Virus record (IMG/VR): IMGVR_UViG_3300031576_000214
Coordinates: 1 to 33,679 of that record
DNA from: a virus
Direction: 5' to 3' (one strand)
DNA: 33,679 nt
Position numbers and translations under genes: made by a program. Within the stretch, counting starts at the first letter, position 1; each line of letters begins with the position of its first letter. Below are positions 1-33,679 of the stretch, piece after piece. The notes below the pieces were generated by a model. It did no database searches and was not told the origin of the DNA. It was given only the letters and a program-made list of their open reading frames with translations.

Positions 1-53
1 GGCTTAGTTACATCTTTGGCATTATCAATAAAGTCTTTTGTTTGTTTGTCCAT
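1..53 (-). CDS. 5' end of a gene leaving the window (partial)
   Basis: An ATG at 53 follows an AAAGGGGAT ribosome binding site at good spacing and opens a frame that stays open to the window edge. Only 17 codons are visible (beginning MDKQTKDFIDNAK), too few to identify the product. It is the first gene downstream of the endolysin and is separated from it by the 147-bp region that holds repeat and palindrome elements, so it may have its own control. Confidence 0.6.
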   Translation of the reverse strand, partial: MDKQTKDFIDNAKDVTK

Positions 54-200
54 AACATCCCCTTTGTGATTCACCTTTGAGTCAAGGTGAGTCACATGAG
101 TCACTTCTGGTCATCTGACCGAGCAATGCTCCTATAAAGAAAATTGTCTCATAGTCATTTATTACCAGCGCAATAGGGGATTAAATTAAAACTTGACTTC
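54..200. promoter_or_regulatory. Intergenic region with heptamer array and palindromes
   Basis: This is a gene-free 147 bp. It contains four TGA(G/T)TCA heptamers starting at 67, 78, 88 and 97 (TGATTCA once, TGAGTCA three times), spaced 11, 10 and 9 bp, so roughly one helical turn apart. A palindrome GGTCATCTGACC lies at 109-120, and GAGCAATGCTC (5-bp arms) at 121-131. Such phased, dyad-like elements look like a binding site for a regulator of the downstream partial gene. No convincing -35/-10 pair was found, so the promoter itself is unassigned. Confidence 0.45.
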
Positions 201-560
201 TTAAACTGGCCGACCGTTTGAATCGTAAGCCCAATAGGTGATGATTGAGACGCCTCTATCCATAAAATCAAAATGACACATTGAATTATGAAGGTCTAAA
301 CCAAGTCCCAAGATAGGATGTACGGTCTTATTCTCTAAAACCTTGGCTGCCACTTTTATTGGACTCACGTTTGGAATAATAATGTCCACAGCGACGGCTT
401 TTAGGTGGGCACTGTTTTTGGCCCCGCCTACTCGTTCGTTCTCATCTGCGCTTCGATAACCGGACGTTACCGTAACATTGCCATACTCTTTTTCTAGGAA
501 ATTGACCAGATTGATAACAGACGAACTACATTTTGCGATTTTATCTTTGTTGGTAATCAT
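201..560 (-). CDS. Endolysin, M15-family peptidase
   Basis: A 119-aa protein that probably cleaves peptidoglycan peptide cross-bridges at lysis. It shows the zinc peptidase M15 pattern: SGYRS at residues 33-37, then N(x)nVGGA, then SAHLKAVAVD with H52 and D59 as ligands, and a final CHFD with H96 and D98. The usual glycine of the SxHxxGxAxD motif is alanine here, a mild departure. Its start is taken at ATG 560, where it overlaps the stop of the spanin-like gene (ATGA); an upstream in-frame start at 638 would run back through that gene. There is no signal peptide, so release would depend on a holin, consistent with the neighbouring membrane genes. Confidence 0.85.
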   Translation of the reverse strand: MITNKDKIAKCSSSVINLVNFLEKEYGNVTVTSGYRSADENERVGGAKNSAHLKAVAVDIIIPNVSPIKVAAKVLENKTVHPILGLGLDLHNSMCHFDFMDRGVSIITYWAYDSNGRPV

Positions 561-862
561 AGAAGGAAAATTCCCGTAGCAATTCCAAAAGCAAAACCCA
601 AGGCTATATTTGCAACGTCCTTCGCGGGTATCACCCAAAGAATCATTTCTTCTTTTGCCTCAACTTTACAGCGCCCTAATTTTTCCGATAAGTCATCGTT
701 CGCTTCGACGTACTTAACGAGTTTTTCTTGACAGACTTGGAAGTCTTCACTTTTTAGGATTTCTAGTTTTGAGCAAGTTCCAGCGTGTAATGAGGTCGAC
801 ATCAGTAGGGCGAGGAATAAACAAGAACCTAAAAATAGCTTTGATAATTTTTGTAAGCACAT
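557..862 (-). CDS. Secreted, C-terminally anchored protein, spanin-like
   Basis: A 101-aa protein with an N-terminal signal peptide (basic start, hydrophobic stretch about residues 9-22, likely cleavage after LHA at about 27). A charged, probably helical middle follows, and then a C-terminal membrane segment (about residues 83-101, ending in FGIATGIFLL). That topology, periplasmic body plus C-terminal anchor, recalls a one-gene (unimolecular) spanin. A typical lipobox is not evident: LGSC at 11-14 sits before the hydrophobic core. The gene has a strong G-rich SD at 866-871 and overlaps the endolysin start. The lysis role is inferred from topology and position. Confidence 0.5.
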   Translation of the reverse strand: MCLQKLSKLFLGSCLFLALLMSTSLHAGTCSKLEILKSEDFQVCQEKLVKYVEANDDLSEKLGRCKVEAKEEMILWVIPAKDVANIALGFAFGIATGIFLL

Positions 863-881
863 TAAGCCCCCCTTGGATTAT

Positions 882-1121
882 TTATTTATTTACCGTAATA
901 CTTGTCTTTACCGCTTCAAAAGTAATGAAGCCAAAATAAATGAAATTACCAATATTAAAAACTGTGTAGACATAAAGTTTTAAAATCTCGTCCTGTAATA
1001 ATATCATCAGGATTCCCGATATGATGACATTGAGGAATTGATAAAATGACTTACGGCTCTCGGTCATCTTGATAACAAGAACCCCTAACGCTTTCAAAAA
1101 CTCTTTTAAAAATTCAATCAT
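882..1121 (-). CDS. Putative holin
   Basis: A 79-aa protein with two hydrophobic segments (about residues 35-48, VIISGILMILL, and 53-72, YVYTVFNIGNFIYFGFI) and a charged N-terminal helix. It sits directly upstream of the spanin-like and endolysin genes. Small size, two membrane spans and lysis-cassette position fit a holin, which would form membrane lesions that release the endolysin. The start is taken at ATG 1121, overlapping the stop of the upstream gene (ATGA) with GGAG upstream; the longer frame from 1136 lacks support. No family motif confirms it. Confidence 0.55.
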   Translation of the reverse strand: MIEFLKEFLKALGVLVIKMTESRKSFYQFLNVIISGILMILLQDEILKLYVYTVFNIGNFIYFGFITFEAVKTSITVNK

Positions 1122-1366
1122 CCTACACGCTCCCAAATCTCTGGGTGAGAGTATATACTTTTTGCTATCGTATACGGAGTGGTAAAATCAGTTATCCTAT
1201 TTATGTCAAAATCAAAGTTATCTTTTTCGTGGGCTTCGTTAGTTAGCTCTGAACAGTAATCACCATTCTTACCAACGCCTTTAAACATCCAATCAATTCT
1301 CAACCCACAAATAATAATTATTAAACCTATCGCATACCATGAATAAGGGACACCAACCCTAGACAT
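1118..1366 (-). CDS. Small membrane-anchored protein of the lysis cassette
   Basis: An 82-aa protein with one N-terminal membrane segment (about residues 9-24, SWYAIGLIIIICGLRI) followed by a polar, acidic region. The single N-terminal anchor with an outward-facing tail is the topology of an inner-membrane spanin or holin-control protein, but no coiled coil or family motif is visible, so the role is left open. It is overlapped by the holin-like gene (ATGA at 1121-1118). The only clear SD (AAGGAG) lies about 14 nt from the ATG, further than usual. Confidence 0.5.
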   Translation of the reverse strand: MSRVGVPYSWYAIGLIIIICGLRIDWMFKGVGKNGDYCSELTNEAHEKDNFDFDINRITDFTTPYTIAKSIYSHPEIWERVG

Positions 1367-1395
1367 TAAATGCTGTCTTACTCCTTGCTCATTAA

Positions 1396-1476
1396 CTACC
1401 TTTCGTCTCCAAACTTCATAATCTTTGGTAGATTATTCGCTTTCAATAAAACAACATCGCCTACTTTTTTAAACAT
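1396..1476 (-). CDS. Possible 26-aa microprotein
   Basis: This short frame begins at ATG 1476, one base after the stop of the upstream structural gene, with AAAGG about 10 nt upstream, and ends in TAG at 1396. The peptide begins MFKKVGDVVLLK. Its spacing fits the coupled organisation of the other genes, but at 26 codons it could be chance. It is the only coding candidate in the 111-bp gap between the neighbouring genes. Confidence 0.3.
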   Translation of the reverse strand: MFKKVGDVVLLKANNLPKIMKFGDER

Positions 1477-1477
1477 A

Positions 1478-1870
1478 TTAAAACTGCCTTTCTGCTCTAA
1501 GAATTCCTTTAACAATAAACGCCGATGGAACTGTCCCGTTATAAACAGTGATTCTTAGAATAGCCCCCGCAGGTATTTCTCCTATTTTTGGTGATAACAA
1601 TTCTATCGCTTCGGGTATCAACTCAATAACAGTAGTAAATATTCCAACCACCGCACCATTAACATGGTTGATAACAAAAGCTGTCATAAACGCATCAGAA
1701 GGGACAGTGATTGACGACCAAATCTTAGCCAATGAAATTAACATATCTGCACTAAATTGAAGGTCTCTAGCAATGCTCGCATCACCTATCCCTAATTGAA
1801 AGTTAAGACGTGCCCCATCCCCAACGCCTTGATTGTCTCCCGCACTTGTAAAATAAACACTTGTGCCCAT
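1478..1870 (-). CDS. Unknown, probable virion/tail-tip protein
   Basis: A 130-aa protein with a good SD (AAGGGGAATTT before ATG 1870). It is rich in small and beta-forming residues with no signal peptide, and has a long hydrophobic-alternating stretch (VVGIFTTVIELIPEAIELL, about residues 73-91). It lies between a fibre-like gene and the lysis cassette, so a minor structural role is inferred from context. No family recognised. Confidence 0.6.
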   Translation of the reverse strand: MGTSVYFTSAGDNQGVGDGARLNFQLGIGDASIARDLQFSADMLISLAKIWSSITVPSDAFMTAFVINHVNGAVVGIFTTVIELIPEAIELLSPKIGEIPAGAILRITVYNGTVPSAFIVKGILRAERQF

Positions 1871-1879
1871 AAATTCCCC

Positions 1880-2959
1880 TTATGTATTAATTGGTATCAG
1901 TTTAAATAATGTTGATAGATAACGCTCGGTTGCAAGCACGCCTGTCCTAGTTGCAAATTCAAGGTCAATAGTACGACCACTTTGAGCGGGCACTATCACT
2001 GACTCATCAGAAAAAATATCTGTATATAATTGGTCTGTAACCAACATTCTTAAAAATGATAATTGATTAATCCCTTGTATCCTCACAACCCCAGTAGTCG
2101 CCGCTGAATCTGTTACCGCAGTCACGTCTTGAACCCCAGTATCGCCTGCTTGAAGCGTAGCCCTAATTCGCCTGCCCACAACCGCACCAGAAGGCATAAT
2201 AGCTGTCGCAGTCCTACCGCCAACACCATCTTGATTAACGTACGTTATTGCTAAAGTATCAGCCGTGGCAGATAACGCCGTAGTTACTTCCGCTTCTAAT
2301 ATTCCAAAAAAATGCGGTACGGGTGCTGAAAACCCTGAATCAGTAAAAACATTCGTGCCAGTATTAAACGAACCAAAATTTATTTTTTCCACAAGCCTAG
2401 ACAATCCGCTTGTATTACCAGCGAACCCGCTAAATCTAATAAGATTAAATGCGTAACCAGCAGGAACCGTGTAACTTAACGCCATCACATATTCGTTAGC
2501 CGCAATCGTCGCAATACTTGCGTTTGTATAATTTATCCCTTGTGATTGAAAATTTGTCTGCGGTTTATGGGAGACTTTAATATCTAACCCAGAAGTCAAT
2601 GTCACTTTTGTGTTCAATGCACTTAAAGTTGTTTCACTTGCTCTAGTGCTAAGTGGGACATCAATATCTGTATTTATCGCAATCAATTCAGCCAACACCA
2701 AAAGCTGTGTCGCTTCCGCATTTCTCGTAGACAAAGCAACATCTAAATCAGTATTGATTGCAGTTAATTGGGCTAGTATTAAAAGCGAAGTAGCTTCGGT
2801 AGCTCTCGTTAAAAGAGTGGCTTGGCTTGCTCTTGTTGATAAGGCCACATCAAAATCAGCATTGATTGCCACTAACTCTGCTAACGCCAAAAGCAACGTG
2901 GCTTGTGTTGCTAGTAATTCATTTCCATTTTTCTCAACACCATCTATTATCTGTTTCAT
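1880..2959 (-). CDS. Fibre-like virion protein with coiled-coil repeats
   Basis: A 359-aa protein. The N-terminal third has three related units of about 25 residues at about 24-48, 60-84 and 87-111, each with the pattern L-x-LA-x-L-x-AIN-x-D-x-D-x-LSTR. They are followed by ETTLSALNTKV, typical of trimeric coiled-coil stalks in phage fibres. The C-terminal two thirds are beta-rich and lack cysteines. The start is set at ATG 2959, overlapping the upstream stop (ATGA) with AAAGG in front, rather than the longer frame from 2992. The role, a host-contact or tail-tip fibre, is inferred from architecture and neighbours. Confidence 0.65.
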   Translation of the reverse strand: MKQIIDGVEKNGNELLATQATLLLALAELVAINADFDVALSTRASQATLLTRATEATSLLILAQLTAINTDLDVALSTRNAEATQLLVLAELIAINTDIDVPLSTRASETTLSALNTKVTLTSGLDIKVSHKPQTNFQSQGINYTNASIATIAANEYVMALSYTVPAGYAFNLIRFSGFAGNTSGLSRLVEKINFGSFNTGTNVFTDSGFSAPVPHFFGILEAEVTTALSATADTLAITYVNQDGVGGRTATAIMPSGAVVGRRIRATLQAGDTGVQDVTAVTDSAATTGVVRIQGINQLSFLRMLVTDQLYTDIFSDESVIVPAQSGRTIDLEFATRTGVLATERYLSTLFKLIPINT

Positions 2960-3570
2960 GTCCGAACCTTTAAAACCACATCGAGCAGACACGCCCCCGC
3001 AGTCTGGCTTACCTGAACAGTAATATTATCCCCACCATCAAAAGCATCATTAAAATCCAAAACAAAATTCTTTGCCATAGTGTTATACCCGTAATTTAAA
3101 ACAGTAGTGTCAACCGAACCGCCCCACAAAATTGTCCCTTGGGCACTTAAAACAGTAATTGTTTTTAATTCCGTTGTGGAGAAATTTAATTCCAAAGTAT
3201 CAAAGATAAAATCTTTTGGTAATGCAGTAGTAACGCTGTAAGCGGAAGCCTGTAAATTAAACCCTAAACTTTCAATCGCATTTTGTACTATCAAGAATTC
3301 CCCCCCTGCCCATGGGATTAGTTCGGTCTCAACATCCCCACTAAGCGGTAGTACAGACACCCTTAATTCGTAAACACTTACTGGGTCTGTGGTCTTATCT
3401 AACACCTTGATAATATCATTCCTACGCAGACTTTCTTTAACAGAATTAAAGAATCCGTCCGCGCTTATTGTGTCTAAATCATCAACATCCCCGAGATAAC
3501 TCCATAATTGGAATGAGACACCGCTCTTAACATGGCTCCCAATATTCCCAAATTTTTTAGGCTCAAACAT
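2956..3570 (-). CDS. Virion protein related to the capsid-adjacent protein
   Basis: A 204-aa protein. Residues about 12-75 match the small protein encoded next to the capsid gene (19504-19758) in order and spacing: HVKSGVSF, W-x-Y, D-x-x-T, DGFF, DIIKVL, SVYEL. The remaining 130 residues are beta-rich and unique. The start is ATG 3570, overlapping the stop of the 2025-aa gene (TAATG); a frame opening at 3642 lies inside that gene and has no SD. The SD before 3570 is weak, so coupling to the upstream gene is likely. The function is probably virion decoration or a tail-tip component. Confidence 0.6.
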   Translation of the reverse strand: MFEPKKFGNIGSHVKSGVSFQLWSYLGDVDDLDTISADGFFNSVKESLRRNDIIKVLDKTTDPVSVYELRVSVLPLSGDVETELIPWAGGEFLIVQNAIESLGFNLQASAYSVTTALPKDFIFDTLELNFSTTELKTITVLSAQGTILWGGSVDTTVLNYGYNTMAKNFVLDFNDAFDGGDNITVQVSQTAGACLLDVVLKVRT

Positions 3571-6500
3571 TATTTTTTCTTTTCTGAGCCTTGACCAAAC
3601 CACCAGTAATAGAATTTCCCAATCATAGGAATATTTGACCATGTATCCCAGTCTTTAATATCCCTGGGTTTTTTATTAAACATTCTCCCGACATCTTTAT
3701 AAATATCATCAAATAATTTGAATGGCGGCAAAATCTGCCTGCCGAGCGCTGACATCAAACCTTCTCGTCTGGCTTGATATAAAACCCATTTCTGGAAACC
3801 GAACATTTTAAAAATATTATTCACCATGTAATCAGTAGGCTCAGGACTTCTTCCTAATAGAAAATCTTTTATCCAATCAGCGGAAGCGCCTGTCAGCATC
3901 AGGAAAAACATTAACCGGCCAAGATTGGCAACGCCCTGTAATTTGTTATCCCCGATCTGTTCAATAACTTCTCTCCTCATAAAATCCATACGTTTGATGG
4001 TGAATGATTTTAACGCATAAAATACACGCGAATTACCACCGGATGTATAACCCTCTGGCATTTCACTGAGCGATACCGGCTGTAATTCGGCCAATTCGTT
4101 ATACATTAAATATTTTACATTTTGGCTTATATTCCCAGTCTTTAAATCATCCATAACTTGGCCTGATTCTTCGCCAAAAATATCATCCATTTGATCTTTG
4201 AATTCTTGGTTATTTGAATTCGCCAAATCTTTATATTTTTCATAAGTAGCATTTACGAAAGTCTCTTTGCCTAACTTGTCCATAAAAGCAAACCCTGTCC
4301 ATTTTAAAAGTTTTTCTACTGCCTTACTGCTAGATTTTGCGTCTGTAAACTCTTGTGATATTTGCTCAAATCCTAAATCTTTTACGGTAATCCCCTTACC
4401 GGAAAGACTCGCAGCCAACCCTTTTAAAGTATTGAATACGCCCGCTTTATAAAGAGTCACGCCCATATCTTCCAACTGAGTGATCGCCGATATCGGGCTG
4501 CCAAGCAAAGTAAGATAATTAAAATCCCTGTATAAACTCCAAATACCAGAAACACCCTTAGTATTAAATCTGCTTTTTAAAAGTTGCTTTGTTAATTTTT
4601 CATCCTGGACAGTAATGTCACCTTGTTTAATCATTTCATTTACAACATGCCCGATACTCTTATCAATATCATCTTCTGATTTTCCAAAAAATCTTCTAGC
4701 CTCTATCGCATCCGCCATCGCGCCCACATAATCCATGATCGCTTGCGCCGAATCTTTATAAAAAAGATTCAAATCGGGCGTGAGTTCAATTATCATTCGT
4801 TCTTTGGTAAAGCTAGGCTTAGAAAGTAAAATCTTTCCATCCCCAAACCCCCTGATTAATGTACTAATAAACCCAGCCTTTTCTTCATCAGTCATTAACC
4901 TGCCTATTTCTTTTTCTTTTTCTTCTATCTCAGCTTGTATTTGCGACCATTGGGGAGTGCCTTTTATGTAAGACATAAACTTAATAGGGTCTTTCACCCT
5001 TCGCGGGAAATAATTAATAAGATATCCAATCCCAAGCTGGACATCGTTTGTCTCGTCGTATATTTCTTCTAATAATTTAACAACTGCATCATATTCATTA
5101 CGCATTCCCACCCTGTCAACAATCTCATTTATTTTAATAATATCCGAAAGTTTCAATGCTAAATCTAAAGTTTTCATATCTTCTAACTTTAATTTATGGA
5201 ATTTCTCGACAAACGGACGAATAACTTCCAGCCCTTTCTTCTTGCCTTGCAATACTCTAAAATCAAACTTTCTAATTGCCTCTTTTAATTTCGGGCTTAT
5301 ATCCCCCAACCTAGTACTAATAGGCGTTAGTTTAGAACTGGCAAACTCACCAGCAGACTCAAAAGCGTCTCTAATTGCGCTGTCTTTTTCTGTGGCAACT
5401 AACAAATTCAAATCATAAATACTCTGAGGCGTAGCAGGTTTTGGCATTCCTCTAGTTTTCAATACTTCCGCAGTCCTGCTCTTTTTTAATCGTTCTTCTA
5501 TTTTCTGTATTGAACCTTCTATATCTTCCCCTTGCATTTCAAATTCAGTTTGTTCAATATTCTTTTTAACGTACTCATTAATAAATTGAGTTTTAGAACC
5601 AATTTTATGAAGTTCTTCCAACACTTGTTCTTCTGTCATATTCAAAACATCAGCCCATTCATCAAGCGCTTGTGCGTTAGGATTTTTAGTTCTTACAGAA
5701 ATTGGCACGCCATATCTATCCATCATTCCTTTCGATTCCTCAGTTAGCCTGATTTTTTCTCTAAATATTTCAGAGATAGGTAATTCATTAAATGCCTTAA
5801 CCGCTTGTTCTTTAGCAAGTTTTGTGCTGATCCCAGAAATAACTTTCAATGCCTCTACTTCCGCTTGAATATCTTCCAATTCTAATTTCGCTTCGGCACC
5901 ATATTTATCAATCAATTCTTTTCGTTTCTTTTTTATTTCTTCTAGCTTTTGTTTGGCGTTTTGAAATAAAGTTATGTCTCTTTCTTCTATTTGATCTTTC
6001 TGCTCCTCAATCGCTTGTTCTATTGTTATATCTGAGTCAATTTCTGCCACCCTATCAGCGGGAATACTTAACATCTCATCATAGAATTTTCTAATATCAT
6101 CATTTAATTCAATTTTTAATCCAGCAGCTTCCTGAATTGATTGAATGGTTTGATAAATAGTAATTAACCATTCTTTAAATCTTTCAAAAGCATCAGCCAA
6201 TTTTTCATTTGGCGCCTTACCTTCTCTTAAATACATCTCAAACCCAGTGGCGAAACTTTCTTGGAGTTTCACATATTCAGCGTCCGTTAATTCTGTTAAT
6301 GGTTTGTTAGCAACCGTTGCCCATTTGAATACAGCGTCTAATTCATCGGGGATATTTTTTAAATAGTATTGTAAGAATGCGTGGGCTGATTCGTGAATGA
6401 AAGTAGAACGGTCTGCATTTTTAAAAATAGCGATTAGGTCTGCTTCGGGGCTAAATGCACCACGTTTACCTTGAAATAATGGTTGCCCAGCCATTACAGA

Positions 6501-9500
6501 TTCCTTCATTTGCGGAGTTATTTCTAATCCATGAGCTGTAAATGAAGTTATTTTTTCGCCATCTTTTAATTCAAATTGCATGTCCTGACGTTCTAATGTT
6601 ATGTCCTCAACCTTAGAGTCAAATTTCTTCCCAAACTTATTCGCATAATCCACAAGAATTTTGTCGTAAAATCCTTTCATTCCTTCGCCACCGACTTGAA
6701 AACTCTTCCCTTCTATACGACCGCGATATTCTTCATTCTCTAAAGGAACAAGAGAATCACCTTTATTCTCAATAATATCTTTTGAAACATCTTTGCCAAT
6801 CAAATCACTTAATTGGCTTTCAGTTAAATTTTCCTTTGTTATTTTTTCGACACCGTTTTTTGTGCCGATAACTGCATAACTTCCATCTTTATCTTTAATG
6901 TATTCAATAGCGTCCACTTCTTTTAATAACGCTTCTTTATATCTAACAGCCTGTTGCTCTCCAGTTGTCCAACCAACTTTGTCATAACCTTTTTCAACTG
7001 CCTCACGCATGATTCTTCTAAATGCCAATTCATGCCATGTCTTTTTAAACGGCGCATCAGGGACGCCTCTAGCCCCCTCGCTAAGCTGATTAACTTTTTC
7101 TTGAAGTGCCATTTCTTTTGGAGCTAATTCTTCAATGCTCTTTTCTAATTCTTTTATTTCATCTTTATATTCGTTAGCATTAACAGCATCTTTATAATCA
7201 TTTAATTTCTTATATTTTTCTTGAAGCTCTATCTGAACTTTTCCCCATTCTTTTTGATATTTATCGAATTCTGCCTTACCTTTTCCTTGATATCCTTTTT
7301 TCCTACCTGCTTGATGCCAGTCACTTTGAATTTCTTCAACAAATAAAACCTTATTTCCATCATTATCAACACGATCATTTAAACGAAAATGTGCCAACAC
7401 ATTTCTTTCATCCCAATGACCGCCCTTATACATGCTTTGAGAAATAGAACTACTTCCAAGGAGCTTATTTAATGTAGCTCCACGTTTCAATTCTTCGTTC
7501 GTAAGGGGAATGCCACTGTTATATTTATCATTTAAAGCCTTCAACTCTTTTTGATCTTTGCTAAGATTAACATCTGGAAACATCATTAAAACTTCGCGGT
7601 AATTTTCGCCGCCAGATAATTGCCATCGTGAGAATTTTGTTATACTTTTTGGGGCATCAGCCTCTCGCTGTAATCTAGCCAATTCGTTTATAGCTTCATG
7701 TGGCCATTTATAAGATAATTCTGTCCCATATTTTTCTATTGATTCTTGTCTGAATCTATTTAACGCATTTAATTCTTTAAATTTACCTTCTTCTTTTGTG
7801 ATTTCTTCTAATTTCATCTCATTAGATTTTAAATGATTAAGCAAAGCCTCTTTTGTGGGCTTCGGGTTTGCTTTTAAGAATTCATCCAATCCTGACCAGT
7901 CTTTTTCTTCTTGTTTAATATCTTTAACAATCCCTCGAACCTGTTCAGCGGTAGCAATATTCGGCATCTTTTCACTCAGCGTTTTTTGAAGATTAGAATA
8001 AAACATTGGAGTTTCTTTGGATTGAAACAAACCGCCCGCAGGTACAGCCTCCATTCTCTTGACTACAGGAAGAATTTCTTTTGAAATTTCCGTTCTCGTT
8101 TTCCCTGTCCTAATTGCGATCTTTTGAATAGCCGCATCCCAAATTGCAATATTCGCGTCAAGTGTTTCAGAAGGAATGGCTTCACCGACCATAGCTTTAA
8201 AATTTTGAATTTGCTCTGTGTATTCCAATCCATCGGCTTCTATTTCCTGTCTTTCAATGCCATTGACCAAGTTTTGTTTTTGGGTTTCTGATAAAGCCTG
8301 TACATTCGCTACGTTCGCTTGAATTTGTTCAGGATTTTGGCCCCTCGTGACCTTATCCAAAACTCTAGCGCCAGCAAGGGAAGTCCCGCCGAATAAGCCA
8401 ATAACGCCAATATCAATGAGCCATCTATCTGGGTCTTGATAATGAAATAAAGCGTTTGCCAGTTTGTCCGGCGTAATTTCGCCATCTAATCCCGTGGCTA
8501 CAGTAAGAAAATCAGATAGTCTTTCCTCTCCCAATTCTTCAAGTAACCCGTCATATCCCCAAGTCGCTACGCCTTTTGCAAAGCCCACGCCCTTAGTCTT
8601 CATTGTTAAATCGTCAAGTTTTGCCATGAACCCTTTTGGAAGCCTGGCTGTGACTTGATTCTTAAAAGGTTTAAATAAGAATGCGCCAGCCATTTCGGTC
8701 GAATTTTCAATCCAAGTTTGACCGATTGCTTTTAATACCGCAGTCGTTGGTTTAATTGATGCCTCTTTAAAGAAAGCCTGCCCCTTATCAGTAATCGCAA
8801 AGCTATCATTTACATATTGGTTAGTAATGTTTTTCCCAAGTTTTGCATACATCACATAACCGGTAGTTAATGTTTTGGGCGCAGCCGTTATGAGTAACCC
8901 TCTCGCTGTGACCTGGGCAGTTCTTTGTATTCCTTTTTCAATTAATTCTTTAATGCCCTTTTTCGCGACCTGCGCGGCCACTTTCCCACCTACAGCTACC
9001 GGAGCTAAACCACCCCATGACGCAGCAACCGTAGCTAATTCAATAGCGAACTTTGGCATCTTGGCAAAGTTATAAACAATATTTCCGCCAAGACTAAATC
9101 CTCTTATCTGCATCTGCGCCTGGGTATCTAAGTATTTATAAATTAACGCCTGTTCTTCGGGAGTTGCACTTTTGGGATCTTTTTGTATTTTCTGCATAAT
9201 CCTAAAAACATTTACGTCTTTTGCAATAGATATCGCATCCGCATAAGGAACTACGTCTTCCAACCCTTCACGATAAATAAACTTTCCCGATTCAAGCATC
9301 CCTATTGGCCCAAGTTTATTTATCTCAGCCAATTTATCTGGTGTGTATAAATTTTGAAACCACATCCCATTTTGTTTTACAAAATCAGTCCCGCCATTTA
9401 ATGAATCAACTGGCACGCCACTATTCAATGCCTGTGTATTTATCTTTCCAGTATAAGATTCAATCGGCTCTCTGTTTTCTGGGATAGTGCTTAAATATTC

Positions 9501-9647
9501 GACATAGTCTAATTGCTTTGCAAATAACCCTTTATCCGGCTCTTGATAAGCAACGGCAACCTTTTCAGGCTCTTTAATTGGCTCGATAGATGTGACTTTA
9601 TCTGAGTCTATGTATTCAAGGATATCCGTAGGTATTTCATTGGCCAT
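3570..9647 (-). CDS. Giant internal virion/polyvalent protein with zincin domain
   Basis: A 2025-aa protein in the place of T7 gp16, the largest ejection protein. Order of parts: a non-enzymatic N-terminus with small-residue hydrophobic stretches (about 180-260); a region about 660-1055 with the polyvalent-protein pattern SGGENYREVL, FVEEIQSDWHQAGRKKGY, WTTGEQQAVRY, VGGEGMKGFYDKIL and ITPQMKESVMAGQPLFQG; a zinc-metallopeptidase-like segment with FIHESAHAFL (HExxH at 1085-1089) and a downstream E-x-F-A-x-G-F-E; a long charged coiled-coil region; and a C-terminal part ending IPMIGKFYYWWFG. I see no transglycosylase motif such as that at the N-terminus of T7 gp16. It overlaps the upstream stop by 11 nt; the SD is GAGG. 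Such proteins travel in the capsid and enter the cell with DNA; the protease role is inferred. Confidence 0.8.
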   Translation of the reverse strand: MANEIPTDILEYIDSDKVTSIEPIKEPEKVAVAYQEPDKGLFAKQLDYVEYLSTIPENREPIESYTGKINTQALNSGVPVDSLNGGTDFVKQNGMWFQNLYTPDKLAEINKLGPIGMLESGKFIYREGLEDVVPYADAISIAKDVNVFRIMQKIQKDPKSATPEEQALIYKYLDTQAQMQIRGFSLGGNIVYNFAKMPKFAIELATVAASWGGLAPVAVGGKVAAQVAKKGIKELIEKGIQRTAQVTARGLLITAAPKTLTTGYVMYAKLGKNITNQYVNDSFAITDKGQAFFKEASIKPTTAVLKAIGQTWIENSTEMAGAFLFKPFKNQVTARLPKGFMAKLDDLTMKTKGVGFAKGVATWGYDGLLEELGEERLSDFLTVATGLDGEITPDKLANALFHYQDPDRWLIDIGVIGLFGGTSLAGARVLDKVTRGQNPEQIQANVANVQALSETQKQNLVNGIERQEIEADGLEYTEQIQNFKAMVGEAIPSETLDANIAIWDAAIQKIAIRTGKTRTEISKEILPVVKRMEAVPAGGLFQSKETPMFYSNLQKTLSEKMPNIATAEQVRGIVKDIKQEEKDWSGLDEFLKANPKPTKEALLNHLKSNEMKLEEITKEEGKFKELNALNRFRQESIEKYGTELSYKWPHEAINELARLQREADAPKSITKFSRWQLSGGENYREVLMMFPDVNLSKDQKELKALNDKYNSGIPLTNEELKRGATLNKLLGSSSISQSMYKGGHWDERNVLAHFRLNDRVDNDGNKVLFVEEIQSDWHQAGRKKGYQGKGKAEFDKYQKEWGKVQIELQEKYKKLNDYKDAVNANEYKDEIKELEKSIEELAPKEMALQEKVNQLSEGARGVPDAPFKKTWHELAFRRIMREAVEKGYDKVGWTTGEQQAVRYKEALLKEVDAIEYIKDKDGSYAVIGTKNGVEKITKENLTESQLSDLIGKDVSKDIIENKGDSLVPLENEEYRGRIEGKSFQVGGEGMKGFYDKILVDYANKFGKKFDSKVEDITLERQDMQFELKDGEKITSFTAHGLEITPQMKESVMAGQPLFQGKRGAFSPEADLIAIFKNADRSTFIHESAHAFLQYYLKNIPDELDAVFKWATVANKPLTELTDAEYVKLQESFATGFEMYLREGKAPNEKLADAFERFKEWLITIYQTIQSIQEAAGLKIELNDDIRKFYDEMLSIPADRVAEIDSDITIEQAIEEQKDQIEERDITLFQNAKQKLEEIKKKRKELIDKYGAEAKLELEDIQAEVEALKVISGISTKLAKEQAVKAFNELPISEIFREKIRLTEESKGMMDRYGVPISVRTKNPNAQALDEWADVLNMTEEQVLEELHKIGSKTQFINEYVKKNIEQTEFEMQGEDIEGSIQKIEERLKKSRTAEVLKTRGMPKPATPQSIYDLNLLVATEKDSAIRDAFESAGEFASSKLTPISTRLGDISPKLKEAIRKFDFRVLQGKKKGLEVIRPFVEKFHKLKLEDMKTLDLALKLSDIIKINEIVDRVGMRNEYDAVVKLLEEIYDETNDVQLGIGYLINYFPRRVKDPIKFMSYIKGTPQWSQIQAEIEEKEKEIGRLMTDEEKAGFISTLIRGFGDGKILLSKPSFTKERMIIELTPDLNLFYKDSAQAIMDYVGAMADAIEARRFFGKSEDDIDKSIGHVVNEMIKQGDITVQDEKLTKQLLKSRFNTKGVSGIWSLYRDFNYLTLLGSPISAITQLEDMGVTLYKAGVFNTLKGLAASLSGKGITVKDLGFEQISQEFTDAKSSSKAVEKLLKWTGFAFMDKLGKETFVNATYEKYKDLANSNNQEFKDQMDDIFGEESGQVMDDLKTGNISQNVKYLMYNELAELQPVSLSEMPEGYTSGGNSRVFYALKSFTIKRMDFMRREVIEQIGDNKLQGVANLGRLMFFLMLTGASADWIKDFLLGRSPEPTDYMVNNIFKMFGFQKWVLYQARREGLMSALGRQILPPFKLFDDIYKDVGRMFNKKPRDIKDWDTWSNIPMIGKFYYWWFGQGSEKKK

Positions 9648-11109
9648 TATTTAACCTCATTTGAATTTGAGTTTGAAGGTTTGATAAAGCCACCTGATTA
9701 TTATATTGAAGCAAAGCATTGTTAGCATATTGAATCACCTTATCTTCTTCACCTTTTGGCACAGTGAATTCAGGCACAAGATTTTTTACATATTGAACGT
9801 AAGAATAATTCGAGGCCTTAGTAGCAATATCCAAATTATCTGTTGAATTTATGTCAGCATCCATTTTTTTTAATTCAACCAAAGTATTTCGATAAAGCTG
9901 CGCCTTAATCATTTTCACATCATCAGGATTTTTAATATTTAAAGTATTAACAATATTGGCAACATGGGTATTGGTTTGGAGTAAAGAAGTATCCGCCATT
10001 GTCTTTTTGCCAATCCCAAACCTTTTAAAGAATCCTAAATCCAAACTAGAACTTTCAATTTTGTTAGTAAGCAATGCCGAAAATTTTGCAAGTTCTTTGT
10101 AATATGCATCTTTATCGACGAACTGATTCTCTGATTTGAAAACCTTATCATAAGTATTAAGAATAGATTCTAAATTATCTTTTTTCCTGTTAGTAATAAC
10201 TCCATCCTTTAATTCAAATTCGTTTATATCTGTCGCTAAATCGATCTGTGCTGTCCTATTTTGAACTAATTGCTGCGGGGTTGTCTGATAAGTAATCACA
10301 TTGTCCAAACCCTTAACCAAGTTAGTGTAAGCCTGTTCATCTAATTGATATTTCTGCATCGTGAGCTGCTTGTTCTCTCTAACATCCTCAAGCACATCTA
10401 CAACCGCGTTATAATTTGATTGAATATGATTCTGTGCATAACCCATGATTGAGTAGTAGCCCATATTTTCGTACCGATCTCGAAACATTGCCTTTTGAGT
10501 ATCGGTATAAACAGGGTTTCCATTGCTGTCATAAGCATTTCGATTCTCATATTGTTTTTTAACAAGTAATGTCGCATCGTTGTATGCAATAGCCCTTCTA
10601 ACTCTTTCAGGCTCGGTTAAATTTGTTTCCTCATAACCAGCCTGGAATGTCGATCCTAAAACTTCAACCGCATTATCAGAAGTCGCCAAAGCTAATTCTC
10701 TTTGCCGGTCTACCCAAATTCTTTCCTTCTTTTCAAACTCATTTCTTTTCACACGTTCATTTACACCCGAACCAAAAATCTCAACTTCGGCCATTACCCT
10801 AGCTTTCTGGGGAGAATCAGGCACACTTGCATAAATAGTTTTAAGTCCCTTATCCACATTCGTAATGTAGGCTTTATAATCGTTCGGGCTGGCTATTTGA
10901 GCATTCGTAATGGTTTGCTTGGCTTTCATTTCAAGTAAATCAGCCAATGACTTTTCTTCTTTGGCTTTGCGTTCTAAGAATATTTCGACATTCTTATCAA
11001 CAATCTCGACACCTTTTTGCTGTAGTTTCCCAGCATATTCCATGATCCCAGTATCGGGGGCCATTGGCTTTACATCAGCCTGAACTTGCTCTTTGTATAT
11101 TTGTGCCAT
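9637..11109 (-). CDS. Internal virion protein (T7 gp15 position)
   Basis: A 490-aa protein, largely helical and charged, with many Asn/Gln/Lys residues and no signal peptide. It opens with MAQIYKEQVQADVKP and a heptad-like stretch (residues about 28-65). Position between a gp14-like gene and a giant gp16-like gene, plus size and composition, make it the counterpart of the middle ejection protein that helps form the trans-envelope channel. It starts by TAATG overlap with the upstream gene. Assignment rests mainly on gene order. Confidence 0.65.
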   Translation of the reverse strand: MAQIYKEQVQADVKPMAPDTGIMEYAGKLQQKGVEIVDKNVEIFLERKAKEEKSLADLLEMKAKQTITNAQIASPNDYKAYITNVDKGLKTIYASVPDSPQKARVMAEVEIFGSGVNERVKRNEFEKKERIWVDRQRELALATSDNAVEVLGSTFQAGYEETNLTEPERVRRAIAYNDATLLVKKQYENRNAYDSNGNPVYTDTQKAMFRDRYENMGYYSIMGYAQNHIQSNYNAVVDVLEDVRENKQLTMQKYQLDEQAYTNLVKGLDNVITYQTTPQQLVQNRTAQIDLATDINEFELKDGVITNRKKDNLESILNTYDKVFKSENQFVDKDAYYKELAKFSALLTNKIESSSLDLGFFKRFGIGKKTMADTSLLQTNTHVANIVNTLNIKNPDDVKMIKAQLYRNTLVELKKMDADINSTDNLDIATKASNYSYVQYVKNLVPEFTVPKGEEDKVIQYANNALLQYNNQVALSNLQTQIQMRLNNGQ

Positions 11110-12098
11110 TATGCCCTCGCTCTCTTAATTAAAGTCCTGACATATTTTACATCCCCGACTTGTAATCCTTTTATTTCTTTTTTCAACAAAGCATAAACCT
11201 GTTTATCAGTCATTCCTTTATCAATCGCATCTTGAATCGGTTGAATTTTAATTTCAGGGATAGCCGTATTCTTTTCAACTTTCGCCACAAGCATAGGATT
11301 ATTTACTAAGGTGATTGTCTTAACGCTCGCAATATAGTCCTTAGCCTCTTGCTCAGTAATATTTAACTTATTAGAAATAGCTCTAGGGTCTTTGCCCTCT
11401 TTTACAAGTTTATCTATTTCCCTTTTTACTTCGGGTTTCATTTCTCTTATGTTTGGCTTCACTGGCTGCTCTTTAATTTCAGGCTTTAAAAGCTCGGTGG
11501 TAACTTGACTGATTTTAGGTTCTTCAATCGGAATCTTTTTGTCAGTAGGCTTCGGAACCTCGCCAGGCTTAACTGGTATTTCCTCTTTTTTAGGAGGCAA
11601 TTCCGGCCCAATAGTCTTTTTGTATTTATCGAATACCGCACCTGCCGCACCAAAGCCAGAGATTAAATCACTGATTTTGTACCAGAATTTAGCGTCCTTA
11701 ATACTTTCCGCACCTGCTCGAATTCTATTCGCATCAACTCTTAACAAGTCTGCTTGATAGGCAGCGTTCTTTTGTAACTGTGCGATATCTTTTCCGAAGG
11801 CTTCCGAGGACATCTCTATATTCCCGCCACCTTCGCCCACTTTCACATGCCGCCTAGATTGACCATAGGTATAACCACCCACCGCTTCACTAAATTGCTC
11901 TCTCATTAAATTAGCCTGTTGTTGTGACTGTAATTGCATATTGCTCGCTACATTATCCTGATAATCTGCCTGTAATTTTAATTTTTCATAATCAACATCC
12001 ATCGCTGTAAAATTAAGAACAGTAGATGCGATCTTGGAACCACCAAGCAATGTAGTGTTTAGATTTGCTCCTGAAAAAATGTCTAATTCTTCGGCCAT
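11109..12098 (-). CDS. Internal virion protein (T7 gp14 position)
   Basis: A 329-aa protein with a helical, Gln-rich N-terminal half (QLQSQQQANLMREQF, about residues 55-69) that includes the glycine-rich stretch EGGGN, and a short apolar stretch around 143-155 (ISDLISGFGAAGAVF). A Pro/Lys/Glu-rich linker follows (about 165-225), then a charged C-terminal part. Members of the smallest ejection-protein class often look like this in T7-like phages. A strong SD (AAGGGGAGATT) precedes ATG 12098. The C-terminal segment with ISNKLNITEQEAKDYI resembles a small helical DNA-binding-like repeat, but this is not claimed. Confidence 0.6.
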   Translation of the reverse strand: MAEELDIFSGANLNTTLLGGSKIASTVLNFTAMDVDYEKLKLQADYQDNVASNMQLQSQQQANLMREQFSEAVGGYTYGQSRRHVKVGEGGGNIEMSSEAFGKDIAQLQKNAAYQADLLRVDANRIRAGAESIKDAKFWYKISDLISGFGAAGAVFDKYKKTIGPELPPKKEEIPVKPGEVPKPTDKKIPIEEPKISQVTTELLKPEIKEQPVKPNIREMKPEVKREIDKLVKEGKDPRAISNKLNITEQEAKDYIASVKTITLVNNPMLVAKVEKNTAIPEIKIQPIQDAIDKGMTDKQVYALLKKEIKGLQVGDVKYVRTLIKRARA

Positions 12099-12107
12099 AA
12101 TCTCCCC

Positions 12108-14798
12108 TTATTTATCTCCAAAGTTTAAGTTAAGCAGTAAACTCAATACTTCTACATAATCAAACGTGCCAGTAATATTGAATCGACAATCCCTGCCATA
12201 TCCTGTCACACCATAGAAATCATATCGATCATCCGCTTTCTCTAAAGTTTGACCGCAAAATGTTAATCTGGGCGTATCCGCAGTCGTGATCGTCGCCTTG
12301 GCAATTCTCTTTTCGATATTCTCAGTCTGGCCATTAATCGCAATTTTGGTGCTTATTAACTCGTAATCAAAATCTAACCCGATAAATATCGGAGCCGTAG
12401 GGACAGATGTTAAAGTTATTTGACCGCCTTTAACAAAATAAGAACCAAAATTTGTTTCATCATTGAAAACGCGGACATAATAACCGTTGTAATCAGATAG
12501 CCCAGTTATCACGTCACTCAAAGACGAATCTTCTATTGTGTTATCTGTTCTTTCAAATTCAAGTTTTTCCAAATAAATAACATCTTTTCGATCAACTAAA
12601 ACATAGGTATCGCTCACAAGATTTGTTATATCTATAAAAAGGCCATCGGTAACAAACCTGACTGGTGAATTAATATCCTGATCCAAAAGGATACAGATAA
12701 CTACCATCGTGCCATCTTCTTTTGGCATGTAAATAAAATTCCCAACGTCTTTACTTGAATTGTAATCAACCGCAATCCCTATTGGGTCTTCAATTAAACT
12801 TGTCAAAAGAGAAAATGAACTGGAAATATAATTCCCTTGATCGTTATTAAAAACAAACCCCAATAAACTCTTACCATTCTTTTCCACAAACAAAGTAGTC
12901 CCTGCGATATCCACCGGCTTGATTGTGTCAATAGAACCATTCGATGTGCTTTTAATAAAAGTTATCGTATCGGGAGTGGTAGAACCTTCTGGGATAATCC
13001 ATTCCGCACCTGCGGTAAATAATTGGATGCCTCTATTTGGATAAATATTTACAATTTCATCCACTTGCTCAGATGAAATCGTTGCTGCGATCCCATCATT
13101 TGCATAATTCCCCACATTCTCAAAAGTATTGAATTGCCCCACCCTCGAAGCCCATACAGTATTAGGTTTCCCTTTAGAGCCACCAAACCAAAGCCTCTGG
13201 TCGTTAAACATACAAGTCGTCGGCCATCCGCGCGTATCACTCCATGCAATTTCATAACCTGTGATATATTGCCAGTCCCCGGAAGCTATTACGCTTGTGT
13301 CATAAAAAGGTATTATTGTAAAACCCTGGACTTCTGTTGAACTTAAAAATTCAGTGATTCTAAGCCTTCCCCCACCACCATCGATTATTTGGCCCAAACT
13401 TGCAGCAGTAAATGCCGCGCCACTGGCGGTCATTTTCACAGTTCCTTCTTCTGCATCCGGAGTTAAGGTGAAAGCAGGAAAACTAATAACTTCGGATTCA
13501 AATAGAACAAAAGGGATATCTTCTAAAGGAAAATCAGAAAATGCCCATTGTATTTGAACCTTTGAAGTCACCAAAGGATTTGTAGTCGTATGATTTAAAG
13601 TCAATTCATCAACCGTAATCGATACATTTGGATTAACCGCAGTAACTATGGCCAATTCTGATCCCGCAGATGAAGAAACAATAACCTCATCACCCACCTG
13701 GAATGCAACAGTATTAACCATAGTTAAAACAATATTGAATCCAATCGTGGGGTCATTAGTATACGGCTCGCTTGCAAATGATCTTTGTAATTGCTTTACA
13801 GGCATCTCAGGATGAGTGAAAACCATTGTATCTTCCGCTTGAGCAGTTTTTAATGTTCTAAAGTAAATATCTAATAAACCTGTAGCTACAACCGTCGCTG
13901 ACAAGACATCGTCATCATAAATGTCAATGCTTTCATTTTTTAAAACCAAAACATATTTTTGTTGATTATTAAATACAAACGCTTCCAATTTTGCAGTTGT
14001 CGAAACAGGGTTGTCGTAGGCCGTCCAGTTGTATAGGACGAGCCGAGAATTAACTAAGGTAGGAGCATAAAGTCTCAGGTATCGATAAGAATCGTTAATC
14101 GTTGTTATAAAATCCTGTTCAGTATCAGTCAGCGCGTGATCGCCTAAATTAGTCCAAACAATCGCGTTTTGACTTCCCTGGACTTTAACTTGAACTAAAA
14201 TATCGTCATAAGTAAATGCAAAATGCGCCGAACTCGTATAATTCGTACCGCCATTTGTTATAACCGTGCTTGTAACAGTCCCCGCAGTATTAACAATCGC
14301 AGTTATTACTGCGCCACTCCCGCGCGGGTCTAAGACTTCCAAAGTCAAATTATTCATTCCAATTCCACCATCAATAATAATCACGCTTGTGATAACACCC
14401 GCCGTAATAAAAACCTCAAGGATAGGCTGCCTGATTTGAAAGTAAGCATTTTCTAAAAATGATTTATAAATATTTATTGACGATCCATAATCAAATCTAA
14501 TAAGTTCATTTGTCCCACCCGTTGCCGCAGAAAAGAAAATATTATTAAAATCGGTTATGTATGAAGTCGTCCCACCTATAAAATTTGTAACGGTTGGAAC
14601 CAGTGCCAGTTTATTCGTGGCAATCTTATCGATTCTTTTCGTGCCCCCACGCACCCTCACTGAACCATAAGGGCTGCTCACCATGTTTTTAATAAATGAC
14701 GCGGAAGAATCCAAGATAGCGATATCTTGTCTCTCTAAAAGTTTTTCGTTTATCTCGCCCTTGCTGAATTTAAACTTCTTTTGTTTTGATTGAGGCAT
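12108..14798 (-). CDS. Tail tubular protein B (gp12-like nozzle)
   Basis: An 896-aa, beta-rich protein immediately after tail tubular protein A. The N-terminus (FKFSKGEINEKLLERQDIA, then a stretch ending SPYGSVRVRGGTKR) is the typical opening of T7 gp12-type proteins, and the 896-residue length fits (T7 gp12 is about 790). It would form the hexameric nozzle through which DNA leaves. Internal regions such as WSDTRGWPTTCMFNDQRLWF at about 515-534 match the family's conserved DQRLWF-type motif. The SD is AGAGG before ATG 14798. Confidence 0.85.
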   Translation of the reverse strand: MPQSKQKKFKFSKGEINEKLLERQDIAILDSSASFIKNMVSSPYGSVRVRGGTKRIDKIATNKLALVPTVTNFIGGTTSYITDFNNIFFSAATGGTNELIRFDYGSSINIYKSFLENAYFQIRQPILEVFITAGVITSVIIIDGGIGMNNLTLEVLDPRGSGAVITAIVNTAGTVTSTVITNGGTNYTSSAHFAFTYDDILVQVKVQGSQNAIVWTNLGDHALTDTEQDFITTINDSYRYLRLYAPTLVNSRLVLYNWTAYDNPVSTTAKLEAFVFNNQQKYVLVLKNESIDIYDDDVLSATVVATGLLDIYFRTLKTAQAEDTMVFTHPEMPVKQLQRSFASEPYTNDPTIGFNIVLTMVNTVAFQVGDEVIVSSSAGSELAIVTAVNPNVSITVDELTLNHTTTNPLVTSKVQIQWAFSDFPLEDIPFVLFESEVISFPAFTLTPDAEEGTVKMTASGAAFTAASLGQIIDGGGGRLRITEFLSSTEVQGFTIIPFYDTSVIASGDWQYITGYEIAWSDTRGWPTTCMFNDQRLWFGGSKGKPNTVWASRVGQFNTFENVGNYANDGIAATISSEQVDEIVNIYPNRGIQLFTAGAEWIIPEGSTTPDTITFIKSTSNGSIDTIKPVDIAGTTLFVEKNGKSLLGFVFNNDQGNYISSSFSLLTSLIEDPIGIAVDYNSSKDVGNFIYMPKEDGTMVVICILLDQDINSPVRFVTDGLFIDITNLVSDTYVLVDRKDVIYLEKLEFERTDNTIEDSSLSDVITGLSDYNGYYVRVFNDETNFGSYFVKGGQITLTSVPTAPIFIGLDFDYELISTKIAINGQTENIEKRIAKATITTADTPRLTFCGQTLEKADDRYDFYGVTGYGRDCRFNITGTFDYVEVLSLLLNLNFGDK

Positions 14799-14800
14799 GT

Positions 14801-15421
14801 TTAGCCTCTAATTTGCGTGAATGGCGATGCCTTAACAATCCTCGTAGGGTCTTGTTTTGCGTCGATATTTCTTGCAATGGATAGCATAAATTGTTCTTCT
14901 TTAATGAGTTTTTCCTCTAACTGTCCATCACCCGTCAGATTGAAACAAAGATCAACTGCCAATTTATATTTAAAGTAATCCACAAAATATTTTGGGAATT
15001 CAACCTCGTCAACTATTGCCTGATACCATAAGAATACTTTCGCAGCATCAGTATTTATGTATTTTGGATAAGATTCATATTGCCTAATCGGATTCTGATA
15101 ATTTGGGTCAGTAAAAATATTTCTTATTGTCAGCATATTAACAGGAGTCGTGTAATTGTATTTATACTTGTCCGTATCATCAGCCACAACCTGGCTAGAT
15201 GTTATTTCAATACGCCGCCTAATAAATCTCCATGAATAACCAGAAAGACACGCCAATAAAGTAGTGCCATAAATCCGATTTACTTTTTGGACAAGCTCGC
15301 TTGTGGCATCGTTAAAATCGATCTCATCAGGAACCCCCAAAAGAAATAGGGCCAGATTTTTTATATCCGGCGGCTCTTGGCCGAGTGAAGACCCATAAAA
15401 AGAAATTCCGTATAGCGCCAT
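14801..15421 (-). CDS. Tail tubular protein A (gp11-like adaptor)
   Basis: A 206-aa protein with the pattern of T7 gp11-type adaptors: an early helix pair, LLACLSGYSWRFIRRRIEI at about 55-73, a YKYNYTTPVNMLTIRNIF segment, then FPKYFVDYFKYKLAVDLCFNLTGD and a helical C-terminus. It would form the dodecameric ring between portal and nozzle. It lies two bases before the gp12-like gene, the conserved order. ATG 15421 has the SD AAAGGATG. Confidence 0.85.
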   Translation of the reverse strand: MALYGISFYGSSLGQEPPDIKNLALFLLGVPDEIDFNDATSELVQKVNRIYGTTLLACLSGYSWRFIRRRIEITSSQVVADDTDKYKYNYTTPVNMLTIRNIFTDPNYQNPIRQYESYPKYINTDAAKVFLWYQAIVDEVEFPKYFVDYFKYKLAVDLCFNLTGDGQLEEKLIKEEQFMLSIARNIDAKQDPTRIVKASPFTQIRG

Positions 15422-15441
15422 TCTTCATCCTTTGCCTGCTC

Positions 15442-15639
15442 TTATTTAAAAACTACTCTAGCCAAAACCCCCATCACAAAACCACCCACGCCCATTGCGC
15501 CAGTTAAGACAGTGATAAATCGCTCATGCCTCGAAACTGTCTTTACCATCCCATCATCACCCATTAATATATTCTTTATTACGGCAATGTCAGAAGCCAT
15601 TTGATTTATTGTTCTATTACTTGCCATTGTTCTACCCAT
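15442..15639 (-). CDS. Small coiled-coil protein with C-terminal membrane segment
   Basis: A 65-aa protein: a helical N-terminus (NQMASDIAVIKNIL), a polar turn, SRHERFITVLTGAMG, then a C-terminal membrane segment ending VLARVVFK. This layout resembles XhlA/haemolysin-type small phage membrane proteins or a minor holin. The start is set at ATG 15639, one base after the upstream stop, with GAGAA in front; a longer frame from 15693 lies within the upstream gene. It sits apart from the main lysis cassette, so a second holin function is only a possibility. Confidence 0.5.
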   Translation of the reverse strand: MGRTMASNRTINQMASDIAVIKNILMGDDGMVKTVSRHERFITVLTGAMGVGGFVMGVLARVVFK

Positions 15640-15640
15640 A

Positions 15641-15838
15641 TCATTCTCTGTAAAATATTTTTGAACCAATAACAAGTTTATCTCTATCAGCAATCATTTC
15701 ATCCACATTAGCTTCTGTATAAGTTTGCGAATAATCACTTACTGCCTGCTCTGCAATGAACGCAGTTTTTGCTTGTGCATCAGTTTGTCCGGTCGAAATA
15801 ACCGCTTGTCCTATTTTATTTTTTAATGTCCAACTCAT
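15641..15838 (-). CDS. Small unknown protein of the appendage block
   Basis: A 65-aa protein beginning MSWTLKNKIGQAV, with a central helical acidic region and ending KIFYRE. ATG 15838 overlaps the upstream stop (ATGA) and has GAGG about 9 nt upstream; the longer frame from 15865 would start inside the upstream gene. No family recognised. Its position suggests a chaperone or minor structural component of the adjacent fibre protein, an inference from context only. Confidence 0.55.
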   Translation of the reverse strand: MSWTLKNKIGQAVISTGQTDAQAKTAFIAEQAVSDYSQTYTEANVDEMIADRDKLVIGSKIFYRE

Positions 15839-17355
15839 GTTAAATACCTCGCTTTTATTGACCAATCTATAACATTGCCCACGACAGTCATCGTTCCGTT
15901 AGCAGTTACTATCGTTTGAGTGGCAGAACCGCCAACTAATTCAGCCCCATCACCATCAATAGTTTTCGTTAATCCATCTGTGTTTACTATAAACAGTTCC
16001 CTGCCTAAACCTGCCCCAGAACCTATGCTGGGCAAAGTTATAGTAATCGTTCCAGTGCAATATAACGCTTGGTCAGAAGGCGATACTGTATAATTTGCAC
16101 TTACATCAGTGAACCCCGTTAATGTTAAAGCCCGTCTAAAAATGCCTGCTGTGCCTGTAATTGTTTGAGAAATATTATTCCCATAAGCAAAGAATCCTTG
16201 AACATTAAGGGTTGCGGTTGGTGCAAAAGAAACGTTGTAACGAGTGAATCGGCAATCAGTTAAATTAGTCGCACTAACGGTAAATAAAATACTAGAACAT
16301 CTAAAGAATTCAACCGTGTCCCATGTGCAACCATCTACGTTTATTGCAATGCTTGAATTCAAAACATTGACTCTCGTTATATTGCAAACAGAAGTTGCGT
16401 TAGCTCCTACCGAAAATGTACATGAAGAAAATCTGCTCCTCATAATGCCAACCGTCGAACCGTTTGCACTTTGACCAACATCCGCATTCATTTCAATCAC
16501 GGAACTTTCGATATTAAAACTTACAGGAGCGTTGCTTGAATGAGCATAAGAAAAACCTCTGATAATAGAACTTCTAAAAAAAACACTGGTGTTATCCCCA
16601 GCTAAAAAAACAGTAGAACCGCTCTGCACAAAATTGCTATGAAATTGACCGTTAAGTCTATCGCCATCAAAAGTCCCGTTGTCGAAAGTATTTTCTCGAA
16701 ATACAGCACTTACACCAGCGTTTAAAAGTCCGACGTATGAACCATCTGTATTTATTTTATTGTTATAAAATTGGGCCCTATTTATCGGATAATAATCTAA
16801 CTGCCAGCTTGGCATTTTATTATTGAATTGGTCATAAACAAAATTAGTAGAGCCGTTATCTGAATTGTAATCAGCGTCTAAATAAATATGAATATAACTT
16901 GAATCTGGTATCGGCACATTTAGCCAATTCACTGCGTCGCCGTCTGGCTCAGTGCCTACAGCACCTGTTAGATTTTCCCAGTGTTGCAAATTCCAAATCA
17001 CAATCTCACCAATCGCGGGCGTTAAAGTCGAACGCCATATCCCTAACTGACCTGCATAATCTAACTGCCAATCAGGCACATCGGTTTCAATCAGACATTT
17101 CTCCTCAAAAGCATTAGTCGATACTGCTCTTACAATAATTTGCTCTGTAGCATTATTAGTAGAGTTTATTCGATAGTCTGTAACACGATATACTTTTCCA
17201 ACGACTAAAGAATTTGTGCTTTTTAATGTTTGTAAACTAGCCGCCGTTAAATCAAAAGGGGTCCCCGTAAAACCATCAGCAGTCACTACCCCATTAACCG
17301 TTAGTGCCCCTTGTATCGAATATGTCAAACCATTTTTAATTAAATTATACGCCAT
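15835..17355 (-). CDS. Appendage/fibre protein, beta-helix-like
   Basis: A 506-aa protein. An N-terminal domain contains LVVGKVYRVTDYR, a pattern common in phage appendage proteins. A long central region of short alternating beta runs with regularly spaced Asn/Ser/Thr and N-x-F/S-S-V units follows (about 200-400), suggesting a right-handed beta-helix. The C-terminal module (residues about 420-506, ending NVIDWSIKARYLT) also occurs in the 175-aa protein upstream. The start is ATG 17355 with GGAGG upstream and a TAATG overlap; the TTG at 17370 lies inside the SD. It is probably a receptor-binding or head-fibre protein. Confidence 0.65.
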   Translation of the reverse strand: MAYNLIKNGLTYSIQGALTVNGVVTADGFTGTPFDLTAASLQTLKSTNSLVVGKVYRVTDYRINSTNNATEQIIVRAVSTNAFEEKCLIETDVPDWQLDYAGQLGIWRSTLTPAIGEIVIWNLQHWENLTGAVGTEPDGDAVNWLNVPIPDSSYIHIYLDADYNSDNGSTNFVYDQFNNKMPSWQLDYYPINRAQFYNNKINTDGSYVGLLNAGVSAVFRENTFDNGTFDGDRLNGQFHSNFVQSGSTVFLAGDNTSVFFRSSIIRGFSYAHSSNAPVSFNIESSVIEMNADVGQSANGSTVGIMRSRFSSCTFSVGANATSVCNITRVNVLNSSIAINVDGCTWDTVEFFRCSSILFTVSATNLTDCRFTRYNVSFAPTATLNVQGFFAYGNNISQTITGTAGIFRRALTLTGFTDVSANYTVSPSDQALYCTGTITITLPSIGSGAGLGRELFIVNTDGLTKTIDGDGAELVGGSATQTIVTANGTMTVVGNVIDWSIKARYLT

Positions 17356-17882
17356 TAGAATGTCCTCCAATTACTACCATCTGAAATCACGTCTATTGCT
17401 TCATCTAAAGCTGTAAAAACAAATGTCAAAGCCCCATCTATTGTTTGTGCCCCAAACGCATCAAGTGTTGCTGTGTTAGTTATATTTATTGCTTTTAAAC
17501 GATAAACCTTGCCAGTGATTCCTGCCGCTGTTGGCAAATTGACTGTAACCGCATTTGCAGTTGCATCAATTAAAATCACATTATCTGTTGATAGTGCCGT
17601 ATCACTTAAAACCGTTGCCGTTCTTACTGATAAAAAACTATCGCCTTGAGCTAACTCGTCAATCGCATCCTGTTTAGTAGTTGCGGCAAGCCCAGACAAG
17701 GTATTGCTATACGCTTCAAAATCAATAGCTTTCCAAACAGAACCACTGAAAAGGAACATCTCATTGGAGTCAGTATTATAAATAATCGTGCCAAATCTAG
17801 GATTTTCAAGTGCATTCATCTCTGCCGTAGTGAGCGGAGTCATCTCCAACATGAAATCTTTTAATGTTTTTCCCTTACTCAT
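17355..17882 (-). CDS. Small appendage protein with shared C-terminal beta module
   Basis: A 175-aa protein. The N-terminal 60 residues include MTPLTTAEMNALENPRFGTI followed by YNTDSNEMFLFSGSVWKAI, a pattern common at the base of phage fibres. The C-terminal 90 residues form a beta module (NVILIDATANAVTVNLP, TGKVYRLKAIN, TIDGALTF, SDGSNWRTF) that parallels the end of the next protein. The SD GAGGGG precedes ATG 17882. It is likely a fibre adaptor or head-fibre component; no enzymatic motif. Confidence 0.6.
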   Translation of the reverse strand: MSKGKTLKDFMLEMTPLTTAEMNALENPRFGTIIYNTDSNEMFLFSGSVWKAIDFEAYSNTLSGLAATTKQDAIDELAQGDSFLSVRTATVLSDTALSTDNVILIDATANAVTVNLPTAAGITGKVYRLKAINITNTATLDAFGAQTIDGALTFVFTALDEAIDVISDGSNWRTF

Positions 17883-17892
17883 TTTATACCCC

Positions 17893-19455
17893 TCAAATCG
17901 GCAGAGTGCCGTCTAACACCATTACGTCAACAACCCCAGCAGTCGATTGATCTAAGTTTGCTCCAACACTTACAGCTTGCACAACTAAAAGACTCCCACT
18001 ATGCACATAATCATTATTCGTATTATTTGACATGTTCAAATCGCTTACCGCCGTAGCCACATTGAATGAATTACAATATCTAGTATTAAATCCAGATGGC
18101 CCCACAGATATTTTATATTCAGTGATTCCCGTGCCCGCGAACATGGTTGAATGTTTTACAATCGTTTGTGCATTAAAATATTTCCCACCAAAACTTTTAA
18201 GTATTAAAATATTCGTAAGCCCTGCGGTCTGAAAAGCCGTATGACTAAAAGTATATTTTGTGAAAGCTAACGTACCGTCCGATCCAAAATTCTGCCAAGT
18301 CGCACCTGCATTATTCACAAGTCCGTTTATATTGGTACAACCCTTAGTAATTAAGTCTCCATTATTATTTATTGTCTGGCCGTTAAAATCCATTAATCGG
18401 CAATCGATAGTCGTGCCCGCGGGGAAAGTAGTCACCGCATCAGAATAACCCACAGTAAATCTATACCCGCCAACCGCCGCATTGAATGTATTTGAGCCTG
18501 CGAAATGCGGTGACACAAAACTACCACCATTGAATGTAATCCCACCGTAATCTAAAAAGAAAACATGAGAGGCCTGTATGTAAGGTAAAGTCGCCTGTGA
18601 TACCTCGCCAGTGTGCATGAATAAAAAGCCCGTGATTGTAGATAAATCAACATTATTTCGTAACTCGCTGTAATTAAATAATAAAAGTGCCGCCATATCA
18701 ACTGCCGCACCCACGCCAGAAAAAATCGTTCGATAAGCTATTAATCCTTTTAAAACATCTGTATTAGCAAAATTTGTAAACTCACAATCAGTTACAACGG
18801 CCTCGTTCAAATCAGCAACCCAATCAACTCCTATCGTCCAAAGTCCTGTGAGTATTGTTATTCCTTCAATGCCTACTATTTGTATGTAATTATTTATAAC
18901 GCCATTCTCAGAATTCGTTCCTGATATTTGGATTCCCCAACGATTAGTAGCAGAGCCTTTGGTTATTTTCGCGGCTCCCAATTCTCCCAAATGTGTCCCT
19001 GAAATTGTAATTAAAACAGATGTACTTGCAGTTATTAAATATTTAGCGCCGCCAATAAGAATTGTGCCATTAATCCAATGATTATTAGCCCTGCCATCAC
19101 TTGGGATTGTGAATGTACTCGTACTAGGTACCGCTGTAACAGTAGTCACTTCGAATAAATAATCATTTGCGGCTGTCCAAGTGTTAAATATTTTTCCTGT
19201 GACGGGATTAGCCGTAGGATGAACTTGAACTATGTTTTGTGGAAGTACAGAATCACCCGATCCGCTTAACTCTAGTTGAAGTATTCTATAATCATGGGAA
19301 GTTATTACTAAAGAATTATCTACCCCTACTTTTGCTTCTAATGCCTGGATTGCACTCGATTGAGTATTTGTTTCTACCGCAAGAATATCGTCGATGTTAT
19401 CGAATTTGTTCGGGAAATTATCTATCCCCGTTGGAAATACCGTTCCTGAGGCCAT
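17893..19455 (-). CDS. Appendage/tailspike-like protein
   Basis: A 520-aa protein opening MASGTVFPTGIDNFPNKFDN, followed by DDILAVETNTQSSAIQALEAKVG. This is the leader and coiled-coil segment typical of phage fibre and spike proteins. Beyond about residue 160 it is made of short beta runs with recurring N/G turns, suggesting a beta-helix. No catalytic motif is obvious. A strong SD (AAAAGGGG) lies before ATG 19455, just after a GC-rich hairpin, so its expression may be set apart from capsid expression. Confidence 0.65.
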   Translation of the reverse strand: MASGTVFPTGIDNFPNKFDNIDDILAVETNTQSSAIQALEAKVGVDNSLVITSHDYRILQLELSGSGDSVLPQNIVQVHPTANPVTGKIFNTWTAANDYLFEVTTVTAVPSTSTFTIPSDGRANNHWINGTILIGGAKYLITASTSVLITISGTHLGELGAAKITKGSATNRWGIQISGTNSENGVINNYIQIVGIEGITILTGLWTIGVDWVADLNEAVVTDCEFTNFANTDVLKGLIAYRTIFSGVGAAVDMAALLLFNYSELRNNVDLSTITGFLFMHTGEVSQATLPYIQASHVFFLDYGGITFNGGSFVSPHFAGSNTFNAAVGGYRFTVGYSDAVTTFPAGTTIDCRLMDFNGQTINNNGDLITKGCTNINGLVNNAGATWQNFGSDGTLAFTKYTFSHTAFQTAGLTNILILKSFGGKYFNAQTIVKHSTMFAGTGITEYKISVGPSGFNTRYCNSFNVATAVSDLNMSNNTNNDYVHSGSLLVVQAVSVGANLDQSTAGVVDVMVLDGTLPI

Positions 19456-19470
19456 AAATCCCCTTTTGTG

Positions 19471-19496
19471 AGGGGGCGAACTATTGCCCGCCCCCT
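19471..19496 (-). terminator. GC-rich hairpin after the capsid-adjacent gene
   Basis: On the minus strand an 8-bp stem AGGGGGCG/CGCCCCCT encloses a 10-nt loop. It follows the stop of the 84-aa gene within a few bases. What follows is CACAAAAGG rather than a run of T, so termination would be weak or Rho-independent activity doubtful; mRNA 3' protection is an alternative. Confidence 0.45.
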
Positions 19497-19503
19497 ATTA
19501 AAT

Positions 19504-19758
19504 TTACGGATTAAACGATGTCAAAATGACAACCGTTGCCGCTCCATCAGTAACTGCACTAACCCTGTAAACTGAAATCGATGTGAAATCAGCAGTAAGA
19601 ACTTCAATGATGTCTCCTACTGATAATCTGAAATCCACAAAAAAACCAGCACCGGTAACTACGTCATTGGCCGCATTGTGATAAAACCATTTGCTTGGTA
19701 CCACACCGGCTTTTACATTGTTAGTCTGAATCGTTAAATTTTCTCTATTGAAAGCCAT
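19504..19758 (-). CDS. Capsid-adjacent small protein, possible decoration protein
   Basis: An 84-aa protein encoded directly after the capsid gene, with SD GGAGG before ATG 19758. The pattern is NVKAGVV, W-F-Y, GAGFF, VGDIIEVL, SVYRVS. Small proteins with this pattern next to capsid genes are common in phages and are thought to sit on the head. Its core is repeated in the N-terminal third of the protein at 2956-3570. GC-rich hairpins lie on both sides, which would isolate it from the capsid and fibre messages. Confidence 0.6.
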   Translation of the reverse strand: MAFNRENLTIQTNNVKAGVVPSKWFYHNAANDVVTGAGFFVDFRLSVGDIIEVLTADFTSISVYRVSAVTDGAATVVILTSFNP

Positions 19759-19779
19759 GATTTTCCTCCTTTATTTTAA

Positions 19780-19801
19780 GGGGCGGGTTTTACCCCGCCC
19801 C
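19780..19801 (-). terminator. GC-rich hairpin after the capsid gene
   Basis: On the minus strand GGGGCGGG pairs with CCCGCCCC (8 bp) around a GTAAAA loop, starting six bases after the capsid stop. The following TTAAAAT is a poor U-tract. It may be a partial terminator lowering read-through into fibre genes, or a hairpin that stabilises the abundant capsid mRNA. Confidence 0.5.
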
Positions 19802-19806
19802 ATTTA

Positions 19807-20637
19807 TTAGTCTAAAGTATGAATGGCAGCAATGCCGTTCGCATCAATACCAACCGCACCAGCAGAATAGATACAACCAATCTGCCATGCTAACTTCTCG
19901 GCAATCCAATCAACCATCGTTGTCATTTCCTTACCGATGGCCAAACCTACAGCCTGTTTGTGATAAGCAAAAGCATATTGCTCGGTACCAGCAGGACGAG
20001 GCAAGCCACCTTCAGTTCGGGAACCAATGGTGATAAATTTGAAACCATAAAAGGTATCAATCTCACCTGCGACCAATGCCTTAACGGTATTGAAATCAGA
20101 CGATGTGACAGTGGTAGAACCAAGGAACTGCTCTTTTTGACGTGCAGTATAGGTGATTGTGCGATCTTCCATAGGCACATTGTTACCATCAAAGTAACGA
20201 GCCGCACTCTGAACCAAAGACAAAGAGAAAGCCGCTGTACCGTTACCGAAAGTATTCCCAGCAAAAATTTCAGCTTCTATCGCATCGATAATCAACTGGT
20301 CTTCTCTGCGTCCGATTGCTTTAGCGCAAGTTTCGGCGATAATTTTCTTATCGTCAAAGTTAATCTTTTCGATATCCAGAATATCTTCGTAATCAAAAGC
20401 ATCCCAATCCTGTAAAGTCACTGTGACTTTATCGCGGGCAGCATTCATCGCAACGACATCATTCCCACGATTATGCTGAGTGGCAACGCCAGCGCCAGCA
20501 GTCGGGAAGCGGTGAGTAGAACCTACTACACCAGTTTTAACACGAACAGTTTCACGTAATGATTTTGTAGCTTGATACGCAAGTTTTACTTCCGCATCAA
20601 ACGAATCAATAAATACGTTTGTGATTTGCATACTCAT
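19807..20637 (-). CDS. Major capsid protein
   Basis: A 276-aa protein with a very strong SD (AGGAGG) before ATG 20637. The pattern is that of a phage coat protein: an N-terminal arm (MSMQITNVFIDSFDAEVKLA), E-loop-like strands VRVKTGVVGSTHRFPTAG, and a helix with CAKAIGRREDQLIIDAIEAE as the spine. A beta-rich domain follows, containing FYGFKFITIGSRTEGGLPR, and the protein ends with AYHKQAVGLAIGKEMTT and a GCIYSAGAVGID strand. Position after the scaffold and before the decoration-like gene agrees. Lack of an N-terminal protease target fits a scaffold-driven, uncleaved head. Confidence 0.85.
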   Translation of the reverse strand: MSMQITNVFIDSFDAEVKLAYQATKSLRETVRVKTGVVGSTHRFPTAGAGVATQHNRGNDVVAMNAARDKVTVTLQDWDAFDYEDILDIEKINFDDKKIIAETCAKAIGRREDQLIIDAIEAEIFAGNTFGNGTAAFSLSLVQSAARYFDGNNVPMEDRTITYTARQKEQFLGSTTVTSSDFNTVKALVAGEIDTFYGFKFITIGSRTEGGLPRPAGTEQYAFAYHKQAVGLAIGKEMTTMVDWIAEKLAWQIGCIYSAGAVGIDANGIAAIHTLD

Positions 20638-20771
20638 ATCTATACCTCCTATAAAATATAAACTAAATCAGTTTGCACCAATGAAGCCTATGCTTTAATA
20701 GGGGTCTTAACGAGTAGCCCTAGCCTCGGGATTAGTAACCTAGGAATGGTAGCACATCCTAAAATTAAAAA
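20638..20771 (-). promoter_or_regulatory. Leader region of the capsid gene
   Basis: A 134-bp gap, unusual in this packed genome. On the minus strand it holds CCTAG/CTAGG arms 16 nt apart and CCTAT/ATAGG arms around TAAAGC, both weak stems. A possible -35/-10 pair (TTGGTG, 17 nt, TATTTT) lies just before the SD. The structure and promoter are suggestive only. Its place in front of the most-expressed virion gene makes a boost of capsid transcription or translation likely. Confidence 0.35.
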
Positions 20772-21674
20772 TCAATACGATGCATCCATGAGTTTTCCAG
20801 GCCGTCCGCTCTTTGCTCTCATTGCAATAATCTCTTGGCGTCTCATATTCGTGGTTTTCACATCCAAATATTCCTGCTTTAACTGAGCATCGGAAGGCAA
20901 TCCAGCTAAGCCGCTAACAGTCGTGGGCATTCCACCGGCCCCGCTATACGCCTCTTTAATCTGATAAATCGCATCGATGGCATCCGCGCCCTGTTCTTCC
21001 ATTAATTGCAAAAGCATGTTCTTTGTTTTCGCATTGAAAACGCCAGTAGTCTCTACAAACAATTTCGCTTCGCGGATTATATTTTCAGCATTTGATCCAA
21101 GCATTTTCTTTTGGTCTTCAATCCATCGCCCCTTTTGAATATGAATCTCATCTTTGGTACGGGTATCAATCACACCGGTAGAATCAAGAACATGCAAAAC
21201 CATCTTGGTCATATCCTCTGCCTGCCTCTTTGTGAGCGCAGCCCCGTGATAATGCTGTGCTAATAATCCAGTAATCTGTTTAATGTCTTTTACATCCTGT
21301 TCAGGCATGTTTGGAAAATCAAAATATTTTTCAAACTTTTTATCCGGCGGTGCATAATCTAAGAAATATTCATCAAGCTTTTCAGGAGCTTTCCCATCAG
21401 AAACTTTTCGGCGTAAATCAAGAATACGCTTCTCATACATTTCTTCTTTTTCTTTTTTCTCTTTTGAGAATTCCTTATATCCATCTTTATTGAATTTTCC
21501 ATCATCAGTAAAAAGACGTTTATCATAATCGTATTCATCTTTAACCTCTGGCTTAACGCTTGTGTCGATAAGCGCAGGCTCTTTTGGAGTCGCAGGGTCT
21601 TTCGGGATTAGTGAAGGCTCAGTCGAAGCCGGTGGCGTTGCAGCAGGCGCGGCGGGTGTAGTAGTGTCAGCCAT
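20772..21674 (-). CDS. Scaffolding (capsid assembly) protein
   Basis: A 300-aa protein in the position of T7 gp9, between portal and capsid. It has an Ala/Pro/Thr-rich N-terminus (TTPAAPAATPP), a very charged helical middle (KEFSKEKKEKEEMYEKRILD) and a basic C-terminus (MRRQEIIAMRAKSGRPGK), which in scaffolds contacts the coat. Cysteine is absent. SD AAAAAGGAG precedes ATG 21674. It would guide procapsid assembly and then leave. Confidence 0.8.
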   Translation of the reverse strand: MADTTTPAAPAATPPASTEPSLIPKDPATPKEPALIDTSVKPEVKDEYDYDKRLFTDDGKFNKDGYKEFSKEKKEKEEMYEKRILDLRRKVSDGKAPEKLDEYFLDYAPPDKKFEKYFDFPNMPEQDVKDIKQITGLLAQHYHGAALTKRQAEDMTKMVLHVLDSTGVIDTRTKDEIHIQKGRWIEDQKKMLGSNAENIIREAKLFVETTGVFNAKTKNMLLQLMEEQGADAIDAIYQIKEAYSGAGGMPTTVSGLAGLPSDAQLKQEYLDVKTTNMRRQEIIAMRAKSGRPGKLMDASY

Positions 21675-21822
21675 TTAATTGCTCCTTTTTAATACGAATT
21701 GCACTGATTGAATTCAGATGTTTGTAATATTCCTGTACTGCCTTACAAACCAAGGCTTTATTATCTTTTAGATCGCTTCTTTGGATATCATTAATCAATT
21801 CTGTTATATCTGGATATTCCAT
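21667..21822 (-). CDS. Small unknown protein upstream of the scaffold gene
   Basis: A 51-aa protein, MEYPDITELINDIQRSDL onward, mostly helical. ATG 21822 follows the upstream stop directly, with GGGGG 5-6 nt before it, and its stop overlaps the scaffold start by 8 nt. The tight fit within the head operon supports expression. No family recognised. Confidence 0.6.
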   Translation of the reverse strand: MEYPDITELINDIQRSDLKDNKALVCKAVQEYYKHLNSISAIRIKKEQLNG

Positions 21823-22086
21823 TTATTTCCCCCTTTCTTTTGCCTTATGAATAATCATTCGGATGTGATCGACGAGTTGCTGTTGGCCAGCTTTGAAATA
21901 AGTCGCGTTCACATTCTCAAAGTTTGGGAAATTAAGGTGAGCATAATCATCAAGATATTTAATAGTTCTCTCCCCTGGCTCACCCGCGAAAGCCTTTAGA
22001 AACATACGTTGAATATCTGCCTGCTTTTCAGCAGCTCGCTTTATTGATTCATCATCTATTTTGTGTTGAAAATTAAATTCCGGCAT
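21823..22086 (-). CDS. Bbp19-like head-associated protein
   Basis: An 87-aa protein with the pattern of small Bbp19-type phage proteins encoded near portal genes. RMFLKAFAGEPGERTIKYLDDY is followed by a short spacer and then YFKAGQQQLVDHIRMIIHKA. Mainly helical. It overlaps the end of the portal gene by 14 nt. The precise role in these phages is not known; a head-assembly role is inferred from position. Confidence 0.6.
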   Translation of the reverse strand: MPEFNFQHKIDDESIKRAAEKQADIQRMFLKAFAGEPGERTIKYLDDYAHLNFPNFENVNATYFKAGQQQLVDHIRMIIHKAKERGK

Positions 22087-23677
22087 CTTCGGCCATATTC
22101 GCTTCGGCTTTCCCCATCGCTATTTGGTTTTGAGCTTGAACCTGTCCCTCAACGGCGGCCTGTTGCGCTTGCGCTTGAGCCTTGGCCATATTTTCCGCAT
22201 TCATTTTTATTTCTTCGGGAGTATTAATAAATTCCATAGGCACGCCCATCAGATTCATTAAGTAAGAACTCATCTGAGGGACTTTAAGAGTAGCAGTAAA
22301 TGATCGTCCAGTAGGGTCCATCTGCATTAAAAGGCCAGCCGCCGCCAGGATCGATTGCGCCTCTTGTGATTTTAGTTGCCTTGAAATTGGCGAATTGATC
22401 TTAATTCTAAACACAAGCCCATTCACATTATTTAATTCAAACTCTTTGCCTACAATCCCTGAGATCATTAAAACTTCCAGGATTCTCCTAACAAGCGGTA
22501 TTTGAAATTCAGAAATAAGACGGCCAAAAACACTATTGAGATTTTTTTTCAATTCCATTGTCCGCTGATTGACTTCGGTTGCCGTTAACTGTCGATTACC
22601 TTCATTGGGAAGGGTGTTGCCAAGAGTCTGTCTCTTAATATCCATTTGTAATTCCTGAACTTTGTATTGCTCAATATTCGGATTGGTCGCACCTAACTGT
22701 AATGGCACAATACTTGTTTGAGTGTTTGGCACTACATTCAACGCAAATGGAGTCATATCTAACTGCTCAACATCGAGCATCGCATCCTCTTGAACCAAAA
22801 GAGGCGGGATATTATAAGCCAAAGCCCGAAGTCCATATTCTTTTATCACATTCAAAGTCTTAATATCATTTAGGGCCGTAAGCCCAACGCCACGACCATA
22901 AGGCTCGCCAGCCGCTTTATTCCAACGCAAGACAATAAACGGATTAGTTTTATGTGTACGCATAAGTAATTCCATTTTTTCAGTGGCATCTATAACAACA
23001 TAATAATATTGCTTTAAGTCATAATCATAATAAGTACATTCAACTATCTCCATGTCTTTCTCGTCTTTTTTAGTGCTTGCGAATTCTTTATTTTTTAATT
23101 CAATCCATTGTCTTTTAACCATTTCACGGCTCATGGAATACTTTCGGTACACTGCGCAAATATGTCCGTCTGCGCCTTCCTCTAAGGCGTATTCGGTGAT
23201 AGGGACAGATTTAAAGTTTATTGGGTTGTAAGTCTCACCTTTTAAAACCAACATACATGCGGTGCCCGCAAATAGGTCATAACAGAATTCTGAGAAAGCC
23301 ATATCGAAGTTTGAAATATTCTTATATTCATTGGCTATTTTATTTATCTTTGTCAGTTCTTCGTTTACTCCTGGCCGTTCTTCTTCTGGAAAAGAGATAC
23401 CAGCTTCCATGTCAATCCAACTGGCCATAGGAGGACAAAGCAAATCCTGCATAGTATTCACAAATTCATTTGCCGCTTGCTCTGCTACTGAACTGAATTG
23501 CCTAGAACGTCTATTTTGAAAATTCTGATCTTTGTTATTGCCTTCCCAAGTCTTTTGATAAATGTCCCGCGAAGGCATTGCGTATTCAAAAACTTCGCGA
23601 TATGCAGAATCCCATGTCGTTTTGACAGTCTGGGCATGAGATTGCTTTTTTATAATTTCTTCTACTGAATATTTCAT
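22073..23677 (-). CDS. Portal protein (head-tail connector, gp8-like)
   Basis: A 534-aa protein of the T7 gp8 type, forming the dodecameric ring for DNA entry and exit. It shows an N-terminal helix pair with W-x-x-YREVFEYAMPSRD (about 23-39), SSVAEQAANEFVNTMQDLL (about 62-80) and PPMASWIDMEAG. It continues with FCYDLFAGTACMLVLKG, RKYSMSREMVKRQW, and LRWNKAAGEPYGRGVGLTAL (about 245-264). The C-terminal tail is Ala/Gln-rich (AQAQAQQAAVEGQVQAQNQ). ATG 23677 overlaps the upstream stop (ATGA). Confidence 0.88.
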   Translation of the reverse strand: MKYSVEEIIKKQSHAQTVKTTWDSAYREVFEYAMPSRDIYQKTWEGNNKDQNFQNRRSRQFSSVAEQAANEFVNTMQDLLCPPMASWIDMEAGISFPEEERPGVNEELTKINKIANEYKNISNFDMAFSEFCYDLFAGTACMLVLKGETYNPINFKSVPITEYALEEGADGHICAVYRKYSMSREMVKRQWIELKNKEFASTKKDEKDMEIVECTYYDYDLKQYYYVVIDATEKMELLMRTHKTNPFIVLRWNKAAGEPYGRGVGLTALNDIKTLNVIKEYGLRALAYNIPPLLVQEDAMLDVEQLDMTPFALNVVPNTQTSIVPLQLGATNPNIEQYKVQELQMDIKRQTLGNTLPNEGNRQLTATEVNQRTMELKKNLNSVFGRLISEFQIPLVRRILEVLMISGIVGKEFELNNVNGLVFRIKINSPISRQLKSQEAQSILAAAGLLMQMDPTGRSFTATLKVPQMSSYLMNLMGVPMEFINTPEEIKMNAENMAKAQAQAQQAAVEGQVQAQNQIAMGKAEANMAEDAGI

Positions 23678-24030
23678 CCGAGAAGGGTCGCTCCAACTGG
23701 GGCCGCACCAACCGAGCCGGTTTTACTGATTGAATAGTTTGAACTACCTACAATTTGTTTTCTTTGGCGATTAATTAGTTCTTTACGTCTCCCAAGTGCA
23801 ATTTGTCTTTCGCGGGCAATCGCACCTGCTTGCGCTTGATTTTGTGCATTTAAAGCCTTTTGCTGTTCAGCAGCCGCTTCTTGAGATTTAACTTGACCAT
23901 AAACACCTGTCAAAGCACCTATTCCTGCAGCGTTAGCGGTGGCAAATCCAATACCAGCAGTTGCCGCAGTTCCCAAAGCACCTATCACAGCAGCTGTGCC
24001 TGACACCACAAAAGTATTTAATCGATACAT
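23674..24030 (-). CDS. Small membrane-anchored head protein, copy B
   Basis: A 118-aa protein beginning MYRLNTFVVSGTAAVIG, with an Ala/Gly-rich hydrophobic N-terminal half (to about 47) and a charged Gln/Arg-rich helical segment (EAAAEQQKALNAQNQAQAG, RERQIALGRRKEL). It ends in a small-residue tail finishing with TLLG. It has the same layout as the gene at 24439-24726: a shared NTFV...AVIG start and an R-x-RQI-x-L segment. SD AAGGGGG before ATG 24030. Possibly a minor virion or internal core protein; the function is unknown. Confidence 0.6.
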   Translation of the reverse strand: MYRLNTFVVSGTAAVIGALGTAATAGIGFATANAAGIGALTGVYGQVKSQEAAAEQQKALNAQNQAQAGAIARERQIALGRRKELINRQRKQIVGSSNYSISKTGSVGAAPVGATLLG

Positions 24031-24031
24031 T

Positions 24032-24442
24032 TTAAACCCCCTTAGTGGCTACCTCCATTTGATAGCCCCATCTTTCCAATAATTTCATAAATACATTATC
24101 TTTATACTTAATGTTAGCACCAATTTTTACTGACTTACAATTCAATTCTTTGGCGCATACTTCAAGATGAGAAATATACTCTTTAACAGTTTTTAAATCT
24201 CCACGATATTCTGGTTTAATATAAAATAATGCCTCGGTCAAACTTTGCGTTCCGTCAAAATCGGGCACAACTAAAAATGCCATGATTCCAGTATCTGCGA
24301 TTGAAAAATGAAATAGTATTTTAGCCAAAATGAAATTATAGCAATATTTTTTTGTGTACTCGATATCTCTCATACCGATCTCTGCATTGACTTGTTCAAG
24401 CCAATAATCGACACACTCTTTATCTGTTATTTGAAAATTCAT
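24032..24442 (-). CDS. GNAT-like acetyltransferase fold protein
   Basis: A 136-aa protein with a GNAT-type layout: beta strands (GIMAFLVVPDF), EALFYIKPEYRGD in the place of the acetyl-CoA-binding region, the helix TVKEYISHLEVCAKELNCKS, and a terminal LLERWGYQMEV typical of the last strand pair. The usual R/Q-x-x-G-x-G/A signature is degenerate (YRGDLK), so catalytic activity is uncertain. Phages often carry such proteins in the head operon. It overlaps its upstream neighbour (ATGA). Confidence 0.6.
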   Translation of the reverse strand: MNFQITDKECVDYWLEQVNAEIGMRDIEYTKKYCYNFILAKILFHFSIADTGIMAFLVVPDFDGTQSLTEALFYIKPEYRGDLKTVKEYISHLEVCAKELNCKSVKIGANIKYKDNVFMKLLERWGYQMEVATKGV

Positions 24443-24726
24443 CCAAGGGGATTATCACTAATTACAATCCCGCTACCAGCGACATTTGATCTACCGGCTG
24501 TCATTAGTCTGGAACGTTTTAAATCTATTTGCCTTTTTCTAGCTAACGCCTCGGCTCTTTGCCTTGCCAACACATCATTGCTTGGGTCGCCACCACCGCC
24601 CGAACCACCACCCCTAGGGGTAAATGCACCAGCAATAGTTTTGACAGCTAAACTACCAAGCGCAGCAGCTAACCCTCCACCTATTACAGCAGCAGCCGCA
24701 GCCACAAAAGTATTAAACTGTCTCAT
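24439..24726 (-). CDS. Small membrane-anchored head protein, copy A
   Basis: A 95-aa protein with MRQFNTFVAAAAAVIGG at the start, a hydrophobic helix to about residue 35, and a Gly-rich hinge (PRGGGSGGGGDPSN). An Arg-rich helix follows (RQRAEALARKRQIDLKRSRL), with a tail ending DNPLG. It is related in pattern to copy B two genes on. It lies between TerL and a GNAT-like gene. The function is unknown; a minor virion role is inferred. No clear SD, so expression may rely on read-through from TerL. Confidence 0.55.
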   Translation of the reverse strand: MRQFNTFVAAAAAVIGGGLAAALGSLAVKTIAGAFTPRGGGSGGGGDPSNDVLARQRAEALARKRQIDLKRSRLMTAGRSNVAGSGIVISDNPLG

Positions 24727-24744
24727 AGTAAAAGTTTATCCCAT

Positions 24745-26064
24745 CTATCGGAAATTACCATCCCATTTTTTTGCTTTTGCCCCATGTCTAACGGTGGTCA
24801 CTTGAGACTCTATTTCAGGGAGTATTGAAAAAGCATCAGCCGCATGACTTGACCAATCATGCAATGGAGTTTGTTTAAACACCTGCCTATTCTCATCCCA
24901 ATCTCTACGGTATTGTTTCAATGCGTCCCTACCATCCTTAGTTGTTTCCTCGTTGAAATAACATCTTGATAGCATCGTCCTGACTCTTTGAATCTGTCCG
25001 TAAATATCTCGACGTGGCTCATGGATTTTAATAGGCCATACATTTAGATTTTTTAATTGCTGTTGAATTGTCACGGCCTTTTCTGATTCGGTTAATACTC
25101 GATGATTCCCATCATGCGGTAAGTGGTGCATTGCATACATGTATCCTTTGCCATGCAGGACACTTGCATAGTGCCCTAACGCAAAATTAGTATTCTCGTA
25201 GTAATCAACAATATTGATTGCCTTGCCAATAAACTGCACAAACCAGATAGCCATTTGGTCTGAGATACCTAAATCCCAAAGAGTATGTACCGGATAACCC
25301 GCATCATAAGGATATTTTCCAATCCGATCTTTATAACGATTTAACAAATCACCATAATAAGAACCATAAATTGAACCTTCCCGCGAGCAGTAATATTCCT
25401 GTTGAATTATTTCTTCTGGCTTACCTCTTTCCCTTTCCTCTGCTAAATCTTTTTCGGTAACAATATTTGTGTCTCTAATCGTTATCGTACTCGCGATATA
25501 TTCTGGCTTGCTTTTTAGCCAATCGTGCATCTTGGTTGCATGATTTTCCCCGCGAGGTGTGTAGTTAAAAATACACCAGCCCTTTGTTTCTTTTAACATC
25601 GGCTCTACGGCTAAATCGAATAGATTGGGTTTTTGTAAAGAGAACTCAGATATGATTGCTCCCTTTAATCCAGCTCCCACACGCCTGTCGTATCTGTCAC
25701 CACCGACAAATGAAATAATACTTCCGGCTTCATTTTTTCTGTTCTCATCAGGATGTATTAAATATATTTTCATGCTCTGATTATCTTTTTTGTAAATCAT
25801 TTCTTTGGGAATAAAATCTAAATACTTAACACCATCAGAAGTAATGCCCTCCCAGATAGCGTTTCTTATCTGCTGTGATTCTGGAAGAATATGCCAATAA
25901 TTTCCAACTATCTTCATAGCCTCTGCAATCATTATATTTAGAGAAAATAAATCTTTCCCATGTCTACGTGCCCATTCTAAAGACATTCTCTTGACACCAG
26001 TTTCAAACCACTGATCCCATAATGGCTGCTGATAGTTTCTAAGTGTTATTAGTGGGAGCTTCAT
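24745..26064 (-). CDS. terL: Terminase large subunit
   Basis: A 439-aa protein, the packaging motor ATPase and nuclease. Visible: a Walker A-like WARRHGKD (31-38; the final position is D instead of S/T, seen in some phage terminases); Walker B with GAIISEF (135-141, E140 as catalytic carboxylate); a coupling motif near FNYTPRG (167-173); nuclease residues at LWDLG (D264) and the C-terminal HDWSSHAADAF (D403, D410). It overlaps the end of TerS by 26 nt. Length is slightly short for the family but all motifs are present. Confidence 0.92.
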   Translation of the reverse strand: MKLPLITLRNYQQPLWDQWFETGVKRMSLEWARRHGKDLFSLNIMIAEAMKIVGNYWHILPESQQIRNAIWEGITSDGVKYLDFIPKEMIYKKDNQSMKIYLIHPDENRKNEAGSIISFVGGDRYDRRVGAGLKGAIISEFSLQKPNLFDLAVEPMLKETKGWCIFNYTPRGENHATKMHDWLKSKPEYIASTITIRDTNIVTEKDLAEERERGKPEEIIQQEYYCSREGSIYGSYYGDLLNRYKDRIGKYPYDAGYPVHTLWDLGISDQMAIWFVQFIGKAINIVDYYENTNFALGHYASVLHGKGYMYAMHHLPHDGNHRVLTESEKAVTIQQQLKNLNVWPIKIHEPRRDIYGQIQRVRTMLSRCYFNEETTKDGRDALKQYRRDWDENRQVFKQTPLHDWSSHAADAFSILPEIESQVTTVRHGAKAKKWDGNFR

Positions 26065-26464
26065 TAACTCTCGTCCCTTTTGTTTCGATAACTACTTTAT
26101 AGCCACCACCCTTAAATTCAGTCTCGGCCTTATCTACATAAAGCCCAACCAGTTTACCTTTTAATTCAAGTGCCTTTAACTCAATGCCTAAATCTTGTTT
26201 CTTGCCTTCCAACGCCCTAAGTCTTGACGCTTCTAATTCTTTGAAGTGTGCTTCTGCATCATATTTTAAATGTTCCTTAGTCTCATTTCTTAATTGTCTA
26301 ATCCTCGCCGCAACCTCATCGTCATTGGCAACCTTATAAGCACTATTGTGAATAGTTTCATCGGCCATACCACTAGCATCATAAGCCTGCCTGTAAGCAT
26401 CAGACTGCGAAATTGTAGAGGTACCTAATAATTGGGCAAACTTTTCCTGTTTAGAAGTTAGCAT
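26039..26464 (-). CDS. terS: Terminase small subunit
   Basis: A 141-aa protein with the family pattern LTSKQEKFAQLL, then SDAYRQAY, then ETIHNSAYKVANDDEVAARI and RQLRNETKEHLKYD: an N-terminal helix-turn-helix for DNA recognition and a helical oligomerisation core. It directly precedes and overlaps TerL. The start ATG 26464 lies close after the upstream stop, with no clear SD, suggesting translational coupling. Confidence 0.88.
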   Translation of the reverse strand: MLTSKQEKFAQLLGTSTISQSDAYRQAYDASGMADETIHNSAYKVANDDEVAARIRQLRNETKEHLKYDAEAHFKELEASRLRALEGKKQDLGIELKALELKGKLVGLYVDKAETEFKGGGYKVVIETKGTRVNEAPTNNT

Positions 26465-26467
26465 TCG

Positions 26468-26803
26468 TCATTTAATAGGCTTGTTCATAATCCTATCAGC
26501 CAATTCCTTATAAATAGGCTTGCCGATAACCTGGATTCTAAGATTATCAACAATCTCATTGGCTTTTTTAGCTTCCAATTCAGCCTGTTCGATAATCGGA
26601 GTTACATTGTCTTTATGAAATTCAGCGTGTTCCCTTGACGCATAAACATGAGCAGATTCAAAAGATACTTTTCTATTATCTTTAGTTAAAATCGCATAGA
26701 TTTTATAGCCAGTTTCAGTGATATTTGCGCCAATTAAAATACCTTCTCTTATTTTCTTTGTCTTGGGCTCCAAATAGAATATTTCTGATCCAAGATCTAA
26801 CAT
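26468..26803 (-). CDS. Unknown protein before the terminase genes
   Basis: A 111-aa protein: a beta-rich N-terminus (GSEIFYLEPKTKKIREGIL, IGANITETGYKIYAI), an acidic helix (EQAELEAKKANEIVDNLR) and a basic tail. It is overlapped by the small upstream membrane gene by 7 nt and lies four bases from TerS. No family recognised; the tight coupling suggests a packaging-related role, but that is inference. Confidence 0.55.
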   Translation of the reverse strand: MLDLGSEIFYLEPKTKKIREGILIGANITETGYKIYAILTKDNRKVSFESAHVYASREHAEFHKDNVTPIIEQAELEAKKANEIVDNLRIQVIGKPIYKELADRIMNKPIK

Positions 26804-26937
26804 TTATGAAACACCTGTACCTTATTTTGAAGATTATTAATAGCTTTGTCTTGAGCGAATCCACTGTAACACAAATAAACATTCCAAATCGAGACGCTTA
26901 AAATAACGACAATAAAACCATTTTTAAATATTTTCAT
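26797..26937 (-). CDS. Small membrane or secreted protein, 46 aa
   Basis: The frame begins at ATG 26937 with AAAGGGG 7 nt upstream and ends 7 nt inside the next gene. It has a basic start (MKIFKNG) and a hydrophobic segment (FIVVILSVSIWNVYLC, residues 8-23), then a short polar tail rich in Asn/Gln/Lys. The LC at 22-23 is not a clear lipobox. It looks like a membrane-anchored small phage protein; the function is unknown. Confidence 0.55.
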   Translation of the reverse strand: MKIFKNGFIVVILSVSIWNVYLCYSGFAQDKAINNLQNKVQVFHKC

Positions 26938-26940
26938 GCC

Positions 26941-27078
26941 TTACCCCTTTCGACCGCTTTTGCTTTTGTATCCCGCGGCAAAAGCAGCTTTCATTTGTTT
27001 TACCGCGCCACTTTTCAATTTGTATGTCTTCCCATGACTTCCCCATTTATAACCACTACCCACTTTTTTAATAGGCAT
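26941..27078 (-). CDS. Small basic phage protein (KWGSxGKxY family)
   Basis: A 45-aa, strongly basic protein: MPIKKVGSGYKWGSHGKTYK followed by a helix QMKAAFAAGYKSKSGRKG. The GYKWG...GKTY...AAFAAGY pattern recurs in small proteins of many phages whose function is not known. A very strong SD (AGGAGGTGAAAT) and the 27095-27122 promoter lie directly upstream, so it is the leading gene of that transcript. Confidence 0.7.
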   Translation of the reverse strand: MPIKKVGSGYKWGSHGKTYKLKSGAVKQMKAAFAAGYKSKSGRKG

Positions 27079-27094
27079 ATTTCACCTCCTAAAC

Positions 27095-27122
27095 ATTATA
27101 CATCCACCTAAGAGATATGCAA
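27095..27122 (-). promoter_or_regulatory. Sigma70-like promoter B
   Basis: On the minus strand TTGCAT (27122-27117), a 16-bp spacer and a perfect TATAAT (27100-27095), then G-TTTAGGAGGTGAAA before ATG 27078. It is almost the same arrangement as promoter A at 31932-31959, with a matching ATG-TATAATG core. It would drive the small basic gene and the packaging genes. Confidence 0.7.
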
Positions 27123-27123
27123 G

Positions 27124-27402
27124 CTATTTCACCAATTCCCAGTTATTATCATCATGCCAGTAAAAACAATCAGTTATCATCTCTAAAGGATCGAATTTAT
27201 TCCTAATAACCCTTATTTGTCCTTGCTCTTTATAATTTGCCAACACGCGCGCCCGCCTATCTTTTACCCATTCTTTATGACGTATGATTGAACCTTCTGA
27301 AAATCTCACATTGCTATCCTTATCAGCCAAAGTATTAAACAAATTAAATACAGAATCCGGCGCGTCTCGTTTAGCTCCACGAAAGTCAAATAACCAAGCC
27401 AA
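27124..27402 (-). CDS. Unknown 92-aa protein with TTG start
   Basis: A charged protein (RHKEWVKDRRARVLANYKEQ; ending CFYWHDDNNWELVK). The frame is closed by a TAG 4 codons upstream of the TTG at 27402, and the next in-frame ATG is near the end, so TTG or a shorter alternative start is likely. The SD is weak (GGA). The first third overlaps, in another frame, an ORF with a better SD (27306-27446). No family recognised. Confidence 0.5.
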   Translation of the reverse strand: MAWLFDFRGAKRDAPDSVFNLFNTLADKDSNVRFSEGSIIRHKEWVKDRRARVLANYKEQGQIRVIRNKFDPLEMITDCFYWHDDNNWELVK

Positions 27403-27446
27403 ACAGTTCCACTAAATCCTATTAATGCAAAAAATATTTCAATCAT
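27306..27446 (-). CDS. Small two-span membrane protein, overlapping frame
   Basis: A 46-aa ORF from ATG 27446 (SD GAGG-AAAAG; ATGA overlap with the upstream stop) with two hydrophobic stretches (residues 3-23 and 31-46) and an acidic, charged turn ELNETRR. It overlaps 97 nt of the TTG-start gene. A signalling or holin-type small membrane protein is possible, but the frame may be coincidental. The SD is stronger than that of the longer frame. Confidence 0.4.
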   Translation of the reverse strand: MIEIFFALIGFSGTVWLGYLTFVELNETRRILYLICLILWLIRIAM

Positions 27447-27604
27447 CTTTTCCTCTTTCCAAATTCAAGAACCCATTTAAGTGCTGATATGTAAGATCGA
27501 TTTTTAATCATCAATTCATATTGAGAATCGTCTCTTTCCCAACGATAATATAATCGCTTTCTCCTTGATTTTATTTTTTCTAAAATTTCTTTTCCATTTC
27601 TCAT
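27443..27604 (-). CDS. Small basic protein, 53 aa
   Basis: The frame begins at ATG 27604: MRNGKEILEKIKSRRKRLYY and so on, ending FGKRKR; very rich in Lys and Arg. It ends by ATGA overlap with the membrane ORF. There is no SD in front; instead the ATG lies in the loop of a 9-bp hairpin (27594-27615), so translation may be restrained. A nucleic-acid-binding role is possible from composition only. Confidence 0.5.
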   Translation of the reverse strand: MRNGKEILEKIKSRRKRLYYRWERDDSQYELMIKNRSYISALKWVLEFGKRKR

Positions 27605-27615
27605 AGGAGAAATGG
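27594..27615 (-). promoter_or_regulatory. Hairpin covering a start codon
   Basis: A perfect 9-bp stem: CCATTTCTC pairs with GAGAAATGG around the loop CTAT. It contains the ATG of the 53-aa gene (27604) between loop and 3' arm. No U-run follows, so it is not a terminator; sequestration of the start is a simple reading. Confidence 0.5.
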
Positions 27616-27628
27616 CGTGCTTAAAGTT

Positions 27629-27859
27629 TTAGTATTCATTTTCTTTATCCTTTTTAAAATCAAAAGCATCAGGAGTTTTCATAAAAATACTATCTTTCAT
27701 CGCCTGAAACCAATTTCTTATCGGACTTATTATTACTGATCCACCACAATTAATTCCTATACCACCTTCTTTTGTAACAAAAATTTTATCGGAATAGTAA
27801 TCTCCCTCTATTTCCCTAAACAATTCTCGATCACTGTTTTGACACCCTTGCTCGTTCAT
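27629..27859 (-). CDS. Unknown 76-aa protein
   Basis: Begins MNEQGCQNSDRELFREIEG; acidic N-terminus, Gly-rich centre (KEGGIGINCGGSVIISPI), charged C-terminus (KKDKENEY). A strong SD (AAAGGAGAG) precedes ATG 27859, directly after the structured RNA region. No family recognised. Confidence 0.55.
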   Translation of the reverse strand: MNEQGCQNSDRELFREIEGDYYSDKIFVTKEGGIGINCGGSVIISPIRNWFQAMKDSIFMKTPDAFDFKKDKENEY

Positions 27860-27880
27860 ACATTTCTCTCCTTTATCTTT

Positions 27881-28047
27881 AAATAAGAGGCCGTAAAGTG
27901 GCGTTGCTTTAGGCAGTAATTTTGCGTTAATTAAGTTTGGCTTATCAGCACGGCTTATCCAAACAAACGCAGTATTTACTTTAGCTTATTGCCCCTATCA
28001 TCCGTGATGTCGTTTCTTAAACGCTACCACCTTACGGCTTTTATTTA
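27881..28047 (-). ncRNA. Candidate structured RNA
   Basis: Gene-free 180 bp that folds in the minus-strand sense. P1: GCCGUAAGGUG (28038-28028) with CACUUUACGGC (27900-27890), 11 bp with one G-U that would be an A-C mismatch on the plus strand. An outer extension AAAUAA/UUAUUU is possible. P2: CGUUU-AAG-AAACG (28023-28011), or GCGUU with AACGC (27905-27901) as an extension of P1. P3: AUCA-CGGA-UGAU (28008-27997). P4: AGUAA/UUACU, UGCGUU/AACGCA and GUUUGG/CCAAAC (27980-27915), 17 bp with internal loops and an 18-nt apical loop. The loop CCGUG (27953-27949) can pair with CACGG (28006-28002), excluding P3. The region ends at the SD of the following gene, so leader RNA or riboregulator are alternatives to a free RNA. 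Confidence 0.5.
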
Positions 28048-28271
28048 TTCTCCCCAATAATATTTCCAACTTTTATTAACTCAATATTCGTAGGCTCATG
28101 CCATTCATAAGTTAATTGTTTAAAAACTCTAAAACCTTCCATCCATTCTTTAAGGCCAGATTCAAAGGCATCTCTCATCGTTTTAAATTCTCCCTTAAAT
28201 ATTCTGTATCCTTTAGGCAAAATTCTAAATGAAATATTGTCTGGCTTTGGTGCGTAAACATGGAAGCTCAT
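28041..28271 (-). CDS. Unknown 76-aa protein
   Basis: A protein of mixed strands and helices (MSFHVYAPKPDNISFRILPK, then a helix RDAFESGLKEWMEGF) ending with an IELIKVGNIIG segment. SD AAAGGAGAAGG overlaps the stop of the zinc-ribbon gene (ATGA). Its stop codon is the first base-paired part of the structured RNA region. No family recognised. Confidence 0.55.
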   Translation of the reverse strand: MSFHVYAPKPDNISFRILPKGYRIFKGEFKTMRDAFESGLKEWMEGFRVFKQLTYEWHEPTNIELIKVGNIIGENK

Positions 28272-28429
28272 TCCTTCTCCTTTGGCTCACCACCTGGGGA
28301 ATCAATCATGGCTACCCAGTTAGTTCCACCGCATTTATCGCATATTGGCTTCACAAATCTTTTAACTCCTATTTTATTGGTAATAGCAGTTTCTTTTTGA
28401 CAGTCCTTACAAAAATAATAAATTGACAT
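28268..28429 (-). CDS. Zinc-ribbon microprotein, 53 aa
   Basis: Begins MSIYYFCKDCQKETA. It carries CKDC at 7-10 and CDKC at 30-33, two CxxC knuckles 19 residues apart, the form of a small zinc ribbon, followed by GGTNWVAMID and a charged tail. It is coupled at both ends: one base separates it from the upstream stop, and it overlaps the next start (ATGA). A nucleic-acid or protein-binding role is the general expectation for such folds. Confidence 0.7.
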   Translation of the reverse strand: MSIYYFCKDCQKETAITNKIGVKRFVKPICDKCGGTNWVAMIDSPGGEPKEKE

Positions 28430-28430
28430 G

Positions 28431-28655
28431 CTATTTCTTAACCATCATAAATATTTCTATCTCTACAGTTTCTCCCAATAAACATTCCGTTACGACATTA
28501 GACAACTTATTCGCTTCAATTTGTGGGAATTCCTTTATGATTGCTTTGGCTAATTCCTCTGAAGCTTCTTTAGGTTCGCACTTGAAAGCGTCTTTTATTA
28601 TGGCCTTAAACAATGGGATCATTATCTTTATCAATTTTTCCTCAGCGTTTGTCAT
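28431..28655 (-). CDS. Unknown helical protein, 74 aa
   Basis: Helical and charged: NAEEKLIKIMIPLFKAIIKD, KEASEELAKAIIKEFPQIE, ending VEIEIFMMVKK. An AAAGGA SD overlaps the stop of the pentapeptide gene. No family recognised. Confidence 0.55.
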   Translation of the reverse strand: MTNAEEKLIKIMIPLFKAIIKDAFKCEPKEASEELAKAIIKEFPQIEANKLSNVVTECLLGETVEIEIFMMVKK

Positions 28656-28659
28656 TGGT

Positions 28660-29253
28660 TTAATCCTTTAAATTTTCTAAATATTCTATAAATCCTAAAT
28701 ATTCTTTATGATTTTGGGATTTTTTATCAGGATAAGTTTTTAAACATTTTTGTTTAAATTCTTTTAATGTGCCTTTAAAACATCCGCAAAAAACTAAATC
28801 ATCTTCAAAGCAATATGTTGTCATATCTTTTCTTGAGCCTATGCAAGCAACTTGAATATACCTCTTCTTAGTTTTGGCAGAGCTAAGGTCGGCAGAGCGA
28901 AGGTTGGCAGAGCGAAGGTTGGCAGAGCTAAGGTCGGCAAAGCTAAGGTTGGCAAAGCTAAGGTTGGCAGAGCGAAGGTTGGCAGAGCTAAGGTTGGCAA
29001 AGCTAAGGTTGGCAGAGCGAAGGTTGGCAGAGCTAAGGTTGGCAGAGCTAAGGTCGGCAAAGCTAAGGTTGGCAGAGCGAAGGTTGGCAGAGCGAAGGTT
29101 GGCAGAGCTAAGGTTGGCAAAGCTAAGGTCGGCAGAGCGAAGGTCGGCAGAGCGAAGGTCGGCAGAGCGAAGGTCGGCTCTTATGCCACCATCTATATTA
29201 AATAACCATTTTCTGTGTAACTCTAAAATTTTTGTCAATTCTTTTTTGTCCAC
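28660..29253 (-). CDS. Pentapeptide-repeat protein
   Basis: A 197-aa protein: residues 1-26 form a helical head ([14 protein letters not shown]); residues 27-126 are 20 uninterrupted pentapeptides of form (D/N)L(R/S)(S/F)A. These are expected to fold as a right-handed quadrilateral beta-helix of five turns, a DNA-shaped surface in Qnr/MfpA-type relatives. Residues 127-197 are a separate C-terminal domain with [19 protein letters not shown] and a charged helix. The start is GTG 29253 behind AGGAAGGTGA. Whether it mimics DNA is not shown: the repeat itself has a mix of acidic and basic residues. Family gyrase-protection functions are known only for some members. Confidence 0.88.
28876..29175. 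repeat. 20 x 15-bp tandem repeat inside the pentapeptide gene
   Basis: Twenty units of 15 bp with no spacers; plus-strand unit GGCAGAGCGAAGGTC and close variants. Only three positions vary: bases that change GAC/AAC, CGC/AGC and TCT/TTT in the coding strand. All three other codon positions are fixed, so no unit differs only by a silent change. Long open frames on both strands are a consequence of the 15-bp period and are not genes. Confidence 0.97.
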
Positions 29254-29272
29254 TACTCACCTTCCTGATTTG

Positions 29273-29875
29273 TTATCCCCACTGTTCAGCCATTGCAGCA
29301 GCTATGCCCTTAAAAAATCTAGAACGCTCATGTGAACCGTATTTCAATGCTGGCAATTTTGATTTGGTTCTGGTTCCATCTTTTTTAAGACCGCCACGAA
29401 CACTGCCTCCGTGCCAATGAGCCATTGGTTCAACAATTTTTGTAGCCTCAAGTTTCGGGAGTCCTTTTAACCATAATCCAGTTCTTTTTAAAAATGGATC
29501 TCCAAAATGATAAGGATGAATGTATTGATCCGGCTTTCTAAAGACAGTACTCAAAATACCAGAAGGGTTTTCACAACAAATTTTGTTTATAGGGGCATTG
29601 TAAAGAAGTTTGAAAAATTCAATAGCACTTTTTTGTACTCCTGATTTTTGTTTTTCTTTCCAATAAACAGCGCCGCTGGAAGATAAATGGGTACATGGCG
29701 GATGGGCAATCATTAAATCCCAACGATTATCAAGCTCTTTCAATACATCTCCCTTTATATGAAATCCACCACCAATTTCTGATTCAAGAAAATCACAGCT
29801 CCAGGCATCATGGCCCTTAGCTTTGAAAGCCTCTCTAACAATTCCTGAAAATTCACATGCTACTAATACTCTCAT
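29273..29875 (-). CDS. C5-cytosine methyltransferase-like protein, short
   Basis: A 200-aa protein. MRVLVACEFSGIVREAF matches the AdoMet-binding motif I; HPPCTHLSS (58-66) is the Pro-Cys catalytic motif IV; CCENPSG (100-106) stands for the ENV motif VI. The target-recognition region and C-terminal motifs IX-X of typical cytosine methyltransferases are not seen. This short form is frequent in phages, often without proven activity. It overlaps the upstream stop (ATGA). Confidence 0.72.
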   Translation of the reverse strand: MRVLVACEFSGIVREAFKAKGHDAWSCDFLESEIGGGFHIKGDVLKELDNRWDLMIAHPPCTHLSSSGAVYWKEKQKSGVQKSAIEFFKLLYNAPINKICCENPSGILSTVFRKPDQYIHPYHFGDPFLKRTGLWLKGLPKLEATKIVEPMAHWHGGSVRGGLKKDGTRTKSKLPALKYGSHERSRFFKGIAAAMAEQWG

Positions 29876-30159
29876 GGTTTAATCCTCAACCCTTTTTGTT
29901 TGCACCAAGCAACTGCGTCTTCTTTTGATTTAAATCTAGCTGTCACATGTCTAAAAACAGTCCAGTCATTTAAAAACTCATCATACTCAACTTCAATTTC
30001 CAACGGCTCCGGCACTAACTGCTCGGTGTAGCCAATAAATCTTCTTGCCAAGTCTTTCATTTTTACCTCTGACCAGATAGCTATCCCACCCTCTTCAAAC
30101 ATTTCCTCTTTGATTTTCTCTGCAATTTCTTCAATAGTTAGTTTAATTGGCCAAGTCAT
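29872..30159 (-). CDS. Unknown 95-aa protein
   Basis: Starts at ATG 30159 (MTWPIKLTIEEIAEKIKEEM), which overlaps the upstream stop (ATGA) and has GGAGG in front; a GTG at 30171 lies within that SD. Acidic helical first half; the second half has DWTVFRHVTARFKSKEDAV and ends CKQKGLRIKP. No family recognised. Confidence 0.55.
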   Translation of the reverse strand: MTWPIKLTIEEIAEKIKEEMFEEGGIAIWSEVKMKDLARRFIGYTEQLVPEPLEIEVEYDEFLNDWTVFRHVTARFKSKEDAVAWCKQKGLRIKP

Positions 30160-30731
30160 ATTTTCCTCCACAATTTCTCTCCGTTCAAAGTTACGCCGGA
30201 ATCCAAAAGTGTAAAAGTGTCAGATAGCAAAGTGTTAATTTTAAGCCCAAGCACCGCCCCGCCATTGCTGTTTAAGCGATCAGGAGCGTGATGATCCCAA
30301 CGGTCATCAGCCAAGTCACGGCGGCCAAAGCGGTTATTTTCTAAATCTTCCAAATCAATAACAATTTCAGAAGTATCACTTTTTTTTTGTTGCGTTTGCC
30401 CAGTAAAAAACCAATATAAATCTGATTTATTACTGAATTTTATTTCTTGCGTTTTTTTTGAAAAAACTCCCGATAGTTTAAGATTTAAGAGTCCAAGTTT
30501 CTCTAACCCTGATATTGCCTTTTTAATCGCATTAAGTAATTTGACTTGTTGATATAAATCGATATTGTTCAAATAACCATTATCATTAAAAGACCAAGTT
30601 TTATTTTCAATTTTAGGGAATTCAATCCCTGCATTTATAAGATTATTAACTTTCAAAACAACAATGGCATATTTATTGCCAACGTCTTCCACCTCAAAAA
30701 CATCGCCTAATAATTTTAATTTATTAATCAT
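30156..30731 (-). CDS. Unknown 191-aa protein
   Basis: A mixed protein with VVLKVNNLINAGIEFPKIE and a helical centre (LYQQVKLLNAIKKAISGLEK), then IVIDLEDLENNRFGRRD. It overlaps the upstream gene (ATGA) without an SD of its own, so it is probably coupled. No family recognised. Confidence 0.55.
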   Translation of the reverse strand: MINKLKLLGDVFEVEDVGNKYAIVVLKVNNLINAGIEFPKIENKTWSFNDNGYLNNIDLYQQVKLLNAIKKAISGLEKLGLLNLKLSGVFSKKTQEIKFSNKSDLYWFFTGQTQQKKSDTSEIVIDLEDLENNRFGRRDLADDRWDHHAPDRLNSNGGAVLGLKINTLLSDTFTLLDSGVTLNGEKLWRKI

Positions 30732-31012
30732 TTTTTATAACCATTTTCAGATAATTGTTTAACAACTTCAAAATGCTGCAAAATAGCTTTTGCCTCATAA
30801 ATCGCTCCACTATTCTCTGCAATTAGGTCAAGGCGTTTTCCATCAATATCAACATTCCAAGCCAAAGTTTCATAAAACATACCGCCAGGGTCTAATATGG
30901 CAGAACTGCGTCTATAAATTGTTGAGATGAAAAAGTTTCCTTTTTCTCCAAATAAATCACTTCGTATTAATTGTTTGCTCATTCTCCCAAATTCATTCTC
31001 ACCATTAATCAT
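30728..31012 (-). CDS. Unknown 94-aa protein
   Basis: Begins MINGENEFGRMSKQLIRSDL; the second half has WNVDIDGKRLDLIAENSGAI and a helix. A strong SD (AAGGAGG) precedes ATG 31012. Part of the accessory block and coupled to the next gene. No family recognised. Confidence 0.55.
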   Translation of the reverse strand: MINGENEFGRMSKQLIRSDLFGEKGNFFISTIYRRSSAILDPGGMFYETLAWNVDIDGKRLDLIAENSGAIYEAKAILQHFEVVKQLSENGYKK

Positions 31013-31067
31013 TTTTTATTCCTCCTTATTTACTTTCTTAGCTATCCACAAAATCAGTCCATTCATG

Positions 31068-31250
31068 TTAATTATATTGATTTTTAGTGTTTGCCAATTT
31101 CCAATATTCGCCAATAATACGTCCACAAATACTGGGAGAATCATTTGCAATAATCCCATAGCCTTTAAAATAAATTACTTGAGTGCTGGGAGTCTTGAGA
31201 TTATGGATTGTTTCACATGAAACAATTCTCTCTTTAGTGATTTTTATCAT
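31068..31250 (-). CDS. Unknown 60-aa protein
   Basis: MIKITKERIVSCETIHNLK onward, a mixed short protein ending GEYWKLANTKNQYN. ATG 31250 has SD AAGGAGAGG and overlaps the upstream stop (TAATG). The longer frame from 31292 would begin inside the upstream gene. A family is not recognised. Confidence 0.5.
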   Translation of the reverse strand: MIKITKERIVSCETIHNLKTPSTQVIYFKGYGIIANDSPSICGRIIGEYWKLANTKNQYN

Positions 31251-31465
31251 TAGCCTCTCCTTAATGAATATTCCCACTTGGCCTTGAACCAAGTTTGGGT
31301 ATAAGTTCTAGTAACATTTTCACCCTTTTTCTTTTTCTCTATTGGCCAGTTATTAATACGCCACTCGATTGCGGCTCTAGTTATTCCTAGTTTTTTGGCA
31401 GCATGAACCTTAGTCTCACATTCATTTAATATGTCTATTGTTTTAATCACATCTTCAATTTTCAT
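31250..31465 (-). CDS. Small helix-turn-helix protein
   Basis: A 71-aa protein. The segment KVHAAKKLGITRAAIEWRI (residues 19-37) fits a Fis/Trp-repressor-type helix-turn-helix (A-A-x-x-L-G-I-T-R-x-A-I), followed by a basic linker KKKKG. The start is ATG 31465 with GGAGGGG upstream; it overlaps the upstream gene by 11 nt. The longer frame from 31534 is inside that gene. A regulatory DNA-binding role is likely. Confidence 0.65.
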   Translation of the reverse strand: MKIEDVIKTIDILNECETKVHAAKKLGITRAAIEWRINNWPIEKKKKGENVTRTYTQTWFKAKWEYSLRRG

Positions 31466-31640
31466 TAAAATGCCCCTCCATTTCTTTAAAGAATTTTTCC
31501 ATTTCAACAGGTTTGTTGACTTCCAGCCATTCAATCATTTCTGATCTGGACATGTTAGTTCTTATCAACATTTGAATGGGATAGTCCTCCATTTTGCTCC
31601 AAGGATAAATTTCTCCACGCCTTAACTGTGTAATGCTCAT
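31455..31640 (-). CDS. Unknown 61-aa protein
   Basis: MSITQLRRGEIYPWSKMEDY onward, with a helix RSEMIEWLEVNKPVEMEKFF. ATG 31640 is favoured because AAAAGGA lies 9 nt upstream; the ATG at 31649 would touch that SD. It overlaps the helix-turn-helix gene at its end. No family recognised. Confidence 0.5.
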   Translation of the reverse strand: MSITQLRRGEIYPWSKMEDYPIQMLIRTNMSRSEMIEWLEVNKPVEMEKFFKEMEGHFNEN

Positions 31641-31642
31641 TT

Positions 31643-31915
31643 TTACCATTCCTTTTCAAAGGTATACCAATAATCAGCCGAGGCACATTCTTTTAATCCC
31701 TTAATAATCGCCATCTTTTTCATTTTCAAATCATTAATTTCATTAAAATGGATATGCTCTAACGTCTCTGACAAAGCCCTATCATCACTATTAAACCTAG
31801 TCCCATTTATCATCATGCCATCATCTATCCGAACAAATGGCCTTACATGCTGAATCATTATTATCATTTCTTTTTTAAACTCTTCTGAGAAATTTTCTTG
31901 TATTCCTATTTTCAT
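31643..31915 (-). CDS. Unknown 90-aa protein led by promoter A
   Basis: MKIGIQENFSEEFKKEMIIM onward; mixed helices and strands, Met/Ile/Asp-rich, ending WYTFEKEW. SD GAGGTGAATT precedes ATG 31915. It is the first gene after the sigma70-like promoter at 31932-31959. No family recognised. Confidence 0.6.
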   Translation of the reverse strand: MKIGIQENFSEEFKKEMIIMIQHVRPFVRIDDGMMINGTRFNSDDRALSETLEHIHFNEINDLKMKKMAIIKGLKECASADYWYTFEKEW

Positions 31916-31931
31916 AATTCACCTCTAACTC

Positions 31932-31959
31932 ATTATACATTTTTCTCAGATGGATGCAA
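31932..31959 (-). promoter_or_regulatory. Sigma70-like promoter A
   Basis: On the minus strand TTGCAT (31959-31954), a 16-bp spacer, then TATAAT (31937-31932) followed by GAGTTAGAGGTGAAT and ATG 31915. Hexamers and spacing match a bacterial sigma70 promoter, and the arrangement is nearly the same as promoter B at 27095-27122, suggesting a shared origin or common host-polymerase control. Confidence 0.7.
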
Positions 31960-31964
31960 GTTAT

Positions 31965-32312
31965 TTAAAGATTCCTAAAAAAACTGAGCCTACTTTGCAC
32001 ACTCGATATGTTCCCCAAATAAGCATCAGAGATTTTCCTGAGTTCTTCAAAACGCTCATCGTAATAAACATAATCGTCATAATCTTTGCCGATTTTTGAA
32101 CCTGCCCATTGCTCTAAGGTCTCTTGACCGGCATTCTTTTTAGTCTCGTCGAACGCCTGCTTATAATTGGCTCGCACATATCCCTTAACTATTTGTTTTA
32201 GTTTAGGCAAATGCTCGGATATACCGAGCATCGTCCTAACCACCAGGATGTGTTCTCTTTGTAATTCTTCTAGAGTTTTTAAACATTCATCCGCTGATTG
32301 AAGGCTGTCCAT
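31965..32312 (-). CDS. Unknown 115-aa helical protein
   Basis: Charged and helical (DSLQSADECLKTLEELQREH; KLKQIVKGYVRANYKQAF), ending SRLSFFRNL. It starts by overlap with the stop of the SSB-like gene (TAATG), implying coupling to DNA-metabolism genes. No family recognised; there is a possible coiled coil at the N-terminus. Confidence 0.55.
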   Translation of the reverse strand: MDSLQSADECLKTLEELQREHILVVRTMLGISEHLPKLKQIVKGYVRANYKQAFDETKKNAGQETLEQWAGSKIGKDYDDYVYYDERFEELRKISDAYLGNISSVQSRLSFFRNL

Positions 32313-32755
32313 TAGAATGGCACTTCATCAGTCATTGGCTCCGAACTATCAACAACCCCAACATTTCGTCTGGCCTCAGTCGCCGGATTTGCCGTTTGCC
32401 CAGAGAATATTGGCCCAGAGAATAATTGAATCTCATATTTACTGCCCATGCCTTCACCTTTTTTAGAGATAATCCAAATGGCATCTAAGAAATTCTTTCC
32501 CTGGTCTAAACAAATATCCATGAATCGGCCTACTTGCTGGCCAGAGCATGAATATAATTTTTGCATTTGATCGCCACCATTCCTTTGTCCAACAAATGAA
32601 GCGGAATATTTAACAAATATCGAACCATCATTACCCTTGCCTTCTTCGCGCTTAAAGTCATTGGAAGTAAATTTTCCCTTTAACTTATCGCCCGCTCCTA
32701 ATTTCCAATACCTTGCATCTCTTTCATTTTGTTTTCTTATTTCTTCGGGTGTCAT
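32312..32755 (-). CDS. Putative single-stranded DNA-binding protein
   Basis: A 147-aa protein with a beta-rich centre (DKLKGKFTSNDFKREEGKGN, FVKYSASFVG, KLYSCSGQQVGRFMDICL, SKYEIQLFSG) and a disordered linker, and ends SEPMTDEVPF. That acidic, Pro-Phe-terminated tail closely resembles the SSB tail (D-D-I-P-F) that recruits replication partners. It follows, with one gene between, a RecB-like exonuclease, also fitting recombination. The fold itself is not proven, so this is a tail- and context-based call. SD AGGAAA. Confidence 0.6.
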   Translation of the reverse strand: MTPEEIRKQNERDARYWKLGAGDKLKGKFTSNDFKREEGKGNDGSIFVKYSASFVGQRNGGDQMQKLYSCSGQQVGRFMDICLDQGKNFLDAIWIISKKGEGMGSKYEIQLFSGPIFSGQTANPATEARRNVGVVDSSEPMTDEVPF

Positions 32756-32822
32756 GTTATTTTCCTTTCAATTTATTCATTATTTTTTGAATCCAATTCA
32801 ATTTCTTTGCTTTCTTCTTCAT

Positions 32823-33008
32823 TTATTCACCTCCTAAAAGTTTTTCTTCTAATCTTTTGCTTTTACCTGACATTTCTAAAACAATCTCTAGTAAATATGG
32901 ATGTTTGTCTTCGTCTGCTTTTTTTAAAATATCACAAAGATCATTCACACATTGCGCATAACCTAAACATATTGCCTTACTTGATAATTTAATTAAATTT
33001 TCAGCCAC
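32823..33008 (-). CDS. Unknown 61-aa protein
   Basis: MAENLIKLSSKAICLGYAQC onward, helical, ending SGKSKRLEEKLLGGE. It begins with GTG 33008, overlapping the exonuclease stop by one base, behind a perfect GGAGGTG SD. It lies between the exonuclease and SSB-like genes. No family recognised. Confidence 0.55.
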   Translation of the reverse strand: MAENLIKLSSKAICLGYAQCVNDLCDILKKADEDKHPYLLEIVLEMSGKSKRLEEKLLGGE

Positions 33009-33679
33009 TATTTCACCTCCAAAACATTATTGATTTTTACACTTATCGGGTACTGCAAAGTAAGCGGTGTCCAGTCTTGGTTTCTTACATTCCATGCGAT
33101 GATTGAAGAATTAAGTTTAGGGGATGTCTCTAATGGATCAATCTCATAAACGCCTACACCAACGCCCTGTAATTTCTTCTCATCAATTTTCTTATGAGAG
33201 CTACCCACATTCACTAAACAGGGTATTGATTCTTCTGGGCATAGTCCTAATTTGGCGGCACAGCTTTTATAAAATAAAACCTGTTCATAATAAGAATCGT
33301 AAATTCCGCCTGTTTTCCAGTCGAACACATAAACTTTGCCTTCCCGTTCAGCGATACAATCAAGTTTCCCAGCGGTTTGTAATATTTCAGACCAAACAAT
33401 TTGCTCAATCTTTAATGGTTTAAATCCGTAATGGTTCCACCATGTAGCCCATTGTAAAAACTTGACCCACTCTTGTTTTGTAAAATTGTATTCAGGATCA
33501 TCGGCTTTAATGTCATTACCCATCAAAGCGGATTCTATTGCGTTGTGTACTTTAGTCCCTGACTCGGCGGCTCTAGTCATAATCTCATCGGCCTGTAAAC
33601 CCACTTGCCTTTCCCATGTGTGGAACCCATAACCCTTGTCGATAATTGATAACTTCTTAGAAATAGATGGGTAATATTT
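33008..33679 (-). CDS. PD-(D/E)XK exonuclease, 5' end missing
   Basis: Visible length 223 codons, running off the window. The frame is open 25 codons beyond the GTG at 33604, encoding KYYPSISKKLSIIDKGYGFH and more, a typical phage exonuclease opening (P-S-x-x-x-x-L), so the GTG is internal. Motifs: RAAESGTKVHNAI; then E and GKLDCIA (D), VFDWKTG (D-x-K) and YEQVLFY, a Q-x-x-x-Y motif of RecB/Cas4-type nucleases. It would resect DNA ends for recombination or degrade host DNA. Fairly sure of the fold; the exact role is inferred. Confidence 0.82.
   Translation of the reverse strand, partial: KYYPSISKKLSIIDKGYGFHTWERQVGLQADEIMTRAAESGTKVHNAIESALMGNDIKADDPEYNFTKQEWVKFLQWATWWNHYGFKPLKIEQIVWSEILQTAGKLDCIAEREGKVYVFDWKTGGIYDSYYEQVLFYKSCAAKLGLCPEESIPCLVNVGSSHKKIDEKKLQGVGVGVYEIDPLETSPKLNSSIIAWNVRNQDWTPLTLQYPISVKINNVLEVK

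Follow-up and report, generated by a model that had tools for sequence, protein, structure and literature searches.

A candidate structured intercistronic leader ahead of a small orphan gene in an uncultured podovirus-like phage

A gap of 181 nt between two small genes of a virus record is best, if tentatively, explained as the intercistronic 5′ leader of the orphan gene downstream of it (27629-27859), within a leftward operon of an uncultured podovirus-like phage; we hold this explanation at somewhat less than even confidence. We infer that the gap would be transcribed as part of the operon mRNA and would fold in the cell into one domain closed by a stem of 12-13 bp, and that the Shine-Dalgarno (SD) sequence of the downstream gene would then lie within a short hairpin immediately 3′ of the closing stem. 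Such a leader would lower or time translation of the downstream gene, and probably do no more. Access to the SD sequence might in turn be altered by the ends or processing of the transcript, or by ribosomes that terminate on the upstream gene, the stop codon of which is in the outer stem. The evidence does not point to a ligand, a protein partner or an RNA that stands alone.

The interval and its predicted fold

The window, by which we mean the whole 33,679-base virus record analyzed here, carries its larger genes on the minus strand. It encodes a head-tail connector of podovirus type (PF12236), and its gene at 24745-26064 matches phage terminase large subunits. All sizeable genes around the interval likewise lie on the minus strand, an arrangement that favors the leader reading. 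The interval itself separates two open reading frames (ORFs) of 76 aa each and is the longest gap of the window without same-strand ORFs of at least 38 aa; neither flanking gene had relatives in Pfam, PHROGs or viral contigs. The features of the interval, in the order in which the minus strand is read, are as follows.

28041-28271, minus strand: upstream gene, 76 aa, orphan, with its stop codon at 28043-28041
28041-28047, minus strand: 5′ strand (UAAAUAA) of the outer AU-rich extension, overlapping the upstream stop codon; predicted fold
27860-28040, minus strand: intercistronic interval, candidate leader; minimum free energy (MFE) z -2.58 on the minus strand and -3.74 on the plus strand
28027-28038, minus strand: 5′ strand of the closing stem, GCCGUAAGGUGG; pair probability at least 0.99
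28010-28024, minus strand: small hairpin CGUUU-AAG-AAACG (approximate ends) in the MFE fold
28002-28006, minus strand: CACGG, the proposed partner of the apical loop; about half of shuffles give a match of this length by chance
27915-27980, minus strand: internal interrupted stem, 17 bp in three pieces, in the MFE fold
27941-27958, minus strand: 18-nt apical loop holding CCGUG
27890-27901, minus strand: 3′ strand of the closing stem, CCACUUUACGGC; predicted fold
27880-27889, minus strand: shared strand CUCUUAUUUA, whose partner is either the outer extension or the SD region; predicted folds
27866-27889, minus strand: predicted hairpin CUCUUAUUUAAAGAUAAAGGAGAG around the SD sequence AAGGAG; pair probabilities in a longer transcript
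27629-27859, minus strand: downstream gene, 76 aa, orphan, with the SD sequence AAGGAG at a spacing of 8 nt and an ATG at 27859

Two further observations concern the gene content of the window. A small lysine-rich ORF of about 45 aa, starting MPIKKVGSGYKWGS, lies at 26950-27090 on the minus strand, below the 50-aa listing cut-off. On the plus strand, AAGGTTGGCAGAGCT-like units are repeated in tandem at 28875-29180; read on the minus strand, this repeat encodes the pentapeptide repeats of the gene at 28660-29253.

The closing stem is real as a predicted pairing. A sequence-only reading of this DNA had proposed that the ends of the interval pair over 11 bp (28038-28028 with 27900-27890); the pairing exists, and in our folds it joins 28038-28027 to 27890-27901 over 12-13 bp including G-U pairs, and the pair probabilities are close to 1. 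The MFE fold recovers the small hairpins of the same reading and its interrupted 17-bp stem near 27980-27915, and the closed domain also contains a weak hairpin around CAUCACGGAUG. Outside the closing stem, a further imperfect AU-rich stem (UAAAUAA/UUAUUUA) can be drawn, which in a longer transcript is predicted to be populated only about 0.6% of the time.

The excess of stability over dinucleotide shuffles is present but modest. The MFE of the interval is -44.0 kcal/mol, compared with a mean of -34.5 for its shuffles (z -2.68), a value that none of 200 shuffles matched, and a repeat estimate for the minus strand gave a z-score of -2.41, with 13 of 202 other same-length window folds more extreme. 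The interval thus lies below its shuffles at z -2.4 to -2.7, in favor of the leader reading; inclusion of the flanks in the fold, however, reduces the z-score to -1.45. Similarly, none of 1000 shuffles of the interval produced a 13-bp stem with a span of 130 nt or more, whereas the whole window holds 10 stems of the size and spacing of the closing stem against 12.7 expected from shuffles. Given that such stems are equally common in the window and in its shuffles, the interval is unusual as a singled-out gap and not as a stretch of genome.

One G-U pair in the closing stem had been taken as a sign that the RNA is made from the minus strand. The plus strand nevertheless folds as well or better (MFE -45.9, z -3.0 to -3.7) and does so with seven G-U pairs, compared to three in the minus-strand fold. 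The higher plus-strand score means that the G-U argument fails, and it weighs against the leader reading as well; the minus strand is preferred because of the direction of the surrounding genes, not because of the fold.

The Shine-Dalgarno hairpin

In a longer transcript, the segment directly 3′ of the closing stem (27889-27866) is predicted to form a 9-bp hairpin that would sequester the SD sequence of the downstream gene, the outer pairs having a probability of about 0.95 for four of the five and 0.67 for the fifth. Because the outer AU-rich extension uses the 5′ arm of this hairpin as its own 3′ strand, the two states exclude each other, and the SD hairpin state is favored by 3.4 kcal/mol in MFE over the outer-extension state. 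Both the sequestration and the shared arm are consistent with a leader. The mean SD pairing probability of the downstream gene is 0.74, the fourth highest among 37 genes of the window and the second highest among the genes whose SD match is complete (6 of 6). Comparable SD pairing also occurs at other genes of the window, however, which counts against the leader reading, and we regard the predicted hairpin as a plausible, not an exceptional, brake on translation.

Elsewhere in the window, a 134-nt gap at 20638-20771 precedes the gene at 20637-19807, whose SD sequence AGGAGG is predicted to be strongly paired (0.83). It is a second candidate structured leader, in a gap that folds no better than its shuffles (z -0.8).

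Search for relatives

A covariance search of the interval against Rfam 15 returned no family at the gathering threshold; at E-values up to 10, the sole match was the snoRNA family sR52 with 12.2 bits (gathering 50). ARAGORN found no tRNA or tmRNA in the interval, and blastn against phages and plasmids yielded only a 24-nt chance match. An IMG/VR pattern scan with three 16-mers gave matches that share little beyond the searched word when compared by blastn (first set) and by a covariance model (all three), and these were set aside. The one IMG/VR match to the paired stem ends (L034) was rejected as well: it lies in a long palindrome at the contig end, occupying positions 1-180 at the start of the contig, which is probably an assembly artifact. 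A 16-bit model match (L047) was dismissed because part of it is coding sequence surrounding the 16-mer used for the search. In GTDB contigs, a 20-mer had no matches and an 18-mer had five, all at loci without the structure.

Furthermore, the terminase used as bait identified 17 related contigs, the closest at 81% terminase identity. The interval was absent from all 17 by blastn and by a single-sequence covariance model, an absence that is not proven because such a model reaches close relatives only and some of the records are fragments. The interval occurs as a single copy in its own genome, with none found in related phages, and the lack of a homologue in any collection searched, and with it of covariation support, argues against the leader reading.

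Strongly folding gaps were also seen in other contigs. In a distant relative (L023), the gene-sparse stretch at 8186-8562 folds very strongly (z -5.7 on one strand and -9.0 on the other), is built on an inverted repeat, GAATAAATGAAATTTATTTTTCGAC / GTCGAAAAATAAATTTCATTTATTC, together with repeats of GGATTTATTTCGTAGAATG, and has no Rfam match. Another contig (L029) contains two strongly folding gaps, at 8933-9100 and 14936-15108 (z about -4), which have the sequence TGTTACACTTTTT in common.

Competing explanations and known systems

Nearly as likely as a leader, and ranked close behind it, is decayed or mis-started code: the interval may be the degenerate 5′ part of a once longer downstream gene, its folding being a modest accident. 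Two features of the region bear on this explanation and on the one that follows it.

27860-27985, minus strand: 42 stop-free codons in the frame of the downstream gene, without ATG, GTG or TTG; coding-like codon usage
28057-28084, minus strand: sigma-70-like site TTGAGT-16-TATTAT, which would start transcription near 28050; sequence match

The codon score of the stop-free stretch is 0.155, within the range seen for code: of true coding windows, 26% score lower, none of 361 off-frame stop-free windows reach this value, and the shuffle probability is about 0.009. The description of the interval as gene-free is consequently not secure, and a coding-like frame inside it could make the fold incidental. 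Against decayed code, the stretch lacks any start codon (ATG, GTG or TTG) and has stops just upstream; the canonical SD sequence and the ATG at 27859 account for the start of the gene; and an open run of 42 codons has by itself an 18% chance. The downstream protein extended through this frame had no protein relative, and decayed code would leave the 13-bp closing stem unexplained. A frame shift joining the 5′ third of the interval to the open frame was considered and rejected, the joined peptide having no PHROGs match. A coding frame across the interval, which the sequence-only reading had named among the outcomes that would count against it, is thus present in part: 42 coding-like codons that have no start. 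Code and structure are about equally well supported.

The remaining explanations are less likely than either a leader or decayed code. We consider it unlikely that the interval is a stand-alone small RNA that is transcribed from a separate promoter near 28057-28084 and works in trans or serves as a scaffold. The sigma-70-like site would place the start of transcription at the outer stem, and closed ends are typical of stable RNAs. Sigma-70-like sites in the region nevertheless occur at chance level (19 found, 25 expected), no intrinsic terminator (a GC-rich hairpin followed by a T run) was found on the minus strand at the 3′ end of the interval, and neither an Rfam family nor a homologue speaks for a small RNA.

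It is also improbable that the structure acts as DNA, namely as an imperfect palindrome with arms at 27880-27901 and 28027-28047 that serves as a protein-binding, replication or mobile inverted-repeat element. The adjacent inverted arms I5 and I11 are each about 90% complementary, and the good folding of both strands is compatible with such an element. As a miniature inverted-repeat element, the interval has terminal inverted repeats with imperfect arms, but no further copies were found in the same or related genomes; moreover, no clear target duplication is visible by eye at its ends, the GC skew does not change sign, and the cumulative curve makes no turn at the interval.

Very unlikely, in our judgment, is a phage-specific class of structured RNA of about 160 nt, in which the closing stem and the SD hairpin would share a strand and one partner (a protein, another RNA or the terminating ribosome) would turn on translation of the orphan gene. 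A ligand-responsive switch, or an unrecognized phage RNA class with alternative folds through CCGUG and CACGG, is hardly credible: the two complementary segments are present as the sequence-only reading described, but a match of at least five was obtained in 50% of 2000 shuffles of the loop and upstream segment, so that the supposedly mutually exclusive 5-nt pairing is at chance level and gives no support for a switch, and neither relatives nor a known family were found. Collectively, the proposal that a folded region precedes an SD-led gene retains modest support, but its switch pairing is at chance, its strand assignment is unsupported and it has no homologue.

Among the closest known systems are the structured leaders between genes of phage polycistronic mRNAs, in which the SD sequence is sequestered or translation is coupled. 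The interval resembles these in its hairpin over the SD sequence, its small downstream gene, the tight operon and the nearby upstream stop codon, and differs in that the hairpin here is a predicted one. With translational riboswitches (Rfam cis-regulatory families), it has in common a closed domain followed by a strand with two exclusive pairings, one of them covering the SD sequence; in contrast to them, it has no Rfam match, conserved aptamer core, homologues or downstream metabolic gene. The riboswitch-like strand shared between the closing stem and the SD hairpin is predicted, with the outer stem state less than 1% populated and an SD pairing that is not unusual for this window. The phi29-type packaging RNA (pRNA) likewise comes from a phage, is comparable in size, and has paired ends and loops that can pair with one another; we dropped this comparison because the interval matches no family in Rfam, the phage has an ordinary terminase large subunit and the loop match is at chance. 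There is no evidence for the interval as a ligand switch, a small RNA or a new class.

The interval is ordinary until relatives or transcript data indicate otherwise. What the case mainly illustrates is that the eye can pick out a closed-looking fold with a complementary loop despite modest statistics and a coding-like frame. Should the fold prove to control translation, the leader would be one more case of local RNA control in tightly packed phage operons.
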